A DNA stretch of 64,000 bases from Saccharibacillus kuerlensis DSM 22868 (GTDB lineage: Bacteria; Bacillota; Bacilli; Paenibacillales; Paenibacillaceae). The translations under genes were made by a program, and so were the position numbers. Under the pieces are notes generated by a model. The model saw only the letters and a list, made by a program, of their open reading frames with translations, ran no database searches and was not told the origin of the DNA. The DNA lies in assembly GCF_000378145.1 (NCBI RefSeq), contig NZ_KB899277.1:496001-560000 (forward strand). The letters are read 5' to 3'. Below, piece by piece: positions 1-64,000 of the stretch (its first letter is position 1; every line of letters starts with the position of its first letter).

Positions 1-739
1 GGTGATCGCGCTTTTTCGCTTCTTCCAGGAAGTGCAGATGCTCGTCCAGTTCGGCTTTCTTGAAGAACGCTGTACCGTAGATGCGCTGCAGCATCTTGTT
101 TTTGCTGTCTCCGCGCCAGTAAGCACCGGCTACGCTCAACAGTTTGAATACTTTGAGCTTGCCGGTCGAAGGCACGTGAGGCCCGCGGCAGAGATCGAAG
201 AATTCGCCCTGATCATAAATTGTGATATTCGAATCTTCCGGCAGATCGTTGATCAATTCGAGTTTATACGGATCGCCTAGTTCGCCAAAGATTTTAAGAG
301 CTTCTTCACGGCTCACTTCACGGCGGGTAATCGGCAGATTCTCGTTTACGATGCGCTCCATTTCCTTCTCGATCTTCTGCAGATCTTCCGGGTTGAGACC
401 GTGCTCAAGGTCCATATCGTAATAGAACCCTTCTTCAATGACCGGACCGATGCCCAGCTTGACTTCTTTCGTACCGAACAAACGGCGTACTGCCTGCGCA
501 GTCAAGTGCGCCGTACTGTGGCGAACCACTTCAAGGCCTTCGGGCGAACCCGGCATGACGATTTCGATAACCGCGCCGTTTTCGAGTTTCGTGTCCAGGT
601 CGACAACGATCCCGTTCTGTTTGCCCGCAAGTGCATTTTTTCTGAGACTGCTGCTGATCGATGCGGCAACATCCGCAATTGTGCTGCCGTCTGCGTATTC
701 CCGAACGGAACCGTCCGGCAGACTGATAGAAATAGCCAT
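1..739 (-). CDS. thrS: Threonyl-tRNA synthetase, N-terminal part (cut by window edge)
   Basis: Charges tRNA-Thr with threonine in the cytoplasm. The visible 246 residues begin with a TGS domain (about residues 1-62) and continue into the second N-terminal (editing) domain, with the HSTAH zinc-site motif of the ThrRS/AlaRS editing family and a [11 protein letters not shown] stretch typical of ThrRS. The catalytic core and anticodon-binding domain lie beyond the window. The ATG at 739 is preceded by a GGAGGAA ribosome site. A T-box leader and a strong promoter lie directly upstream, so expression should follow the level of uncharged tRNA-Thr. The identification is secure; only the C-terminal end is unseen. 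Confidence 0.96.
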
Positions 740-794
740 GATGAAAATTCCTCCTTCAAATTTGAGAAAATAAGCTGCGAAACGAACGCAAAAA

Positions 795-1121
795 ACACCC
801 GTCCCGCGAAGGGACGAGTGTTATACCCGTGGTTCCACCCTGATTCGGCTTCGGTCCGCTGAACAGCCGATTAAGCTGAGGCGGGACGATAAGCCCTCGT
901 TGAGCACATCAATAACGGAAGTGCGGTTCCGGCGATCTCTACTGTCCGTACTGTGAAAAAGGATGCGATCGATTGATCGTCAACTTCCCGGTTCGGGGTT
1001 CGAGAGCGCAGCTCGGAAGGGGTAAATACAGGACGGTCCGGAGGAAATTGCAGCCATTGTTCCCTCTCTCTGGAGCGGTGCCGTGTGCCGTGTACTCATG
1101 TCTTCGTCGTCGCTTTTGCTG
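795..1121 (-). promoter_or_regulatory. T-box leader of thrS
   Basis: The minus strand carries the T-box core AGGGTGGAACCACG (around 828-842) followed by a terminator hairpin CGTCCCTTCGCGGGACG and a T-run (about 793-817). This is the standard class I T-box layout: stem I and specifier region, antiterminator with the T-box sequence, then the competing terminator. ACC (Thr) triplets occur in the expected specifier region near 1000-1006, but I did not model stem I. Uncharged tRNA-Thr is expected to favour read-through into thrS. Confidence 0.93.
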
Positions 1122-1127
1122 CTGTTT

Positions 1128-1156
1128 ATTATAAAGGCGCTTCGAGCACTCGTCAA
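1128..1156 (-). promoter_or_regulatory. Sigma-A promoter of thrS
   Basis: On the minus strand, TTGACG (1156-1151) is followed after 17 bp by a perfect TATAAT (1133-1128). The start point would be near 1121, giving a leader of about 380 nt that contains the T-box. Confidence 0.8.
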
Positions 1157-1182
1157 GATACTCGGACAGCGAGCTATTCCAC

Positions 1183-1851
1183 TTACCGGTTCAGAAGCTT
1201 CGGCAGATCGGTAATCCGGTCGATTACCGCATCCGCCTCATCCAGCTCCCCGGGTTCGGCAAACTCCGAACGTACCCCGATAACGGGAATTCCCGCTTCC
1301 TTTGCAGCTTCGACGTCCGATTTTCGGTCACCGACCATCACAATTCTTTTGCCCTCGCCTTGTCGTTTGAGTTCGTTCAGCACCTCGCTTTTCCGCGAAG
1401 CTGTTATCGTACCTGCACACAGCTTGTATGTGATGCAGTCGCCCAAGCCATCTTGTGCCAGCACGCTGCCCAGATATTTTTCTCCACAGTTGCTGGCAGT
1501 AGCCAACTCATAGGTTTGGCACAATTCTTGAAGCATCTTCGGTATGCCGGGCAGTGCAAAAGATGCTTTGCCCATCTGTTCACTTAACAGATCGGAGTGT
1601 CGCTGTTTATAAAAATCATGCTTTTCTTCGGGCATATCAGGTGCAACCGTCTTCCATGCTTCATCGCCGATCATACCAAAGGTCGCATAAATATTTTCTT
1701 TGGAAGGCTGCTCCTCCGCATCTCCATTCTCAATCGCTTCTTCAAATACTCGGTGATACACATCCAGCATCGCCTCCGATGTATCGATCAGCGTACCGTC
1801 CAGGTCGAACGCGATGATATCTATAGGTGTCAGCTCCATTTTTTTAACCAT
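1183..1851 (-). CDS. HAD-superfamily hydrolase (phosphoglycolate phosphatase-like)
   Basis: Probable small-molecule phosphatase of the haloacid dehalogenase superfamily, about 222 residues. Motif I is FDLDGTLID near residues 15-23 (nucleophile Asp16, acid/base Asp18), followed by a helical cap, a Lys-containing motif III region and motif IV GDRKSDVEAAKEAG near the C-terminus. This is the subclass I layout of Gph/PpaX-like enzymes. The second ATG (1851) is preferred over the one at 1860 because GGGAGG lies 8-9 nt before it and overlaps the earlier ATG. It stands alone between thrS and the divergent peptidase gene. The substrate cannot be read from the sequence. Confidence 0.85.
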   Translation of the reverse strand: MVKKMELTPIDIIAFDLDGTLIDTSEAMLDVYHRVFEEAIENGDAEEQPSKENIYATFGMIGDEAWKTVAPDMPEEKHDFYKQRHSDLLSEQMGKASFALPGIPKMLQELCQTYELATASNCGEKYLGSVLAQDGLGDCITYKLCAGTITASRKSEVLNELKRQGEGKRIVMVGDRKSDVEAAKEAGIPVIGVRSEFAEPGELDEADAVIDRITDLPKLLNR

Positions 1852-2011
1852 TTCTCTCATCCTCCCTGTCCATTAATTCATCTGTTTTAAATAGAATTTC
1901 TTCTTTCTTATACCCAAATTGGAAGGGTTTTGGATGTGGATGACGAATATTGTATGGTGCACGTCCTGTATAACCCAACAACCGGCAATAAGCCGACACA
2001 AGGAGGATTCC

Positions 2012-3832
2012 ATGCTATCGTTCAAAAAACCCGATGTCGAGCAGTTCTTCCGTACATTTGCGATTCAGGATTTCGCGGTAAGCCCGGACGAAGATCAGCT
2101 TGTGTTCAGCACCAACCTGAGCGGCAAGTTCGATTTGTGGGCAATGGATCTTCCTAACGTTTTTCCGTATCCGCTTACCTTTAACGGACAAAATTGTCAT
2201 GCGATCAAATATGACAAACGCGGCCGTTTTCTCGTAGTGGGATTCGATCGGGATGGCGACGAAAATTCGCAGCTGTATGCCCTTCAGCCGCGGGGAGGCG
2301 AACTGCTTCCGCTGTGTGTAAAAGAAGGACATCGGCATATGCATCCTATTTTGTCGGAGGACGGCAAGCGTCTTTATTATACGTCGACCAAAGAAGATCA
2401 GACCTACCTCAGTGCACTCTGCTGCGATCTTGCGACAGGCCAGGAAGTGTCCGTCCTGCAGGGTTCCGGCGATGCGCCCGTTTATCTGATCGATATCAGC
2501 CCCACAGAAGACTATCTTGTATATATTAAACAGTTTGCTAATACGCATACCCCGGGGTTTCTCTGTTTCGGCGACAAACATGTTTCTCTTGATCCGGAAG
2601 CTGAAGGCGAGTATACCGTTTCCGATTCCGTTTTTACAGGCGAACACGAACTGTATTTCTTGACTACGGCAGGCGGTGACTTCTCGTACCTGGCCAAATT
2701 CGATGTCAAAACCGAAACGAAAACAAAACTGCTGGAGCTTGAAGGCGTGGACTTTACGTCCATTATCCATGACAAAGAACACGGCCAACTGTACCTTACG
2801 GCAAGCAAAGGCGTTTCGGATTATCTGTATACTTATGATTTGGAGTCCAGTTCAATGGGCGGCGTTGCGCTTCCGGTTGATGTCATTACCTCGCTGAAGC
2901 TGGGCGAAAGCGGAAGTTTGTATGTGCTTGGACGAAGTGCAGTCAGCCCAACCAACATTTTCAAAAAAGAACGCCTTGCCGAGGAATGGACATGCTGCAC
3001 CAATTACGGCGTTCCGGGGATTGCGGAGGAAGAGCTTGTTCGCCCGGAAGTCGTGACGTATCCGTCTTTCGACGGCCTGGAAATTGAAGCTTTGTTCTTC
3101 CGAGCTTCCGAGGAATCGTCCAACGGACATACGATTTTGTGGCCGCATGGCGGACCTCAAGCAGCCGAGAGACTTGCTTTCCGCTCGCTGTTCCAATTCC
3201 TTGTCAACCGCGGCTTCAACATTTTTGCGCCTAACTTCCGCGGATCGACCGGATACGGTCTTTCTTTCTGCAAGCGCGTTGAAGGCGACTGGGGCGATGG
3301 CCCGCGTCTGGACAATACCGCAGGACTCGACTGGATTGTAGAGAACGGATATGCCGACCGCGATAAGCTGCTGCTGATGGGCGGAAGCTTCGGCGGCTAT
3401 ATGGCTCTTCTGCTGCACGGACGCCATGCCGACTACTTTAAAGCTGTGGTCGACATCTTCGGCCCGAGCGATCTTTTCTCGTTTATCGAATCGGTACCGG
3501 AACATTGGAAGCCGATCATGAACCAATGGGTTGGTGATCCGGTCAAAGACAAGGAAAAGTTGACCGCTTACTCCCCGATTACCTATCTGGACGGTATGAC
3601 GAAGCCTATGCTTGTCATTCAGGGCGCCAACGACCCTCGCGTCGTAAAAGCCGAATCCGATCAGATTGTCAAAGCGCTGAAAGATAAGGGCGCAGACGTC
3701 GAATATATCGTGCTAGAAGACGAAGGACACGGATTCTCGAAGAAAGAAAATGAGATGAAAGTGTATCGGGCAGTGCTCGAATTTTTCGAAAAAGCGATTA
3801 AGACAGAACCTGCTGTCATTCAGGCCGACTAA
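2012..3832 (+). CDS. S9-family serine peptidase (prolyl oligopeptidase / acylaminoacyl-peptidase type)
   Basis: Predicted cytosolic peptidase that cleaves short peptides; 606 residues, no signal peptide. The N-terminal two thirds form a beta-propeller-like domain with WD40/TolB-like repeats. The C-terminal alpha/beta hydrolase domain has the nucleophile motif GGSFGGY (Ser459), the acid in GANDPRV (Asp541) and the histidine in DEGHGF (His573). All three catalytic residues are present, so it should be active. The ATG at 2012 is chosen because AGGAGG lies 6 nt upstream; longer in-frame starts lack a ribosome site. It is a single gene ended by a bidirectional terminator shared with the convergent symporter gene. 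Confidence 0.9.
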   Translation: MLSFKKPDVEQFFRTFAIQDFAVSPDEDQLVFSTNLSGKFDLWAMDLPNVFPYPLTFNGQNCHAIKYDKRGRFLVVGFDRDGDENSQLYALQPRGGELLPLCVKEGHRHMHPILSEDGKRLYYTSTKEDQTYLSALCCDLATGQEVSVLQGSGDAPVYLIDISPTEDYLVYIKQFANTHTPGFLCFGDKHVSLDPEAEGEYTVSDSVFTGEHELYFLTTAGGDFSYLAKFDVKTETKTKLLELEGVDFTSIIHDKEHGQLYLTASKGVSDYLYTYDLESSSMGGVALPVDVITSLKLGESGSLYVLGRSAVSPTNIFKKERLAEEWTCCTNYGVPGIAEEELVRPEVVTYPSFDGLEIEALFFRASEESSNGHTILWPHGGPQAAERLAFRSLFQFLVNRGFNIFAPNFRGSTGYGLSFCKRVEGDWGDGPRLDNTAGLDWIVENGYADRDKLLLMGGSFGGYMALLLHGRHADYFKAVVDIFGPSDLFSFIESVPEHWKPIMNQWVGDPVKDKEKLTAYSPITYLDGMTKPMLVIQGANDPRVVKAESDQIVKALKDKGADVEYIVLEDEGHGFSKKENEMKVYRAVLEFFEKAIKTEPAVIQAD

Positions 3833-3925
3833 ATGCTTTGAACGAAGTCCCGTACCTTCATCAAGATGCCGATTTCAAGACCACACTTTCGAAAGAGCTT
3901 CTGCACATAATCTTTATGATCGTAT

Positions 3926-3963
3926 AAAAAAACCGATTCGGCATCAGCCGAATCGGTTTTTTT
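3926..3963. terminator. Bidirectional terminator between peptidase and symporter genes
   Basis: A perfect 12-bp stem, AACCGATTCGGC / GCCGAATCGGTT with loop ATCA, is flanked by A-run and T-run on both sides. It can end transcripts of both convergent genes. Confidence 0.92.
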
Positions 3964-4042
3964 ATACACTTTTTGATATACCGTACCTCTTTTGATATAC
4001 CATACCTCTAATCGAAAACTATTGATTTTATAACCTACGGAA

Positions 4043-5518
4043 TTAGCGAGCGGTACGCTTACGCTCGGGAGGAATCGAACTTTCCTTGCCGTTGATTTCC
4101 ATCCAGATGTCCGCATTGCGGATACCCAGTTTCTCCGGATTGAAGATTGGATCAAGTCCGGCTTTCTTCTGCTGCTCGTAGTCCTTCAGGACGGCAAGCG
4201 CAGGCTTGGCAAGCAGTACAATCGCAATAATATTCAGCCAAACCATGAGTCCGAGACCAATGTCTCCCAATGCCCAAGCCATCGAAGCCGTTTTGACCGC
4301 TCCGTAGTAAGTTGCACCTAGCAGCACTACCTTCAAGACCAGCGCGGGCCAGAGCAGCTTTCTTCCTCGGAACAGATAAGCCAGATTGGTCTCGGCGATA
4401 TAATAGTAGGCCATGATTGTTGTGAAAGCGAAGAAAAACAGTGCAATAGCAACAAATCCGGCTCCCCATCCCGGAACGACCGACTCGATCGCCGCTTGGG
4501 TGTACCCTGCTCCTTCTTCGACACCGGGCAGGTTTTCAACGATGAATCCGCCATTTGTATCGGCTACGTTGTACATTCCCGTAAACAGAATCATAAAGGC
4601 CGTTGCCGAGCATACCAACAAAGTATCGATATAGACCGAGAATGCCTGAACCAATCCCTGTTTGGCAGGATGGGACACTTCGGCTGCCGCAGCAGCATGA
4701 GGTCCTGTTCCCTGTCCCGCTTCATTTGAGTAAATGCCTCGCTTGACACCCCAAGCAATTGCCGAACCGATAATTCCACCAAATGCGGCATCCGAGGCGA
4801 AAGCACTGCGGAAGATCAGGCCCAGTACGTCCGGAATCTCTGACAGGTTCATACCAATGATGACGATCGCCATTAAGATATAACCGACTGCCATAAAAGG
4901 TACAACAAATTCAGCTACTCGTGCAATACTCCGGATACCGCCGAAAATTATAACTGCAAGCAGAACGACGAGTACAATTCCTGTAACGACGGACGGTATG
5001 CCGAATGCATTCTTCATGCCGACGGCAATCGAGTTCGACTGCACACCTGGCATCAACAGACTCATTGCGGCAAGCGCAGCAATTGCGAAAATAACGGCGA
5101 ACCATTTCCATCCGATTCCTTTTTCTATGTAGTACGCTGGACCGCCCCGATACTGGCCGTCCTGTTTAACCTTATAAACCTGACCCAGCGCCGATTCGAT
5201 ATAGGCTGTGGCCGCTCCGATGAACGCAATCGCCCACATCCAAAATACAGCTCCCGGGCCTCCCAATCCAATAGCCGTTCCTACACCCGCAATATTGCCG
5301 GTTCCGACACGACCGGAAAGAGCAATTGTCAAAGCCTGGAACGAGGAAACGCCCGAGTCCGAACTTTTCCCTCTAAACATCAGCTTAACCATATCCTTGA
5401 CGAGCCTTACCTGTAGGAACCGAGTCAACAGAGAGAAGACCAGACCTACACCGAGACAGACATAAATAACCGGCGTACTCCACAACAAACCCGAAAACCA
5501 ATTCACGAATTCTTCCAT
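4043..5518 (-). CDS. Sodium:alanine/glycine symporter, AGCS family
   Basis: Inner-membrane carrier importing alanine or glycine with sodium; 491 residues with about ten hydrophobic segments. Family hallmarks are LSGRVGTGNIAGVGTAI near residues 69-85 and the conserved GVKRGIYSNEAGQGTGPHAAAAA near residues 258-280. It corresponds to the AlsT/AgcS type. The ATG at 5518 has a GGAGG site 4-5 nt upstream. It is monocistronic between two terminators. An alanine aminotransferase and its regulator (20.4-22.2 kb) in the same window suggest active alanine metabolism, but no shared control is visible. Confidence 0.92.
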   Translation of the reverse strand: MEEFVNWFSGLLWSTPVIYVCLGVGLVFSLLTRFLQVRLVKDMVKLMFRGKSSDSGVSSFQALTIALSGRVGTGNIAGVGTAIGLGGPGAVFWMWAIAFIGAATAYIESALGQVYKVKQDGQYRGGPAYYIEKGIGWKWFAVIFAIAALAAMSLLMPGVQSNSIAVGMKNAFGIPSVVTGIVLVVLLAVIIFGGIRSIARVAEFVVPFMAVGYILMAIVIIGMNLSEIPDVLGLIFRSAFASDAAFGGIIGSAIAWGVKRGIYSNEAGQGTGPHAAAAAEVSHPAKQGLVQAFSVYIDTLLVCSATAFMILFTGMYNVADTNGGFIVENLPGVEEGAGYTQAAIESVVPGWGAGFVAIALFFFAFTTIMAYYYIAETNLAYLFRGRKLLWPALVLKVVLLGATYYGAVKTASMAWALGDIGLGLMVWLNIIAIVLLAKPALAVLKDYEQQKKAGLDPIFNPEKLGIRNADIWMEINGKESSIPPERKRTAR

Positions 5519-5573
5519 AGGGCCTCCGATTCAGTTAATTTTCTTTTCACATCATGTAATCTTAATATCGCGA

Positions 5574-5603
5574 ATTATAGAGGATAAAGCGGGAAGATGA
5601 CAA
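5574..5603 (-). promoter_or_regulatory. Sigma-A promoter of the AGCS symporter gene
   Basis: On the minus strand, TTGTCA (5603-5598), an 18-bp spacer and a perfect TATAAT (5579-5574). The predicted leader is about 50 nt. Confidence 0.7.
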
Positions 5604-5645
5604 TATCCATGTGAGATATTTTTTCAGTGGACTCTATATTGCATA

Positions 5646-5678
5646 TAAAAAGACCCGACATCTCTCATGTCGGGTCCA
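5646..5678 (-). terminator. Terminator of mqnC
   Basis: Stem GACCCGACA / TGTCGGGTC with a 7-nt loop, followed on the minus strand by a run of T. It lies 13 nt beyond the mqnC stop codon. Confidence 0.88.
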
Positions 5679-5688
5679 ACTTTTCTAA

Positions 5689-6825
5689 CTAGTTTTGCAT
5701 AATAAAGTCGCGCTGTACCTTGAAACTCTTATCGTCAAACACTTTAAGAATATTGTATTTTGTATCACGCTGAGCTGGAGTCTTGCCCGCTTCCCGAATA
5801 ATGTCCAGCGTCTGCTCGATATTGACTTTATGCGTCGTTCCTGCGGCAGAAACTACGTTTTCTTCCATCATCGTGCTGCCGAAATCGTCGCATCCGTACT
5901 GCAGCGACAGCTTGCCTACTTCCGGGCCCATCGTTACCCACGAAGATTGGAAGTGCTTAATATTATCGAGTACGATCCGGCTGATCGCTACATTTTTAAG
6001 ATACTGCTCAGGCGTCTGCTTCTCGACTTTCATATTGGTGTTGTCCGGCTGGAACGTCCATGAGATGAATGCCAAGAAACCTTCGGAATTGTATCCGTTC
6101 CGGATGCATTCATCCTGGGCTTCGCGTACCCGCAGCAGATGCAGGGCTCTCTCCTCGAACGATTCGCCGAACCCGATAACCATCGTTGCGGTCGTATTCA
6201 TGCCGACTTTGTGAGCCGTCTGCATGACATCCATCCAATCACGCCACGAGCCTTTGAGACGACTGATTTTACGGCGGGTACGGTCATCAAGAATCTCTCC
6301 GCCACCGCCCGGCAGGGAATCGAGTCCCGCTTCATGAATGGCACGAATCGTATCTTCCATCGACATTCCCGACAATTTTTGCATCTTCATAATCTCTGCA
6401 GGGGAGAACGAATGCATTGTAATATTCGGGAAATGCTGCTTGATTTTACGCAGGATGTTCAGGTAATATTCGAACGGCAGATCCGGGTTGACCCCGCCCT
6501 GCATCAAAATTTCCGTACCGCCTACATCTTCCGTTTCCTGAATTTTTTGCAGGATCACTTCGTCGGGCAGTACATACCCTTCCGGGGAACCCGGTCGACG
6601 ATAAAAAGCGCAGAAGCGGCAGAATACATCACATACATTCGTATAATTCACATTTCGACCAATTACGAATGTCGTAATCGGATCGGGATTTTTGCGCATC
6701 ATCAGCTGATTTGCAGCTTGTCCCATTTTTTCGATCTCGTTGGACTCGTACAGGGCAATCGTATCCTCTACATCCAGCCGTCCTCCGTGCAAAGCTTTAT
6801 CCAGTATAGTGTCAACCGCACTCAT
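5689..6825 (-). CDS. mqnC: Cyclic dehypoxanthinyl futalosine synthase (radical SAM)
   Basis: Radical-SAM enzyme of the futalosine route to menaquinone; it cyclises dehypoxanthine futalosine. 378 residues. The cluster motif is CDVFCRFC (Cys65, Cys69, Cys72, spacing CX3CX2C), preceded by GRNVNYTNVC, which is typical of the MqnC/MqnE group. The C-terminal region SWVTMGPEVGKLSLQYGCDD followed by FGSTMMEENVVSAAG favours MqnC over MqnE. The ATG at 6825 is supported by AAAGGAGG 9 nt upstream. No other menaquinone genes are in the window, so the rest of the pathway must be encoded elsewhere. The pathway assignment rests on family knowledge. Confidence 0.93.
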   Translation of the reverse strand: MSAVDTILDKALHGGRLDVEDTIALYESNEIEKMGQAANQLMMRKNPDPITTFVIGRNVNYTNVCDVFCRFCAFYRRPGSPEGYVLPDEVILQKIQETEDVGGTEILMQGGVNPDLPFEYYLNILRKIKQHFPNITMHSFSPAEIMKMQKLSGMSMEDTIRAIHEAGLDSLPGGGGEILDDRTRRKISRLKGSWRDWMDVMQTAHKVGMNTTATMVIGFGESFEERALHLLRVREAQDECIRNGYNSEGFLAFISWTFQPDNTNMKVEKQTPEQYLKNVAISRIVLDNIKHFQSSWVTMGPEVGKLSLQYGCDDFGSTMMEENVVSAAGTTHKVNIEQTLDIIREAGKTPAQRDTKYNILKVFDDKSFKVQRDFIMQN

Positions 6826-7001
6826 TTCATGCAGCCTCCTTTGTGAAAATAGGTTCAAATGGAGATAATCGAATTCATCTTGTACACTGCAAAATCTCTA
6901 TTTTAAATAGTTAACATTGGGATAGATACTGCAATACATTCAATCCTACCACACTTCAATTGAGAATAAAATATTTGTACACGACTACATTCTGTAAAAA
7001 T

Positions 7002-7036
7002 AAAAAGACCGGCTCGCTTCAGCGAACCGGTTTCTT
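7002..7036 (-). terminator. Terminator of the metA-metI-metC unit
   Basis: Stem ACCGG(C)TCGCT / AGCGA(A)CCGGT with a TC loop, followed on the minus strand by TTTTTA. It lies 17 nt after the metC stop. Confidence 0.88.
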
Positions 7037-7052
7037 CATGTGCCGAACGAAA

Positions 7053-8354
7053 TCAGTCGGCCAGCGCCTGCTCCAAATCGGCAATCAGATCTTCGATATT
7101 TTCCAAGCCTACAGAAAAGCGCAGCAGGCCGTCTCCAATCCCTCGTTCCAGACGAACCTCGCGCGGCATCGCCGCATGCGACATCATTGGCGGATAGGAG
7201 AGAATACTTTCCACCGCTCCAAGACTAACGGCCACAAGCGGCAGCTTGATCCGATTCAGCAGCCGCTTCGCCCGCTCTTCGGAACCCACGTCGAATGACA
7301 CAACCGCTCCATAACCGGTCGACTGCTTCTCCTGAATTTCCCGTCCAGGATGTCCCGGCAGACCTGGGTAGTAGACGGATGCAATATCGCCCCGTTCTGC
7401 GAGCCACTCCGCCAATCTGCGCGCCCCAATCTCGCTGCGCTCCATTCGGGCCCCAAGCGTCTTCATTCCGCGGATCATAAGCCAGCTGTCCTGCGGACCC
7501 AGAACGGTACCCAGACCGTTCTGCAGCTTCTTCAGCTCGGCAGCCAGCTCGGGTGTCCGGGCAACCGCAAGACCCGCCAGCACGTCACTGTGACCGCCGA
7601 GGAACTTCGTCGCGCTGTGCAGTACGATGTCGACTCCCTGTTCGATCGGCCGCTGATAATACGGAGTCATGAACGTATTGTCGACCAGTGTCAGCAGATT
7701 ATGTTCTTGAGCCCAAGCTGTCACAGCGCCCACATCCGTAATCTTAAGCGTCGGATTGGAAGGTGTTTCCATGTAAACGCCTCTCGTATTCGGACGCAGC
7801 GCTGCACGGATCTGCTCCAGATCCGTCATATCGACAAACGTCGTCTCGATCTGCATCCGGCTTAAGATCGTTGTCAGCAGCCGATATGTACCGCCGTATA
7901 CATCTTCAGTCACGATCAGATGATCGCCGGCCGAAAACATCATCAGTGCTGCCGAGATAGCCGCCATACCCGACGCGAATGCATAACCGCCCGCGCCGCC
8001 TTCCAGCAGCGAAATATAATCTTCGAGCGCCTGGCGCGTCGGACTGCCGGATCGGCTGTAGTCATACTGCGGCGGATCGTAAATATTGAAGTGATGGAAC
8101 GTCGATGCCTGGTAGATCGGTACGCTGGATGCCCCGGTAGCCGGATCGATTTCCGCTCCAAAATGAATCAGCTTGGTATCAAAGTGACGACCTGCAAGCG
8201 ATTCGGCACTCTGCTCCGGAGTCTGCAGCTGTGAAGGTGCCTTGTCGGCCTGTTCCGGTGTTCGGCCCTGAGGCTGGGCCGTCTTCTCTGTTCCCGTCTC
8301 CAGACTTGCTTCACTCCCGGCGGGATGGTTTTTGTCGTCGCGTCCAGTTGTCAT
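7053..8354 (-). CDS. metC: Cystathionine beta-lyase (PLP enzyme), with N-terminal extension
   Basis: Cys/Met-metabolism PLP enzyme that splits cystathionine to homocysteine, the last step before methionine synthase. 433 residues. The PLP-binding lysine is in HSATKFLGGHSD (Lys250), with YDYSRSGSPTRQALE and the SVGLENIEDLIADLE end typical of the family. Assignment as MetC rather than a second gamma-synthase follows from the adjacent metI and the closer match to Bacillus MetC. The ATG at 8354 lies 1 nt after the metI stop, suggesting translational coupling. About 55 residues precede the usual start of the fold; they are rich in Gln, Glu, Pro and Ser and look disordered. It is the last gene of the methionine unit. 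Confidence 0.9.
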   Translation of the reverse strand: MTTGRDDKNHPAGSEASLETGTEKTAQPQGRTPEQADKAPSQLQTPEQSAESLAGRHFDTKLIHFGAEIDPATGASSVPIYQASTFHHFNIYDPPQYDYSRSGSPTRQALEDYISLLEGGAGGYAFASGMAAISAALMMFSAGDHLIVTEDVYGGTYRLLTTILSRMQIETTFVDMTDLEQIRAALRPNTRGVYMETPSNPTLKITDVGAVTAWAQEHNLLTLVDNTFMTPYYQRPIEQGVDIVLHSATKFLGGHSDVLAGLAVARTPELAAELKKLQNGLGTVLGPQDSWLMIRGMKTLGARMERSEIGARRLAEWLAERGDIASVYYPGLPGHPGREIQEKQSTGYGAVVSFDVGSEERAKRLLNRIKLPLVAVSLGAVESILSYPPMMSHAAMPREVRLERGIGDGLLRFSVGLENIEDLIADLEQALAD

Positions 8355-8355
8355 A

Positions 8356-9540
8356 TTATGCTTCCGCCCCTTCCGTCTTGCTCAGTGCTGCCTTCAATGC
8401 TCCGTCCAGATCGGCGATCAGATCATCGATGTGCTCAATCCCGACAGAGAAACGAAGCAGCTTATCGTCTACACCGATTGCGTCGCGGATCTCCAGCGGA
8501 ATATCCGCATGTGTCTGTACCGACGGATACGTCATCAGCGATTCCACACCGCCTAGGCTTTCCGCAAAAGCAATCAATTTGATATTCTGCAAGATCGGCT
8601 CGATCCAGCGCGCATCCTTCACCTTAAAGGAGAAAATGCCGGTGTTTCCGCTCGACTGCCGGTTCTGAACATCATATCCCGGATGTTCAGACAGGCCCGG
8701 ATGATACACAGCCTCGATCTGTGGATGGTTTTGCAGGAAACGAGCCACCGCCAGCGCGTTGCTCTCATGACGTTCCATGCGCAGAGCCAGCGTTTTCATG
8801 CCACGCATAAGCTGATAAGAGTCGGTTGGGCTTAACACAGCACCGATCGAATTATGCAGGAAGAACATTTCTTCGGACAATTCTTTGCCTTTCGTTACGA
8901 TCAGGCCCGCCAATACGTCATTGTGTCCGCCCAAATATTTGGTTGCACTATGCACAACGATATCCGCTCCCAGCTCAATCGGACGCTGGAAGAACGGCGT
9001 CAGCAGCGTATTGTCCACAATGGTAAGAATACCGTGCGGCTTGGCCCAATCGGCTACCGCTTTAATGTCCGTAATCATCATCAGCGGATTGGTCGGCGTT
9101 TCAATAAATACGGCTTTTGTATTGGGCGTACGCAGCTTCTCAATCGCTTCAAGATCATTGGTGTCCACGTAGGAGGCGGTGACCCCAAATTTGGACAGAA
9201 TCCGCTCCAGCAGCCGGTATGTGCCACCGTACAGATCCAGCGAAACGATCAGATGATCGCCTTGACCAAACAGCGCGAACAGCGTCTGCAGAGCCGCCAT
9301 GCCCGAACTGCAGGCAAAACCGGCATCGCCGGATTCCAACTTGGCCGCAGCCTCTTCCAATACGGTACGGGTTGGATTTTTCGTCCGGGTATAGTCGAAC
9401 CCTGTGCTCTGTCCCAGACCTGGATGACGGTAAGCGGTCGAGTGGTAGATCGGATAATTGACCGCGCCTGTCGCCGGATCTTCAAGGGAGCCGATCTGCG
9501 CCAGTGCGCTTTCGATTTTGAGCTGTCTGTCGTCCTTCAT
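8356..9540 (-). CDS. metI: Cystathionine gamma-synthase / O-acetylhomoserine (thiol)-lyase
   Basis: PLP enzyme that joins O-acetylhomoserine with cysteine to give cystathionine, possibly also with sulfide. 394 residues. The Schiff-base lysine is in HSATKYLGGHND (Lys201); FDYTRTKNPTRTVLE and the SVGIEHIDDLIADLD end are family signatures. The ATG at 9540 is chosen because GGAGG lies 7 nt upstream; an in-frame ATG two codons earlier sits too close to that site. It lies between metA (126 nt upstream) and metC (1 nt downstream), which gives a short transsulfuration pathway under one SAM riboswitch. Confidence 0.92.
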   Translation of the reverse strand: MKDDRQLKIESALAQIGSLEDPATGAVNYPIYHSTAYRHPGLGQSTGFDYTRTKNPTRTVLEEAAAKLESGDAGFACSSGMAALQTLFALFGQGDHLIVSLDLYGGTYRLLERILSKFGVTASYVDTNDLEAIEKLRTPNTKAVFIETPTNPLMMITDIKAVADWAKPHGILTIVDNTLLTPFFQRPIELGADIVVHSATKYLGGHNDVLAGLIVTKGKELSEEMFFLHNSIGAVLSPTDSYQLMRGMKTLALRMERHESNALAVARFLQNHPQIEAVYHPGLSEHPGYDVQNRQSSGNTGIFSFKVKDARWIEPILQNIKLIAFAESLGGVESLMTYPSVQTHADIPLEIRDAIGVDDKLLRFSVGIEHIDDLIADLDGALKAALSKTEGAEA

Positions 9541-9666
9541 GTTCATTCCTCCTGGCTGGGTATGGGGTTTTGAGTAACACTGTGATGCTGCACCTTCTTG
9601 AACTGCCAAAGTGTGCGGAACTGCGCCAAATGAACAAACTGCGATCCGGTATCACAGCAGCTTGGA

Positions 9667-10611
9667 TTAGATTCCGGATCCGTAGTCGCTGAATTCCGCT
9701 TCTTTGACCTGATCAAAAGGGGTTTCTTGATATACGTAGTAGTTCAGCCAATTGGAGAACAGCAGGTTCGCATGCGCTCTCCAGGAGGACAATGGCTTTT
9801 TCGTCGGATCATCACCCGGGAAATAATTTTTCGGAATGGCGACATCCAATCCTTTGGCGATATCGCGGTCATACTCCCATTTAAGCGATAACGGATCGTA
9901 CTCGGAGTGTCCGGTTGCGAAAATCTGTCTGCCGTCCCGAGTAGCGACAAGGTAGACACCCGCTTCTTCGGACTCTGCCAAAATTTCCAATTCAGGATTA
10001 CGCAAAATATCTTCTCTTTGCACGTCGGTATGACGGGAATGCGGTACGAAAAACGATTCGTCAAAACCACGCAGCAGCTGTACATTGGTTTTGTTCAGCG
10101 TATGCGGAAATACACCGAAACACTTCTCCTGCAGAGGAATCTTGCTAACGCCGAAGTGATGGTACAACCCAGCCTGCGAAGCCCAACAGATATGCATAGT
10201 CGATGTGACGTTCTTTTTCGACCAGTCGAAAATCCGACAGATCTCGTCCCAATAGCTGACCTGTTCGAAATCCAGTTGTTCCACCGGTGCACCGGTAATA
10301 ATCATACCGTCGAAGCGCAGATGTTTAACTTCATCAAACGTTTTGTAAAACGTGTTAAGGTATTCTTCTGACGTGTTCTTGGATGTGTGCGAACTTGGAT
10401 AAAGCAGCACGACGTCTACTTGCAGCGGCGTATTGCCGATTAAGCGCAGCAGCTGCGTTTCCGTTGTTTCTTTGGTCGGCATCAGGTTTAAAATAGCGAT
10501 GCGCAGTGGACGGATATCCTGGCTGTAAGCCCGGCTCTCGTCCATAACGAAAATATTTTCCTGCAGCAGCACTTCCATAGCGGGCAAATTATCGGGTACT
10601 TTAATCGGCAT
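9667..10611 (-). CDS. metA: Homoserine O-acetyltransferase (MetA family)
   Basis: First committed enzyme of methionine synthesis; it acylates the homoserine hydroxyl. 314 residues. Catalytic Cys142 (MHICWASQ), His235 and Glu237 ([10 protein letters not shown]) fall at the canonical positions of the family. Residue 111, in ITGAPVEQL, is Glu. In MetA proteins Glu111 is known to favour acetyl-CoA and Gly111 succinyl-CoA, so acetyl transfer is inferred, which fits a partner MetI that uses acetylhomoserine. The ATG at 10611 follows AAGGAGTG. It is preceded by a SAM riboswitch with its terminator. Confidence 0.93.
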
Positions 10612-10701
10612 CTCGCGTTCACTCCTTTTTGGTATTGACATTGAGCGTTGATCTATCGAGCATTGGGCGGCCGGAGCGTTTCCACTTGTACAAATGAGTA
10701 C

Positions 10702-10736
10702 AAAAAAGACCTTTCTGGACAAGCCGAGAAAGGTCT
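10702..10736 (-). terminator. Riboswitch-controlled terminator before metA
   Basis: Stem AGACCTTTCT / AGAAAGGTCT followed by TTTTTT on the minus strand. It sits 16 nt after the last S-box base pair and 91 nt before metA, the place expected for the expression platform of a SAM-I riboswitch. SAM binding should leave this terminator free to form. Confidence 0.9.
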
Positions 10737-10754
10737 ATACAAAGCTAGCGCCTC

Positions 10755-11096
10755 TCTCATCTGTCAATTACCACTGCGATGCGAAAAGGGAGGACGAGCT
10801 GGCTGGGTAAGTTTAACGTCTCACCTGGCTGCTCGACTTCCGTAACGACGAGGTTGGAGCATTCAACATTAATCGACATGGGCGCAACGTTACCGTGACG
10901 ATAAATACTGTCGACTCGCTCTAGGCTCGTCTCGGTTCGCACGGTGAAAATCTAAACATTGACCCATGACGACGAGCACTCATCGACTCGTTCCTCGTCT
11001 TTGTTCGCATGGTAATTGCAAGAATTAGCACCGTACGACAAAGTCGCCGGTTGCCGGGTTTCATCGGGCTAGTCCCTCCACCTGCTCTTGATAAGA
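10755..11096 (-). promoter_or_regulatory. SAM-I (S-box) riboswitch with a very long P4 arm
   Basis: The minus strand shows the S-box core: TCTTATCAAGAGCAGGTGGA, GGGACTAGCCCGATGAA, CCCGGCAACC and GGTGCTAATTCTTGCAA. P1 is TCTTATC (11096-11090) with GATGAGA (10761-10755). P4 closes as CAATTACCA (11018-11010) with TGGTAATTG (10773-10765), 9 bp, but 236 nt lie between the two strands where a few nucleotides are usual. The core is intact, so SAM sensing upstream of metA-metI-metC is expected. Confidence 0.93.
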
Positions 11097-11108
11097 TTCC
11101 ACTTTTCG

Positions 11109-11168
11109 ACCGGCGTCTGCACGCCGGAGGAAATATTCAATTGTCGGATTCCCGTCCGTTCGGACGGG
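11109..11168 (-). other. Two GC-rich hairpins at the 5' end of the metA leader
   Basis: CCCGTCCG / CGGACGGG (11151-11168) and CCGGCGT / ACGCCGG (11110-11127) are perfect hairpins between the promoter and the S-box. Neither is followed by a T-run. They may stabilise the 5' end of the leader RNA; their function is not known. Confidence 0.5.
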
Positions 11169-11182
11169 ATAACTTGAGATTA

Positions 11183-11210
11183 ATTATACACATTTTAGAT
11201 ATTCAAGCAA
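11183..11210 (-). promoter_or_regulatory. Sigma-A promoter of metA-metI-metC
   Basis: On the minus strand, TTGCTT (11210-11205), a 16-bp spacer and a perfect TATAAT (11188-11183). A start near 11176 gives a leader of about 565 nt. Confidence 0.7.
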
Positions 11211-11366
11211 GAAGCAGGTTGCAAAGCAGTCCGGTGGCAGCGCATCGATTCAGGCTTATTTTCGATTCACTGTATTCTGCTTCTCGGATTCATCATCCTT
11301 TTTATAAGCCTTTGGATGCGGGTACAAGAACCGGTAAAGGGAGTATAAGCCGTCACAAACAAAGCC

Positions 11367-11395
11367 TTGAAAGGCCTTAGGGCGCAAGTTATACT
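11367..11395 (+). promoter_or_regulatory. Sigma-A promoter of the corA leader
   Basis: TTGAAA (11367-11372), 17-bp spacer, TATACT (11390-11395). It lies about 300 nt before corA, so the transcript would have a long leader. It is divergent from the metA promoter. Confidence 0.72.
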
Positions 11396-11444
11396 TAACA
11401 AGGGTTTTATGAAAACAATATGGAAAGCAAGAGGTGAATTTCAG

Positions 11445-11573
11445 ATGGACGGCGACCCGAGGCCTAAGCGTAAGAGAATGCAGTTTCCAGTTTCACAGCA
11501 GAAAAAACGGCCGGCCGGCGTCGATGCCTCCATTGCTGAACACTCACCGACCGGAAGCCTTCCTGGCGTCTGA
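11445..11573 (+). CDS. Putative 42-residue leader peptide upstream of corA
   Basis: A short reading frame beginning MDGDPRPKRKR lies inside the corA leader. GAGGTG sits 8 nt before its ATG, which is a good ribosome site; an in-frame ATG at 11409 has only AAGGG. The start is acidic and proline-spaced and is followed by a basic cluster. This resembles the Salmonella MgtL leader peptide (MEPDPTPLPRRR...), which stalls or destabilises ribosomes at low magnesium. The 3' half of the frame runs into a terminator-like inverted repeat. The coding call is inferred from position, ribosome site and this resemblance; it could be a chance frame. Confidence 0.45.
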   Translation: MDGDPRPKRKRMQFPVSQQKKRPAGVDASIAEHSPTGSLPGV

Positions 11574-11626
11574 TCGCTTCAGCCGCTTCAGGACGACGCT
11601 CGCTTTACGGCGCCGGCCTGTTTTTT
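11502..11626 (+). terminator. Attenuator-like long inverted repeat before corA
   Basis: AAAAAACGGCCGGC (11502-11515) pairs with GCCGGCC(T)GTTTTTT (11612-11626) across about 96 nt of further structured sequence (for example CGTCG/CGACG and GGAAG/CTTCC pairs). The 3' arm ends in six T, like an intrinsic terminator, 70 nt before the corA start. A ribosome on the leader frame would block the 5' arm, so this looks like a translation-coupled attenuator. Confidence 0.5.
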
Positions 11627-11695
11627 CCTGCGTTCTCCCGCAAATTCGAGACTATTTCACGGGCAGTCCTGTCCGATTTCGAAGGAGTGAACCGC

Positions 11696-12637
11696 ATGAA
11701 AATCCGGCATGTCAAATATGGTGTTTTTACACTGATTGAAAATGAAAACCTGGCTGTTACACTGACTCCGCCAGAAGAAGGATTTTACTGGATCGATGCA
11801 GATCTCGATGACATTACCCTGCTTCAACATACTTTTGGGCTGCATGACCTGGCGGTCGAGGATATGCTCGGCGAGGAAGAACAGCGTCCCAAAATCGAAA
11901 TTTACGAAAACCATTACTTTACCGTCGTCAACAGCATACGCTTCGACAACGAAGAAATTTTCATGCGGGCCCTCAATATTTTCCTGGGTCGGCATTTCAT
12001 TATTACGGTTACCCGGCAAAAAATCCACGAACTTCGAACGGTCAAGCCGATTATGTGGGAAGAAGAAGTCAATACGCCGGACCGGTTTATGTATCTGCTG
12101 ATTGACCGGGTTATCGACAATTTCTTCGCGGTCGGCGACCGAATCGAAGACCAGATCGAACAGCTGGAAGAAGACATTCTGATGAACACCAAGCGAACCC
12201 ATTTGAACGACATCATCGGTCTGAGAGCGGAAATTCTTTGGCTCAAAAAGGTACTGGTTCCTCAACGCGAGGTGATCAACATCTTGAACAAGAGAGATCT
12301 GCGTTTGATTGACGATGAACTGCAGAAGTACTTCAGTGACATTTACGAAAATGCAATCAAAGTCTCTGAAGCTTTCGATACGTATCGCGACCTGATGGGT
12401 AACCTTCGCGAAGCCTATCAGTCCAGTATATCCAACCGCGCGAACGAGATCATGAAAGTATTTACGGTTATCACGACCATCTTCATGCCGCTCACCGTAG
12501 TAACAGGCATTTACGGAATGAACTTCGATCATATGCCGGAGCTGCATTGGACCTTCGGTTATCCAATGGTCATTATACTCATGATCACGCTGGGTGTGAC
12601 CATGTATCTTCTGTTCCGCAAAAAAGGCTGGCTGTAA
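11696..12637 (+). CDS. corA: CorA-family magnesium (divalent metal) transporter
   Basis: Pentameric membrane channel for Mg2+ (possibly Co2+/Ni2+). 313 residues: an N-terminal cytosolic alpha/beta domain, a long helical stalk, and two C-terminal membrane segments. The selectivity signature GMN is present (Gly274-Met275-Asn276 in GIYGMNFDHMPE). The ATG at 11696 has GAAGGAG about 9 nt upstream; a GTG at 11687 overlaps that site. It is preceded by a long leader with a possible leader peptide and attenuator and followed by a strong terminator. It is the only plus-strand gene between 3.8 and 38 kb, apart from its own leader peptide. Confidence 0.93.
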   Translation: MKIRHVKYGVFTLIENENLAVTLTPPEEGFYWIDADLDDITLLQHTFGLHDLAVEDMLGEEEQRPKIEIYENHYFTVVNSIRFDNEEIFMRALNIFLGRHFIITVTRQKIHELRTVKPIMWEEEVNTPDRFMYLLIDRVIDNFFAVGDRIEDQIEQLEEDILMNTKRTHLNDIIGLRAEILWLKKVLVPQREVINILNKRDLRLIDDELQKYFSDIYENAIKVSEAFDTYRDLMGNLREAYQSSISNRANEIMKVFTVITTIFMPLTVVTGIYGMNFDHMPELHWTFGYPMVIILMITLGVTMYLLFRKKGWL

Positions 12638-12732
12638 ATCCCCGATTGGCTGTACACGCTGCCTTCTTCTTTTAAAAATTATGCCGTTGTTAGGCAAATT
12701 CTATCTTTAGTTCACTATCCTGTCGTTTGTAT

Positions 12733-12783
12733 AAAAAGGCTGTTCCAGGTCTCCGTTTTCGGAGACGCGGAACAGCCTTTTGC
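12733..12783. terminator. Bidirectional terminator between corA and the HRDC gene
   Basis: Outer stem GGCTGTTCC / GGAACAGCC and inner stem GTCTCC / GGAGAC, with A-run before and T-run after. It serves both convergent genes. Confidence 0.9.
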
Positions 12784-12813
12784 TTATTCCTTGCTTTCCG
12801 ACATCCAAGTCGA

Positions 12814-13920
12814 CTACCCCGCTCCGGCTTCCTGCTGACGTTTGCCCTTTGCCGGCTTTCTCGGCGTAATGGCAAGTTCAGGCACGGATGGAGAGGAGAA
12901 TGCGGCACCGGCTTCCAGCTCTTGACGTTCCGCTTCCCTGCGATAACGAATACGCAGCATTCGCAGCTGTTCATACAAAATATCGAGTCCCGGTTCGCTC
13001 GGCGGTTCTTCCCCATACACTTTCTTCAGCACCGGCTTCAGGAAAGAATCGCCCAGTTCTTCATAAGCCTGCATAACAGCAAGGCTTTGCTCTTCAGGCA
13101 TCAGTCGAAGCTCATGCTCAATCACAGACTCCAGATTATATCCGTTCTTCTCCAGCGACTCCATCATCTCGATCAGCTCCCGACGCTCCAGTCCGCTATC
13201 CTGACTAATCTGCGTCAGCGAGACACTGTCGTTCTGAATGCGCGAAGCTTCAAGCAGCAGACGCGTAGCTCTTACCCGCTCAGCTTCGCGCTTGAATTTC
13301 CGTTCTTTATTTTTATAATTCCATTCTTCGAACTCTTCTTCGCCCAGACGACGTTCCACCCAATCGAGCGGGAAAGTATGTGTGCGTTCGATATTCTTCG
13401 TATGTTCGAGCAGCCCTTGGCCGTAGCGCTGTACCGTATTTTCACCAATCCCCGGCAATTCGCGCAGTTCGTCGAGTGTCTGGGGCAGGAAAGTGGAAAT
13501 CAGTCGAAGCGCCCGATTGGTAGCGATCAGATAAGGAGCACGATGTTCCTCTGTCGATCGTTCTCTTCTCCATACAGCCATCCGTTTGTATAGTTCTTCA
13601 TTGGTATGCTGCTCACTGTAACAGATCAACTTCTGCGTAAAGCGTCCACGTTGAGCGGATTCGAGGTATTCCTGAAAAGTATCCCGAATAACCGGACGAT
13701 AACCTTCGGCGAGCTTCGAAGCCAGCTTATGCCGATAAACGGCAAGCATTTCGTTCCATACTTCTCCTTCATACCAGAGTTCACGCTTCTCCTCCGCAGA
13801 ACCCCCTTCCTCGTTCCAGCCGCTTCTCCACAAGCCATCTTCCTCTTCAATCCATACTTGAGCGGCTCCGACTTCGCTTCCCCGCTCAATTTCCATCCGG
13901 TTTAAAAATACGATCGCCAT
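12814..13920 (-). CDS. HRDC-domain protein of unknown function
   Basis: 368 residues. About residues 105-175 form an HRDC domain (NEELYKRMAVWRRE ... RALRLISTFLPQTLDELREL PGIGENTVQRYG), the helical nucleic-acid-binding domain found at the C-terminus of RecQ helicases and RNase D. No helicase or nuclease motifs accompany it. The C-terminal half is helical and charged, with an HTH-like segment (SLTQISQDSGLERRELIEMM), and ends in a Lys/Arg-rich tail. It may bind DNA or RNA as an accessory factor; nothing in the context fixes the role. It is monocistronic. Confidence 0.75.
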   Translation of the reverse strand: MAIVFLNRMEIERGSEVGAAQVWIEEEDGLWRSGWNEEGGSAEEKRELWYEGEVWNEMLAVYRHKLASKLAEGYRPVIRDTFQEYLESAQRGRFTQKLICYSEQHTNEELYKRMAVWRRERSTEEHRAPYLIATNRALRLISTFLPQTLDELRELPGIGENTVQRYGQGLLEHTKNIERTHTFPLDWVERRLGEEEFEEWNYKNKERKFKREAERVRATRLLLEASRIQNDSVSLTQISQDSGLERRELIEMMESLEKNGYNLESVIEHELRLMPEEQSLAVMQAYEELGDSFLKPVLKKVYGEEPPSEPGLDILYEQLRMLRIRYRREAERQELEAGAAFSSPSVPELAITPRKPAKGKRQQEAGAG

Positions 13921-13958
13921 CCCATTCCCGCCTTGTCCTTAAATTTCAGCCGAAACAC

Positions 13959-14003
13959 AAAAAAAGCACCCCTCCTACATGGATATGTAAGAGAGGTGCT
14001 TCC
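13959..14003 (-). terminator. Terminator after the MOSC gene
   Basis: Imperfect stem AAGCACCTCTCTTAC / GTAGGAGGGGTGCTT followed by TTTTTT on the minus strand. Confidence 0.85.
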
Positions 14004-14082
14004 TCCGCGCTTGTATGCTGTTATCCCTATAATACCCTTTATAAGGAATAATCGTCAAGATGAATTCGGATCGCTTGAAGCT

Positions 14083-14742
14083 TCAAGCATCGGAGGTTAA
14101 GAGGGCCAATCGTTTCTCTAAGGGTTCCCGCCAAGATTGAGCCAGCTCTTCCACCGCCAGCAGGCTTCGAATCGCTTCCGCGTCATCTTTCAATCGGTAT
14201 TTGATCTCATTGGCTCTCATAACGGTCACACCGGCAGGATGACGCTGCAGCAGTTTAAGACGATCTCCCGCCCGAACATCCCCTTCCTTCAGCACCCGAA
14301 AATAAAACCCGCTGTATCCCGTTTCCTGAACTTTCGCCGGAAGTTCCGGTACCCCATAGCGCACCGAAAGTTTAAAACACGGCTGCCTCGGCTGACTGAG
14401 CTGCACAATCGCTTCGCCAATCGCATAAGTGTCTCCAATACAGAAATCCTCTTCCGCACCGCCTTCAATCGACAGGTTTTCACCGAAAGCGCCCGGCTCA
14501 AGCTTCGGCAGAACGCCGTTTTCCCAGAATGGAAAACGATCTATTGAATAAACGCACGCCGCTTTATCCGGTCCACCGTGATTTTTCAGATCGGCTTGTC
14601 CGTCGCCTTCAAAACCGAGCTGGCTCAAACGTACAGTGCCTTCAACCCGATGCTTGAAAATCCCTGTCTCCACTTCTTTCCTGCCGTTCGGTACACTTTT
14701 CGGCAGGCCTACATTAACCGAAGCGACTTTCGCTTCTTTCAT
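14083..14742 (-). CDS. MOSC-domain protein (YiiM-like)
   Basis: 219 residues. The MOSC domain is the sulfur-carrier fold related to the C-terminal domain of molybdenum cofactor sulfurase. Features are LGFEGDGQADLKNHGGPDKA near residues 42-61, GAFGENL, and the conserved cysteine in QPRQPCFKL (Cys122), which is the presumed persulfide or ligand site. YiiM-type proteins are linked to molybdenum-cofactor-dependent reduction of N-hydroxylated compounds. The start at 14742 avoids overlap with the upstream glycosidase gene, whose stop is 37 nt away, and has GAGAGG 4-5 nt upstream. It may share a transcript with that gene. Confidence 0.85.
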   Translation of the reverse strand: MKEAKVASVNVGLPKSVPNGRKEVETGIFKHRVEGTVRLSQLGFEGDGQADLKNHGGPDKAACVYSIDRFPFWENGVLPKLEPGAFGENLSIEGGAEEDFCIGDTYAIGEAIVQLSQPRQPCFKLSVRYGVPELPAKVQETGYSGFYFRVLKEGDVRAGDRLKLLQRHPAGVTVMRANEIKYRLKDDAEAIRSLLAVEELAQSWREPLEKRLALLTSDA

Positions 14743-14779
14743 ATTGCCTCTCTCCAATCCTACGGCTGCTTCGCCGTCC

Positions 14780-15889
14780 TTATTCCATGGATACCCCTTG
14801 TCCAAACACAAGCGTATTGCTTAACAGACGCCCTGCGCCGGTCAGCATCCGCCCATTCGCGTATAGGGCGGAAGAAGCGCCGCCGTCCAAGTTCATCGCC
14901 TGTTTGGCTCCCAATTTCTGCATGACCTGCGCCCACTGCTTCATGGTGGCTCCGTTTACTGTAGCCAGCAGCACTGATCCGTCCGGCATAATCGCGATTC
15001 CGCTTCGCGCTCCGGAAGCGGTCAAGATTTTCGGATCATTGAAGCCTTCGCCTTTGGCATCCAGAGACACTTTACCGTCTTTGACAAGACGGGGACCTGC
15101 TCCGACCGATGTCACTACTTCGTTCCAAGGGATCGTTTTCTCTTTGGCATCTTCGTAAGCCAAGTTCATTTCGACCGTCGAACCGACTGCGAAACGATTT
15201 ACGCTGTTTTGTTCCGAACCGTGGTAGACCAGAACGTAGCCGTCTTTAGGAATAGCTGCATTCTTATTGGCGGCCTTTTTGACAACCTTGCCTTTTCTTA
15301 CCGTGACGGCAGTGCCTCCACTGAAGCCGACGTTCATGCCGCGCATCGAATTGTACATCAATACGACGTTTTGTCCGGCATCCGGCGTCCGGTTAACGAA
15401 AGTAGCGTACCAGCTCTGTGTTCGACTTTTCCCATTTTTGTCAGGCTTGCTTGTAACAGTGCCTCTAATCTTGACCCGCAGTGTATCCATCAACGCCGTT
15501 CCGTCCTTCTTGAAGCCGATGCTTGTGCCGTAATAACCGGTATGCACGACCTCTCCTTTTGAAATCAATGTTCCGTAAGGATCTGTTGGACCTCCATAGG
15601 AGTTGAAAAAGGCTCCATTGATCGAGGCGGTCGCTTTGCTGTTTTTGACAATCGAAGCGAAACTCTGCGTTTGACCGACTTTACCTCCGGCCAGTCCAAG
15701 TGCTGCTTTCGTGCCTTTCGGAATTTTCACGGTTTGTACCGTATACGTGCGCCCCGACACCGATACTTTACGTACTTCCGCCTTAATTGACGCCGCCGCT
15801 TGAACTTGATTCTCCCCCGTCAAGCCAAATACGCCCGATACCGCCAGCACCCCCGCCAGCAGCATCATTCCCCATTTTTTGCTTTTCAT
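14780..15889 (-). CDS. Secreted phosphodiester glycosidase family protein (NAGPA domain)
   Basis: 369 residues with an N-terminal signal peptide (KSKKWGMM then a hydrophobic stretch ending near VQAAAS). The rest is a NAGPA/DUF2233-type domain, with INGAFFNSYGGPTDPYGTLI near residue 90, SVGAGPRLVKDG, and the C-terminal AMNLDGGASSALYANGR motif that is diagnostic for this family. The domain removes GlcNAc from phosphodiester-linked sugars in eukaryotes; bacterial members are thought to act on cell-surface glycans. The exact substrate is unknown. An in-frame GTG immediately before the ATG (15892) could also be the start, since GGGAG lies 8 nt before it. Confidence 0.85.
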   Translation of the reverse strand: MKSKKWGMMLLAGVLAVSGVFGLTGENQVQAAASIKAEVRKVSVSGRTYTVQTVKIPKGTKAALGLAGGKVGQTQSFASIVKNSKATASINGAFFNSYGGPTDPYGTLISKGEVVHTGYYGTSIGFKKDGTALMDTLRVKIRGTVTSKPDKNGKSRTQSWYATFVNRTPDAGQNVVLMYNSMRGMNVGFSGGTAVTVRKGKVVKKAANKNAAIPKDGYVLVYHGSEQNSVNRFAVGSTVEMNLAYEDAKEKTIPWNEVVTSVGAGPRLVKDGKVSLDAKGEGFNDPKILTASGARSGIAIMPDGSVLLATVNGATMKQWAQVMQKLGAKQAMNLDGGASSALYANGRMLTGAGRLLSNTLVFGQGVSME

Positions 15890-15991
15890 CACAGACCGAT
15901 CTCCCTCTGAATCGTTTTTGGCGATGACTCATTACTGCTCGCCTTCTTTCTTTATTTGGCGATCACCGGTGCTTTTTCCTGCTTTTTGGAG

Positions 15992-16036
15992 AAAAAAAGG
16001 AAGCGATGCCGATTTCATATCGGCATTCGCTTCCCC
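15992..16036 (-). terminator. Terminator of the 5'-3' exonuclease operon; first copy of a duplicated hairpin
   Basis: On the minus strand, GGAAGCGAATGCCGAT / ATCGGCATCGCTTCC is followed by TTTTTTT. The same 39-nt hairpin occurs again at 16240-16278, without a T-run. Confidence 0.8.
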
Positions 16037-16278
16037 AGGTTGCCCTCGAAAGTCTTATAAGCAGGACATTTCGCAGAGGCTGCGAAGAGAATTCATTCCG
16101 GTCGCGTGTTGAAATCGGGAAAAATGATTGAATTCTAGAGGAATTTTCCCGATTTCAAAGGCGAACACTATCGTTCCTACACTGAATTCCCTTCTCCGCT
16201 TTCCGAGTTTTCCTAGAATCAGACTTTCTCGACACGTTGAGGAAGCGATGCCGATTTCACATCGGCATTCGCTTCCCC
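15998..16278. repeat. Palindromic intergenic element (copy A) between two copies of a terminator hairpin
   Basis: A 39-nt hairpin at 15998-16036 recurs at 16240-16278 with one mismatch. The 203 nt between them begin AGGTTGCCCTCGAAAGTC and end GACTTTCTCGACACGTTG. The core contains a perfect 13-bp stem, GAAATCGGGAAAA / TTTTCCCGATTTC, and outer GAATTC-containing arms. It matches the element at 22355-22554 in long blocks such as TTCCGGTCGCGTGTTGAAATC and GATTTCAAAGGCGAAC. There is no open frame of note, so it is non-autonomous or structural. Confidence 0.75.
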
Positions 16279-16358
16279 CTTTTCTTTCGGTCTCTTCCTC
16301 TCCCAGAATTCAGGAGAGGCTGTTTGTCCTTATGAAGCCATACGCACGACGGAGCGGA

Positions 16359-16479
16359 GGGTGGAAGGAGGCGAAGAAGCGATAGCGCTCGCATCTAAAA
16401 TCCGATTCCTGCCTTTAGACATGTCTTACTCCAATCAAAGGGAATCTGATTTTAGCGGCGATCGAAGCCCCTTCCACCC
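16359..16479. repeat. Diverged palindromic element (copy C)
   Basis: GGGTGGAAGG (16359-16368) pairs perfectly with CCTTCCACCC (16470-16479). The inner arms TAAAATCCGATTCC (16396-16409) and GGAATCTGATTTTA (16441-16454) pair at 13 of 14 positions. Parts such as GTGGAAGGAG...AGCGCTCGC...AAAATC resemble the reverse complement of copies A and B, so it looks like a third, older member in opposite orientation. No flanking hairpin duplication is seen. The 630-nt gap 15893-16525 holds only these elements and the terminator. Confidence 0.55.
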
Positions 16480-16525
16480 GCAGCGTATCCCCGTGCACGC
16501 AGCTCACTAAGGCGAACAACTCGCC

Positions 16526-17458
16526 TTAGCCAAACACATCTACGCCCATCATTTTCCCCAGACTGCTCATCTCAAGTTCCTCGAACTTCGCCGAGATTTT
16601 CGAATCGTCGATCCGGAACTCGCATAGATCAATCGGACATTCAACCGGAACTTCGCAGTGAATTTCTGCCAGGGAACGGGACATATGGAGCATATCGAGA
16701 TCATTCTCGATTTTGGTACGGACAGACTTGGTCAGCTTGTCGAGATTGGCGAGAACACCGTCAATATCCCCGAACTCTTGAACAAGCTTGATTGCAGTTT
16801 TTTCGCCGATCCCTTTCACACCCGGATAGTTATCGCTGCTGTCGCCCATCAAGCCTTTCATATCGATAACCTGCGAAGGCTTCAGTCCCTTTTCTTCCAT
16901 CAGAACTTGGGGCGTATAGACTTGGTAATTGCCATAACCTTTTTTCATGATAATGACTTTGATCCGTTCGTCCGTCAGCTGCAGCAGGTCGTTATCGCCG
17001 GACAGAATCTGCACATCCATATGCGTTTCCTTCGCGCAGCGTTTGGCAATCGTACCGATGCAGTCATCCGCTTCATAACCCGGTACGCCGATATTCGGAA
17101 TATCCATGGCTTCGACCACTTCCTTGACGAGGTCAAACTGCGGGATTAGATCGTCCGGCGCTGCCGAACGGTTGCCCTTGTACGACTCGAACTGCTCGGT
17201 ACGGAACGTACGCCCGCCCATATCCCAGCAGCAGACGACGTGCGTCGGGTCAAACTGCTGAATAGCATCCCACATATACCGCACGAAACCATAGATTCCG
17301 TTAGTCGGTATGCCCGCATCAGTGCGCCGGATGTAGCCTTTGAGCGCTGTCGCGTAATAGGCCCGGAACAGCAGCGCCATGCCGTCGACCAGCATCAGTG
17401 TTGGCTTGCGAGCCAGTACATTTTCCGGAAGTCCTTCGATACCGCCGTGTTCGCTCAT
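16526..17458 (-). CDS. ypcP: 5'-3' exonuclease, polymerase I N-terminal domain type
   Basis: Stand-alone flap/5'-3' exonuclease homologous to the N-terminal domain of DNA polymerase I; it removes RNA primers and flaps. 310 residues. Metal-binding acidic residues are in LMLVDGMALLFRAYY (about residues 21-35), GYEADDCIGTIA, LSGDNDLLQL and MGDSSDNYPGVKGIGEKTA, the last being the helix-3-turn/H2TH DNA-binding region. The length matches Bacillus YpcP. The ATG overlaps the stop of the upstream ArsC-like gene by 4 nt (ATGA), so the two are translationally coupled. A perfect hairpin, CTAAGGCGA / TCGCCTTAG, covers its stop codon. Confidence 0.9.
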   Translation of the reverse strand: MSEHGGIEGLPENVLARKPTLMLVDGMALLFRAYYATALKGYIRRTDAGIPTNGIYGFVRYMWDAIQQFDPTHVVCCWDMGGRTFRTEQFESYKGNRSAAPDDLIPQFDLVKEVVEAMDIPNIGVPGYEADDCIGTIAKRCAKETHMDVQILSGDNDLLQLTDERIKVIIMKKGYGNYQVYTPQVLMEEKGLKPSQVIDMKGLMGDSSDNYPGVKGIGEKTAIKLVQEFGDIDGVLANLDKLTKSVRTKIENDLDMLHMSRSLAEIHCEVPVECPIDLCEFRIDDSKISAKFEELEMSSLGKMMGVDVFG

Positions 17459-17832
17459 TGACTCTTCTCCCCTTTACCCCAACTTTGTTCATACATCTCC
17501 GGCTTGAAGCCAAGCGTTACCTGACGGCCATCGGTCACGATCGGACGCTTGATCAGCTTGCCGTTCGAGGCCAGCAGTTCGGCGCGCTCTTCTTCGTCCA
17601 GACCGGACAATTTGTCCTTAAGTCCCAACTCTTTGTAGACCTCACCGCTGACATTGAAAAACTTTTTGGATTCCAGGCCGCTTTTGGCGATCAGATCCAG
17701 TATTTCTTCTTTGGAGGGAGGCTGCTCTATAATCGGAATCAGTTCCAGCTCGTACCCTTCGCCTTGCAGCCACTTAATCGCGCTGCGGCAGGTGCTGCAT
17801 TTGGAGTAGTGATAAACTTTCAGTGTTGTCAT
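17455..17832 (-). CDS. ArsC/Spx-family protein (arsenate-reductase-like)
   Basis: 125 residues with a thioredoxin-like ArsC fold. The N-terminal YHYSKCSTCRSAIKWL contains a CXXC motif (Cys12, Cys15), and the later KLIKRPIVTDG carries the Arg-Pro segment of the family. Such proteins are either small reductases or Spx-like RNA polymerase-binding regulators. The length and motifs resemble the uncharacterised YusI group more than Spx itself. It is the first gene of a two-gene unit with the exonuclease. No arsenic-resistance genes are nearby, so a role in arsenate reduction is not supported by context. Confidence 0.8.
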   Translation of the reverse strand: MTTLKVYHYSKCSTCRSAIKWLQGEGYELELIPIIEQPPSKEEILDLIAKSGLESKKFFNVSGEVYKELGLKDKLSGLDEEERAELLASNGKLIKRPIVTDGRQVTLGFKPEMYEQSWGKGEKSQ

Positions 17833-17884
17833 GGTTGTGATTCACATCTCTTTCTTCCAAGTTGCTATATGATCTGATCTTATT

Positions 17885-17941
17885 GTACTTTTGATCATGC
17901 TATGACTATACTTTTTGATCCTACAACTATATTTCTTGATC
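17885..17941. repeat. Three TTGATC repeats spaced about two helical turns
   Basis: TTGATC occurs at 17891-17896, 17915-17920 and 17936-17941, each in a similar context (ACTTTTGATC, ACTTTTTGATC, ATTTCTTGATC), with start-to-start distances of 24 and 21 bp. They lie just upstream of the ArsC-exonuclease unit, close to a possible minus-strand -10 element TACAAT (17887-17882). They may be a regulator-binding array. Confidence 0.4.
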
Positions 17942-17950
17942 ACGGCTTGT

Positions 17951-18979
17951 TCAGCTCTTGAGTCTCTGCTCCAACCTTTTTAAATCCGGCGGAAAAGGAG
18001 CTTCGAACGTCATTCGTTCTCCGGTTCCCGGATGAACGAATGCCAGACGATAGGCATGAAGCGCCTGCCGATCTATCGTCGCATCCAGCGCTTTTGCCCT
18101 TGCCCGCTCTTCGGATGTCAGCGGAGAAGACTCGGTATATTTGTACATCTCATCGCCAAGCAGCGGACAGCCGATATGCGTCATATGCACCCGAATCTGA
18201 TGAGTTCTCCCGCTCTCCAGCTCCAACTCAATCAATGACGCGCGGTAAGGCAGATAATGCTCCAATGTCCGATAGCGGGTCGCAGCAGGATAGCCGGTCG
18301 GCGTAACGATCCGCACATGCGGATTGTCCGGATCGCGATCAATCGGACCTTCGATACGCCCGCTTTCCGGCTGCGGACAGCCATGAACGAATGCCCTGTA
18401 TGTCTTGTCAACCGTTCCTGCGATCATCTGCTCGGAAATATGCTGATGAACATAAGGATTTTTGGCAATAGCCAGCACACCCGACGTTTCGCGGTCCAAT
18501 CGGTGCACCGGACGGAAACGGACCTGTTCACCGCGTTCCCGCCAGTGGTGCACAACTCCGTTCGCCAGCGTACCGGTATAATGACCATGCGTAGGATGGA
18601 CGATTACGCCTGCGGCCTTGTTTATAATCAGCAGCTCTCGGTCTTCGTAAACAATGTCCAGCGGCATCTGCTCCGGCAGAATATCGTCCGACACTTCGCG
18701 CTCCATTCGCAGCTCGACCATGTCTCCGCTCTGTACCTTCACACTGATGTATACACGTTTGCCGTTCAGCATAATGCCGCGCTCGGTCATTTTGAGCCGG
18801 GATGTTAGCTTGCGCGATACCCCCAGACGGCTGTGCAGCAGCGTTTTGAGTGTCCAACCGCTTTCGCGTTCGGATACGGTGTAAACAATGGGATCATAAT
18901 AGCCGTGTTCCGGCTCAATCCCTTTTTCTCTCGGAAAATCATACGGTTCCGGCCTGTTCTCTGTTGGTTCGATCTTCAT
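17951..18979 (-). CDS. RluA-family pseudouridine synthase
   Basis: Converts uridine to pseudouridine in rRNA or tRNA. 342 residues. An S4-like RNA-binding region is at about residues 40-95, and the catalytic motif HRLDRETSG holds the nucleophile Asp162. RTHQIRVHMTHIGCPLLGDEMY is the second family signature. The target base cannot be assigned by sequence reading. Its start overlaps the stop of the upstream cobalamin adenosyltransferase gene by 4 nt, so the two are co-translated. The combination seems to be one of convenience rather than function. Confidence 0.92.
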   Translation of the reverse strand: MKIEPTENRPEPYDFPREKGIEPEHGYYDPIVYTVSERESGWTLKTLLHSRLGVSRKLTSRLKMTERGIMLNGKRVYISVKVQSGDMVELRMEREVSDDILPEQMPLDIVYEDRELLIINKAAGVIVHPTHGHYTGTLANGVVHHWRERGEQVRFRPVHRLDRETSGVLAIAKNPYVHQHISEQMIAGTVDKTYRAFVHGCPQPESGRIEGPIDRDPDNPHVRIVTPTGYPAATRYRTLEHYLPYRASLIELELESGRTHQIRVHMTHIGCPLLGDEMYKYTESSPLTSEERARAKALDATIDRQALHAYRLAFVHPGTGERMTFEAPFPPDLKRLEQRLKS

Positions 18980-19575
18980 TCACCCTGCTTTTGTTCATTT
19001 TTGCGGTCTGTATCACCGGTAAACACCCGGGCACCGCGCACATATTCCACGTCTTCCGCTCTCAGCTTGAGATTGGCAGCTCGCGCAGCACTGAAAAAGT
19101 AGTCGGACAAGCGGTTCAGATACCGGAGCACTTCCGGATTGACTTCTCCCTCGTCCGTAAGGGTCACGACACGCCGCTCGGCACGCCGGCAGACCGTTCT
19201 GCAGATATGCAGTGCGGCTGCCGGCGGACTGCCTCCCGGAAGAATAAAGCGATCCAGCGGCGGATTTCCCGCTTCCAATCGGTCAATCCAGACTTCAAGG
19301 CGCTCTGTCATGGCAGCATGCGTCTTGTACGGCTGCTGCGCCGCAGGCGTATAGGCCAGATCCGAGCCGCAGTCGAACAGCTCCTGGCCGACGACGGCCA
19401 ACTGTTCACGCAGATCTTTGAAGCGATCGTCCTGCAGCAGTGCCGCAGCTTGACCGACAAAACTGTTCAATTCATCGATCGTGCCGTAAGCCTCTACGCG
19501 GGCATCGTCTTTACGGACTCTTCCCCCGATTACCGATGTTTCTCCGCCGTCCCCCGTTTTCGTATAAATGCGCAT
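18976..19575 (-). CDS. Cob(I)alamin adenosyltransferase, PduO type
   Basis: Transfers the adenosyl group of ATP to cob(I)alamin to make coenzyme B12. 199 residues, a four-helix trimeric fold. The N-terminal MRIYTKTGDGGETSVIGG is the ATP-binding loop of the PduO family, and CRRAERRVV near residue 125 is the second signature. The ATG at 19575 is chosen because GGAGG lies 8 nt upstream; a longer frame to 19611 lacks a site. No B12 riboswitch was seen upstream. It heads a two-gene unit with the pseudouridine synthase and starts 46 nt after the lipoprotein gene. Confidence 0.92.
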   Translation of the reverse strand: MRIYTKTGDGGETSVIGGRVRKDDARVEAYGTIDELNSFVGQAAALLQDDRFKDLREQLAVVGQELFDCGSDLAYTPAAQQPYKTHAAMTERLEVWIDRLEAGNPPLDRFILPGGSPPAAALHICRTVCRRAERRVVTLTDEGEVNPEVLRYLNRLSDYFFSAARAANLKLRAEDVEYVRGARVFTGDTDRKNEQKQGE

Positions 19576-19621
19576 ATCCGTGTCCTCCTTCCGGTTCTCG
19601 CAAGCTGTCAAACGGTTTTCA

Positions 19622-20167
19622 TCAGCCTTCCGTCAGCTTTTGCAGCACTTTGACTGCCGCTTCCTTATCAGGCGCATTGACCAGTACGCATGCCAGCAAA
19701 CCTTCAGGCGTATAACCTGTGTCCTGGAACATTTTCATCTCTGTGAGCGGAATACCGAATAGATGCTCCTCGAGCACCGCATCATTTTCTCCGTCCTTCA
19801 GCACACCGCTTTCAAATACGCCTTCCGGATACTCGGATTTGTCAAAATATTCATCGAGCGGGATATGAGCCCCGTCTTTCCCGTACGTTTTAATCGTATC
19901 TTCCGGCAAAATGACGATAGAATTGCCCCCTGCCGCATATTCGATCATCACTTTTTGCAGATTGAACAATGGCGAATAGTTAAGTTCTACTTTCAGTTCT
20001 GACAGATCAGTATTCAATTTCTCCTGAACAAGACCAATGGCATCCTGACTGACAGCCCCTTCATCCGACATGAAAATCGTGATATTGTCATCTCCTTTGC
20101 CGCATCCGGCCAACAGCATAATCGCCGCAATCATCAGCATCCAGACTCCCGCTTTTCTTCGCTTCAC
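19622..20167 (-). CDS. Predicted lipoprotein of unknown function
   Basis: 181 residues. The N-terminus is a lipoprotein signal: basic KRRK, a hydrophobic stretch and the lipobox LLAGC (Cys22), so the mature protein should be anchored to the outer face of the membrane. The rest (NITIFMSDEGAVSQDAI, AAGGNSIVILPEDTIKTYG) recalls part of a periplasmic-binding fold, but the protein is far too short for a full solute-binding protein. I do not recognise the family. GTG start at 20167 with GGGGG 7 nt upstream. It may be co-transcribed with the adenosyltransferase gene downstream. Confidence 0.75.
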   Translation of the reverse strand: MKRRKAGVWMLMIAAIMLLAGCGKGDDNITIFMSDEGAVSQDAIGLVQEKLNTDLSELKVELNYSPLFNLQKVMIEYAAGGNSIVILPEDTIKTYGKDGAHIPLDEYFDKSEYPEGVFESGVLKDGENDAVLEEHLFGIPLTEMKMFQDTGYTPEGLLACVLVNAPDKEAAVKVLQKLTEG

Positions 20168-20305
20168 CTTGATTCCCCCTCAATCTCCTGCCGTAAAAAG
20201 TATTCCTTAATTAATATATCACAACTCACCCGCCGCAAGCATTGCCGGCTTCCGCTTCCTTCTTTGTCTCTGCGAACTCTTTTTATGCATCAAATTCTTT
20301 CCATT

Positions 20306-20345
20306 GAAAAAGGAAGAGCTTCTTCAACGAAGTCTCTTCCTTTTT
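20306..20345 (-). terminator. Terminator of alaT
   Basis: Stem AAAAAGGAAGAG / CTCTTCCTTTTT with a structured loop, T-run on the minus strand, about 55 nt after the alaT stop. Confidence 0.85.
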
Positions 20346-20397
20346 AATCATTCATTATGATTTTCCGTTATTGGATTAGTTCGCTTTTGCTTTCAGA

Positions 20398-21639
20398 TCA
20401 GGCGCCTTCGCGCTTCACCTTGTACACAAATTGACCAATCCGATCCATCGCTTCATTCAGCTGTGCAACGGAAGTTGCATAGGAGCAGCGCAGGAACCCT
20501 TCTCCTCCTAGACCGAATACATCGCCCGGAACAGCAGCTACTTTGCCTTCGGCCAGCAGACGCTGTGCGAAGATTTCGGAGGTCAGTCCGGTAGACTGAA
20601 TACTCGGAAACGCATAGAAAGCTCCTTCCGGCTCATGGCATTCCAATCCGGCGTCACGCAGTCCCTGAACGACGAGACGGCGGCGGCGATTGTAGGATTC
20701 TACCATCTTGTCCTTTTCGCCCAATCCGTTGGTCAACGCTTCAAGCGCAGCGACTTGGCCCATGACCGGTGCACACATAACTGTGTATTGATGGATCTTA
20801 AGCATTGCAGAGATCAGCTCCGGATGTCCGCAGGCATAACCCATCCGCCAGCCGGTCATCGCAAACGCTTTGGAGAATCCGCTGACGAGAATCGTACGAT
20901 CTTTCATTCCCGGCGCAGCGGCGAAACTCGCATGTTTGCTTTGACCGTAACTCAACTCGGCATAGATTTCATCGGAAATGACGATCAGATCGTGCTTTTC
21001 GACTACTTTGGCAATCGGAATCCAGTCTTCTGCCGTCATCGTCGCTCCCGTCGGGTTGCTCGGATAGCAGAGGATTAGCACTTTCGATTTAGGCGTGATA
21101 CTGTTTTCCAGCGCTTCGGCCGTCAGTTTGAAGTTGTCTTTGGCAAAAGTCTCGATCCCGATCGGCACCCCTCCGCCAATCGATGTGATCGGGGAATATG
21201 AGATGTAGCACGGTTCGGGTACGAGTACCTCGTCGCCCGGACGGATCAACGCTCGCAGTGCAAGGTCGATCGCCTCACTGCCGCCAACCGTAACCAGCAC
21301 TTCTTTTTCAGGATCATAAGCCGTACCGAAAGACCCTTTCAAATAAGACGAGATCGCTTCGCGCAGCTCCGGCATACCCGCGTTCGATGTATACCGGGTG
21401 TAGCCGCGCTCCAGCGAATACACGCATGCTTCCCGTACATGCCATGGCGTCACGAAGTCCGGCTCGCCGACGCCCAGTGTAATAATATCTTTGCTCGCGC
21501 TGACGAGATCGAAAAACTTGCGGATGCCCGAAGGCTTAATATCGCGAACGAGGGGCGACAAATAACGTTCCATGGAGCCATGCTCAGAATCCGAAGGTTG
21601 TTGTGTGCTGTTTTCGTTAAGTTCCCGGTTAGTAATCAT
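20398..21639 (-). CDS. alaT: Aminotransferase class I, probable alanine transaminase
   Basis: PLP enzyme that moves amino groups between an amino acid and a keto acid. 413 residues, fold type I. The PLP lysine is Lys257 in SGFSKAFAMTGWRMGY; other signatures are GVGEPDF (58-63), YPSNPTGA (192-199) and the C-terminal RCSYATS. Sequence and the adjacent Lrp-type regulator match the Bacillus subtilis alaR-alaT (yugG-yugH) pair, so alanine synthesis from pyruvate is inferred. Aspartate or aromatic specificity cannot be excluded. The first 22 residues form a polar extension before the conserved MERYLSPL start. Confidence 0.87.
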   Translation of the reverse strand: MITNRELNENSTQQPSDSEHGSMERYLSPLVRDIKPSGIRKFFDLVSASKDIITLGVGEPDFVTPWHVREACVYSLERGYTRYTSNAGMPELREAISSYLKGSFGTAYDPEKEVLVTVGGSEAIDLALRALIRPGDEVLVPEPCYISYSPITSIGGGVPIGIETFAKDNFKLTAEALENSITPKSKVLILCYPSNPTGATMTAEDWIPIAKVVEKHDLIVISDEIYAELSYGQSKHASFAAAPGMKDRTILVSGFSKAFAMTGWRMGYACGHPELISAMLKIHQYTVMCAPVMGQVAALEALTNGLGEKDKMVESYNRRRRLVVQGLRDAGLECHEPEGAFYAFPSIQSTGLTSEIFAQRLLAEGKVAAVPGDVFGLGGEGFLRCSYATSVAQLNEAMDRIGQFVYKVKREGA

Positions 21640-21652
21640 CGTTTCGCATCCT

Positions 21653-22153
21653 TTACGGCGAGATCATCAAACGGCGGTCTTCTTCATGTTCCTCGAAAAT
21701 GATACCGTTCTGCTTGTATTTTTTGAGAATGAAATGGGTCTTGGTCGACAAAACGGATTCGATCGGCGAAAGTTTGTCGGAGACGAAACTGGCTACTTCT
21801 TTCAGACTCAGACCGTCCACCTCGACCAAAAGATCGTAAGCGCCGGACATCAAGAATACCGACTTAACCTGCGGATAGCGATAAATGCGTTCCGCAATGC
21901 CTTCAAAGCCACGTCCACGCTCCGGCGTAATTTGCACTTCGATCAGCGCCGTTACCTTCTCATCGTTGACCTTACTTTCGTTGACAACCGTCGCATATTT
22001 AACGATTACTCGATCCTGTTCGAGCTCTTGAACGGCTGCTTGCACTTCTTCTTCCGGAATATCCAGCATGGTGGACAGCAGTTCGGGCGTACGGCGCGCA
22101 TCTTCTTCCAACAGTTCGAGAATGTCCAATTTCAGCTTGTTCGTTTCTTTCAC
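21653..22153 (-). CDS. alaR: Lrp/AsnC-family transcription regulator
   Basis: 166 residues. An N-terminal winged helix-turn-helix (LDILELLEEDARRTPELLSTML DIPEEEVQAAVQELEQ) is followed by a RAM-type ligand-binding domain (TALIEVQITPERGRGFEGIAERIYRYPQVKSVFLMSGAYDLLVEVDG). Such proteins bind an amino acid and control its metabolism. The stop is 13 nt before the alaT start, so it is very likely the activator of alaT, as in Bacillus. GTG start with GGAGG 8 nt upstream; an ATG cannot be used without losing part of the HTH. Confidence 0.88.
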   Translation of the reverse strand: MKETNKLKLDILELLEEDARRTPELLSTMLDIPEEEVQAAVQELEQDRVIVKYATVVNESKVNDEKVTALIEVQITPERGRGFEGIAERIYRYPQVKSVFLMSGAYDLLVEVDGLSLKEVASFVSDKLSPIESVLSTKTHFILKKYKQNGIIFEEHEEDRRLMISP

Positions 22154-22326
22154 TCCGCATGCCTCCAGATAAGTTTCGCTTGGTAAGTGACCAGACAGGT
22201 CAGCTTTGCATTTGCTTTATTGTACCTCATCTTACCCGAAAAGATTCCCTTATGCTACCGTTTGCGCGTAATTGAAGCATACCGCCGCTGTTCGAAAAAG
22301 ACCTTCGAGCGGATTTTATATATAAA

Positions 22327-22582
22327 GAGACTGCTTCTGAAAAGAGGCAGTCTCAGGCTGTCGAGAAAGTCACATCCGTAGAGAATCCGTGAAGGCTGCA
22401 GAGAAAATTCGTTCCGGTCGCGTGTTGAAATCAAGAAAAGAGATTAAATTTTAGTGGAATTTTCTCGATTTCAAAGGCGAACGCTGGCGCTCCTTCACTG
22501 AATTTCCTCTTCCGCTCATTGGATTCTCACAAAAAAAGACTTTCTCAACACGTTGAGACTGCTTCTGAAAAGAAGCAGTCTC
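22327..22582. repeat. Palindromic intergenic element (copy B) between two copies of a hairpin
   Basis: A 28-nt hairpin GAGACTGCTTCTGAAAAG... at 22327-22354 recurs at 22555-22582 with one mismatch. The 200 nt between begin AGGCTGTCGAGAAAGTC and end GACTTTCTCAACACGTTG, which are imperfect inverted ends. The core matches copy A, with stem GAAATCAAGAAAA / TTTTCTCGATTTC. The flanking hairpin differs completely from that of copy A. The 490-nt gap between alaR and the DUF350 gene holds this element and one terminator. Confidence 0.75.
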
Positions 22583-22592
22583 TTTAAAATAT

Positions 22593-22636
22593 GAAAAGCA
22601 GCCGTTCGGTTTTCTTCAAAAACAGAACGGCTGCGA
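22593..22636 (-). terminator. Terminator of the DUF350 gene
   Basis: Stem GCAGCCGTTC / GAACGGCTGC, followed on the minus strand by TTTTC. It begins 8 nt after the stop codon. Confidence 0.8.
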
Positions 22637-22643
22637 TTGCCTT

Positions 22644-23063
22644 TTAGAGAACCGAAACGCCGATGACATAAGAAAGCGATATGGACAAGATCATGGCGAT
22701 CAGCCCAACTGCCCGATTATCCCGTTCAATCTCCTCGTCGATCTTGAAGAACGGGGTGACAAACTCAAACAGGAAATATCCGATCATCAGCAGGACAAAG
22801 CCGACAAGAGACCACAACATGCTCTCATAGATGCTGGATCCTGATTCGATACAGAAACGCAAAACATTACAGATGCCAAATATCTTACCACCGGTTGCCA
22901 TTGCAACCGCCACATTGCCCTTGCGGATCTCATCCCAGCATTTGTATCGGGTGACCGCTTCGAAAATGGACAAAAACACAACCAATTCCAGAACGGCTAC
23001 CGAGAAATAAGCTGCGGCAGAACCGATCGGGGACGCCAGAATAGAATCGACTGCACTATTCAT
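22644..23063 (-). CDS. DUF350 integral membrane protein (YshE-like)
   Basis: 139 residues with four hydrophobic segments (around residues 15-40, 50-65, 80-105 and 118-138). It matches the DUF350 family and lies directly behind mutS2, the position of yshE in Bacillus subtilis. The function is unknown; no catalytic motif is visible. The start is 25 nt after the mutS2 stop, so it is probably the last gene of that transcript. Confidence 0.82.
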   Translation of the reverse strand: MNSAVDSILASPIGSAAAYFSVAVLELVVFLSIFEAVTRYKCWDEIRKGNVAVAMATGGKIFGICNVLRFCIESGSSIYESMLWSLVGFVLLMIGYFLFEFVTPFFKIDEEIERDNRAVGLIAMILSISLSYVIGVSVL

Positions 23064-23088
23064 CTTGTCCGAACCCCGCTCCTTTCCG

Positions 23089-25452
23089 TCACTTCAATTC
23101 GGCTACGGTCACGCCGTTGCCGCCTTCGCCATAATTGCCGAGCCGGTAAGACTTGACCAGCTTGTGACGCCGCAGGTGCTCTTGAATGCCGGTGCGCAGA
23201 ATGCCGGTTCCTTTGCCATGAATAATATAGATCTGACCGAGATTCGACAAAAAGGCTTCGTCGATAAAGCGATCGGTCTCGATCAGCGCTTCTTCAAGGT
23301 TCGCGCCGCGCAGATCAAGCTCGGAACGTGTACTTTCGTCCTTGGTACGCTTGACTGCCGTTACCGGCTTCTGCTTAGGTAGCGCAACCGGAGCCGTCTG
23401 CACACGTTCGAGCGAACCGAGCGCCACTTTCATTTTCATGATGCCGACCTGTACCATCGCTTCTTTGCCGTCCATTTCGATCACATGTCCGCGTTGGCCT
23501 AGATTGGTCAGAATCACTTCGTCGCCCGGCTCGATTTTTTGCGAAGCTTTGGCTCCGGACGCTTTCTTCGACTTCTTGACTCGCGCTTCAGGCTCCGCTT
23601 CGTCAAGCTGTCTGCGAGCGGCAATGAGTTTGTGCTCTTTGACCGAAGCACCCTCTTCCATTGCAAGGCGGCGCAGTTCAGATACGACTTCGTCGGCTTC
23701 CTTACGCGCTTTTGCAATGATCTCGCGGGCTTCATTCTCGGCCTTCTCAAGCCTGGAATCGCGCTGCGACTCCAGCTTCTCGAGCTCGCGTTCATGCCGC
23801 GCGCGAAGTTCTTCCATCTCGCGGCGCAGCCGTTCGGCTTCTTCGCGCTCCGCTTCGGCGCCAATCCGGTTCTCTTCCAGCGCGCTGATCATGTTCTCGA
23901 CGCGCAGGTCTTCTTCCTTGACTTCGCCGCGGGCGAAGCTGAGAATAGTGCCCGGCAGGCCGAGGCGTTCCGCGATCGCAAACGCGTTGCTTCGCCCCGG
24001 CACGCCGACGAGCAGCCGGTACGTCGGGCTCAGCGTCGCCACGTCGAATTCCATGCTGGCGTTGATGACGCCGTCTCGTTCGTAGGCGTATGCCTTCAGC
24101 TCGCTGTAGTGAGTCGTCGCCACCATCCGGCAGCCGAATTGGTGAATATACTCGAGGATGGCAATTGCCAGCGCTGAGCCTTCCGCCGGATCGGTTCCCG
24201 CTCCTACTTCGTCAAGCAGCACAAGACTTTTCGGCGTCATATCCCGCAGGATACGAATGATGTTCGTCATATGACTGGAGAACGTACTGAGACTCTGTTC
24301 GATGCTCTGTTCGTCGCCGATGTCGGCATAAATGCCGTCGAATACGCACAGCTCGCAGCCTTCGTCAGCCGGAACGAACAGGCCTGACATCGCCATCATG
24401 CTGAGCAGACCGATTGTTTTGAGCGTAACCGTTTTGCCGCCTGTATTCGGGCCGGTTACGATGATGCTGGAAAACTCTCCGCCGAGCTCGACGTCAAGCG
24501 GCACGACCGACTTCTGGTCGATTAACGGATGACGACCTTTGCGAATACGCAGATAGCCGCGATCGTTCATTTTCGGTTCGGTCGCCTTCATCCGGTGGGC
24601 CAGCCGGCCCTTGGCGAAGATAAAGTCGAGCTGTGCGAGCACGTCCACGTCGTATGTCAGCAGTTCTGCCTGCTCGCCAACGGCGGCCGTCAACTTTTGC
24701 AGGATAATTTCGATCTCGCGCGTCTCGCGCAGCTTCGTTTCGCGCAGCTTGTTGTTCATCGCCACAATCGCTTCCGGCTCGATAAACATTGTTGCGCCGG
24801 AGCTGGACTGGTCGTGCACAATGCCGCCAAAATGCGAACGGTATTCGGACTTGACCGGAATAACAAACCGGTCTCCACGAATTGTAATCAGCTGGTCCTG
24901 CAGCATTTTTGCGACACTTGAAGAGCGAATCATCGACTCCAGCTTTTCGCGGATACGGGATTCTCCGCCTCGCAGCTCGCGCCGGATCGCCGCCAGTGTC
25001 GGACTTGCGGAATCCATGACCTCCGCAGATTCGCCGATACAAGAATTGATTAGACGTTCCAGCTCTTTCTGGTCGGAAATCAGATCTGCCAAGCCGTCCA
25101 GCAGTTCAATCGGATGGTCTTCGTGCAGCGTCTGGATAAAACGCTTCAGACGCCGGGACCCATACAGCGTTGTTGCAACGCCCAGCAGCTCGTGCGGATT
25201 CAGCATACCGCCGATCCGTGCCCGCTGTACGGCGGGCCGGATGTCCACAATACCGCCAAACGGCGGCGAACCTTTCAAGCGGTCGACATCGAACGCTTCG
25301 TGTGTGGCCTGAAGCAGCCGCTGTACCGATGAAAGATCGGTATCGGGCTTCAGTGCCCGTGCGGCTTCCTTGCCGAGTGACGTCTGCGCTTGATCGGCAA
25401 GCGCATTCGAGATGTTCGCATATTGTAAAATTTCGAATATTTTATCGTTCAA
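23089..25452 (-). CDS. mutS2: MutS2: DNA- and ribosome-acting ATPase with Smr domain
   Basis: 787 residues, the usual length of Bacillus MutSB. Domain order: MutS core/clamp (about 1-310), ABC ATPase with Walker A GPNTGGKT (near 335) and the DEVGAGTDPAEGSALAIA Walker B region, a long coiled coil (about 510-640), and a C-terminal Smr domain (ELDLRGANLEEAL ... YIIHGKGTGILRTGIQEHL). MutS2 suppresses homologous recombination and, in Bacillus, rescues collided ribosomes. The mismatch-binding domain of MutS is absent, as expected. TTG start at 25452 with AAGGAG 11 nt upstream. The preceding gene is a diguanylate cyclase rather than polX. Confidence 0.95.
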   Translation of the reverse strand: MNDKIFEILQYANISNALADQAQTSLGKEAARALKPDTDLSSVQRLLQATHEAFDVDRLKGSPPFGGIVDIRPAVQRARIGGMLNPHELLGVATTLYGSRRLKRFIQTLHEDHPIELLDGLADLISDQKELERLINSCIGESAEVMDSASPTLAAIRRELRGGESRIREKLESMIRSSSVAKMLQDQLITIRGDRFVIPVKSEYRSHFGGIVHDQSSSGATMFIEPEAIVAMNNKLRETKLRETREIEIILQKLTAAVGEQAELLTYDVDVLAQLDFIFAKGRLAHRMKATEPKMNDRGYLRIRKGRHPLIDQKSVVPLDVELGGEFSSIIVTGPNTGGKTVTLKTIGLLSMMAMSGLFVPADEGCELCVFDGIYADIGDEQSIEQSLSTFSSHMTNIIRILRDMTPKSLVLLDEVGAGTDPAEGSALAIAILEYIHQFGCRMVATTHYSELKAYAYERDGVINASMEFDVATLSPTYRLLVGVPGRSNAFAIAERLGLPGTILSFARGEVKEEDLRVENMISALEENRIGAEAEREEAERLRREMEELRARHERELEKLESQRDSRLEKAENEAREIIAKARKEADEVVSELRRLAMEEGASVKEHKLIAARRQLDEAEPEARVKKSKKASGAKASQKIEPGDEVILTNLGQRGHVIEMDGKEAMVQVGIMKMKVALGSLERVQTAPVALPKQKPVTAVKRTKDESTRSELDLRGANLEEALIETDRFIDEAFLSNLGQIYIIHGKGTGILRTGIQEHLRRHKLVKSYRLGNYGEGGNGVTVAELK

Positions 25453-25568
25453 GAACGTGACAACTCCTTATCGGGTCTGGAGGCCGCTGCGGCGCTCCGT
25501 CCCTTTATTATACCGAATTTCGGACAGGTAAACCATGCAAGTCCTTACACCGGATAATATCCGCGTGC

Positions 25569-25622
25569 AGAAAAACAACCCTCCCGGATGCGACGGCCAG
25601 CGGCCGAACATCCGGGAGGGCT
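25569..25622 (-). terminator. Terminator of the diguanylate cyclase gene
   Basis: Stem CCCTCCCGGATG / CATCCGGGAGGG with an inner GGCC-containing hairpin, followed on the minus strand by TTGTTTTT. It separates the zapA unit from mutS2. Confidence 0.9.
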
Positions 25623-25673
25623 GTCGTCCTGTCAGAATGTGCCCACGTAGAATTTATGCCGACAAGCGGCACT

Positions 25674-26774
25674 TCACCCGCGCCGGGTTACGGTATCTAC
25701 ACTCCGATCATACAGCTCGACCCGATTTTTTCCCGATCGTTTTGCGCGATAGAGAGCGGCATCCGCTTTGGCAAACATAGTCTCTGCCGTGTCATCTGAT
25801 TCATAGCCGGCCATGCCTACGCTGATCGTAACCGGATGATTGCCCATATAAGAATAATTGGCACCTTGAACGGCCGCTCGGATAATCTCCGCATACGATG
25901 CCGATTCTTCGATCGTTTTTTCGGTAAAAATTATTGCGAATTCTTCGCCACCGTAACGGGCAGCAAAATCGTTCGGCGAAATCGCCATTCCCAGACGAAT
26001 CGAAACTTCTTTCAGCACCATGTCTCCGATCAAATGACCGTATGTATCGTTAATTTTTTTAAAATTATCGATATCCAGCACAGCAACCTGAATTTGAAGT
26101 CCGTTGCGCCTGCATTGATCGACCAGGTCTTCCAGGTATTCGTAGAACGTCCCGTGATTGTACAGCTGTGTCAGCGCATCGGTCTTGAGCAGGCGCTGAG
26201 AGACCGCCTTATCAACAATCATATCCTGCTGGGACTTCGTTAAACTCTCGACCTGGCGTCCAATCTCGATCGCACGAACAAGCACAGTGCGACTCAGCAG
26301 CAGCGAAGAGACAAGCATGAATTCCAGCAGCAAAAAATTTTCAAACCCTCGCCCGTAAAGCAAGCGTTCGACCGTGAAATAAAATGCTGTGTAGAGCCCA
26401 ATATTTAAAGCCCCAAACAGATACAGCATTCTGCGATCGAAATAAATTAATGGGATAAACATAGGGAATATCAGCAAAATGCCCGGCGCACTTTCCGTAT
26501 ACAAACCCAGAATCAGATAGTTGACGTACGCTATAGTCAGACTGACGCCTACAACAATCTGCCGTCCGTAGCGGCGGAAGCAGGCGTACAAAAGCTCTCC
26601 CAAACCCGCGATGCCGACAATCAACAGGCTTCGGCTCAGCAGTGAGACCGGATCGTTGCGGAACAAGATGCTGTTTCCGAAAAGAAAGTACAGAACTTCT
26701 ACTACCAACACCATCGCCACAACGATCCAGTAAGCGTTCAGAACCTGTCTATTCAGCTGATCAACGTTACCCAT
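25674..26774 (-). CDS. Membrane diguanylate cyclase (GGDEF domain)
   Basis: Makes the second messenger cyclic di-GMP from two GTP. 366 residues: about six membrane segments in residues 10-165, a short linker helix, and a GGDEF domain (about 195-360) with the intact active site RYGGEEF (275-279). The inhibitory RxxD site is not conserved (SPND occupies its place), so product inhibition is probably weak. The start is 8 nt after the zapA stop and its ribosome site AAGGTG overlaps that stop, so it is translated from the zapA transcript. This gene occupies the place where cvpA and polX lie in Bacillus subtilis. Confidence 0.9.
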   Translation of the reverse strand: MGNVDQLNRQVLNAYWIVVAMVLVVEVLYFLFGNSILFRNDPVSLLSRSLLIVGIAGLGELLYACFRRYGRQIVVGVSLTIAYVNYLILGLYTESAPGILLIFPMFIPLIYFDRRMLYLFGALNIGLYTAFYFTVERLLYGRGFENFLLLEFMLVSSLLLSRTVLVRAIEIGRQVESLTKSQQDMIVDKAVSQRLLKTDALTQLYNHGTFYEYLEDLVDQCRRNGLQIQVAVLDIDNFKKINDTYGHLIGDMVLKEVSIRLGMAISPNDFAARYGGEEFAIIFTEKTIEESASYAEIIRAAVQGANYSYMGNHPVTISVGMAGYESDDTAETMFAKADAALYRAKRSGKNRVELYDRSVDTVTRRG

Positions 26775-26782
26775 GGCTCACC

Positions 26783-29700
26783 TTAATGCCGCTGTTCCTG
26801 CTCCAACAGCTCCATCCATTCATTATATTCCTTTTGAAGCGCGGCATACTGCTCCCGAAGCTGCGAATGCTCCCGCTCGGTCGACTCGCGCTTTTCCTTT
26901 TCCATCTCGCGTTCGACATGAAGAATTCGGAGCTGGTGGGAAAGAATTTCATACTGTTCCGTCACCTGCCTCAATTCATTTTGCAGTTTTTCGCCAGCTG
27001 TGCCTTCGGTCCGCCCGGCGTTCTCGGCGGCTGCAAGGCGCTGTTCGAGTTCTGCCTTCTCTTCGGCCCGAGACTGTGCCAAGGCTTGATTTTTTTCCAG
27101 TTCTGCGTTCAGGCGGTCGCTGCGTTTCTCAAGTTCGCGGCTCGCTTCCTGTGCGCTGCGCAGTTCAACCTGCAGGCGACTGCTCTCCTCGGAAGCTCTT
27201 GCTGCACGCGCTTCCGCTTCTTCAAGCTTGCGTTCCGCAGCATTCTTCTGCTTCGTAAGCATACGCTGATGCTCATCAGCCTCTTCCAATTCGCGGCGTT
27301 GACGCGCCGTCTCGATCCGCCATGATGCTTCTCGGCCGCTGAATTCCGCAACCCGGGAAAACATTCGTTCACGTTCGGTCTGCCATTCCGCTTCGGCTTC
27401 GCGCAGGCGGCCAGCTTCGCGTTCAGCCGACTCCAGTGCTTCAGCGGATTGAATCTGCCGGTTCCGTGCATCTTCAAGTTCTTCTTCAAGACTAACAATC
27501 TGCAGTTCAAGACGAGATGCACGTTCATTCAACTCGTTTGCGGCACGGCGATCGTTCTCCAGCTGCTGCTTCAGATCGCTTTCTCTCAATTCTGCTGCCG
27601 CTTCGCGTTCACGGAAAGCCGCCAGCTCGTTTTCAAGCTTCGCATATTCACGCGCACGCTCCGACTCGCCAGCTGTCAGCGCTTCAAGCCCCTGCTCCAA
27701 CTCTTCTTTCTGACTGCGCAGGCTGTGCACCTGCTCTTCCAGATCTCCCGTCAAGCGTTCTTGGCGCTCGCGCTCGTCGTTCCATTCGGCTTCGCGGCGG
27801 ACATAATCGTCCAGTTCGCCGGACAACTTCGACAACCGCTCTTCCAATTCGCTCAGATGTCCGCGCAGATTATCCCGCTCGACCGATAGTTCGCCGTTAT
27901 GCCGCACGGCAGAATCGTGTTCCGTTCGCGTCCGGTCCAGCTCCGTCTGCAGACTCTCTCGCAGTACGTTCAGTTCGCGCTCGCGCTCTTCGGCATCGGT
28001 AAGACGGCCGATCAGCGTATTCCGTTCGGCTTCGGACGCTTCTGCACGCGCCTGCAATCCCTGAAGCTTCGAAGAGACTTCCTGACGCTCTCTTTCCAGA
28101 GCCTCCAGAGCTTCGCGCGCCGAGTGCAGTTCGGCCTGCAGGCCGGACTGCACTTCTTCCAGACGCAGCGCTTCGCCCGTCAGGTATTCTTCGCTGACGA
28201 TCAAGTCCTGTACCCGCGCTTCCAGACGGGTACGTGTCTCCTCCATCTCACGGTTCTTCGCTTCCAAATCGGCTCCAAGCGAATGTTTCTCGCTCCGAAG
28301 CGCTTCAATTTGGCGGTTGGAATCTTCCAACCGCTGCTCCAGCAACGCCTTGTCCGTATTCAAAGCAGCAGCCTGTATACGAGTCTCCTCCAATTCAGCT
28401 TCCAGCGTCTGCTTCTCGGCAGCCCATGCATCCGCGCTCTCTGTCAGCGCCGCAAGACGCAGTTCCAGCGAGGCCTCTGCTTCCGCAAGACGTGCGCTCT
28501 CCTCGAGTGCAGCCGACAGCTCGTCCGACAACGAATCGTTGTCGGCCCGCAGCGAATCGCCTTCGGCTCGTGCCGATTCCAGCCCGGCTTCCAATTCGGA
28601 TTTTTCCGCATTCAGTACGGCTGCCGCTTCGCGTTCGCTCCGCAGCTCGCTCTCCATTGTTCCGTATTCGTTTTCCAGATCGGCAATACGCGACCGCAGT
28701 TGGGACGCTGCCACGTCACGCTCACGCAGCTCTTCCTGCAGTTGACGCTCACGCTCCATCAGCTCTGCCAGCTCTTCTTCCAATCGAACGGCTTCGCCGG
28801 TCAAATATTCTTCACTTCCGCTCAATTCGCGTACACGCTCTTCAAGACGGGAACGCACTTCTTCAAGTTCCGCGCTTCCCGCTTCCAGTTCGGTCAGACG
28901 AATCCGCAGACCGGCCAGCTCGTTCTCGAGTCCGGATTTCTCGTTCGACAGAGACTGAAGCTCGCCTTCCAAGCGCGATTTGTCTGCGTGTACAGCTTGC
29001 AGTTCGTCTGCGAGACGGGACTTGTCTCCATTTGCAGACTGAAGTTCGTTCTCCAGGCGTTCTTTTTCTTCACCCAGCGCAATCCATTCGCGCTCCAAAG
29101 TGTCTTTCTCTTCCGAGAGCGAATCCAGCTTCTCCTGAAGACGGCGCTGTTCGGCGTGCAATGTCTCCAACTCTTCTTCCAGACGGGTTTTCTCACTGTT
29201 CGCCGTTTCCAGCTCGCTCTCAAGCCGCGAACTGTTCCCGCTCGCCGTCTGCAGCTCGTCTTCAAGACGCACTTTATCTGCAGATACAGCTTCCAGTTCA
29301 CTTGTCAGACGGGATTTGTCCGCTCCGATCGATTCCAATTCACCGCTCAGACGGGAGATTTCCTCTTGGCTTTCGGACAGCACACGGTTCAACTCGCTTC
29401 GCGAAGCTTCTGCTTCTTCAAGCAGCGATTCGAACATGCCCTTCTCTTCCTCCCAGGCCTGCTCGCGCTGCTGCCAGGACTCCAGCTTGGCTGTAAGATC
29501 GGTATTCTCCGCTGCCCGGGCAGCCTCCGCCTCTGCCAGTGCAGACGCCCGAAGATGAAGCGCTTCGCGTTCACTCTGTTCTTCCTGAACCGACAGGCGA
29601 AGCCGCTCCCGCTCTTCGCGCAGATCGCGTTCCGTTTCGCGTAAATCTGCAAGCTCTTCTTCCAATTGACTGCGACGCTCTTCCTCCGCAGACAGGCTTC

Positions 29701-30784
29701 CCCGCAGATCTTCCAGCAGTGTCCGCGCATTCTCGTAACGCTCGGACAGCTCATGTTCACGCTGCCGGGTCTCGTTCAGCTCGGATTCCAAGCGCGTATT
29801 TTCCTCACTCCAGATGCCTTCGCTTTCCTGCAGTTCGCTTACGCGGATCTCAAGCTTCGCCCGAATATCGGCGAGCTCCCGGCCGCTCTCCTCAAGCTCT
29901 GCGGAGCGAAGCTCCGACACGCGCAGCGACTCGCGCAGTTCGGCTTCGCGGGTCTGCAGTCCGCTCAGTTCTTCGCCAAGCTTGCGGCTCTGCTCCGCCG
30001 TTCGTTCGGCCTTCTGCTCCATTTCGGCTACTTTCGCTTCCAATACGCTTCGCAGTTCGTTCAGGCGGCTCTCTTCTTCACGCAGAAGACCAAGTTCCAG
30101 CTCCAACTCTTCCCTGCGCGACTCGCTTTCCGCCAGACTTGTACGCAGCGCCTCTCTTTCCGCATCCAATTTGCCAGCCTGCTCGCGGCTTTCGGCCAGC
30201 GCTTCCTCTCCACGGCGAAGTTCCAAACGGATTGCTTCCAGCTCGCTTGTCAGACCTTCATTCGTTTGACGCTCCGAAACCAGCTGATCGCCGGTCTTCT
30301 TCAATGTATCGCGGACTTCCCGGCCGGATTTCTCGGAGTCTGCCAGTTTCGCTTCAAGCTGCTTCTTGGTTCCATTCAGGCGTTCCAGCTCTCCGTTCGT
30401 ACGTTTCAATTCTTCTCGGCGTACGGCCAGTTCTTTCTCCGCTTCGGACAATCTGGCATTTTCCGCACGCAGCTGCTCCGCCGCAGCTTCCTGAGCTTCG
30501 CTCGACCTGCGCAGTTCGGCCAGTTCGGCCTCCAACGACAAGGAACGTGCCGCCACTTCGTCTAACTGCTCCTGAAGATCCTGATTTGTTATATTTGTTT
30601 CCGCCATATTCACGGCAGCCAGAACAGCGATTCTTACCGTATCCAGACGAGGATGTCCGGTTGCGATCGCCGTCATGCGCTCGTCGACCAAACGGGCTAC
30701 CCGTTTTACATAATCTTGGCTGCTTCCGAAAATTTTATAGGACGTTCCGTAGATCTCCACGCTGACTGTTTTCCGTTCAGCCAT
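26783..30784 (-). CDS. zapA: Giant ZapA: cell-division ZapA domain with a long coiled coil
   Basis: 1333 residues; ordinary ZapA proteins have about 85-150. Residues 1-80 (MAERKTVSVEIYGTSYKI ... MAETNITNQDLQEQLDE) are a clear ZapA domain, which bundles FtsZ filaments. From about residue 75 to the end the protein is a nearly unbroken coiled coil rich in Glu, Leu, Arg and Ser, with no membrane segment. Residues 487-626 are ten consecutive 14-residue repeats of the pattern xxDKSRLExELxxL. A motif RVxxLxxSEEYLTGEAxRLEE occurs near 650 and 857, with a weaker version near 314. It lies after pheT as in Bacillus. It could act as a long spacer or filament at the division ring. The frame is intact and has a GGAG site 9 nt before its ATG. 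Confidence 0.88.
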   Translation of the reverse strand: MAERKTVSVEIYGTSYKIFGSSQDYVKRVARLVDERMTAIATGHPRLDTVRIAVLAAVNMAETNITNQDLQEQLDEVAARSLSLEAELAELRRSSEAQEAAAEQLRAENARLSEAEKELAVRREELKRTNGELERLNGTKKQLEAKLADSEKSGREVRDTLKKTGDQLVSERQTNEGLTSELEAIRLELRRGEEALAESREQAGKLDAEREALRTSLAESESRREELELELGLLREEESRLNELRSVLEAKVAEMEQKAERTAEQSRKLGEELSGLQTREAELRESLRVSELRSAELEESGRELADIRAKLEIRVSELQESEGIWSEENTRLESELNETRQREHELSERYENARTLLEDLRGSLSAEEERRSQLEEELADLRETERDLREERERLRLSVQEEQSEREALHLRASALAEAEAARAAENTDLTAKLESWQQREQAWEEEKGMFESLLEEAEASRSELNRVLSESQEEISRLSGELESIGADKSRLTSELEAVSADKVRLEDELQTASGNSSRLESELETANSEKTRLEEELETLHAEQRRLQEKLDSLSEEKDTLEREWIALGEEKERLENELQSANGDKSRLADELQAVHADKSRLEGELQSLSNEKSGLENELAGLRIRLTELEAGSAELEEVRSRLEERVRELSGSEEYLTGEAVRLEEELAELMERERQLQEELRERDVAASQLRSRIADLENEYGTMESELRSEREAAAVLNAEKSELEAGLESARAEGDSLRADNDSLSDELSAALEESARLAEAEASLELRLAALTESADAWAAEKQTLEAELEETRIQAAALNTDKALLEQRLEDSNRQIEALRSEKHSLGADLEAKNREMEETRTRLEARVQDLIVSEEYLTGEALRLEEVQSGLQAELHSAREALEALERERQEVSSKLQGLQARAEASEAERNTLIGRLTDAEERERELNVLRESLQTELDRTRTEHDSAVRHNGELSVERDNLRGHLSELEERLSKLSGELDDYVRREAEWNDERERQERLTGDLEEQVHSLRSQKEELEQGLEALTAGESERAREYAKLENELAAFREREAAAELRESDLKQQLENDRRAANELNERASRLELQIVSLEEELEDARNRQIQSAEALESAEREAGRLREAEAEWQTERERMFSRVAEFSGREASWRIETARQRRELEEADEHQRMLTKQKNAAERKLEEAEARAARASEESSRLQVELRSAQEASRELEKRSDRLNAELEKNQALAQSRAEEKAELEQRLAAAENAGRTEGTAGEKLQNELRQVTEQYEILSHQLRILHVEREMEKEKRESTEREHSQLREQYAALQKEYNEWMELLEQEQRH
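28907..29326 (-). repeat. Ten 42-nt coding repeats inside zapA
   Basis: This stretch codes for residues 487-626: ten units of exactly 14 residues, for example GADKSRLTSELEAV, SADKVRLEDELQTA, NGDKSRLADELQAV and HADKSRLEGELQSL. Fourteen residues equal two heptads, so repeat loss or gain would keep the coiled-coil register. Confidence 0.85.
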
Positions 30785-31068
30785 ATTCGCCCGCTCCTCT
30801 CCATTGTTCTTCCTAGTATGAACTCATCTATTACTTGCCGAATGAACCCGGCTGCAGGCGTTCAGTCGCCGCTTCATTTGAATGGTTATATCGTCTCAGC
30901 TGCTCTGCTACGGTGTTCATCCGTTGAGCAGACCATGCCGGCTTCTGCGATTTCCGCTTCTTATTTCGGGCTCTCCAATCCTGCTGCTTCTATCGGGTTA
31001 TGACGTCCGATCTCTCCGAAAGTTGCTCGAATATGAGTTTCGAACGACCAACACTGGACGTTACGCCC
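30785..31068. other. Intergenic stretch between pheT terminator and zapA
   Basis: About 280 nt without a recognisable gene, RNA motif or repeat. It presumably holds the zapA promoter, but no clear -35/-10 pair stands out. Confidence 0.4.
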
Positions 31069-31142
31069 AAAAACCGCATCCCTCTTCAAGGCACCGATCC
31101 GCATGGCGGACCGGATTCCTAAAGAATTCGATGCGGTTTTGC
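31069..31142 (-). terminator. Terminator of pheST
   Basis: Arms AAAACCGCATC (31071-31081) and GATGCGGTTTT (31131-31141) enclose a second hairpin CCGATCCGC / GCGGACCGG. On the minus strand the structure ends in TTTTT. Confidence 0.8.
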
Positions 31143-31163
31143 TCATCTCCTGCCGGATTCAGC

Positions 31164-33593
31164 TTACTTTCTCAATTCCGCGGCAAAAGTTTGTTCCAGA
31201 CGTTCTACAGCGTTCTGATGAGCCGCGGCCACTTCCTCGTCCGTAAGCGTGCGTTCTGGATGACGGTAAGTCAGCGACAGCGCTACGCTTTTCTTGCCTT
31301 CCGCAACCCGATCGCCCGTATAAACGTCGAACACGCGTACATCTTGCAGCAGTTCGCCGGCGGATTCACGCACGGCACCAATCAGAGCTCCCGCTTCAAC
31401 TTCCAGATCGACCACAACGGCAATATCGCGCTGTGCGGACGGATAACGCGGCAGATCGCGGTATTCGATCTCCGGTACCGCTCTCTCGTACAGCTCGTCC
31501 AGACAAATCTCGGCCGCATAAGTGTCGTCAAGATCGTAGTCTCGCTGAAGCTGCGGATGCAGCTGCCCCATTACGCCGACGCGCTTGTCCTGCGCTCCTG
31601 TCAAATACAGCGATGCGGAGCGGCCCGGGTGGAAGCCGTCCGGTGAATCTGCACGGAATTCGGCTTCAAGTCCAAGCTCTTCCAGCACACGTTCCACAGC
31701 TCCCTTGAGATCGAAGAAATCGACTTTACGTGCAGTCGTGCCAATTGCACCGTCTGTCCGGCTGCCATTGATCAGCAGACCCAGCATAGTCAATTCAACC
31801 GGCTGCGCCGTCACTTTTTGTTCGCTGGCATGGAACACCTTGCCGATCTCGAACAAGGATAGATCGGCATTCTTGCGGTTGCCGTTGTACTGCGCCGCTT
31901 CCAGCAGGAGCGGCACGAGGCTTGTGCGCAGTACACTGCGCTCCTCGCTCATCGGCATAGCCAGCGGTACGGCATGTGTCCCGGCCGAGAATGACGTGAA
32001 ACGCTCCGTGTTCTCCGGACGCGTGAACGAGTAAGTAATCGCTTCATGGAAACCGCCGTGCGTCAGCGTGCGGCGGACAGCTACACGGACTGCCTGCGAT
32101 TTTGTATAGAAGCCCGGCGTGGTCGGTCCTTCAATGACCGTTGTCGGAATATTGTCGTAACCGTGAATACGCGCGGCTTCTTCGATCAAGTCGACATCGC
32201 GTGTAATATCGCCGCGGCGTGTCGGCACCTGTACGTCAAGTACGCCCTGCGCGCTGTCTGCGGATTTGAAGTTCAGACGGGCGAAGATCGCTTTAAGCTC
32301 GAGCATCGAAATGTCTGTACCCAGGTAAGCATTTAGTTTCGGCAGCGACAGAGAAATGACTTTTTCCTGAATGGCTTCGCCCTTCTGCTCGATAACGCCG
32401 TGTGCCACCGAGCCGCCCGCATGACGAGCCAGCAGCAGCGCCGCACGATCAAGTGCCGCATTGACCGCCGACGGATCGACTTCCTTCTCGAAACGCAGGC
32501 TCGCTTCGGAGCGCAGCCCGAGCTTTCTCGAGGTCTTACGTACGGAAGAACCGGAGAACTTGGCCGATTCAAGCGCAATATTGACCGTGGATTCCGTAAC
32601 TTCAGTTTCCAGTCCGCCCATCACGCCGGCCAGCGCTGCCGGACGGTCGTCGCCGGTAATGAGCAGCATCGACGGATCCAGCTTGCGTTCCTGGCCATCG
32701 AGCGTCGTCAGCATTTCGCCTTCTCTAGCCGAACGTACGCCGATGCTTGCGCCAAGCTTGTCGGCATCGAATGCATGCAGCGGCTGCCCGCACTCCAGCA
32801 TGACGTAGTTCGTAATATCGACGACATTGTTGGTCGGACGAATGCCTGCAGCCATTAAACGGTTCTGCATCCACTGCGGCGAAGGACCGATCTTCACGCC
32901 GGAAATGTAACGGATCGCGTAATGCGAGCAGAGTTCCTTGTCTTCAATCGAGACATTGACATGCTCCGAAGCGGAACCGCCAGCTTCGATCAGATCGATC
33001 GAAGGCAGCTTTACATCGCTGCCAAGAATGGCTGCCGTTTCGTAGGCCGCGCCGATCATGCTCAGGCAGTCGGAGCGGTTAGGCGTCAGATCGAATTCCA
33101 GTACCGCGTCGTCAAGGCCGAGCACCTGCACGATCGGCAGACCGATCTGCGTATTTTCCGGCAGCACGAGAATGCCTTCCTGCTGGTCTTTCGGCAGCAG
33201 CTTGTCGTTCATACCGAGTTCGCTCGCGGAGCAGATCATACCCTGCGATGCCACACCGCGCAGCTTGGCTTTCTTAATCTTGAAGTCCCCCGGGAGAACG
33301 GCTCCCACAATAGCGACCGGTACCTTCTGGCCCGCGTCGACGTTCTTCGCTCCGCATACGATCTGCAGATCTTCACCGGATCCCACATCGACTGTGCAGA
33401 CGTTCAGCTTGTCGGCATCGGGATGCTTTTCCTTATGTTTGACATAGCCGACGACTACGCCTTGTACTCCTTGATTGCGATGCTCGATTTCGTCGATTTC
33501 AATGCCTGCGCGAGTAATTTTTTCCGCAAGTTCTTCGGGCGTTACGCCTTCAAAGTTTACGTATTCGGATAGCCACTGCGTAGATACTTTCAC
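31164..33593 (-). CDS. pheT: Phenylalanyl-tRNA synthetase beta subunit
   Basis: Beta chain of the (alpha-beta)2 PheRS. 809 residues with the usual order: EMAP/tRNA-binding OB fold (about 40-150), B1/B5 domains, B3/B4 editing domain (GVMGGLETEVTESTVNIALESA region), the catalytic-like core, and a C-terminal anticodon-binding FDX-ACB domain (YPSAQRDIAVVVDLEV to the end). GTG start at 33593 with GGAAG upstream. It is 85 nt behind pheS under the same T-box. Confidence 0.96.
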   Translation of the reverse strand: MKVSTQWLSEYVNFEGVTPEELAEKITRAGIEIDEIEHRNQGVQGVVVGYVKHKEKHPDADKLNVCTVDVGSGEDLQIVCGAKNVDAGQKVPVAIVGAVLPGDFKIKKAKLRGVASQGMICSASELGMNDKLLPKDQQEGILVLPENTQIGLPIVQVLGLDDAVLEFDLTPNRSDCLSMIGAAYETAAILGSDVKLPSIDLIEAGGSASEHVNVSIEDKELCSHYAIRYISGVKIGPSPQWMQNRLMAAGIRPTNNVVDITNYVMLECGQPLHAFDADKLGASIGVRSAREGEMLTTLDGQERKLDPSMLLITGDDRPAALAGVMGGLETEVTESTVNIALESAKFSGSSVRKTSRKLGLRSEASLRFEKEVDPSAVNAALDRAALLLARHAGGSVAHGVIEQKGEAIQEKVISLSLPKLNAYLGTDISMLELKAIFARLNFKSADSAQGVLDVQVPTRRGDITRDVDLIEEAARIHGYDNIPTTVIEGPTTPGFYTKSQAVRVAVRRTLTHGGFHEAITYSFTRPENTERFTSFSAGTHAVPLAMPMSEERSVLRTSLVPLLLEAAQYNGNRKNADLSLFEIGKVFHASEQKVTAQPVELTMLGLLINGSRTDGAIGTTARKVDFFDLKGAVERVLEELGLEAEFRADSPDGFHPGRSASLYLTGAQDKRVGVMGQLHPQLQRDYDLDDTYAAEICLDELYERAVPEIEYRDLPRYPSAQRDIAVVVDLEVEAGALIGAVRESAGELLQDVRVFDVYTGDRVAEGKKSVALSLTYRHPERTLTDEEVAAAHQNAVERLEQTFAAELRK

Positions 33594-33678
33594 TGTCCGC
33601 TCACTTCCTTATTCGTTATGGATGATGGATCAATTTTAAGCTGTCAAAAATTTATATTCGTTTCGCTTATTAGTTCCT

Positions 33679-34695
33679 CTATTGATGCGCGAACTGTTCC
33701 AGGAACCGTTCGTCGTTATTGTAGAAATGACGGATATCGTCGACGCCGTATTTCAGCATCGCGATGCGCTCTACGCCGATACCGAATGCGAAGCCGCTGT
33801 ACTGTTCCGGATCATAACCGCTCATTTCCAGTACGCGAGGATGCACCATCCCGCAGCCCAGCACTTCCAGCCAGCCGGCTTCGGTCGCGCCTTTCTTCTT
33901 ATAAGTGACGTCCACTTCGGCACTAGGCTCGGTGAACGGGAAGAAGCTTGGACGCATCCGAATTTCCGTTTCGCTGCCGAACAGCTCGCGCATGAAATGC
34001 TGCAGAGTGCCCTTAAGGTCGCTCATACGGATATTTTTGCCGATGACAAGCCCTTCGATCTGGTTGAACTGGAAGGAGTGGGTCGCATCGTCGTCGTCGC
34101 GGCGGTATACTTTGCCCGGGCAGATGACTTTGACCGGCACTTCGCCGTTCATCGATTCCATCGTCCGGACCTGTACAGGCGATGTCTGTGTACGCATCAG
34201 CAGATCTTCCGTAATATAGAAGGAATCCTGCATGTCGCGCGCCGGATGGTCCTTCGGCAGGTTCAGCGCTTCGAAGTTGTGGTAGTCAGTCTCGACTTCC
34301 GGGCCTTCCGCAATCTGGTAGCCCATACCGATAAAGATCTGCTCGATCTCCTCGATAACACGCGTCAGCGGGTGCACAGCACCTCGCGGCAGCTTGCGTC
34401 CTGGCAGCGTCACGTCGATTGTCTCAGAAGCCAGACGACGTTCCGTCTCTTCGCGCTCGAACCGTTCGCTAAGTTCGGTAACAGCAGCGTCGATCGCATC
34501 GCGTACTTCGTTCGCCAACTGTCCGATCACCGGACGTTCTTCGGCCGACAATCCGCCCATTCCGCGCAGAATTTCAGTCAGCTTGCCCTTTTTGCCCTGG
34601 TATTTGACACGCAGCTCGTCGAGATGCTTTGCGTCCGTTACGCTCTGAAGTTCTTCGAGCGCTTCGACTTTCAATTGTTCCAAACGTTCTCTCAT
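33679..34695 (-). CDS. pheS: Phenylalanyl-tRNA synthetase alpha subunit
   Basis: Catalytic chain that attaches phenylalanine to tRNA-Phe. 338 residues. An N-terminal coiled coil (about 1-85) is followed by the class II core with [23 protein letters not shown] region, motif 2 near TSPVQVRTM, and motif 3 [16 protein letters not shown] near residue 310. The ATG at 34695 has AAGGAG 10 nt upstream; an extension to 34800 would run through the T-box terminator. pheS and pheT share one transcript. Confidence 0.95.
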
Positions 34696-34797
34696 CGTCC
34701 GCAGACTCCTTTCCCGCCGGGGAAGTATTATAGGCGCCGCAGCTTCGCACGACATTGGCATCGCATCGAAGACAACCCGCGCAATAACTCCGTAAAA

Positions 34798-35112
34798 CAA
34801 AAAGATCTTCCCGCCCCAAGGGACGAAAAGATCGCGTTACCACCCTAATTCAGAAGCCTTCCTCCGGTCATGCGACAGGGAAACAGCGCGGCCGCAGCGG
34901 CCGGACTTCTCTCAGAGACGAAGATAACGGATCGTCAACCCGGCTTTCCTAGTGCGGGAATTCCCGGTTCAGAAAGCGGCTCCGGAGCGAACTTCGGCGT
35001 CGGCGTGATCGTGGGAATGCTCTCAATCCATGGCATTCTCTCCCTGTACGGCGTCGGCGCTTACTCTTCTCCATCATCGCGAAAGTCATATGATAGATAC
35101 AATAGAAGATGC
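34798..35112 (-). promoter_or_regulatory. T-box leader of pheST
   Basis: The minus strand carries TTAGGGTGGTAACGCG, the T-box core (34832-34848), then a terminator AAAAGATCTT-type stem with CGTCCC/GGGACG-like arms and TTTTTG (34798-34832). TTC (Phe) triplets are present in the upstream part, for example in GAAGTTCGC near 34995. Stem I was not modelled. Uncharged tRNA-Phe should permit read-through. Confidence 0.92.
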
Positions 35113-35118
35113 CCATCT

Positions 35119-35148
35119 ATTCTACTAAAAAGCAATAGGCGGCGTCAA
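35119..35148 (-). promoter_or_regulatory. Sigma-A promoter of pheST
   Basis: On the minus strand, TTGACG (35148-35143), an 18-bp spacer and TAGAAT (35124-35119). It places the start just before the T-box leader. Confidence 0.65.
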
Positions 35149-35277
35149 TCTCAAATCCCACCTAACGATTCCCCCTACTCCCTCCTACCCCAGTCGCCTG
35201 CCGATCCAGTCCTAAACCTGAAGAAAAGCTGCAGCGATTTTGCGGAGAAATGTGCCGCTAATCACGAGCATATCGGA

Positions 35278-37218
35278 TCAAGATCCGGGATGCTTCAGTT
35301 CCGCCAGTTCCCTTTTCACCTCGCGGATCTCGTCCATAACTTCAGCGGAGAACGTGCCGGGCCAGGCAGCGTTCTCTTTTTTCTTATGCCCTGCCTTATC
35401 GGCATCATTTTCCTTTTTGTCGTGACTACCCGAAATACTGCCGCTTTCTCCTTCTCCCCGCATTAACTCCGAAAGTTTCAGCTCCAGCATCAGCCGCCGC
35501 TCGTTCTCTTCGCGTCCGCCCGGATGTTCTTCCCGCAGCCGCCGGCTTTCTTCCCGCTCGGCCAATGTACCTTCAAACAGCTCAAAACCGCCCTCTCCAT
35601 CCAGTTCCGCGATTCGATTGGCCGCTTTACGAACCAGCATCCGGTCGTGCGACACCAGCAGCAGCGCACCCTGATATCGCATCAACGCATTTTCCATCAC
35701 CTCGCGTGTGTCGATATCGAGGTGATTGTTCGGTTCGTCGAGCACCAGCAGATTGGCTCCACCAAAATACAATCGGATAAATGCCGCACGGCATTTTTCG
35801 CCCATGCTGAGATCGCTGATTTTCTTAAATACATCTTCGCGGGAAAACAGGAAGCATCCCAGCAGCGTCCTGGCCTCTGTCTGCGTCATGTTTGGGAGTT
35901 CCAGCAGACTGTCCAGCAGACTCTGCTCCAGCGGCAGCCCTTCCAATTCCTGCGAAAAGTATCCGATCTTCACGCCGGAATGCAGCTTGACCTTGCCGGA
36001 AGACGGTGCAAGTTTCTCCGTGGCCAGCCGCAGCAGCGTCGTCTTGCCGCTTCCGTTCGGTCCTCGCACCGCCAGCCGGTCTCCGCGATCCAACTGAAAA
36101 TGAGCATCCTTCACAATAACGCAAGGTCCATAGGCAAAATGCACATGCTCAAATCGCAGCAGCGTACGCGCCTCGAAGCCTTCGTCTTCCAAGCTCATTT
36201 TGAGCTGCGGCGCTTGGCGCACACTGCCGACGCTTTCGGCATCCAGTCGTTCCAACTGCTTCTGCTTGGCGTGGTAACGGGAAATGTTCTTTTTCGCTTT
36301 GGCTTTGTAGTAGCTCTGCGTAATCTTGACCTCGCTTTGGTGGGTAGCGGCATTATGTGCCTGCTTGAACCACTGCTGGTAATTGCGGATCGACTCCTCC
36401 AGCGCTTTTCTCTGCTGCTCCTGCTTCTTGTGCAGTGCCTCGTGCTCCCGCAGTTCGCGCTCCTTATGCCCTTTATAATCGGTGTAACCGCCGCGGTATT
36501 TCTGGATTCCGTCCGGGTTCAGCTCGCAGACTGCCGTCGCTACCTCATCGATAAACTGCCGGTCGTGCGAAACGAACAGCAGCGTACCGGCATAAGCTTT
36601 GAGCTGCTCTTCAAGCCAATGCAGACTCTCTTCGTCCAGATGATTGGTCGGCTCGTCGAGAATGAGCAGTTTCGACGATCTGGCCAGCAGCGCCGCCAGT
36701 CGCACTCTTGTTTTCTGCCCTCCGCTCAGCGAAGCGTAAGGCAGGTTCCATGTTTCCTGCGGCAGACCGATGCGCTGAAGCTGCTTCTCGACTTCATTTT
36801 CCCAATCGAATCCGCCCAGCGCTTCATAGGCTTCCAATGCCGGACCGTAGGCTTCCAGCGCCTGCTGTGCCTCACTGCCGGTTCCACTCATCTCCCGCGT
36901 CAGAGCATCAAGCCTTTGCTTCAGCGCATACAGCTCCCCATTCTCCCGATAAGCCCGTTCCAGCGCGGTCACTTCTGCAGGAATCTCCTCGTGCTGCTTC
37001 ATCATGCCCCATTCTTCAAGCGGCAGCAGCCGTTCTACACTTCCTCCTGTCGACTCTTCCATGCCGGCCAAGATGCGCAGCAGCGTCGTCTTCCCGCAGC
37101 CATTGCGTCCGAACAGAGCCAACCGCTCGCCTTCCGTCACTTCCATGTTCACCTTTTCAAAAAGCGTTCGGCCGTTCCAGTCCTTCTCTAAATCTCTGGC
37201 GATCATCCATGTACGCAT
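35278..37218 (-). CDS. ABC-F family ATPase (probable ribosome-protection or translation factor)
   Basis: 646 residues with two ABC domains and no membrane segment. First domain: Walker A FGRNGCGKTT, signature LSGGQKTRVRLA, DEPTNHLDEE. A basic helical linker (about residues 235-300) forms the P-site tRNA interaction motif. Second domain: GPNGSGKTT, a degenerate signature LSMGEKCRAAF, DEPNNHLDID. ABC-F proteins bind the ribosomal E site; some remove antibiotics. The gene is preceded by a promoter, a short leader peptide and a terminator directly before its ribosome site, the arrangement of antibiotic-induced resistance ABC-F genes. Resistance is therefore a plausible but untested role. The ATG at 37218 is preferred to a TTG at 37239, which lies within the AGAGG ribosome site region. 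Confidence 0.88.
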   Translation of the reverse strand: MRTWMIARDLEKDWNGRTLFEKVNMEVTEGERLALFGRNGCGKTTLLRILAGMEESTGGSVERLLPLEEWGMMKQHEEIPAEVTALERAYRENGELYALKQRLDALTREMSGTGSEAQQALEAYGPALEAYEALGGFDWENEVEKQLQRIGLPQETWNLPYASLSGGQKTRVRLAALLARSSKLLILDEPTNHLDEESLHWLEEQLKAYAGTLLFVSHDRQFIDEVATAVCELNPDGIQKYRGGYTDYKGHKERELREHEALHKKQEQQRKALEESIRNYQQWFKQAHNAATHQSEVKITQSYYKAKAKKNISRYHAKQKQLERLDAESVGSVRQAPQLKMSLEDEGFEARTLLRFEHVHFAYGPCVIVKDAHFQLDRGDRLAVRGPNGSGKTTLLRLATEKLAPSSGKVKLHSGVKIGYFSQELEGLPLEQSLLDSLLELPNMTQTEARTLLGCFLFSREDVFKKISDLSMGEKCRAAFIRLYFGGANLLVLDEPNNHLDIDTREVMENALMRYQGALLLVSHDRMLVRKAANRIAELDGEGGFELFEGTLAEREESRRLREEHPGGREENERRLMLELKLSELMRGEGESGSISGSHDKKENDADKAGHKKKENAAWPGTFSAEVMDEIREVKRELAELKHPGS

Positions 37219-37242
37219 AAAAAACCATCCTCTCTCCAAATA

Positions 37243-37280
37243 AAAAAGTCCGCAGAGCGGAAAATGCCGCTGCGGACTTA
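37243..37280 (-). terminator. Attenuator hairpin just before the ABC-F gene
   Basis: AAGTCCGCAG(C)GG / CCGC...CTGCGGACTT type stem (AAGTCCGCAGAGCGG with CCGCTGCGGACTT) followed on the minus strand by TTTTTTA, ending only about 10 nt before the ribosome site of the ABC-F gene. There is no gene between the promoter and this terminator except a short leader frame, so it must act on the ABC-F transcript itself. Confidence 0.8.
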
Positions 37281-37523
37281 GGAGAATAAAGGATTGAGCA
37301 GAAACCTGCGTATTTCACGGGAGGATAGGCGCGCCGCCGGAAGGATTCCGAAAAAAACGGTACGCAAAAAGAGGCACACACTCCCGATGGAAGACGCACG
37401 TATCCCTCTCTCACTCCTGCCGCAGTCGAACGTTTCGCCGCTCGTCTGTCATGTTCCGCTTTTTTTGCATATTCGAATAAACGGTCGGTTGACCGAATGG
37501 TGCAAAAAAGCGGGTATGCCGAG

Positions 37524-37553
37524 TTAGATGAGGTCATGCGTTTTATACTTCAT
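37524..37553 (-). CDS. Putative 9-residue leader peptide (MKYKTHDLI) of the ABC-F gene
   Basis: A nine-codon frame, MKYKTHDLI then TAA, begins about 40 nt after the predicted transcription start and has GAGAGGT upstream. It precedes a 250-nt leader and a terminator. Ribosome stalling on such peptides controls related genes such as vmlR and lmo0919. The call is based on position only. Confidence 0.4.
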   Translation of the reverse strand: MKYKTHDLI

Positions 37554-37600
37554 CGTATAGTGGTTACCTCTCAAATTCTACAGATTGTGTAAACACCGCC

Positions 37601-37629
37601 AGTATAACGAAATTTGAAAGCGGTGACAA
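37601..37629 (-). promoter_or_regulatory. Sigma-A promoter of the ABC-F leader
   Basis: On the minus strand, TTGTCA (37629-37624), a 17-bp spacer and TATACT (37606-37601). The leader to the ABC-F start codon is about 375 nt. Confidence 0.72.
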
Positions 37630-37643
37630 CCTCTTTTAACCGA

Positions 37644-37850
37644 TCAGCCGAAAATGAATCCCCAAACCGCATGCAGTCCCGTCCCGGCCATCAAGATTAC
37701 GCCTGCGATAAAAGCCAAATAAACGAGCAGTCCGATGCCTGCGATCAGCGCGATTCCGATCCGGATTCCGCCGCCGATTCGCTTTTCGATGCGATTTTCG
37801 ATTTGCTTTTCAATTCGGGCTTCCCTTTTCCCGTGCATGCGGTTTTCCAT
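37644..37850 (-). CDS. Small membrane protein of unknown function
   Basis: 68 residues. The first half is highly charged (REARIEKQIENRIEKRI) and could be an amphipathic helix; the second half is a long hydrophobic region (about 34-66) that could form two short membrane segments. The ATG at 37850 follows GGAG at 11 nt. It lies directly before the ABC-F promoter and divergent from the sucrose repressor gene. I do not recognise the family and cannot assign a function. Confidence 0.55.
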   Translation of the reverse strand: MENRMHGKREARIEKQIENRIEKRIGGGIRIGIALIAGIGLLVYLAFIAGVILMAGTGLHAVWGFIFG

Positions 37851-38024
37851 AATCGACCACTCTCCGTTCCTCAATTGGGCCTGTTATCTTGGATTCTTGC
37901 TCAGATAAAAAGCTCTTCCTTCCTTTTATCGGCATTTCGATACGTTTTCGATACCCCGCATCTGCAAACAATGTGTGAACGTGGTAAAATCGGCATAGCA
38001 AAACGTAAGGAGAAATCAGCTGAC

Positions 38025-39023
38025 ATGAATAAGACCATATCGGATATTGCACAAATGGCAGGCGTTGCCAAAAGCACGGTGTCCCGCTACCTAAACGGCG
38101 GCTCCGTCAGTGCCAAAACAAAGCAAAAACTTGAACGTATCACCCGGGAATCCGGTTATGTGCCCAACACGTTCGCTCAAAGCCTCAAAGCCAAACGGAC
38201 AAATCTGATCGGAACCATCGTTCCGCGGCTCGACTCGTTCGCAGCTGCGCAGACGATGACCGGCATTGATGAAGAACTGCGGACATCCGGCGGCAGAATG
38301 CTCGTGTACAATGCTGGACAGGATCGTCAGCGGGAGATTGAAGCAATGATCGATCTTGCCCGGCAAAAAGTGGCTGGAATCATCCTTATGGCTACTGAAG
38401 TTACGGAGCAGCATCTGCGGACAGCAGAAGCAGTAGGCATTCCCGTTCTCCTCGTCGGCCAGGGCCATCGGGAACTGCATAGTCTTGTCTATGACGATCA
38501 CCGGGCCGGGCTGCTTATGGGGCGTCATGTGCTGGAAATGGGGCATCGCCGTATCGCTTATCTGGGCGTTACCGAAGAAGACGAAGCGGTCGGCCTGCAT
38601 CGTAAAGAAGGCTTCCGTCAGGCAGCAGCGGAGTATCCGAACTGCGAAGTTCGTTATTTCGAGAGCAGCTTCAAGATTTCCGATGCCCGGCTGGCAGCAG
38701 AACAGATTCTGGATCACTATTCGCCTACGCTTATCGTATGCGCTACCGATAATATCGCGCTAGGCGTCGTAAAAACGGCTCATATACGCGGCCTTTCGAT
38801 CCCATCGGATCTGTCGGTTACCGGCTTCGGTGGCTATGAAGTAACCGAAATTATCCATCCGGCGCTGACTACCGTACGTTTTCCGTATTTTGAAGCAGGC
38901 AGGCTAGCGGCACAAAGCATTTTGAAGCTGACTGCGGGCCAAGAAGTTGAACATTCCAGAGTACTAGACGTTGAGTTCCATTCTCAAGAAAGCGTTGACA
39001 ATTTGAACAAGCCTTCGGTATAA
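38025..39023 (+). CDS. scrR: LacI-family repressor of the sucrose genes
   Basis: 332 residues. N-terminal helix-turn-helix TISDIAQMAGVAKSTVSRYLNGG (residues 4-26) and hinge helix, then a periplasmic-binding-type effector domain (LIGTIVPRLDSF onward) that probably senses fructose, a fructose phosphate or sucrose. Three operators GGAACCGGTTCC lie between it and scrB, which supports its role. The ATG at 38025 follows AAGGAG at 12 nt; the upstream in-frame extension is not coding. The downstream promoter overlaps its last codons: its TAA stop is inside the -10 box. Confidence 0.9.
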   Translation: MNKTISDIAQMAGVAKSTVSRYLNGGSVSAKTKQKLERITRESGYVPNTFAQSLKAKRTNLIGTIVPRLDSFAAAQTMTGIDEELRTSGGRMLVYNAGQDRQREIEAMIDLARQKVAGIILMATEVTEQHLRTAEAVGIPVLLVGQGHRELHSLVYDDHRAGLLMGRHVLEMGHRRIAYLGVTEEDEAVGLHRKEGFRQAAAEYPNCEVRYFESSFKISDARLAAEQILDHYSPTLIVCATDNIALGVVKTAHIRGLSIPSDLSVTGFGGYEVTEIIHPALTTVRFPYFEAGRLAAQSILKLTAGQEVEHSRVLDVEFHSQESVDNLNKPSV

Positions 39024-39024
39024 T
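38995..39024 (+). promoter_or_regulatory. Promoter of the scrB-scrK-scrA operon
   Basis: TTGACA (38995-39000), 18-bp spacer, TATAAT (39019-39024); both hexamers are perfect consensus. The scrR stop codon lies within the -10 box. The first operator begins 6 nt downstream. Confidence 0.88.
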
Positions 39025-39030
39025 GCAATC

Positions 39031-39042
39031 GGAACCGGTTCC
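39031..39042 (+). promoter_or_regulatory. Operator O1, GGAACCGGTTCC
   Basis: Perfect 12-bp palindrome with the central CG of LacI-type operators, located at the transcription start of the scr promoter. Bound repressor would block the promoter. Confidence 0.85.
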
Positions 39043-39120
39043 AGTTTTGTTCGGACAATCGTCCGCTTCTTGGAACCGACTTCGTAGATTGACAGAAGGC
39101 TTATTTTTTTATTTACAAAC

Positions 39121-39132
39121 GGAACCGGTTCC
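39121..39132 (+). promoter_or_regulatory. Operator O2, GGAACCGGTTCC
   Basis: Identical to O1, 90 bp downstream in the leader. A degenerate half site, TGGAACCGA, lies between at about 39071. Confidence 0.8.
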
Positions 39133-39164
39133 TTTTTTCATTTCGATCCATTTCATTTCGAAAC

Positions 39165-39176
39165 GGAACCGGTTCT
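39165..39176 (+). promoter_or_regulatory. Operator O3, GGAACCGGTTCT
   Basis: One mismatch from O1 and O2 and 44 bp after O2, close to the scrB ribosome site. With O1 and O2 it could support looping or a roadblock. Confidence 0.72.
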
Positions 39177-39201
39177 GAAAAACCGGAGGATGCCTGCTCA
39201 T

Positions 39202-40749
39202 ATGAAAATGACACGCGAACAAAAATACCGGCTGCTCCGGCAGGCGGAACCGGGCGAGCTGATGCACTTGGCCGAAAAAGTCGATCTCTGCGATTGGCGG
39301 CAGAGCTATCATATTCAGCCGCATACCGGTCTGCTCAACGACCCTAATGGATTCGCCTATTTCAACGGCGAATATCATCTCTTCTATCAGTGGTTCCCGC
39401 TCGGAACGGACCATGGCATGAAATATTGGTATCATGTCGTCTCCTCCGACCTGGCGCACTGGAAAGATGCCGGAATCGGACTGGAGCCCGGCGACTCCTA
39501 CGATTCGCACGGAGCCTATTCCGGCAGCGCTATCGTCAAGGACGATCGCCTGCATCTGATGTATACAGGTAACACTCGGGACAGCGACTGGATTCGCCAT
39601 CCGTATCAGTGTCTTGCGATCATGGACAAGGATGGCACGATCACGAAGCACGAACAAGCGGTGATTACGGATATCCCTGCAGGTTATACCGATCATTTCC
39701 GCGATCCCAAGGTCTGGCAGGATGGCGATTCCTATCTGTCCGTCATCGGCGCCCAGCGCAGCGACCTGACAGGAGCCGCTGTTCTGTATCGTTCAAACGA
39801 CTTGATAAACTGGACGTTTGAAGGAGAGCTTAAGACTTCTCTCCCTTCCTTCGGCTATATGTGGGAATGTCCGGATTATTTCGAATTGGACGGCACAGGC
39901 GTACTGCTGCTCTGTCCGCAGGGGCTGGAGCCGGAAGGCGATCGCTTCCGCAATATTTATCAATCGGGGTATCTGCTTGGCTCTCCACTGAATACAGCGA
40001 CCCGCGAATTCAACCACGGCGAATTTATCGAATTGGACCGGGGCTTTGACTTCTATGCACCGCAGACGACGGAAGGACCGGACGGAACTAGGCTGCTCGT
40101 TGGATGGATGGGGCTGCCCGATCTAGAATATCCGACGGACGACAATGGCTGGGCACACTGCCTGACGCTGCCACGAGAACTCTCTATCCGGAACGGACGA
40201 TTGATTCAGCGTCCTGCTGCGGGACTGGCAGGTCTGCGGGGCGAGGAACGTTCCTTCTCCACTCTATTGAACGACGAAACCCGCCGCTTCGAAGGAGCCG
40301 AAGGTTCTTCTTACGAATTGAGCTTCACCATTGAGCAGTTCGACAGCAGCGGCACATTCGGCATCGAATTCCGTACAAGCGAATCCGAACGAACAGTGCT
40401 CTCCTACGAGGCCGGCAGCGGCACGGTCACACTTGACCGATCAAATTCGGGTGCTCCGGCAAGTCCGGCATACGGCACGACCCGCAGCTGTACCCTGGAG
40501 AATGAGACGGACAGAAAGTCACTCGAATTCCGTTTGTTTGTGGATGTTTCCTCCGTGGAAATTTTCGTCGGCGACGGCGAAGAAGTATTCACCGCCCGCA
40601 TTTTCCCAGATCCGTCAAGCACGGGGATTTCGTTCTTCGCGAACGGTGGAAGCGCAGCATTTGAAGCTTCATTCTGGCCATATCATAAAGGCGCAATTCC
40701 TCAAGAACGTCCGGCCGACATTTATAATAACGGGAAGGTGAAACCATGA
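39202..40749 (+). CDS. scrB: Sucrose-6-phosphate hydrolase (GH32)
   Basis: Splits sucrose 6-phosphate into glucose 6-phosphate and fructose. 515 residues: a five-bladed beta-propeller of family GH32 and a C-terminal beta-sandwich. Catalytic residues are the nucleophile Asp47 in LNDPNG, Asp168 in FRDPKVW and the acid/base Glu222 in WECPD. No signal peptide, as expected for an intracellular enzyme behind a PTS. The start at 39202 is favoured, with GGAGG 12 nt upstream; an ATG at 39190 touches that site. Its last codon overlaps the scrK start (ATGA). Confidence 0.95.
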   Translation: MKMTREQKYRLLRQAEPGELMHLAEKVDLCDWRQSYHIQPHTGLLNDPNGFAYFNGEYHLFYQWFPLGTDHGMKYWYHVVSSDLAHWKDAGIGLEPGDSYDSHGAYSGSAIVKDDRLHLMYTGNTRDSDWIRHPYQCLAIMDKDGTITKHEQAVITDIPAGYTDHFRDPKVWQDGDSYLSVIGAQRSDLTGAAVLYRSNDLINWTFEGELKTSLPSFGYMWECPDYFELDGTGVLLLCPQGLEPEGDRFRNIYQSGYLLGSPLNTATREFNHGEFIELDRGFDFYAPQTTEGPDGTRLLVGWMGLPDLEYPTDDNGWAHCLTLPRELSIRNGRLIQRPAAGLAGLRGEERSFSTLLNDETRRFEGAEGSSYELSFTIEQFDSSGTFGIEFRTSESERTVLSYEAGSGTVTLDRSNSGAPASPAYGTTRSCTLENETDRKSLEFRLFVDVSSVEIFVGDGEEVFTARIFPDPSSTGISFFANGGSAAFEASFWPYHKGAIPQERPADIYNNGKVKP

Positions 40750-41729
40750 GCCGTCTCTACGCGATTGGCGAAGTACTGATCGATTTTATTCCTTTGCAAA
40801 AAGGCTGTGCGCTCAAAGATGTAACAGCTTTTGAACGAGCACCAGGCGGAGCACCCGCGAACGTAGCGGCTGCTGTCGCCAAATACGGAGCTCCATCCTC
40901 CCTGCTGACCAAGCTGGGCAGCGACGCCTTCGGCGACTTCTTGTTGGAGGAGCTGCAAAATGCCGGCGTGGATACGCAGCATGTGCTTCGGACAAGCGAA
41001 GCCAATACCGGTTTGGCCTTCGTCTCCCTTAAGGAGAACGGCGAACGGGATTTCTCCTTCTACCGCAATCCGTCGGCAGATCTGCTGCTGTCGGAAACCG
41101 AGATTGACGGAAACCTGTTCGAAGCCGGAGACATTCTGCACTTCGGTTCGGTCGATCTTGTCGACAGCCCGATGAAACAGGCGCACCGCAAAGCAATTCA
41201 TGCGGTCAAGGCAGCGGGCGGACTTGTGAGCTTCGATCCTAACGTGCGTCTGCCTCTGTGGAGCGATGCCGAAAGCTGCCGCCGGGCGATTCTGGAATTC
41301 CTGCCTAAAGCGCACTTAATCAAAATTTCCGACGAAGAGCTGGAGTTCATTACGGGCATCTCGGATATCGAAACGGCGATCTCTTCTCTGTTCCGGGGCG
41401 ATGTACAAGCCGTCGTCTACACACGCGGCAGCGAAGGAGCAGAACTATATACCAAGAATGGACGCTACACCGCTCCAGGCTTCAAAGTACAGGCTCAAGA
41501 CACAACCGGTGCAGGCGACGCTTTTGTAGGCGGGTTTCTGTTCCATCTGCTGAAGCGGGAAGCCGCTCCGGATCGACTCACAGATATACTCGACAACTAT
41601 CATGAAGAAATTTTGCACTTTGCCAATGCAAGCGGAGCGCTCACCACGACAAATAAAGGAGCCATTTCCGCTCTGCCTGATACAGCGGCGATCGAAGCCC
41701 TCATGAAATCTCAACAACTGACATCCTGA
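40746..41729 (+). CDS. scrK: Fructokinase (PfkB/ribokinase family)
   Basis: Phosphorylates the fructose released by ScrB to fructose 6-phosphate with ATP. 327 residues. PfkB signatures are GGAPANVAAAVAKYG near residue 37 and TTGAGDAFVGGF with the catalytic base Asp258. It overlaps scrB by 4 nt and precedes scrA by 32 nt, so it belongs to the scr operon. Confidence 0.93.
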   Translation: MSRLYAIGEVLIDFIPLQKGCALKDVTAFERAPGGAPANVAAAVAKYGAPSSLLTKLGSDAFGDFLLEELQNAGVDTQHVLRTSEANTGLAFVSLKENGERDFSFYRNPSADLLLSETEIDGNLFEAGDILHFGSVDLVDSPMKQAHRKAIHAVKAAGGLVSFDPNVRLPLWSDAESCRRAILEFLPKAHLIKISDEELEFITGISDIETAISSLFRGDVQAVVYTRGSEGAELYTKNGRYTAPGFKVQAQDTTGAGDAFVGGFLFHLLKREAAPDRLTDILDNYHEEILHFANASGALTTTNKGAISALPDTAAIEALMKSQQLTS

Positions 41730-41761
41730 ATGATAGCCCACTCCCGAAAGGAATGAACGAC

Positions 41762-43798
41762 ATGTCCGAAAATCGCGACATCGCACGTGAGGTCGTCGAA
41801 GCCATCGGCGGCAAAGAAAATATCGCCTCGTTCGCGCACTGCGCAACCCGGCTTCGCATCATGGTACACGACCAAGAGAAGATCGATCAGAACCGTATTG
41901 AAAATACGGATAAAGTCAAAGGCGCTTTTTTCAATTCCGGCCAGTATCAGATCATTTTCGGCACCGGCACGGTCAATCGCATTTTTGAAGAAGTAGAAAA
42001 GCTCGGTATCGAAAGCACTTCCCAAGAAGATATCAAGAGTCAGGGCAAAAAGCAGGGTAATGCTTTCCAGCGCGCTGTTCGCACATTTGGCGACGTTTTC
42101 GTCCCAATTATTCCGGTCCTGGTCGCTACTGGCCTGTTTATGGGTCTGCGCGGTCTGCTGACGCAGGATCAAGTCTTGGCCTGGTTCGGCGCGACATCAG
42201 ATAGCATTTCGCCTAACTTCCTGCTGTTCACGCAGGTTCTGACCGACACAGCCTTCGCGTTCCTGCCGGCGCTCATTGCCTGGTCTGCGTTCCGCGTGTT
42301 CGGGGGCAGTCCCATCCTCGGTATCGTTCTCGGTCTTATGCTGGTCAATCCGGCGCTGCCGAACGCTTACGCTGTCGCTGACGGCAGCGCCGAAGCCTTG
42401 ACGATGTTTGGATTTATTCCGGTGGTCGGCTATCAAGGTTCGGTGCTGCCCGCCTTCTTCGTCGGCCTGCTCGGCGCCAAGTTCGAGAAATTTTTGCGCA
42501 AAAGAGTACCCGAAGCGCTTGATCTGATCCTGACACCGTTTATCACGCTGCTCGTCATGATTACGTTGGGACTATTCGTGATCGGACCTGTGTTCCATTC
42601 GCTGGAGAACGTCGTTCTGCACGGAACAACATTCCTGCTCGATCTGCCTTTCGGCATTGCAGGCCTGTTGATCGGATTCTTCCATCAGATCGTCGTAGTA
42701 ACAGGCGTACATCACATCTTCAATTTCCTGGAGATTCAGCTGCTGGAACGGACCGGCTCCAATCCGTTCAACGCCATCATTACCTGCGCAATGGCGGCGC
42801 AGGGCGCAGCCTGCCTGGCTGTCGGCCTGAAGACCAAGAACAACAAGCTGAAGGCACTCGCGCTGCCTTCGTCGCTGTCCGCTTTCCTCGGCATCAGCGA
42901 ACCGGCCATCTTCGGCGTCAACCTGCGTTACATGAAACCGTTCATTATGGGTCTGATCGGCGGCGGAGTCGGCGGCTTCCTGGCCTCCCTGCTGCACCTT
43001 GCAGGTACTGGCATGGCCGTAACCGTTATTCCGGGTACGCTGCTGTACCTGAACAATCAGCTCCCGCTGTACATTCTGTGCAACGTGGTCGGTGCGGCAG
43101 TCGCATTCGCTCTGACTTGGCTGTTCGGCTACAAGGATGACCAGAACCTTGTAGAGAATACGTCGACAGCTGGCAGTGCCCAAGGCAGCGAATCGTCTAC
43201 AAGCAGTACACAGAAGGCTGCAGTTACGGCAGCTTCCGTATCGACTTCTGCTGCAGCTTCGAATGCAGCCCCAGCTGCTTCGGATTATGCAGCGGCGGAA
43301 ACAGTCGTTGAATCTCCAAGCACTCTGCTGGAAGTTCGGTCGCCAATTACCGGCACTGCCCTTCCATTGTCGGAAGTGCCGGATCCGGCGTTCTCCGAAG
43401 GCCATATGGGACGCGGCATCGCCGTCGACCCTGCGGAAGGCCGTGTACTCGCGCCGTTCGACTGCACCGTGGCTCACGTAATGGACAAGAGTAAGCACGC
43501 CGTTATTCTCGAGCACGACAACGGCACCCAGCTTCTGATCCATGTCGGCATCAATACCGTCTCTCTCAAAGGACAAGGCTTTACCGCCCATGTAAAGAGC
43601 GGAGAACGTGTCACAGCCGGACAGCTTCTGCTGGAGTTTGATCTGAATGTAATCCGTGCAGCAGGTCTCTCGGCTGTCACGCCAATCCTGGTGCCGGACG
43701 GCATCGACAGCGTGCTGGACGTACAGCCTCAGACGCAGGGGCCTGTCACTGCAGGCGAGCAGACGGTTCTCGGAGTTCGCTCTTCCAACGCATTGTAA
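41762..43798 (+). CDS. scrA: Sucrose-specific PTS enzyme IIBCA
   Basis: Imports sucrose and phosphorylates it to sucrose 6-phosphate. 678 residues in the order B-C-A. EIIB: phosphorylated Cys27 in FAHCATRLRI. EIIC: about ten membrane segments (residues 100-460) with GISEPAIFGVNLRY. A Ser/Ala/Thr-rich linker lies at about 468-518. EIIA: Crr-type domain with the phosphorylated histidine in LLIHVGINTV (His594). A fused EIIA means no separate glucose-type IIA is needed. The ATG at 41762 follows AAAGGA at 9 nt. It is the last gene of the scr operon before a strong terminator. Specificity is inferred from ScrB and ScrK. Confidence 0.93.
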   Translation: MSENRDIAREVVEAIGGKENIASFAHCATRLRIMVHDQEKIDQNRIENTDKVKGAFFNSGQYQIIFGTGTVNRIFEEVEKLGIESTSQEDIKSQGKKQGNAFQRAVRTFGDVFVPIIPVLVATGLFMGLRGLLTQDQVLAWFGATSDSISPNFLLFTQVLTDTAFAFLPALIAWSAFRVFGGSPILGIVLGLMLVNPALPNAYAVADGSAEALTMFGFIPVVGYQGSVLPAFFVGLLGAKFEKFLRKRVPEALDLILTPFITLLVMITLGLFVIGPVFHSLENVVLHGTTFLLDLPFGIAGLLIGFFHQIVVVTGVHHIFNFLEIQLLERTGSNPFNAIITCAMAAQGAACLAVGLKTKNNKLKALALPSSLSAFLGISEPAIFGVNLRYMKPFIMGLIGGGVGGFLASLLHLAGTGMAVTVIPGTLLYLNNQLPLYILCNVVGAAVAFALTWLFGYKDDQNLVENTSTAGSAQGSESSTSSTQKAAVTAASVSTSAAASNAAPAASDYAAAETVVESPSTLLEVRSPITGTALPLSEVPDPAFSEGHMGRGIAVDPAEGRVLAPFDCTVAHVMDKSKHAVILEHDNGTQLLIHVGINTVSLKGQGFTAHVKSGERVTAGQLLLEFDLNVIRAAGLSAVTPILVPDGIDSVLDVQPQTQGPVTAGEQTVLGVRSSNAL

Positions 43799-43858
43799 TC
43801 CAGACCTGCAGAATAAGCTTTCGATTACAGGATAGAAACAAATGCAAAATAAGCATAA

Positions 43859-43891
43859 GCAAAAACCCGCCGGAATTTTCGGCGGGTTTTC
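43859..43891 (+). terminator. Terminator of the scr operon
   Basis: Stem AACCCGCCG / CGGCGGGTT with loop GAATTTT-like sequence, followed by TTTTC, 60 nt after the scrA stop. Confidence 0.88.
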
Positions 43892-43968
43892 TGTTAGGCA
43901 TAAGTTATAGATAAGTTATGGTTATGGTTGCAGTTAAAGCGGAAGTTAAAGATTCAAGAAAATTACAC

Positions 43969-43996
43969 AAAAAAAGAAGCCCCTCAGGGCTTCTTC
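43969..43996 (-). terminator. Terminator of the tRNA-Pro / tRNA-Gly transcript
   Basis: Stem GAAGCCC / GGGCTTC with a 4-nt loop and a seven-T run on the minus strand, 9 nt beyond the tRNA-Gly 3' end. Confidence 0.88.
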
Positions 43997-44001
43997 ATGA
44001 A

Positions 44002-44072
44002 AGCGGGTGATGGGAATCGAACCCACGCTACCAGCTTGGAAGGCTGGAGTTCTACCATTGAACTACACCCGC
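44002..44072 (-). tRNA. tRNA-Gly (TCC)
   Basis: 71 nt. Acceptor GCGGGTG / CACCCGC, D arm with TAGTTCAATGGTAGA, anticodon loop CTTCCAA (anticodon TCC), T arm GGGTTCGATTCCC, discriminator T. CCA is not encoded. It lies 19 nt downstream of tRNA-Pro and is co-transcribed with it. Confidence 0.95.
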
Positions 44073-44091
44073 ATATGTAGATAAAATAAAA

Positions 44092-44168
44092 TGGTCGGGA
44101 TGACACGATTTGAACATGCGACCCCCTGCTCCCAAAGCAGGTGCTCTACCAAGCTGAGCTACATCCCG
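44092..44168 (-). tRNA. tRNA-Pro (TGG)
   Basis: 77 nt including an encoded CCA (44094-44092). Acceptor CGGGATG / CATCCCG, D arm TAGCTCAGCTTGGTAGAGC, anticodon loop TTTGGGA (anticodon TGG), T-loop TTCAAAT. Discriminator A. Confidence 0.95.
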
Positions 44169-44217
44169 ACATTAGCTATTGCCTTTTGGCTGCTGCGTCC
44201 TCTTGAGGACAAGAAAT

Positions 44218-44246
44218 AATATACCATGCCCTGAACTTAATTGCAA
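44218..44246 (-). promoter_or_regulatory. Sigma-A promoter of the tRNA pair
   Basis: On the minus strand, TTGCAA (44246-44241), 17-bp spacer, TATATT (44223-44218), about 50 bp before tRNA-Pro. Confidence 0.65.
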
Positions 44247-44255
44247 GCTTTATTT

Positions 44256-44299
44256 TAAAAAAAGTATTTTACCGAATAAAAACGGCAAAATACTTTTAC
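44256..44299 (-). terminator. Terminator of the GGDEF-EAL gene
   Basis: Stem AAAGTATTTT(A)CCG / CGGC(A)AAAATACTTTT with T-runs on the minus strand, about 33 nt after the stop codon. Confidence 0.8.
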
Positions 44300-44331
44300 A
44301 TATACAGCAATGTTTATAGCTTGCCAAGAGT

Positions 44332-46431
44332 CTACCCTAACTGCTTCTGCCTCAAAAACAACTGTTCGAAAAGCTTTGCCGGTACCGGACGGCTGAACAG
44401 AAACCCCTGCGCTTCATGACAGTTTTGAAGGCGAAGAAACTCGAGCTGCTCTTTGTTCTCTACCCCTTCGGCCGTAACCTTCAGCTTCAGATGATGTGCC
44501 ATCGAAGCAATGGTCGACACGATCGCCGCATCGCTCTCGCCGCTCATCACTTCGCTAACGAACGAACGGTCGATTTTCAGACGATCAATCGGCATGTTTT
44601 TCAAATAATGCAGCGAGCTGTATCCTGTTCCGAAATCGTCGATGCTGATATGCAGGCCCAGCTGTTTGAAGCGTTTCAACTGTTCAAAGGCCGCATTCTT
44701 ATCCTCGGTCATACTCTCGGTAATCTCCAGTTCCACATATTGCGGATCAAGACCAATCCATTTGAGCATACGTTCAATTTGGTCGGCCAGCCCCGGCTGG
44801 CGGAACTGCCGAATCGACAGGTTAACCGATACACAGAGCGATTGGTAACCTTGATTCTGCCATTCTTTGTTCTGCCTGCAGGCTTCTTGAAGGACCCATT
44901 CGCCCAGAGGTACAATAAGGCCGCTTTCTTCCGCCAACGGAATAAAATCATTAGGCGGAACAACGCCTCGCTGCGGATGGTTCCAGCGGACAAGAGCTTC
45001 CATGCCCAAGATGTGGCCGTGCTCCACTGACATTTTCGGCTGATATTCTAGGTAAAATTCTTTCCGCTCCAATCCTTTGCGCAGATCGCTTTCCAGCAGA
45101 AGTTTCTCGCGAGCTGCTGTCGTTATTCCTTCGCAGAAACATTTGATTTCGGTTCCCTGCTCTTTGGCCAGATGTACGGCCGCATCCGCACTCTGCAGCA
45201 GAGCGTCCGCTGCATGTCCGTCTTCGGGATAAACAGCAATTCCGACCGACAGGGCTACGTAGTATTCTATTCCGCCTACGTTGACCGGGCATTCGAATTG
45301 GTTCAGCAGAGCGCGGGCACGCCGCATCGTCTCTTCACGTCCGCTCAGCGGCAGCACAACAGCAAATTCGTCCCCTCCGGTACGAAACACTTCCTCCGGC
45401 CCCTCTATATGATGCCCCAGCATTTCCGAAACGATACCGAGCAGCCGATCGCCGGCTTCGTATCCCAGCGAATCGTTGATCGTCTTAAAACGGTTAATGT
45501 TCAGAACCATAATCGACGTTTGGCTGCTGCTTGACTCTGCCAAATGGGAGTTCAAACGAATATGCAGGCTGCGGCGGTTGGGCAGACCGGTCAAATCGTC
45601 GTTATAAGCGAGAAACTCGATTCGTTCCTCCGCTTCGCGTCTTTCCCGCAGCGGCTCTGAGATCGATAGTCGGATTCCCTGACTCACAAAAATGCTGTAA
45701 GCCAGCGCATGCAGTGCCGAAACGACTAGCAGAGGACCATTCGAGGAATCTCCGGTCTGAAGCAGCAAAATCTGACTCACCCCAAAAATGCTCAAGGACT
45801 GTACCGCAATCCAGAGCACTTTAACCCTTTTTTTACGATAACATATGTATAATCTTCCCGCTGCGATTAAAACTGCGGCAAGCGCTAAAACAGCCAGCGT
45901 CAGATCGATAGTCTCGGTTCTGCCAGGCTTCAATTGATCGCGAGCCAAAAACAATAGACCCGCTGCGGCGGCAGTCAAAAGCGGCAGTCCGAAATATAAC
46001 AGGCGTACCGGAAGGCGGCTCGGTCGGTCAGGCAGAGCGAACAGCAGCAGCAGACCTGTCGCATATATGAGCGCAGACAGTGACAACAGCCATTCGCTAT
46101 CCGCTCGGCCCAATTCCGGAGCTGATGTAAACAGGGGATACAGCTTAGTCCATACGTAGAAAATCTCGACCGATCCTACGGCCCCCATCAATCTGACCAT
46201 ACGCTTGCTGTAGCTGCCGATTTTGTGCTCAAACAGCGGAGTCACATGAAAATAGACCGTTAGACAAGCTGTAACGGAGAAGCAGGCGGTCAGCAGCATT
46301 AAAGCGTAAGGCCACGGACGATCGGCACCTGCGGTATTAATCATATATTCGATTGCTTGGCATACAAGCCAAAGGGCACAGACGGAAAAGATACAAAAGG
46401 TCAATTGGCGAATCGCCGAAGTCGTTTTCAT
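44332..46431 (-). CDS. Membrane GGDEF-EAL protein (cyclic di-GMP turnover)
   Basis: 699 residues. About eight membrane segments (residues 10-265) are followed by a GGDEF domain with intact RTGGDEF and an EAL domain with MEALVRWNHP, VSVNLSIRQF, ELEITES, IDDFGTGYSSLHYLK, KIDRSF, TAEGVE and a QGFLFSRP end. All residues needed for phosphodiesterase activity are visible, and the GGDEF half also looks intact but lacks an RxxD inhibitory site. It may therefore hydrolyse and/or make cyclic di-GMP. It is monocistronic and is the second cyclic di-GMP gene in the window, the other lying behind zapA. Confidence 0.92.
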   Translation of the reverse strand: MKTTSAIRQLTFCIFSVCALWLVCQAIEYMINTAGADRPWPYALMLLTACFSVTACLTVYFHVTPLFEHKIGSYSKRMVRLMGAVGSVEIFYVWTKLYPLFTSAPELGRADSEWLLSLSALIYATGLLLLFALPDRPSRLPVRLLYFGLPLLTAAAAGLLFLARDQLKPGRTETIDLTLAVLALAAVLIAAGRLYICYRKKRVKVLWIAVQSLSIFGVSQILLLQTGDSSNGPLLVVSALHALAYSIFVSQGIRLSISEPLRERREAEERIEFLAYNDDLTGLPNRRSLHIRLNSHLAESSSSQTSIMVLNINRFKTINDSLGYEAGDRLLGIVSEMLGHHIEGPEEVFRTGGDEFAVVLPLSGREETMRRARALLNQFECPVNVGGIEYYVALSVGIAVYPEDGHAADALLQSADAAVHLAKEQGTEIKCFCEGITTAAREKLLLESDLRKGLERKEFYLEYQPKMSVEHGHILGMEALVRWNHPQRGVVPPNDFIPLAEESGLIVPLGEWVLQEACRQNKEWQNQGYQSLCVSVNLSIRQFRQPGLADQIERMLKWIGLDPQYVELEITESMTEDKNAAFEQLKRFKQLGLHISIDDFGTGYSSLHYLKNMPIDRLKIDRSFVSEVMSGESDAAIVSTIASMAHHLKLKVTAEGVENKEQLEFLRLQNCHEAQGFLFSRPVPAKLFEQLFLRQKQLG

Positions 46432-46659
46432 TCATTCACTTCCGTCCTGCTGGGATGTCGTCTGGTCAAATTTGTATCGTCTTCGTTGTTAAATTCTACT
46501 CTTCCCGGCCAACTCCTGCCCGTTCTACAGCTAATCGGTCAAATTTCTTCTAATTTCATTCATAAAGAAAGAAAAAGCTTCCTACCGTACAACAATATTA
46601 TCACAGAAAACTGGCAGAGCATTACGGCTGTCCTGCATCTCATGTTCTGCATATTCGGC
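46432..46659. other. Intergenic stretch upstream of the GGDEF-EAL gene
   Basis: About 230 nt with no gene, repeat or RNA motif that I can recognise. It should include the promoter of the GGDEF-EAL gene. Confidence 0.4.
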
Positions 46660-46703
46660 AAAAAGCCCCGGATGTTCGAATAAGTCGAATTCCGGAGCTT
46701 TGT
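46660..46703 (-). terminator. Terminator of the MoxR-DUF58-DUF4129 operon
   Basis: Stem AAAGC(C)CCGGA / TCCGG(A)GCTTT with an inner TTCGA / TCGAA hairpin, followed on the minus strand by TTTTT. It lies about 47 nt after the last gene. Confidence 0.82.
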
Positions 46704-46750
46704 TTGATTTTTGGGGAACACTTTAGGCTTCAAGTGGATGAACTTTGTGG

Positions 46751-48019
46751 CTATACTGTGTTTCGCCGACGATCCCCGTTCCTCTCCTTTGCTTGGCCGC
46801 TATAACGCGTTTCATTGTACTGTTCAATCAGCTTATCCAATTGTTGGCTGTCCGGCTCCTGAGCAAACGGACTATCGGCAATATCACGTCCCGTTTCAGC
46901 AGGTGTAAGTCCGGGCTTGAACTGGTAACCTCGTTTTCCCGCTTCGCGAACCAGTCGAAAATAAGCTCTTCTCGGGCCTTCAGGTGGTTCGAGGCTCTTA
47001 CTGGTGGTCCGTCGCACCTTTTTCCGTGCCCCGACATCCAGTTTCTCAGTCGTATCCGCATAAGCGATCTGTTCGGGCTGCTGCAGAGGACGCGCCGCAA
47101 TGCGCCAATTGGCCAACAAACGTTTCAGCCAAGCCGGGAAGCGTTCAAACAATATGGCATACAGCCATCTTAGCAGCATAAAAATGGCAGTTGCAGCAGC
47201 AAGCGAGAAAATGCCGGCAACTCCCCAAATGACCCAGCGCTCCCACCCGGCTTCTCCTTGATCGTCTTCACCCTCTTCGGGAATGATATAGGCCTCTGAA
47301 AGCCCAGACGACTCCGGAGGCGGCTCTGACGGCAGTGTCCCGCTGTCAAAGTCAAAGCCGAGAATCTGCTGCCAGAGGCGATACAGCCATTCTAGAACGA
47401 CAGAAAACTGGGTTACGCCGCCAATGATTATAATTACCGTCAGTAGAACTGCCATAAAGCCGCGGTTTATCATCAGCAGTCGGCCTGAAGGAATTTCTTC
47501 GCTGTCCGACAGTCCTAGAGCTTCCCGCACTTTTTTCGTATTCCTGCGGAGCAGCAGAACCGCCAAAGTGGCTGTACCCGCCGCATAGACTGAGAATGCA
47601 TAAGGTTGAAGAATGCCTGGCTTCAGTGCCCACGTGTACAATGCGAAAGCACCAATCAGAGAACAGCCGACAAGCAGCGTTTCCCAGCGTCCCTCCGAAG
47701 CCCGGATCATCTGATATACGCCTCTTGTGCCTGCAGCGATCAGCAGCGCGAGCAGAAAGATAATCCGTCCATCCATAGATACAAGCACAGCCATAAGCAC
47801 AGCCAACAGAGCGGGAAAGATCACTGCAGCCAGATGCGCTTTTTCTTTCGACAAGCGTTGACCGGCGATGCTTCCTGCAAATACGCTCAGTCCGAAAAAT
47901 GCTGTAATAATGAATGGCGAAACATCCAATATGTACATAGATATAAGGAGCAGCACGGGGTAAAAAAGTGCCGTTTGGCCGAGTGCCACAGCCAGCGAAT
48001 TCGTCAGTATCTTTTTCAT
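46751..48019 (-). CDS. Membrane protein with C-terminal DUF4129, second copy
   Basis: 422 residues with about eight membrane segments: a block in 10-135 and others near 185-205 and 265-290. The C-terminal cytosolic tail has the DUF4129 signature (RRAYFRLVREAGKRGYQFKPGLTPAETGRDIAD ... LDKLIEQYNETRYSG). In related operons the DUF4129 protein is a transglutaminase-like membrane protein; no transglutaminase Cys/His domain is present here. It overlaps the DUF58 gene upstream by 4 nt. It is a paralogue of the protein at 49249-50526. Confidence 0.82.
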   Translation of the reverse strand: MKKILTNSLAVALGQTALFYPVLLLISMYILDVSPFIITAFFGLSVFAGSIAGQRLSKEKAHLAAVIFPALLAVLMAVLVSMDGRIIFLLALLIAAGTRGVYQMIRASEGRWETLLVGCSLIGAFALYTWALKPGILQPYAFSVYAAGTATLAVLLLRRNTKKVREALGLSDSEEIPSGRLLMINRGFMAVLLTVIIIIGGVTQFSVVLEWLYRLWQQILGFDFDSGTLPSEPPPESSGLSEAYIIPEEGEDDQGEAGWERWVIWGVAGIFSLAAATAIFMLLRWLYAILFERFPAWLKRLLANWRIAARPLQQPEQIAYADTTEKLDVGARKKVRRTTSKSLEPPEGPRRAYFRLVREAGKRGYQFKPGLTPAETGRDIADSPFAQEPDSQQLDKLIEQYNETRYSGQAKERNGDRRRNTV

Positions 48020-49185
48020 GCGCCGGCCTCCTTCCGTAAAGCCGAGTATACAGAGTCTTTCGCTTCGCGAGCGCGAGGCGGAGCTGCCGCTTCTACAGGA
48101 TTAATTGTAACCACTTTGTGCCCAAGGCGCTCCAACCGCTTGGACGCTTGGCGAATCTCCGTGGAATCCGCAGATGTAATGACGATGTAATCCCGTGATA
48201 CGCCCCGCTCTTCCGTCTCGGCGATCAGACAGTCGGCCAGACTTCTGCGTTTATGGAGCCGTATTCCGGCCATTGCTTCCATAAGAAGCTGATGATGAGC
48301 CGAGCCTCCGCCCGGAGGAATCCGCTGTGCAGACAGCGTATGCGCATTATGCGTAAAGCCTACCGGCACCCCGTCTGCAATTAACTGGGAAGCACAGGTA
48401 GCGGCCAAGCTAATTACGTGTTCCGCTTCGGCTTCTCCACCACCGCCCTGAAGGCCGACAACGACCTGTCCGATATCAAGCACGATCATGACGTACGGAT
48501 CGGCAGAATGTCCCTGCCGGTACACTTGAAGTCCTCCGGTTCGGGCACTGGCTTTCCAATCGATCCGGTTCATGGGATCGCCAGGCGCATATTCGCGCGA
48601 ACCTTCGATCATAAAGGGATCATCCATAATCCAGCGCCGTACGGCAAACTCACCCTGCCAGCTTCTCCACTCGTACGGCATACGAGCTTGGTCCAGCAGC
48701 TTGGGATAAACGATTAACGGACTTCCGACGTGTTCGGAACGCGAGCGTTCCATGAAGCCGAGCAGATCGCCAGCGGTCATAAACACGGTAGACAGCTTGA
48801 ATATGCCGCGTCCTTCGCAGGTTATAAAATGTCTTCGTGTTACTCGCCGCCGGGGCATCAGTGCAAAGCCGCTTGTATGCGTCTGATAAACGCTGCCCAC
48901 TGCCATTTTTACAGACTTCTGACCGCGAAAACGAAATACGGAAGGGAATTCAGATTCCAACCGCAGCCAAGGGATTGGCAGCTTTTTATCGTTCTCGATC
49001 ACTTCGATCAGCTCCAGATCTTCTCCGGCGTGACATCTTTCCCGGTCAAATCGTCTGCTGTAGCGAACTCCCCGCAGCGCGAAACGCCCGATCAGCTGCG
49101 CCTGCAGCACAGCCAACAGAATGCCCGTAAAAATCATCCAAAATAAAGCCAAATTCATCCCTTCTTTCTTCAAGAGGACGTGCAT
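48016..49185 (-). CDS. DUF58-domain protein, second copy
   Basis: 389 residues. One or two N-terminal membrane segments are followed by a DUF58 domain with the motif EYAPGDPMNRIDWKASARTGGLQVYRQGHS near residues 200-230 and a vWA-like fold after it. DUF58 proteins work with MoxR ATPases, probably in assembly of cell-envelope or secreted complexes. The ATG at 49185 has AAGGA 8 nt upstream; an internal ATG at 49158 is also possible. It lies 63 nt after the first DUF4129 gene. It is paralogous to the DUF58 gene at 50523-51677. Confidence 0.87.
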   Translation of the reverse strand: MHVLLKKEGMNLALFWMIFTGILLAVLQAQLIGRFALRGVRYSRRFDRERCHAGEDLELIEVIENDKKLPIPWLRLESEFPSVFRFRGQKSVKMAVGSVYQTHTSGFALMPRRRVTRRHFITCEGRGIFKLSTVFMTAGDLLGFMERSRSEHVGSPLIVYPKLLDQARMPYEWRSWQGEFAVRRWIMDDPFMIEGSREYAPGDPMNRIDWKASARTGGLQVYRQGHSADPYVMIVLDIGQVVVGLQGGGGEAEAEHVISLAATCASQLIADGVPVGFTHNAHTLSAQRIPPGGGSAHHQLLMEAMAGIRLHKRRSLADCLIAETEERGVSRDYIVITSADSTEIRQASKRLERLGHKVVTINPVEAAAPPRAREAKDSVYSALRKEAGA

Positions 49186-49248
49186 CCTAATATTCCTTAT
49201 TCCTCCATTATAAGTGATAAGAATTTAAATAGAAAAAAAAGAGAAGCG

Positions 49249-50526
49249 TTATTCGCGCTCCTTCTCTTTTCCGCTGCGGTAGCGTGCATCGTTATAACGT
49301 TCCACCAACTTCTCCAATTCCGCGGAAGAGAGCTCCGTATAACGGCCTCCGGACAATTCGCGGCCATTCTCCGCCGGCGTACGGCTGGCTTTGAAGAGAA
49401 AGCCCCGCCGGGCCGCATGAAGAATGATGCTGCGATAACGAAGCTTCGGATCTTCACCGGTATATTCCGCTGCGCGGCGAAAAGGGCGGAAGCGGCGCTT
49501 TTTCGTTCCTGCCTGCTCGGCGGTCAACTTCTCCGCCCGATCCGTGTAATCCTTACCCTCTTGCGAAGCGCGAATCTCTCGCATAAGTCCTAATCTGGTC
49601 GCGATCTTTCGAATCAGATTGCGAAGACCGTTTGGCAGCCAGCGGCCGAATAGACGGTACAGCAGCCAGAGAATCACGGAGGCTATAACCAGCGTAAACA
49701 AGATTTGCAGGATAAGTCCGACCCTTTTCAACCAGAGCGGCGTTTCTCCTCCCTCTTCACCGAGAGCCTGAATCGCCGAGTAATCGACAGCTGGCATGTT
49801 TGGAATTTCCGGAATCGGCTGCCCCCCCGTATTTGAGAAGATGGACAGCCACCATTCCCGAATAGCTCCCAGTATGCCTGTCGGCCCTCCAATAATACCG
49901 ACTACAACGACAAGCAGTGCCACCATCCAAGTCAACCGTCGGTTCATCATCAGAACCCCACCAAGCGATGACGTCTCCTGACCCGCGGCATTTCGTACCC
50001 GATCGCCGTTGATCAGCAGTAGAGTAAGCGCCAGCAGCAGCACGGCGATCATATACAAGAACGGCCGATAAGTGGAAAGCTCGGCTGTTCGTCCGGCGAC
50101 TACGTACAGAATAAGCATGGCACCCAGCCCGCTGAGCGGAATTCGAAGCTGCATATTGTCCCACAGCTGTCTGCGGCCGGTCAGCAGTCCTCGGAGAGCA
50201 GCAAGCAGTAGGGCTGCAGCTGCGGCTCCCCGAATCAGCAGACCGGCCGGGATCAACAGCGCAATTAGAATTCCGAATGCGAAGGGCAGCAGCGTCGGCC
50301 AAGAGCCCATGCGCCTTTGTGCCTGCCGCAGGCCTATCAGACTGGCAGCCGCATGCAGAACAAATAGAGGGAATAGCAGCAGCAGATCCGGCAGCTGCAG
50401 TATGTAATGCGCCAGCAGAACGACAGCTGAATAAACAGACAGTGTTTCAAGAAGCGAATAGGCAGCCGGACGGCCCAAACCCTGCAGCATAGGCGGTCGA
50501 ATCGGCTCTTTCTCCATCGTTTTCAT
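49249..50526 (-). CDS. Membrane protein with C-terminal DUF4129, first copy
   Basis: 425 residues with about eight membrane segments and a C-terminal DUF4129 tail (LRYRSIILHAARRGFLFKASRTPAENGRELSG ... LEKLVERYNDARYRSG). It shares topology and the tail motif with the second copy at 46751-48019. Like that copy it lacks the transglutaminase domain seen in the YebA/TgpA proteins of other operons. It overlaps the DUF58 gene upstream by 4 nt (ATGA). Confidence 0.82.
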   Translation of the reverse strand: MKTMEKEPIRPPMLQGLGRPAAYSLLETLSVYSAVVLLAHYILQLPDLLLLFPLFVLHAAASLIGLRQAQRRMGSWPTLLPFAFGILIALLIPAGLLIRGAAAAALLLAALRGLLTGRRQLWDNMQLRIPLSGLGAMLILYVVAGRTAELSTYRPFLYMIAVLLLALTLLLINGDRVRNAAGQETSSLGGVLMMNRRLTWMVALLVVVVGIIGGPTGILGAIREWWLSIFSNTGGQPIPEIPNMPAVDYSAIQALGEEGGETPLWLKRVGLILQILFTLVIASVILWLLYRLFGRWLPNGLRNLIRKIATRLGLMREIRASQEGKDYTDRAEKLTAEQAGTKKRRFRPFRRAAEYTGEDPKLRYRSIILHAARRGFLFKASRTPAENGRELSGGRYTELSSAELEKLVERYNDARYRSGKEKERE

Positions 50527-51677
50527 AATACGGCCTCCTCTTTGCGCGGCGCTTCACGGTTCTGTGACGAACGGGTGCCGGAAGCTGCAGTATGGGTTCC
50601 ATCGGCCGAAAATCCTGTCACACCTACCCGATGACCGAGCGCTTCCAGTGCAGCGATCGCTTCCTCCAGCTTGGCCGAACGGTGAGCCGTAATGATCAAA
50701 TAGTCGATCGGCTCGCTAGCCTCACGACGTGTTTCCAGCAGCAGCAGATCAGAGAAGGGTTGGCGTGATTTCATTTCAAGCGCAGCCATCGTCTCCATCA
50801 TCCTGTTGAGGTGCACCGGTCCGTAATCCGTTTCCAGTCGGTATCCGTCTTCGCCAAGCTGAGAATCTCCATTATGTGCAAACCCAGCAGCCATCCCCTG
50901 GCCGATCAGCGAAGCCGCACAGGTCGCCGCCAATGACAGCTGCCGCTCGATCAGTCCTGGGCGGGTTACAACACTCCACATCGTTTCCGAGTCTTCGATG
51001 TTCAACAGAATCATGACTCGGGGATCGGCCGAATATCCGCTCTTGTGTACCTGAAGCTGACCTGTGCGCGCACTGGCTTTCCAATGAATCCGGTTCATCG
51101 GATCGCCCTGCGCATATTCGCGTACTCCTGTCATCAGAAAAGGATCCTCTACGATCCAGCGGCGCACCGACAGTTCTCCCTGCCATGTCTTCCATGATAT
51201 CGGCAGTTCTCCGTCTCCCAGCAATCGGGGATAGATGACTATTCTGCTGCGAAGGTCAATCCTTTTTGAAGGCGCATACATTCCAAATAAATCGCCACCT
51301 GTCATTGTAGCCGATTCAATTGGATAGATCCCTCGTTCCCGGCATGTGATCCGATGCGTTCGCGTAATTCTGGTTCGAGGCGGCAGCGTAAACAAGCTCG
51401 TATGATTTTGATAAATATTACCTTCACTGACGTTGGTCTCGGCACTTCGGGCAAAAGACAATGCCGAGGGCAGCATGGACTCCAGTCTTAACCAAGGAAC
51501 AGGCAGCGGCTTACGGTTGGAAATGGTCTCAACCATCTCAATCCGTTCACCTGCACGACAGGCATATTTACTGAAATCGCGCTTGTAATCGAGCCGTGCC
51601 AAGGCTGGCCTCCCTAACAGCCAGCCCTGCACGATCACAATCAGCGAGACCATAATCAGAAATCCGAGCAGCGCCAT
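50523..51677 (-). CDS. DUF58-domain protein, first copy
   Basis: 384 residues. N-terminal membrane segments are followed by a DUF58 domain with EYAQGDPMNRIHWKASARTGQLQVHKSGYSADPRV near residues 188-222. This block is nearly the same as in the second copy. The gene follows the MoxR gene with no gap (TAG then ATG), which is typical for the MoxR-DUF58 pair (Bacillus yeaC-yeaD). It is presumably the partner of MoxR in the same complex. Confidence 0.89.
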   Translation of the reverse strand: MALLGFLIMVSLIVIVQGWLLGRPALARLDYKRDFSKYACRAGERIEMVETISNRKPLPVPWLRLESMLPSALSFARSAETNVSEGNIYQNHTSLFTLPPRTRITRTHRITCRERGIYPIESATMTGGDLFGMYAPSKRIDLRSRIVIYPRLLGDGELPISWKTWQGELSVRRWIVEDPFLMTGVREYAQGDPMNRIHWKASARTGQLQVHKSGYSADPRVMILLNIEDSETMWSVVTRPGLIERQLSLAATCAASLIGQGMAAGFAHNGDSQLGEDGYRLETDYGPVHLNRMMETMAALEMKSRQPFSDLLLLETRREASEPIDYLIITAHRSAKLEEAIAALEALGHRVGVTGFSADGTHTAASGTRSSQNREAPRKEEAVL

Positions 51678-52646
51678 CTATCTCACTTCGCTTTCCAGTC
51701 CCTCTTCGCTTGGAACCGGGATTCGATCCGTCAGCTCCGCCAAGATGCGTTCCGCAGGATTGTCCTGCAGATCATAGCGGTTGTTCAGTACCAGGCGGTG
51801 CGCACAGACCGGAACGAGCAGCGTTTTGATATCGTCGGGCAGTACATAATCCCGGCCCTTGAGCGCTGCGTAAGCCTGACAGGCTCGCAGCAGCGACTGA
51901 GTGCCCCGCGGGCTGATACCGAGCGCAAGTTCCGGATGGCTTCTCGATGCCTCTGCAAGCGCCACAATATAATCCAGCAGATCATCGGCAATCGTCACTT
52001 GGCGGCACTGGCGCTGCGCTTCAAGCACTTGCTGCGCAGTGGCTGTCGCCGTCGTTGTCTCTGCCGAAATGCCTTCGGCCTGCATGGTCCGCCGCAGAAT
52101 CTCCCGCCCTTCCGGCGCCGAAGGATAACCCAGCTTCATCCGAATCATGAAACGGTCCATCTGCGCTTCCGGCAGCGGGAACGTTCCTTGATTGTCGACG
52201 GGATTCTGGGTAGCCAGCACCATAAAAGGCTGTTCCAACTTCATCGTCTGTCCGTCTACGCTGATCTGGCGTTCTTCCATGCATTCGAGCAGACTGGATT
52301 GAGTGCGGGGAGTAGCCCGGTTGATTTCGTCGGCCAGCACGATACGCGCAAACAGCGGACCGGGACGGAAATGAAACTCGCCATCTTTTTGATTATAGAA
52401 ATGGATACCCGTTAAGTCCGATGGCAGCAGGTCCGGCGTAAACTGGATACGCTGGAAGGTCAAGCTGAGCGAAGCGGCCAGACTCTTGGCCAGCATCGTC
52501 TTGCCTGTTCCCGGCACATCTTCGAGCAGTACATGTCCCGAAGCGAGCAGTGCAGTCAGCAGCAGATCAACTTCTTCGTCTTTGCCTACAATAATTTTCC
52601 CGATGTTTTGTTTGAGTTCGGCGGCCAGTTCTTGTACTCTTCTCAT
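51678..52646 (-). CDS. MoxR-family AAA+ ATPase
   Basis: 322 residues. Walker A is GTGKTML (residues 42-51 region), Walker B is LADEINRATPRTQSSLLECMEE, with sensor motif ATQNPVDNQGTFPLPEAQMDRF and a C-terminal ATPase lid. MoxR ATPases act as chaperones that activate or assemble partner proteins, here probably the DUF58/DUF4129 membrane proteins encoded directly behind it. Ribosome site GGAGG 6-7 nt before the ATG. It is the first gene of a five-gene operon. Confidence 0.94.
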   Translation of the reverse strand: MRRVQELAAELKQNIGKIIVGKDEEVDLLLTALLASGHVLLEDVPGTGKTMLAKSLAASLSLTFQRIQFTPDLLPSDLTGIHFYNQKDGEFHFRPGPLFARIVLADEINRATPRTQSSLLECMEERQISVDGQTMKLEQPFMVLATQNPVDNQGTFPLPEAQMDRFMIRMKLGYPSAPEGREILRRTMQAEGISAETTTATATAQQVLEAQRQCRQVTIADDLLDYIVALAEASRSHPELALGISPRGTQSLLRACQAYAALKGRDYVLPDDIKTLLVPVCAHRLVLNNRYDLQDNPAERILAELTDRIPVPSEEGLESEVR

Positions 52647-52750
52647 GAATATTCCTCCGTCTTTGCATAGGCTTCCTTACAATTCGAAAATGACAAGTTC
52701 CAGATATGTACCGAAGCTTCAGCTTATTCTTCCTATTTTTTCCTCATTTT

Positions 52751-52779
52751 ATTCTAGCAAACCTGATACTCTTTTCCAA
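52751..52779 (-). promoter_or_regulatory. Sigma-A promoter of the MoxR operon
   Basis: On the minus strand, TTGGAA (52779-52774), 17-bp spacer, TAGAAT (52756-52751), about 100 bp before the MoxR start. Confidence 0.68.
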
Positions 52780-52804
52780 ACATGGACTTTCTATAGGGGT
52801 AATA

Positions 52805-52868
52805 CGCTAAATATGTTTAAGCGTTTCTTCATTTATAAATATCTAGTATTTTGTGTAAATATTTAGCG
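52805..52868. other. 10-bp inverted repeat upstream of the MoxR promoter
   Basis: CGCTAAATAT (52805-52814) and ATATTTAGCG (52859-52868) are perfect inverted copies 44 bp apart in AT-rich DNA, 26 to 90 bp upstream of the -35 box. They could be two half sites of a regulator. The rest of the 52647-52920 gap shows nothing else. Confidence 0.4.
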
Positions 52869-52920
52869 ATATAAGTTGGCAGAAACAGCCTTCGCCAATC
52901 GTCTTGATCTTAAAAACACA

Positions 52921-52960
52921 AATAAAACCGGAAGGATCGGGAAAGATCACTTCCGGTTGG
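52921..52960 (-). terminator. Terminator of the zinc-ribbon-like gene
   Basis: Stem AACCGGAAG / CTTCCGGTT with a partly paired loop, followed on the minus strand by TTTTATTT. Confidence 0.78.
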
Positions 52961-53012
52961 TATAGGAAATTCATCATTGTCAGCAGTTTCTTCAATCCTG
53001 ATTAGAGACCGA

Positions 53013-53423
53013 TCAGCGTTTACTATGCTGCAGTTTCTCTAGCTTTTGACTCATTACCGCAAGGCGACGTTTCAGATCAACCTGCCAGCGCTTGTCGCCC
53101 ATGCCTTTGGCAACACCGAGCAGGTCAAGCGACATATCGATCTGATTTCGGACCGATTCAAGCTTGTCTTCGCTTTCCAAGCTGACGCAGTTGGCAAACA
53201 TCTCCGCTTCGTCCTCCAAAACGTAATCCTGGAAGTTGATCTCTGCTTCGCCATCTCCATGCGCGTATTCGGCCAGAATTTCATACTCGCTTTCCACTTT
53301 ATAATGAACTTCAATCCGTTGACATACCGGACAATATAACAGAGGAACGTTATGAACTTGCGTCCGATAATGCTTCAGCGTCCCCTTCGTTCCGATCATA
53401 CTGGCTCCGCAGCAGAAACTCAT
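53013..53423 (-). CDS. Small protein with a zinc-ribbon-like N-terminus
   Basis: 136 residues. Cys4, Cys5, then CPVC at about residues 31-34 suggest a YgiT-type zinc ribbon (CC ... CPVC). The middle part is acidic (EYAHGDGEAEINFQDYVLEDEAE), and the C-terminal half is helical and basic. The ribosome site AAGGAG is 11 nt before the ATG. It is monocistronic between the MoxR and peroxiredoxin genes. The family is not recognised; a DNA-binding or metal role would be a guess. Confidence 0.65.
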   Translation of the reverse strand: MSFCCGASMIGTKGTLKHYRTQVHNVPLLYCPVCQRIEVHYKVESEYEILAEYAHGDGEAEINFQDYVLEDEAEMFANCVSLESEDKLESVRNQIDMSLDLLGVAKGMGDKRWQVDLKRRLAVMSQKLEKLQHSKR

Positions 53424-53555
53424 GGCCGTTCACACTCCTTCATCTATTTCTAATCATATTATATCTATCAACCCAATTTCCACGCTTTGAACATTCACGT
53501 TCGGTTCAGCCCCATATTAGCATGTAAATCCCTGATATGCCAGCTGCAAAAGGTG

Positions 53556-53598
53556 CAAAAAAGCCTTCTTTCCGGTATTTTCCGGAAAGAAGGCTTTA
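53556..53598 (-). terminator. Terminator of the peroxiredoxin gene
   Basis: Perfect 13-bp stem GCCTTCTTTCCGG / CCGGAAAGAAGGC with T-run TTTTTT on the minus strand, 50 nt after the stop codon. Confidence 0.9.
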
Positions 53599-53648
53599 CT
53601 TATGAACCGTCGGCATATCGGCAAAGATGCCGATGTGCGGCTTCGACC

Positions 53649-54194
53649 TTAACCTTGCAGGTTCTGGTCGCCCGGTTTCCAGTTCATTGGGCACAGACCG
53701 CCCGATTGCAGGGCTTGAAGCACACGCAGCGTTTCTTCTACACTGCGGCCCACATCGTTATGGTTAACAACCTGGTACTTCAGTTCGCCTTCCGGATCGA
53801 TGATGAACAGACCGCGCAGGGCCACACCTTCGTCTTCGATCAGAACGCCGTAGTCGCTTGCAACTTTTTTCGTAATGTCGGATGCGAGCGGGAAGTTGAT
53901 CTTGCCCAGACCACCGATTTCCGTTGGAGCTGCGATCCATGCTTTGTGGCTGTGTACGGAGTCGATGCTGACACCGAGAACTTCAGTGTCAAGCGTCTGG
54001 AAGTCACCATAAGCGTCGCTCAATGCCGTGATTTCAGTCGGGCACACAAATGTGAAATCGAGCGGATAGAAGAAGAATACCAGCCATTTACCGCGGTAAT
54101 CTTCGAGGGATACCTTACCGAAATCTTGTCCGTCCCCGGATACTGTTTCCATTGTAAAAGCCGGAGCCGGTTTACCTACCAAACGTTCTGCCAT
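53649..54194 (-). CDS. Peroxiredoxin, AhpC/Prx1 type
   Basis: Thiol peroxidase that reduces hydrogen peroxide and organic peroxides. 181 residues with the peroxidatic Cys51 in FTFVCPTEITALSD and the resolving Cys168 in GGLCPMNW, the typical 2-Cys layout. No ahpF reductase gene follows, so electrons probably come from thioredoxin. The ATG at 54194 has AAGGAGG 11 nt upstream; the in-frame TTG earlier lies in that site. A possible PerR/Fur box with a promoter is placed 110-145 bp upstream, within the end of leuB. The name ahpC is avoided because the partner gene is missing. Confidence 0.9.
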   Translation of the reverse strand: MAERLVGKPAPAFTMETVSGDGQDFGKVSLEDYRGKWLVFFFYPLDFTFVCPTEITALSDAYGDFQTLDTEVLGVSIDSVHSHKAWIAAPTEIGGLGKINFPLASDITKKVASDYGVLIEDEGVALRGLFIIDPEGELKYQVVNHNDVGRSVEETLRVLQALQSGGLCPMNWKPGDQNLQG

Positions 54195-54304
54195 GTTAGT
54201 AAAATCCTCCTTCAAAATGACACCCGGTGATGAGTGTTTTCTGAATATTCTGAAACATAAAACCCAATGTCAATATGTTATCACCGGGATTTTTCAAAGT
54301 CAAG

Positions 54305-54337
54305 ATTATAACGCTTGTTCTTTTATAATCATTATCA
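54305..54337 (-). promoter_or_regulatory. Promoter and Fur/PerR-like box of the peroxiredoxin gene
   Basis: On the minus strand, TGATAATGATTATAA (54337-54323) is followed by a perfect TATAAT (54310-54305). The box has the 7-1-7 inverted layout; its left half matches the Fur consensus and its right half the PerR consensus (TTATAATnATTATAA). It covers the -35 region, so bound repressor would block transcription. It overlaps the leuB stop codon. Confidence 0.55.
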
Positions 54338-55414
54338 TTTGCGAATAGCTTTGAGAATTAGCTCGCCCATCTGCTTCGTGGACAGCGCTTCGACACGTCC
54401 TGCGGCAATGTCGCTCGTCCGATGTCCGGCATCAAGCACCTCAGCCACGGCTCGTTCGATCGCATCCGCTGCTTCACCGTAACCGAAACTGATACGCAGC
54501 ATCAATGCAGTCGACAAAATGGTTGCGATTGGGTTGGCCAGTCCTTGTCCGGCAATGTCAGGTGCGGAGCCGTGTACCGGCTCGTAAAGACCGTAGCTGC
54601 CTTCACCGAGAGAAGCGGAAGCCAGCATCCCAATCGATCCGGTCAGCATCGCCGCTTCGTCACTCAAAATATCGCCAAACATATTCTCCGTTACGATAAC
54701 GTCAAAACTGGAAGGTCGGCGCAGCAGCTGCATAGCGCAGTTGTCGACCAATACATGTTCCAGTTCGACTTCCGGATAATCCGCCGACACCCGAATCACA
54801 GTTTCTCTCCAGAGACGGGATGTTTCCAATACGTTCGCCTTATCCACAGAAGCCAGCTTCTTTCGACGTTTCATCGCGATATCGAATGCTTGACGCGCAA
54901 TGCGCTCCACTTCAGTGACATTATAAGCGCAGGTATCCACCGCTTCCTCGCCATACTCTGTCTCACGCCGGAACTTTTCGCCGAAGTAGATCCCTCCGGT
55001 CAGTTCCCGCACGACCATCAGATCGGTACCTTCCAATACTTCCGGCTTCAGTGTCGAAGCGTCTTTCAAGCAGTCGAAGACAACAGCCGGACGCAGATTG
55101 GAGAATAGACCCAGCTCTTTGCGAATGCCGAGCAGACCTGTTTCAGGACGCAGTTCTTTCGAATTGTTGTCCCATTTTGGGCCGCCAACCGCACCGAGCA
55201 GTACAGCATCTGCCCGTTTGCACACCTCAAGCGTTTCGGCCGGCAGCGGTGTACCTTTCTCATCGATTGCAATGCCACCGAACAGCGCATGCTCCGTTTC
55301 GAACGAATAGCCGAATACTTCTCCGACTTTTTGCAGCACTTTTTCCGCTTCCGCTACTACTTCCGGTCCGATTCCGTCTCCTGCGATTACTGCGATTTTT
55401 TTCGTCTCAGCCAT
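54335..55414 (-). CDS. leuB: 3-isopropylmalate dehydrogenase
   Basis: Oxidative decarboxylation of 3-isopropylmalate with NAD+ in leucine synthesis. 359 residues. Signatures are the N-terminal [12 protein letters not shown], substrate-binding [11 protein letters not shown] (about 133-143), and the NAD/metal region [30 protein letters not shown]. The ATG at 55414 follows GGGAG at 8 nt. It is apart from leuA: a convergent aldo/keto reductase gene lies between them, and no leuC or leuD follows, so it needs its own promoter in 55415-55620, which I could not define. Confidence 0.95.
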
Positions 55415-55628
55415 CTGTCGCACTCCCTATTCTCCGTAGAATTCCGGTCGACATAACAATTGTTTTCCGCTGCCGTTCCGGCTTGAATCTTCTATTTAAA
55501 AACAGTAACATACCCACTCAGGAATTGACCAAGATATAGAAGCTATCAGTTCCATAGGTTTTCCCTATAAGATAATATTCACCGTATGCACTTATCACCT
55601 CTATAACGCTTCTCTTTCTTAATGAAAT

Positions 55629-55657
55629 TTGCTTCCTTATCGAACGGTTGTTACACT
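55629..55657 (+). promoter_or_regulatory. Sigma-A promoter of the aldo/keto reductase gene
   Basis: TTGCTT (55629-55634), 17-bp spacer, TACACT (55652-55657), 54 bp before the start codon. Confidence 0.6.
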
Positions 55658-55710
55658 AGAGAAGAAGAAGATTCGCAAAACCATCCCCTTTAAGGAGCTG
55701 AGCGAACAAG

Positions 55711-56691
55711 ATGGAGTACACGTATTTGGGAAAATCGGGATTGAAAGTCAGCAGAATTTGTCTGGGAACGATGAATTTTGGAAACCAGACCAGCGAGCAG
55801 GACGCTTTCCGCATCATGGATGAAGCACTTGATGCCGGAATCAACTTTTTCGATACTGCAAACGTTTACGGAGGCAAGGATCAAGCGGGATTGACTGAAG
55901 AAATCATCGGACGCTGGTTCAAGCAGGGTGGCGGACGCCGCGAGAAAGTCGTGCTGGCAACCAAAGTATACGGCGGTATGGGCGATGAAAACGACGGACC
56001 GAACGGAGATCGCGGACTGTCCGCCTACAAGATCCGTCGTCACCTCGAAGGCTCGCTCAAGCGTCTACAGACCGATTACGTCGAATTGTACCAAATGCAC
56101 CATATTGATCGAAACGTCGGTTGGGACGAGCTCTGGAATGCCTTTGAAGTCGCTGTCGTCCAAGGCAAGATTGGCTATGTCGGCTCCAGTAACTTTGCGG
56201 GATGGGACATTGCTGTCGCTCAAAAGGAAGCGGAGAAACGCGGCATTGTCGGCCTCGTCTCCGAGCAGCATAAATACAGCCTGCTGACCCGTCAGCCTGA
56301 ACTTGAAGTGCTGCCGGCTTCACAGGCACTCGGCCTTGGCGTGATTCCATGGAGCCCGCTCGACGGCGGACTGCTCGGACGCAATGCGCTGAAAAAGATT
56401 GAAGGATCTCGCAGCGGCGGCAATGCCGAACGGGTTGAACAGCATAAAGCACAGCTTGAGCAGTTTGCGGAACTGTGCGGGGAACTCGGCGAAGCACAGG
56501 ATACGGTGGCGCTCGCATGGCTGCTGTCCAACCCTGCGGTTACCGCGCCGATTATCGGACCGCGTACACTGGAGCAGCTTCAGGATGCGCTGCGGATCGT
56601 CGACCTTAAGTTGGACGAATCCTCGCTCAAGCGTCTGGACGAGATCTTCCCGGGACCAGGCGGTTCTGCCCCGAATGCTTATGCCTGGTAG
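55711..56691 (+). CDS. Aldo/keto reductase
   Basis: NAD(P)H-dependent oxidoreductase with a TIM barrel, 326 residues. The catalytic tetrad is visible: Asp in DTANVYG (Asp49) with Tyr54, Lys in VLATKVYG and His in QMHHIDRN. The C-terminal cofactor region is PIIGPRTLEQLQDALR. It resembles the YajO/YhdN group acting on a range of carbonyl compounds; the substrate is unknown. It lies on the plus strand between leuB and leuA, which breaks an otherwise minus-strand leucine cluster. The ribosome site GGAG is rather far (13 nt) from the ATG. Confidence 0.9.
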   Translation: MEYTYLGKSGLKVSRICLGTMNFGNQTSEQDAFRIMDEALDAGINFFDTANVYGGKDQAGLTEEIIGRWFKQGGGRREKVVLATKVYGGMGDENDGPNGDRGLSAYKIRRHLEGSLKRLQTDYVELYQMHHIDRNVGWDELWNAFEVAVVQGKIGYVGSSNFAGWDIAVAQKEAEKRGIVGLVSEQHKYSLLTRQPELEVLPASQALGLGVIPWSPLDGGLLGRNALKKIEGSRSGGNAERVEQHKAQLEQFAELCGELGEAQDTVALAWLLSNPAVTAPIIGPRTLEQLQDALRIVDLKLDESSLKRLDEIFPGPGGSAPNAYAW

Positions 56692-56789
56692 ATCAAACAT
56701 TTGATGTTGATTCATATTGGTAAACCAAATATCGAGTATCAGCGGGTTGAACTTTAACACGGTGAAACGCTTGCTTTTCTGTATAAGAT

Positions 56790-56838
56790 AACAAAAGAAC
56801 GAACCAGCGGATTTCTTCCGGGGCTCGTTCTTTTTGTT
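56790..56838. terminator. Bidirectional terminator between the aldo/keto reductase and leuA
   Basis: AACAAAAGAACGA / TCGTTCTTTTTGTT arms with an inner CGG-containing loop; A-run and T-run on both sides serve both convergent genes. Confidence 0.88.
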
Positions 56839-56870
56839 ATCTCTATTCTTATTCTACCAGATCTACCAGT

Positions 56871-58418
56871 TTACCAGACCTTCTCGGCTCCCTTGCGGCT
56901 GCCGGGAAGACGGCGTTTCTCTGCCAAACGATTGAGCGCGTCGATGTAAGCACGGGCACTGGCTTCAAGCACGTCGGTGCTGACGCCTCGGCCGCGTACT
57001 TCCGTTTCGTTCTGACGAAGCGTCACATGCACTTCGCCAAGCGCATCCTTGCCAAGCGTAACGGCCTGGATCGCGTAATCGACCAAAGTCACTTCTTCGC
57101 CAACGGCCTGATCGATAGCATTATAGATCGAATCGACCGTACCGTTACCGCCGGACTCCGCCGTACGGCTGCCTTCACCGGCTGCGGAAACTGTAACTTT
57201 CGCCGTCGGAGCCGCTTCGGTCGCAAACGAGAAACTAAGCGATTCCAATACATATTGCTCCGGTGCATCCGCCAGCCGCTCTTCGAGCAGCGCCAGCAGA
57301 TCGTCGTCGGTAATTTCTTTTTTCTTGTCCGCCAGATCTTTGAATCTGGCGAATGCTTCGTTCAACTGCTCCTCTTCCAGCATGTATCCCATTTCAAGCA
57401 GCTGCTCGCGGAAGGCATGTCGGCCGGAGTGCTTGCCGAGTACGAGCTTGCTTTCTTTATAGCCAACCGTCTCCGGCGACATAATTTCGTATGTCGTCTT
57501 TTCCTTAAGCATCCCGTCCTGGTGGATCCCCGACTCATGCGCAAAAGCATTGGCGCCGACGATCGCCTTATTGCCCGGCACGCTCATGCCGGTCAGCTTG
57601 CTGACAAGCCGGCTTGTTCTGGCGATTTCGCTCAGTGTCAACCCGGTCTTCGCTCCGAAGTAGTCAGCGCGCGTCTCCAATGCCATTGCAACTTCCTCGA
57701 TCGCGGTATTACCGGCGCGTTCCCCGATTCCGTTGATCGTACCTTCGATCTGGTCCGCTCCATTCAAAATGGCCGCCAGTGCATTGGCCGTGGCCATGCC
57801 AAGATCGTCGTGACAGTGCGCGCTGAGCTGTACTTTCTCAATATCCGGCACATTTTCTTTGAGATGACGGAATATCGCACCGTATTCTTCGGGATTGAGA
57901 TAGCCGACCGTATCGGGGATATTGACGACATATGCACCTTCGCGCACCGCCATCGCCACAACTTCAGCACGAAAATCCGCTTCAGTCCGGCCTGCATCCT
58001 CCAGCGAAAATTCAATCTTGGAGAAATACTTTTTGGCATAACGGATCGCGGACTGGGCCGCTTCCAGCACTTGGTGCTTCTCCATTTTCAACTTGTATTT
58101 TCGGTGGATCGGCGATGTTGCCAGGAACACATGCAGACAAGGGTCGGCAGCGCCTTTCAACGCTTCGCGCACCGCATCAATATCATTTTCCCGCGATCGG
58201 GCAAGTCCGATAACACTGACATTTTTGACTGCCCGTGCTACTGCATTTACCGCGGCCAGATCGCCCGGCGAAGCAGCAGGGAATCCTGCTTCCATGCGGT
58301 CGACGCCCAGCTTCTCCAGCTGATGCGCGATTTCGACCTTTTCCCGCGTATTCAGGTTGACGCCCGGCGACTGCTCGCCATCGCGCAGAGTCGTATCAAA
58401 GACATAAATTTTTCGCAC
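56871..58418 (-). CDS. leuA: 2-isopropylmalate synthase
   Basis: First committed enzyme of leucine synthesis: acetyl-CoA plus 2-ketoisovalerate. 515 residues: an N-terminal TIM barrel with [15 protein letters not shown] (residues 5-19) and the metal-binding [13 protein letters not shown], a linker, and a C-terminal leucine-feedback domain (about 390-500). The GTG at 58418 is chosen because AAGGAGG lies 7 nt upstream and the protein then starts with the conserved [13 protein letters not shown]. It is the last gene of the ilvB-ilvN-ilvC-leuA operon. Confidence 0.95.
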
Positions 58419-58454
58419 GGTTTGGCCTCCTTCATTCTGTTCAAATGAATATGA

Positions 58455-58503
58455 AAAGGGGCCGTCCCGCATGCAGCATGCTGCGGTGCGGGATAGCCCC
58501 GTC
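58455..58503 (-). other. Hairpin between ilvC and leuA
   Basis: GGGGC(TA)TCCCGCA / TGCGGGA(CG)GCCCC with an inner palindromic GCAGCATGCTGC, followed on the minus strand by CCCCTTTTC. It may act as a weak terminator or as a 3'-protecting processing structure, as known for ilvC mRNA in the Bacillus subtilis ilv-leu operon. Either would lower leuA relative to ilvC. Confidence 0.6.
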
Positions 58504-58543
58504 CCTATGGTGTGCACTCAAACACAGCCTGGGCTTTCAATAC

Positions 58544-59737
<1,194 letters not shown>

Positions 59738-59792
59738 TCAATCCGTATGTGCGTTATTTATTCTATTACAGTTTCAATGCAGCAAGATTCGA

Positions 59793-60296
59793 TTAGGCGT
59801 TGCCCCGCACCATCGCGGTTACTCCGGTACGCGATAATTCGCGGATACCGTAAGGACTTAGAAGCTCGATCATCGCGTCAATCTTCTCGGTATCTCCAAC
59901 AACCTGTACCGTCAGACTGTGAGTACCGATGTCGACTACAGCTGCGCGGAAAGTTTCAACCAATCCCATAATTTCCGGCCGTGTAACCGGTTCGGACTTC
60001 ACTTTGATCAAAGCCAATTCCCGGCTGACCATTGGATTGGCGCTGAGGTCAACTACCTTGATTACGTCGATAATTTTGTACAGCTGCTTCTCGATCTGCT
60101 CGATCGTCTTGTCATCGCCGATGCTTACGATGACCATTCGGGAGAGCCCCTGCTCTTCCGATTGGCCTACCGTAATGCTCTCAATGTTGAAGCCTCTCCG
60201 GCCGAACAATCCGGATACACGCTGCAGCACGCCCGGCTGGTCGTTTACGAGTATAGCTATGGTATGTTTGGTCTGCATCGTATTCGTCATGGTCAT
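59793..60296 (-). CDS. ilvN: Acetolactate synthase small (regulatory) subunit
   Basis: Regulatory chain of acetohydroxyacid synthase that carries valine feedback inhibition. 167 residues: an N-terminal ACT domain (HTIAILVNDQPGVLQRVSGLFGRRGFNIESITVG) and a C-terminal second ACT-like domain. The ATG at 60296 overlaps the ilvB stop (ATGA); a second ATG two codons later is also near the GGGGG site. Also called ilvH in Bacillus. Confidence 0.94.
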   Translation of the reverse strand: MTMTNTMQTKHTIAILVNDQPGVLQRVSGLFGRRGFNIESITVGQSEEQGLSRMVIVSIGDDKTIEQIEKQLYKIIDVIKVVDLSANPMVSRELALIKVKSEPVTRPEIMGLVETFRAAVVDIGTHSLTVQVVGDTEKIDAMIELLSPYGIRELSRTGVTAMVRGNA

Positions 60297-62053
60297 TCGT
60301 CCCCCATCAGCATTTGATCCAGCGTCTTGCCCTGCTGCACCATCGGATACACGTTCTCGCCTTTCTCGACAACGAAGTCGATCACGACCGGTCCCGGAGT
60401 ATCCAGCGCTTCCTGCCAGACTTTGCGTGCTTCTTCCTTAGTCGATGCCCGCAGTCCTTTGACCCCGTAAGCTTCCGCCAGTTTGACAAAGTCCGGGCTG
60501 CCCGACAGATCGATATGGCTGTAACGATTCTCGTAGATCAGTTCCTGCCACTGGCGAACCATGCCAAGCACCTGATTGTTCAAAATAACGACTTTGACTG
60601 GGATGTTGTTAATGGCGCAAACCGCCAGTTCCTGAGAACACATCTGCACGCCGCCATCACCGTTGATCGAGATAACCAATCGTTCCGGCTGCGCCATCTG
60701 CGCGCCGATTGCGGATGGAAGGCCGAAGCCCATCGTGCCCAGACCTCCGGAAGTAATCCATGAACGCGGATTATTGAATCTGTAATACTGAGCCGCCCAC
60801 ATTTGATGCTGTCCGACATCCGTCGTCACGATCGCTTCACCATTTGTCGTTTCGTTCAGCAGTTCTACTACCCACTGCGGCTTCAGACCGATCTCGTCTT
60901 CTTTGTAATCGTCTTTATAACGGAACGGCTTCTCCGCTTTCCACTGTTGAAGCTTCGCTCTCCACTCGTCCGCCAATTCGGCCCGTTTAACCGACTTATT
61001 GAGCAGTTCCAACACCGTTTTTACATCGCCGACGATTGGAATATCCGTTTTGACGTTCTTGCCGATTTCGGCTGGGTCAATATCGATATGCGCGATTTTC
61101 GCTTTCGGCGCAAATCCGTTTAGCTTGCCCGTTACCCGATCGTCGAAGCGGGCACCAATGCTGATCAGCAGATCCGTTTCTTGAATCGCCATGTTCGAAG
61201 CGAATGTTCCATGCATGCCCGGCATCCCCAACCAATGCTCGTTTCCGCTTGGAAAACCTCCGAGTCCCAGCAGCGTTGTCGTGATCGGTATCCCGGTCTT
61301 CTCGACCAATTCCAGCAGCGCTTCATGTCCTCCGGAATATACGACTCCGCCACCTGCCAGAATGAGCGGACGCTCCGCTTTCGAGATGGCTTCACCCAGA
61401 CGTTCAACCTGCAGCTTGTTCGGTGTCATCCGCGGATTGTAACCTCTCAGTGCAACCGGCTCTGTATGAGGCTGGAACAGGGTCATTGCCGCCGATACGT
61501 CTTTGGGTATATCGATCAGTACAGGACCTTTACGGCCCGTATTCGCGATATGAAAAGCTTCATGAATGATGCGTGGAAGTTCGTCGACACTTCGTACCAG
61601 ATAACTGTGCTTCGTAATCGGCATCGTAATACCGGTAATGTCCGCTTCTTGGAAAGCGTCGGTTCCGATCAGCGTTGAAGCGACGTTGCCGGTAATGACA
61701 ACAAGTGGTGTCGAGTCCATGTAGGCAGTCGCAATGCCTGTCACCAGGTTGGTCGCTCCCGGTCCCGAAGTAGCAATGCACACGCCTACTTCGCCGGATG
61801 CTCGAGCGTATCCGTCCGCTGCATGAATAGCTCCCTGCTCGTGCCGGGTCAGCAGATGATGGAAATCTTTGAAGCCGTACATAGCGTCGTAGATATACAG
61901 TACCGCTCCACCGGGATAACCGAATACGCATTTGACACCTTCCAGCACCAAACTGCGGAGCAGAATATCCGAACCCGTCAGGACTTCCTGCTTATCCACC
62001 CATTTTTCTTTCAATTCCTCTGTCGATCTCGCTTCTGGCATTTGTGCGCTCAT
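60293..62053 (-). CDS. ilvB: Acetolactate synthase large subunit
   Basis: Thiamine-diphosphate enzyme that joins two pyruvates (or pyruvate and 2-ketobutyrate). 586 residues. N-terminal domain with the catalytic glutamate in LTRHEQGAIHAADGYAR, central FAD domain, and C-terminal ThDP motif with GDGGVQM...NN ending. The ATG at 62053 follows AGGGGG at 7 nt. It is the first gene of ilvB-ilvN-ilvC-leuA and lies behind a T-box leader. Confidence 0.96.
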   Translation of the reverse strand: MSAQMPEARSTEELKEKWVDKQEVLTGSDILLRSLVLEGVKCVFGYPGGAVLYIYDAMYGFKDFHHLLTRHEQGAIHAADGYARASGEVGVCIATSGPGATNLVTGIATAYMDSTPLVVITGNVASTLIGTDAFQEADITGITMPITKHSYLVRSVDELPRIIHEAFHIANTGRKGPVLIDIPKDVSAAMTLFQPHTEPVALRGYNPRMTPNKLQVERLGEAISKAERPLILAGGGVVYSGGHEALLELVEKTGIPITTTLLGLGGFPSGNEHWLGMPGMHGTFASNMAIQETDLLISIGARFDDRVTGKLNGFAPKAKIAHIDIDPAEIGKNVKTDIPIVGDVKTVLELLNKSVKRAELADEWRAKLQQWKAEKPFRYKDDYKEDEIGLKPQWVVELLNETTNGEAIVTTDVGQHQMWAAQYYRFNNPRSWITSGGLGTMGFGLPSAIGAQMAQPERLVISINGDGGVQMCSQELAVCAINNIPVKVVILNNQVLGMVRQWQELIYENRYSHIDLSGSPDFVKLAEAYGVKGLRASTKEEARKVWQEALDTPGPVVIDFVVEKGENVYPMVQQGKTLDQMLMGDE

Positions 62054-62173
62054 CGTTATTCCCCCTTCCAAAGATTACATCAATCTCACATCATCGGATT
62101 GTAACAGGCCTTTCGAGCGGTGTTTTCACGCTCTTTCGCATAAAGGCTACGGAATCGAGTCCTTCTTATAAAC

Positions 62174-62535
62174 CAAAAAACCTTCCGTCCCGCAAAGCAG
62201 ATTTTCTGCTTCGAGGGACGAAAGGTTATAAGCCTCACGTGGTACCACCCAAATTTGCTCACACCTTACGGTGTGCAGCCTCAAGCGAATCTGAAATTGA
62301 AACCTCCAATTTCAAATACGCGGTTCATAACGCGAACCTCACGATTCCCCCTAATAGGCCGTAACGAGTTCATATCGGCAGCAGCCGGAAAAGTCGTTCG
62401 TTGTTCAGGGAAACAGCTCCGAGGTGAGCTCGTATATAAGGGATTTTGGCGGTAGGTTCCAGCGTACTGCTTCCCCCGCTCTCTGGCAAAAGAGCCCTTA
62501 AAACTTCGTCCTCTTCATAGCCGATCAGTTATTCA
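62174..62535 (-). promoter_or_regulatory. T-box leader of ilvB-ilvN-ilvC-leuA
   Basis: The minus strand shows TTTGGGTGGTACCACG, the T-box core (62253-62238), followed by a terminator CGTCCCTCGAAGCAG / CTGCTTTGCGGGACG with TTTTTT (62224-62176). In Bacillus the ilv-leu T-box answers to tRNA-Leu through a CTC specifier. A CTC is present in GAGCTCACC near 62430, but I could not confirm that it is the specifier. Confidence 0.93.
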
Positions 62536-62562
62536 AGCTGTATGGTGCTGAATGTTAGGGTT

Positions 62563-62592
62563 ATTATATGACTTTAGTTTTGGGGAAGTCAA
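62563..62592 (-). promoter_or_regulatory. Sigma-A promoter of the ilv-leu operon
   Basis: On the minus strand, TTGACT (62592-62587), 18-bp spacer, TATAAT (62568-62563). The leader to ilvB is about 500 nt. Confidence 0.78.
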
Positions 62593-62669
62593 CACCTATT
62601 TTCGATAAAAACTAAAAAACTGATTTTAAAAATACTTCTCCGGCGTACAATTTGTCCGTCATTCGAGGA

Positions 62670-62705
62670 CAAAAAAACCGTTCCTCTTTATCGAGGAACG
62701 GTTTG
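62670..62705 (-). terminator. Terminator of the nucleoside ABC permease operon
   Basis: Stem AAACCGTTCCTC / GAGGAACGGTTT with a short loop and TTTTTTT on the minus strand. Confidence 0.9.
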
Positions 62706-62799
62706 GCAAGCCAGTTTCCTGACTTTTTGGAATATAAGTGGAAGCCGTAGGGAAGACAGGGATAACGAAGGAAATCCAAAAGTAAGTTTAACTCTTCCC

Positions 62800-63774
62800 T
62801 TAGCGTTTTCCCGGATCGTAAGGTTCTCCCAGCGCTGCCGGAGCCCTTGATTTGCCAACCGCAACTACCAGAACGATAACGGTCAGAACGTACGGCAGCA
62901 TCAGAATGAAATCCTGCGGAATGCTGGCCGACCATTCAAACAGCTGTACATAGTTCCGGATCGCCTGCGCGAAACCGAAGAACAGCGCCGCACCGAAAAT
63001 ACCGAGCGGATTCCATTTACCGAAGATCAGAGCGGCAATAGCAATAAAGCCTTGGCCGGAGATCGTCGTGTGCGAGAACAGCCCTGTCGTCGTCAGTGTG
63101 ATAGTTGCACCGCCGAGACCTGCCAGCGCTCCGCTCAGCATAACGCCGATATAACGCATACGATTGACATTGACACCCACTGTGTCTGCTGCACTCGGAT
63201 GCTCGCCGACGGCCCGCATCCGAAGACCGAATTTAGTCTTATACAGCACGTAGTACGTAACAAATACGAGAATAATGGCGATGAATGTCGTTGGGTACGA
63301 ATTCAGAATACCGGTTCCCAGGATTGGTCCGATAACGGGAATAGCGGCAATATCAGGGAAACTCAATTTCGCCAGACGGTTCATCAGCAGCGGACTCTCG
63401 CCGGCACCCTCAAACAGAAGTTTTACCAAGTACAAAGTGATGCCGGTCGCCAGGAAGTTGATAACGACACCGCTAATCGTCTGGTCCGCTTTGAACGTAA
63501 TGGTAGCGACAGCATGAATCAGCGATCCCAGCACACCAACGACGATCGCGGTTACGAGACCAACCCACGGCGAAGCTCCGCCCATGCCGGCTTCTTCCGC
63601 ATAATACGTACCGATCGCTGCTGCGAACGCTCCGAATACCATCAAACCTTCAAGTCCGATGTTGACAACGCCCGAACGCTCCGAGAAGAGTCCGCCCAGC
63701 GCGGCAAAAATTAGAGCTGTCGAGAAGACGAGCGTCGTATTGATCAGATTACCGAATGTAAGAAGATCGATCAT
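62800..63774 (-). CDS. nupQ: Nucleoside ABC transporter permease (NupQ/YufQ type)
   Basis: Inner-membrane permease of a BmpA-type nucleoside importer. 324 residues with eight to ten hydrophobic segments; FSERSGVVNIGLEGLMVFGAFAA near residue 30 and GEHPSAADTVGVNVNRMRYIGVMLSGALAGLGGA near residue 190 are typical of the BPD_transp_2 family. The start follows the stop of the upstream permease gene directly (TAA then ATG). In Bacillus the order is bmp/nupN-nupO-nupP-nupQ, so this is the last gene of that operon. Substrate (guanosine or other nucleosides) is inferred. Confidence 0.9.
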   Translation of the reverse strand: MIDLLTFGNLINTTLVFSTALIFAALGGLFSERSGVVNIGLEGLMVFGAFAAAIGTYYAEEAGMGGASPWVGLVTAIVVGVLGSLIHAVATITFKADQTISGVVINFLATGITLYLVKLLFEGAGESPLLMNRLAKLSFPDIAAIPVIGPILGTGILNSYPTTFIAIILVFVTYYVLYKTKFGLRMRAVGEHPSAADTVGVNVNRMRYIGVMLSGALAGLGGATITLTTTGLFSHTTISGQGFIAIAALIFGKWNPLGIFGAALFFGFAQAIRNYVQLFEWSASIPQDFILMLPYVLTVIVLVVAVGKSRAPAALGEPYDPGKR

Positions 63775-64000
63775 TTACAACACCTTCTCTTTCTTACGTT
63801 TGTAAACGGGTTTAAGGAGATAACGTACAATTCCTTGAGCCGCGATAAAGAATATGATCGAGCCAATAACGATCTGGATAATCTCCGACGGTACGCCCGC
63901 CTCAAAACTCATTTCCGAAGATCCATAAGTCAATGTACCGAACAATCCCGCACCGGCCAGCACACCGAATGGATGCGTCATCCCAAGCAGCGCGACAGCG
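63775..64000 (-). CDS. nupP: Nucleoside ABC transporter permease, C-terminal end (cut by window edge)
   Basis: Only the last 75 residues are visible. They contain AVALLGMTHPFGVLAGAGLFGTL, which is typical of the second membrane permease in BmpA-type nucleoside importers, then one hydrophobic segment (IIQIVIGSIIFFIAAQGIVRYLL) and a basic cytosolic end, KRKKEKVL. It pairs with the permease encoded downstream to form the channel. The start lies outside the window. Confidence 0.85.
   Translation of the reverse strand, partial: AVALLGMTHPFGVLAGAGLFGTLTYGSSEMSFEAGVPSEIIQIVIGSIIFFIAAQGIVRYLLKPVYKRKKEKVL

Follow-up and report, generated by a model that had tools for sequence, protein, structure and literature searches.

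A MITE of Saccharibacillus flanked by duplicated terminator-like hairpins, with an IS1182-family transposase as its probable mover

Element B and its relatives in the window

The element described here is very probably a miniature inverted-repeat element (MITE) that is moved in trans by a DDE transposase of the IS1182 family aimed at the hairpins of intrinsic terminators, the target hairpin being duplicated by gap filling. The window, meaning the whole stretch of 64,000 nucleotides that was analysed, corresponds to bases 496001–560000 of contig 1 of a 4.7-Mb draft genome in 56 contigs, and it contains two copies, A and B, of an element of about 202 bp (Table 1). The neighbours of element B are a DUF350 gene (22644–23063, minus strand) and a gene for an AsnC/Lrp-type regulator (21653–22153, minus strand). 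The original prediction, made from the window alone, placed B between two 28-nt copies of a hairpin, and the two copies (22327–22354 and 22555–22582) do show a single difference in 28 positions. The claimed ends AGGCTGTCGAGAAAGTC and GACTTTCTCAACACGTTG are likewise present in B, and form imperfect inverted ends. A scan of window positions 15900–22900 against Rfam matched no family up to an E value of 1. Immediately to the right of element A, at 16385–16450 in the window, there is a sister core with a different inner stem (TCTAAAATCCGATTCC...), which is also found in relatives (L296–L300).

Table 1. Positions in the window of elements A and B, their hairpins and their inner parts
Feature	Position	Strand	Basis
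Left target copy of element B, an entire terminator-like hairpin of 26 bp	22328..22353	.	
Left inverted end of MITE B, CAGGCTGTCGAGAAAGTC	22354..22371	+	same 18 bases on the IS1182 copies of G066 and G113
Element B, a non-autonomous, gene-free MITE of about 202 bp	22354..22555	.	
Inner stem of B, left arm	22427..22439	+	covariation
Inner stem of B, right arm	22460..22472	+	covariation
Right inverted end of B, CAACGTGTTGAGAAAGTC on the minus strand	22538..22555	-	
Right hairpin copy of B, identical to the left copy at 25 of 26 positions	22556..22581	.	
Left copy of the own, different hairpin of element A	15999..16034	.	
Element A, the second MITE copy in the window, with a decayed left end, CAGGTTGCCCTCGAAAGTC	16036..16239	.	
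Right copy of the own hairpin of element A	16241..16276	.	

Copies, ends and distribution

A search of the host genome gave 45 matches, one being B itself and two coming from the hairpins of B, and the 42 others correspond to at least about 39 other places, several of them partial. Three elements found in two pieces were counted once and four of the matches are pieces at contig ends, and as the count is drawn from the best 40 of 75 candidates it is a lower bound. The original prediction had weighed an inserting element against a local duplication, and copies at this many places argue against the latter. In a family-wide sample, with up to four candidates scored per genome, strong matches to the element are present in 10 of the 16 Saccharibacillus genomes, and 42 genomes of other genera match the inner core only, without the ends (20 loci inspected).

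A typical copy starts with CAGGCTGTCGAGAAAGTC and terminates with GACTTTCTCGACACGTTG. For the analysis of ends and flanks, 87 copies with both ends and sufficient flank were used, 22 from the host genome and 65 from eight further Saccharibacillus genomes, after the second listings L018 and L282 had been dropped from 89 rows. Measured from TGT to ACA, 43 of these copies span 192 bp and 62 span 190–195 bp, with 25 being longer. The elements are short, without a gene, present in many copies and provided with terminal inverted repeats, and 76 of the 87 are flanked by a target duplication, which together are the features of a MITE. Hairpin-bearing inserts of about 40 nt recur near one spot of the core (L028, L029, L290, L297), as if a smaller element were inserting there, and may explain many of the longer copies (228–305 bp). 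Lone MITE ends in genomes G124, G108 and G061 were considered as parts of autonomous elements and rejected, a second end being located 170–270 bp off in ten stretches; these second ends have at most two mismatches (three in L156), and all ten stretches are MITE copies.

Duplication of the entire target hairpin

With a hairpin defined by a score of 15 or more and a foot within 6 nt of the element, the left flank carries one in 81 of the 87 copies, the right flank in 82 and both flanks in 77, the two-sided test thus failing in ten. In the controls, for a hairpin on one side, such a structure was present in 130 of 3000 45-mers drawn at random from the window and in 15 of 435 right flanks after shuffling. 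The direct duplication of the flanks is 15–35 bp long, with 37 perfect cases and a mean identity of 95.1%. Its centre is located at most 1 nt from the hairpin dyad for 70 of 76 right copies and 72 of 76 left copies, and its length follows the span of the hairpin (r = 0.88), the two differing by at most 2 nt in 68 of 76. What is duplicated is the entire hairpin, whatever its length, a point absent from the original prediction. The right copy opens with A in 57 of 76 and the left copy closes with T in 56 of 76, and the block often stops inside A/T tracts. Three or more further outward pairs are possible in 30 of 50 dyad-centred copies, which places the joint inward of the last pair that could form.

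No duplication of 12 bp or more was found in 11 of the 87 copies. Judged by eye, four of these (L004, L019, L069, L256) have hairpins on both flanks, with indels or many changes between them, and two (L261, L267) have unrelated flanks, with L024, L071, one copy of L155, L283 and L284 left without explanation. In L260, L160 and L273 the unit of hairpin, MITE and hairpin is directly abutted by an IS1182-type or MITE-type end, and the duplicated hairpins seem there to have been hit again, giving nested or tandem insertions.

That the duplication belongs to the insertion process, as had been proposed from the two elements in the window, is borne out by hairpins that vary between sites and match within a site in these 76 copies, and with element-free relatives that hold a single homologous hairpin, the homology at empty sites being judged by eye. 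The region was found in all 16 genomes of the genus, and 18 of 20 stretches were compared, leaving out L302 and L303. At site B the element is absent from four genomes, namely G061, G108, G081 and G148 (L286, L288, L289, L293), each of which holds a single hairpin homologous to the doubled one. A truncated MITE end adjoins the foot of that hairpin in G124, and G132, G071, G091 and G140 have a single hairpin followed by another core-type repeat; a clear counterpart was not found at this site in G116 and G100. At site A, where the comparison leaves out G081 and G148, one homologous hairpin without element is present in G071, G132 and G140 (L296, L297, L300), and G061, G124, G108 and G091 carry different hairpins without clear homology.

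These sites bear on two other explanations. That the hairpins belong to the mobile unit and are carried along with it is hardly credible, since they differ from site to site and a matching single hairpin is present in relatives without the element, even though hairpins abut the element ends in most copies. Slippage or gene conversion, to which palindromes are prone, could have doubled the hairpins after an ordinary insertion beside one, but the identical outcome at dozens of different sites and also in IS1182 copies, at the element ends, makes this very improbable. Duplication during insertion itself is the reading followed below.

IS1182 elements with similar ends and the same target duplication

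The NCBIfam model of IS1182 (NF033551) is matched in 5 of the 16 genomes of the genus, including the host, where the draft assembly of 56 contigs contains only a broken remnant (L166) flanked by two different hairpins. The transposase has the domains DUF772 and DDE_Tnp_1_6, and in L165 the C part reaches 292.5 bits against the NCBIfam model, above the cut-off of 270 bits, with the N part alone at 214.4 bits, under the cut-off. The Saccharibacillus copies L164, L165, L171 and L173 have the ends CAGGCTGTCGAGAAACTC and CAGA(G/A)TGTCGAGAAACCC; the last three are each located between two copies of one hairpin, and L164 between two different hairpins. In G066 and G113, which belong to one other genus, all eight fetched IS copies are flanked by a duplicated hairpin, and the 18 bases at their left end are identical to the MITE end CAGGCTGTCGAGAAAGTC, with one mismatch in the Saccharibacillus copies. 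Thus 11 of 12 IS1182 copies with a split gene (four each in G066, G113 and Saccharibacillus) are found between two copies of one hairpin, and the same holds, with exact copies, for L162 and L190 where the gene is uninterrupted. Other IS1182 copies in Saccharibacillus are of another kind (L163, L167) or fragments (L172, L176).

By eye, the similarity between MITE and IS1182 is confined to the terminal 13–18 bp, and the interior is not shared. The MITE has its ends in common with autonomous IS1182 elements and behaves in the same way at the target, as an IS1182-derived MITE would. The search for a transposase acting in trans, which the original prediction had suggested, led in this way to the IS1182 family as the putative trans-acting partner.

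An IS1202-type transposase, with its long duplications, would be another candidate for the mover, and both the TGT...ACA-like ends and the duplications of 27 and 28 bp given for IS1202 and ISSeq2 in the available part of PMC10132070 are compatible with it. The single match to NF033594 in the host genome, however, has an E value of 0.19, and at E 1e-10 all 16 genomes of the genus are without a match; the IS1202-family copies compared in relatives (L122–L141; G254, G174, G130, G043) mostly have duplications of 15–17 bp and are located off hairpins, whereas the duplication of the MITE varies in length with the hairpin, so that such a mover is scarcely to be expected. NF033594 was rejected as partner, no transposase of this type with matching ends being found in the host. 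Judged by eye, the IS1202-family elements seem often to be located just upstream of sequences resembling -35 and -10 promoter regions (L125, L136, L137, L139).

Among 296 genomes searched in the order, 50 contain relatives of the IS1182 transposase. Direct repeats that are exact, palindromic and spaced as expected for the IS are found at 18 of 32 loci (30 fetched loci together with L162 and L190), or 16 of 29 when the Saccharibacillus loci L409–L411 are left out, and a qualifying repeat is absent from 14 of the 32, some of which are truncated, with exact repeats only being counted. In a FastTree phylogeny of 20 of 21 chosen transposases (L242 left out, and with the C part only for split genes) the split, hairpin-duplicating group has a support of 1.000 both alone and together with L190, and L162 is located on another branch, indicating that more than one clade duplicates hairpins. 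The IS1182 copies of G130, G114, G074 and G065 appear by eye to be inserted in the loops of small palindromes with duplications of about 4–7 bp (L226, L227, L229, L216, L242), an example being CCTGC-AGTTTT-GCAGG in L226, and for the copies of G184, G004 and G122 the type of insertion could not be placed.

A probable frameshift signal in the transposase gene

In all 12 split-gene copies, which span four lineages (G108/G124, G132, G066 and G113), the N-terminal frame ends with GGA AAA AAG NNN stop, and the -1 frame encodes the catalytic part. The same arrangement is present in 20 of 30 loci of the order-wide search, three of them already counted among the 12. A AAA AAG is the classical -1 slippery heptamer, as in dnaX, and its conservation in this IS1182 group therefore makes programmed -1 frameshifting likely.

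Terminator-like targets and a proposed route of insertion

The target hairpins look like intrinsic terminators, a point that the first reading did not contain: at least four A (upstream) or T (downstream) within 8 bases are found on one side or both in 73 of the 76, and on both in 50. The direction of the element is with the T-tract side in 32 cases and against it in 31, with 13 ties. A Rayleigh test of the block lengths gives no sign of helical phasing (R 0.07, p about 0.69), and both results are as expected of a symmetric folded target. The many A/T tracts would also suit a transposase that senses RNA polymerase at termination, or the hairpin in the nascent RNA, in place of folded DNA, with the duplication arising from a transcription bubble or R-loop. 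We regard this as rather unlikely, as the orientation of the T-tracts is evenly divided, a weak test with so many two-sided targets, and as the IS1182 groups of G130 and G114 seem by eye to use small palindromes that are not terminator-like.

In the preferred route, with the folded hairpin itself as target, the IS1182-family transposase would act in trans on the ends of the MITE, and the hairpin of an intrinsic terminator would be recognized, perhaps extruded as a cruciform. On each strand the 5' foot of the hairpin would receive a 3' end of the element, with the two joints separated by one hairpin length, and gap filling would then give one complete hairpin on either side of the element, termination presumably being kept. 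We lean slightly towards a more general reading, according to which the fold of the target determines where one IS1182 group makes its joints, with both ends at the two 5' feet of the cruciform and a duplication that is the hairpin, of any length. Terminators would then be a renewable landing place, because the element ends up between two hairpins after each insertion, with one target more than before, and the family as a whole would realise replacement, whole-hairpin duplication and loop duplication as three results of a single geometry.

Comparison with known systems

Group IIC introns also land at terminator hairpins, by an RNA-mediated route, and are not known to duplicate the hairpin. The IS1182 duplications are reportedly 0–60 bp in the table of a review by Siguier.

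Targeting of hairpins is already known for IS1182. The elements IS1272 and TnSha1 of this family use stem-loops as targets, several of them confirmed terminators, with partial deletion (Furi 2016, PMC4923244, in the part available). They have the IS1182-family transposase and a stem-loop target without sequence specificity in common with the element described here, but in the parts available of PMC4923244 and PMC5678879 the stem-loop is deleted or replaced and not duplicated, whereas here the entire stem-loop is duplicated; loss of the stem-loop without duplication is not what the MITE copies show. Duplication of a whole hairpin is drawn as alternative pathway b in the IS1272 model of Wan 2017 (PMC5678879, available part). 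The IS1182 elements of the same bacterial family (G065, G114, G130, G074) are alike in family, in their similar ends and in the apparently palindromic target, and differ in the short duplication seemingly placed in the loop, which by eye corresponds to pathway c of the same model as seen in the available part of PMC5678879. The behaviour of IS1182 is described as variable in the accessible text of PMC12056078, and the portion seen of a table in PMC3281130 has one IS1182 element, with a duplication that is apparently 4-bp. Elements of the IS1202 family have long target duplications and TGT..ACA-type ends as well, but another transposase, and a hairpin target is absent in the copies compared; in the accessible text of PMC10132070 no target was found for the members with long duplications.

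In the literature examined, PMC5678879 and PMC4923244 alone give a detailed account of IS1182 transposition into hairpins. Whole-hairpin duplication as an observed event was not found in the literature on IS1182 examined, and ISfinder was outside this search, so an earlier description is possible. As far as searched, the complete duplication of a terminator-like hairpin, at many sites and by a MITE, is new, and the copies described here give support from many sites and several species to an outcome for which the literature examined offers nothing beyond the alternative branch drawn in the IS1272 model. It points to a transposase with a duplication length set by the structure of the DNA and not by a fixed stagger, and suggests how a mobile element can reach dozens of copies and yet leave the terminator hairpins in place. 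The initially identical pair of hairpins at each site constitutes a natural experiment on the drift of terminators, and an insertion system that is aimed at hairpins and mostly spares genes is possibly a useful tool.

Inner structure of the element

A compensating change had been noted between the inner stems of A and B; one pair is indeed compensated, but a second pair is only half-changed, giving an A.C mismatch in B. The RNAalifold consensus of 62 of the 87 copies (190–195 bp, the 25 longer copies left out) has 32 pairs, with 98.3% of the cells pairing against 94.7% in shuffles. There are 91 cells with double changes against 20.3 (sd 3.5) in shuffles, and 14 pairs with such changes against 6.9 (sd 1.1). 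The observed values were reached by none of 300 shuffles, so covariation is in excess, although the excess is partly inflated because the shuffles ignore relatedness. The suggested selection on structure holds in so far as pairing is kept through double changes, and selection or correction of the palindrome, acting on RNA or on DNA, are both possible sources of it. A hand count gives about 24 A.C cells and about 12 G.T cells (the latter with one near-constant G.T column pair excluded). A.C is thus not the rarer of the two, which suits a constraint acting on the DNA, or on both strands, better than one on a single RNA.

Among 693 position pairs of the twin hairpins 651 are unchanged, four have compensated double changes and one has another double change, the remaining 37 being one-sided changes that give 18 G.T, 14 A.C and five other combinations. 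Other genera of the family have the inner core, without the MITE ends, as a dispersed palindromic repeat (L072–L091), which we take to be reminiscent of REPIN-type repeats, and on contig 43 of G026 three copies of the core are spaced by 260 bp.
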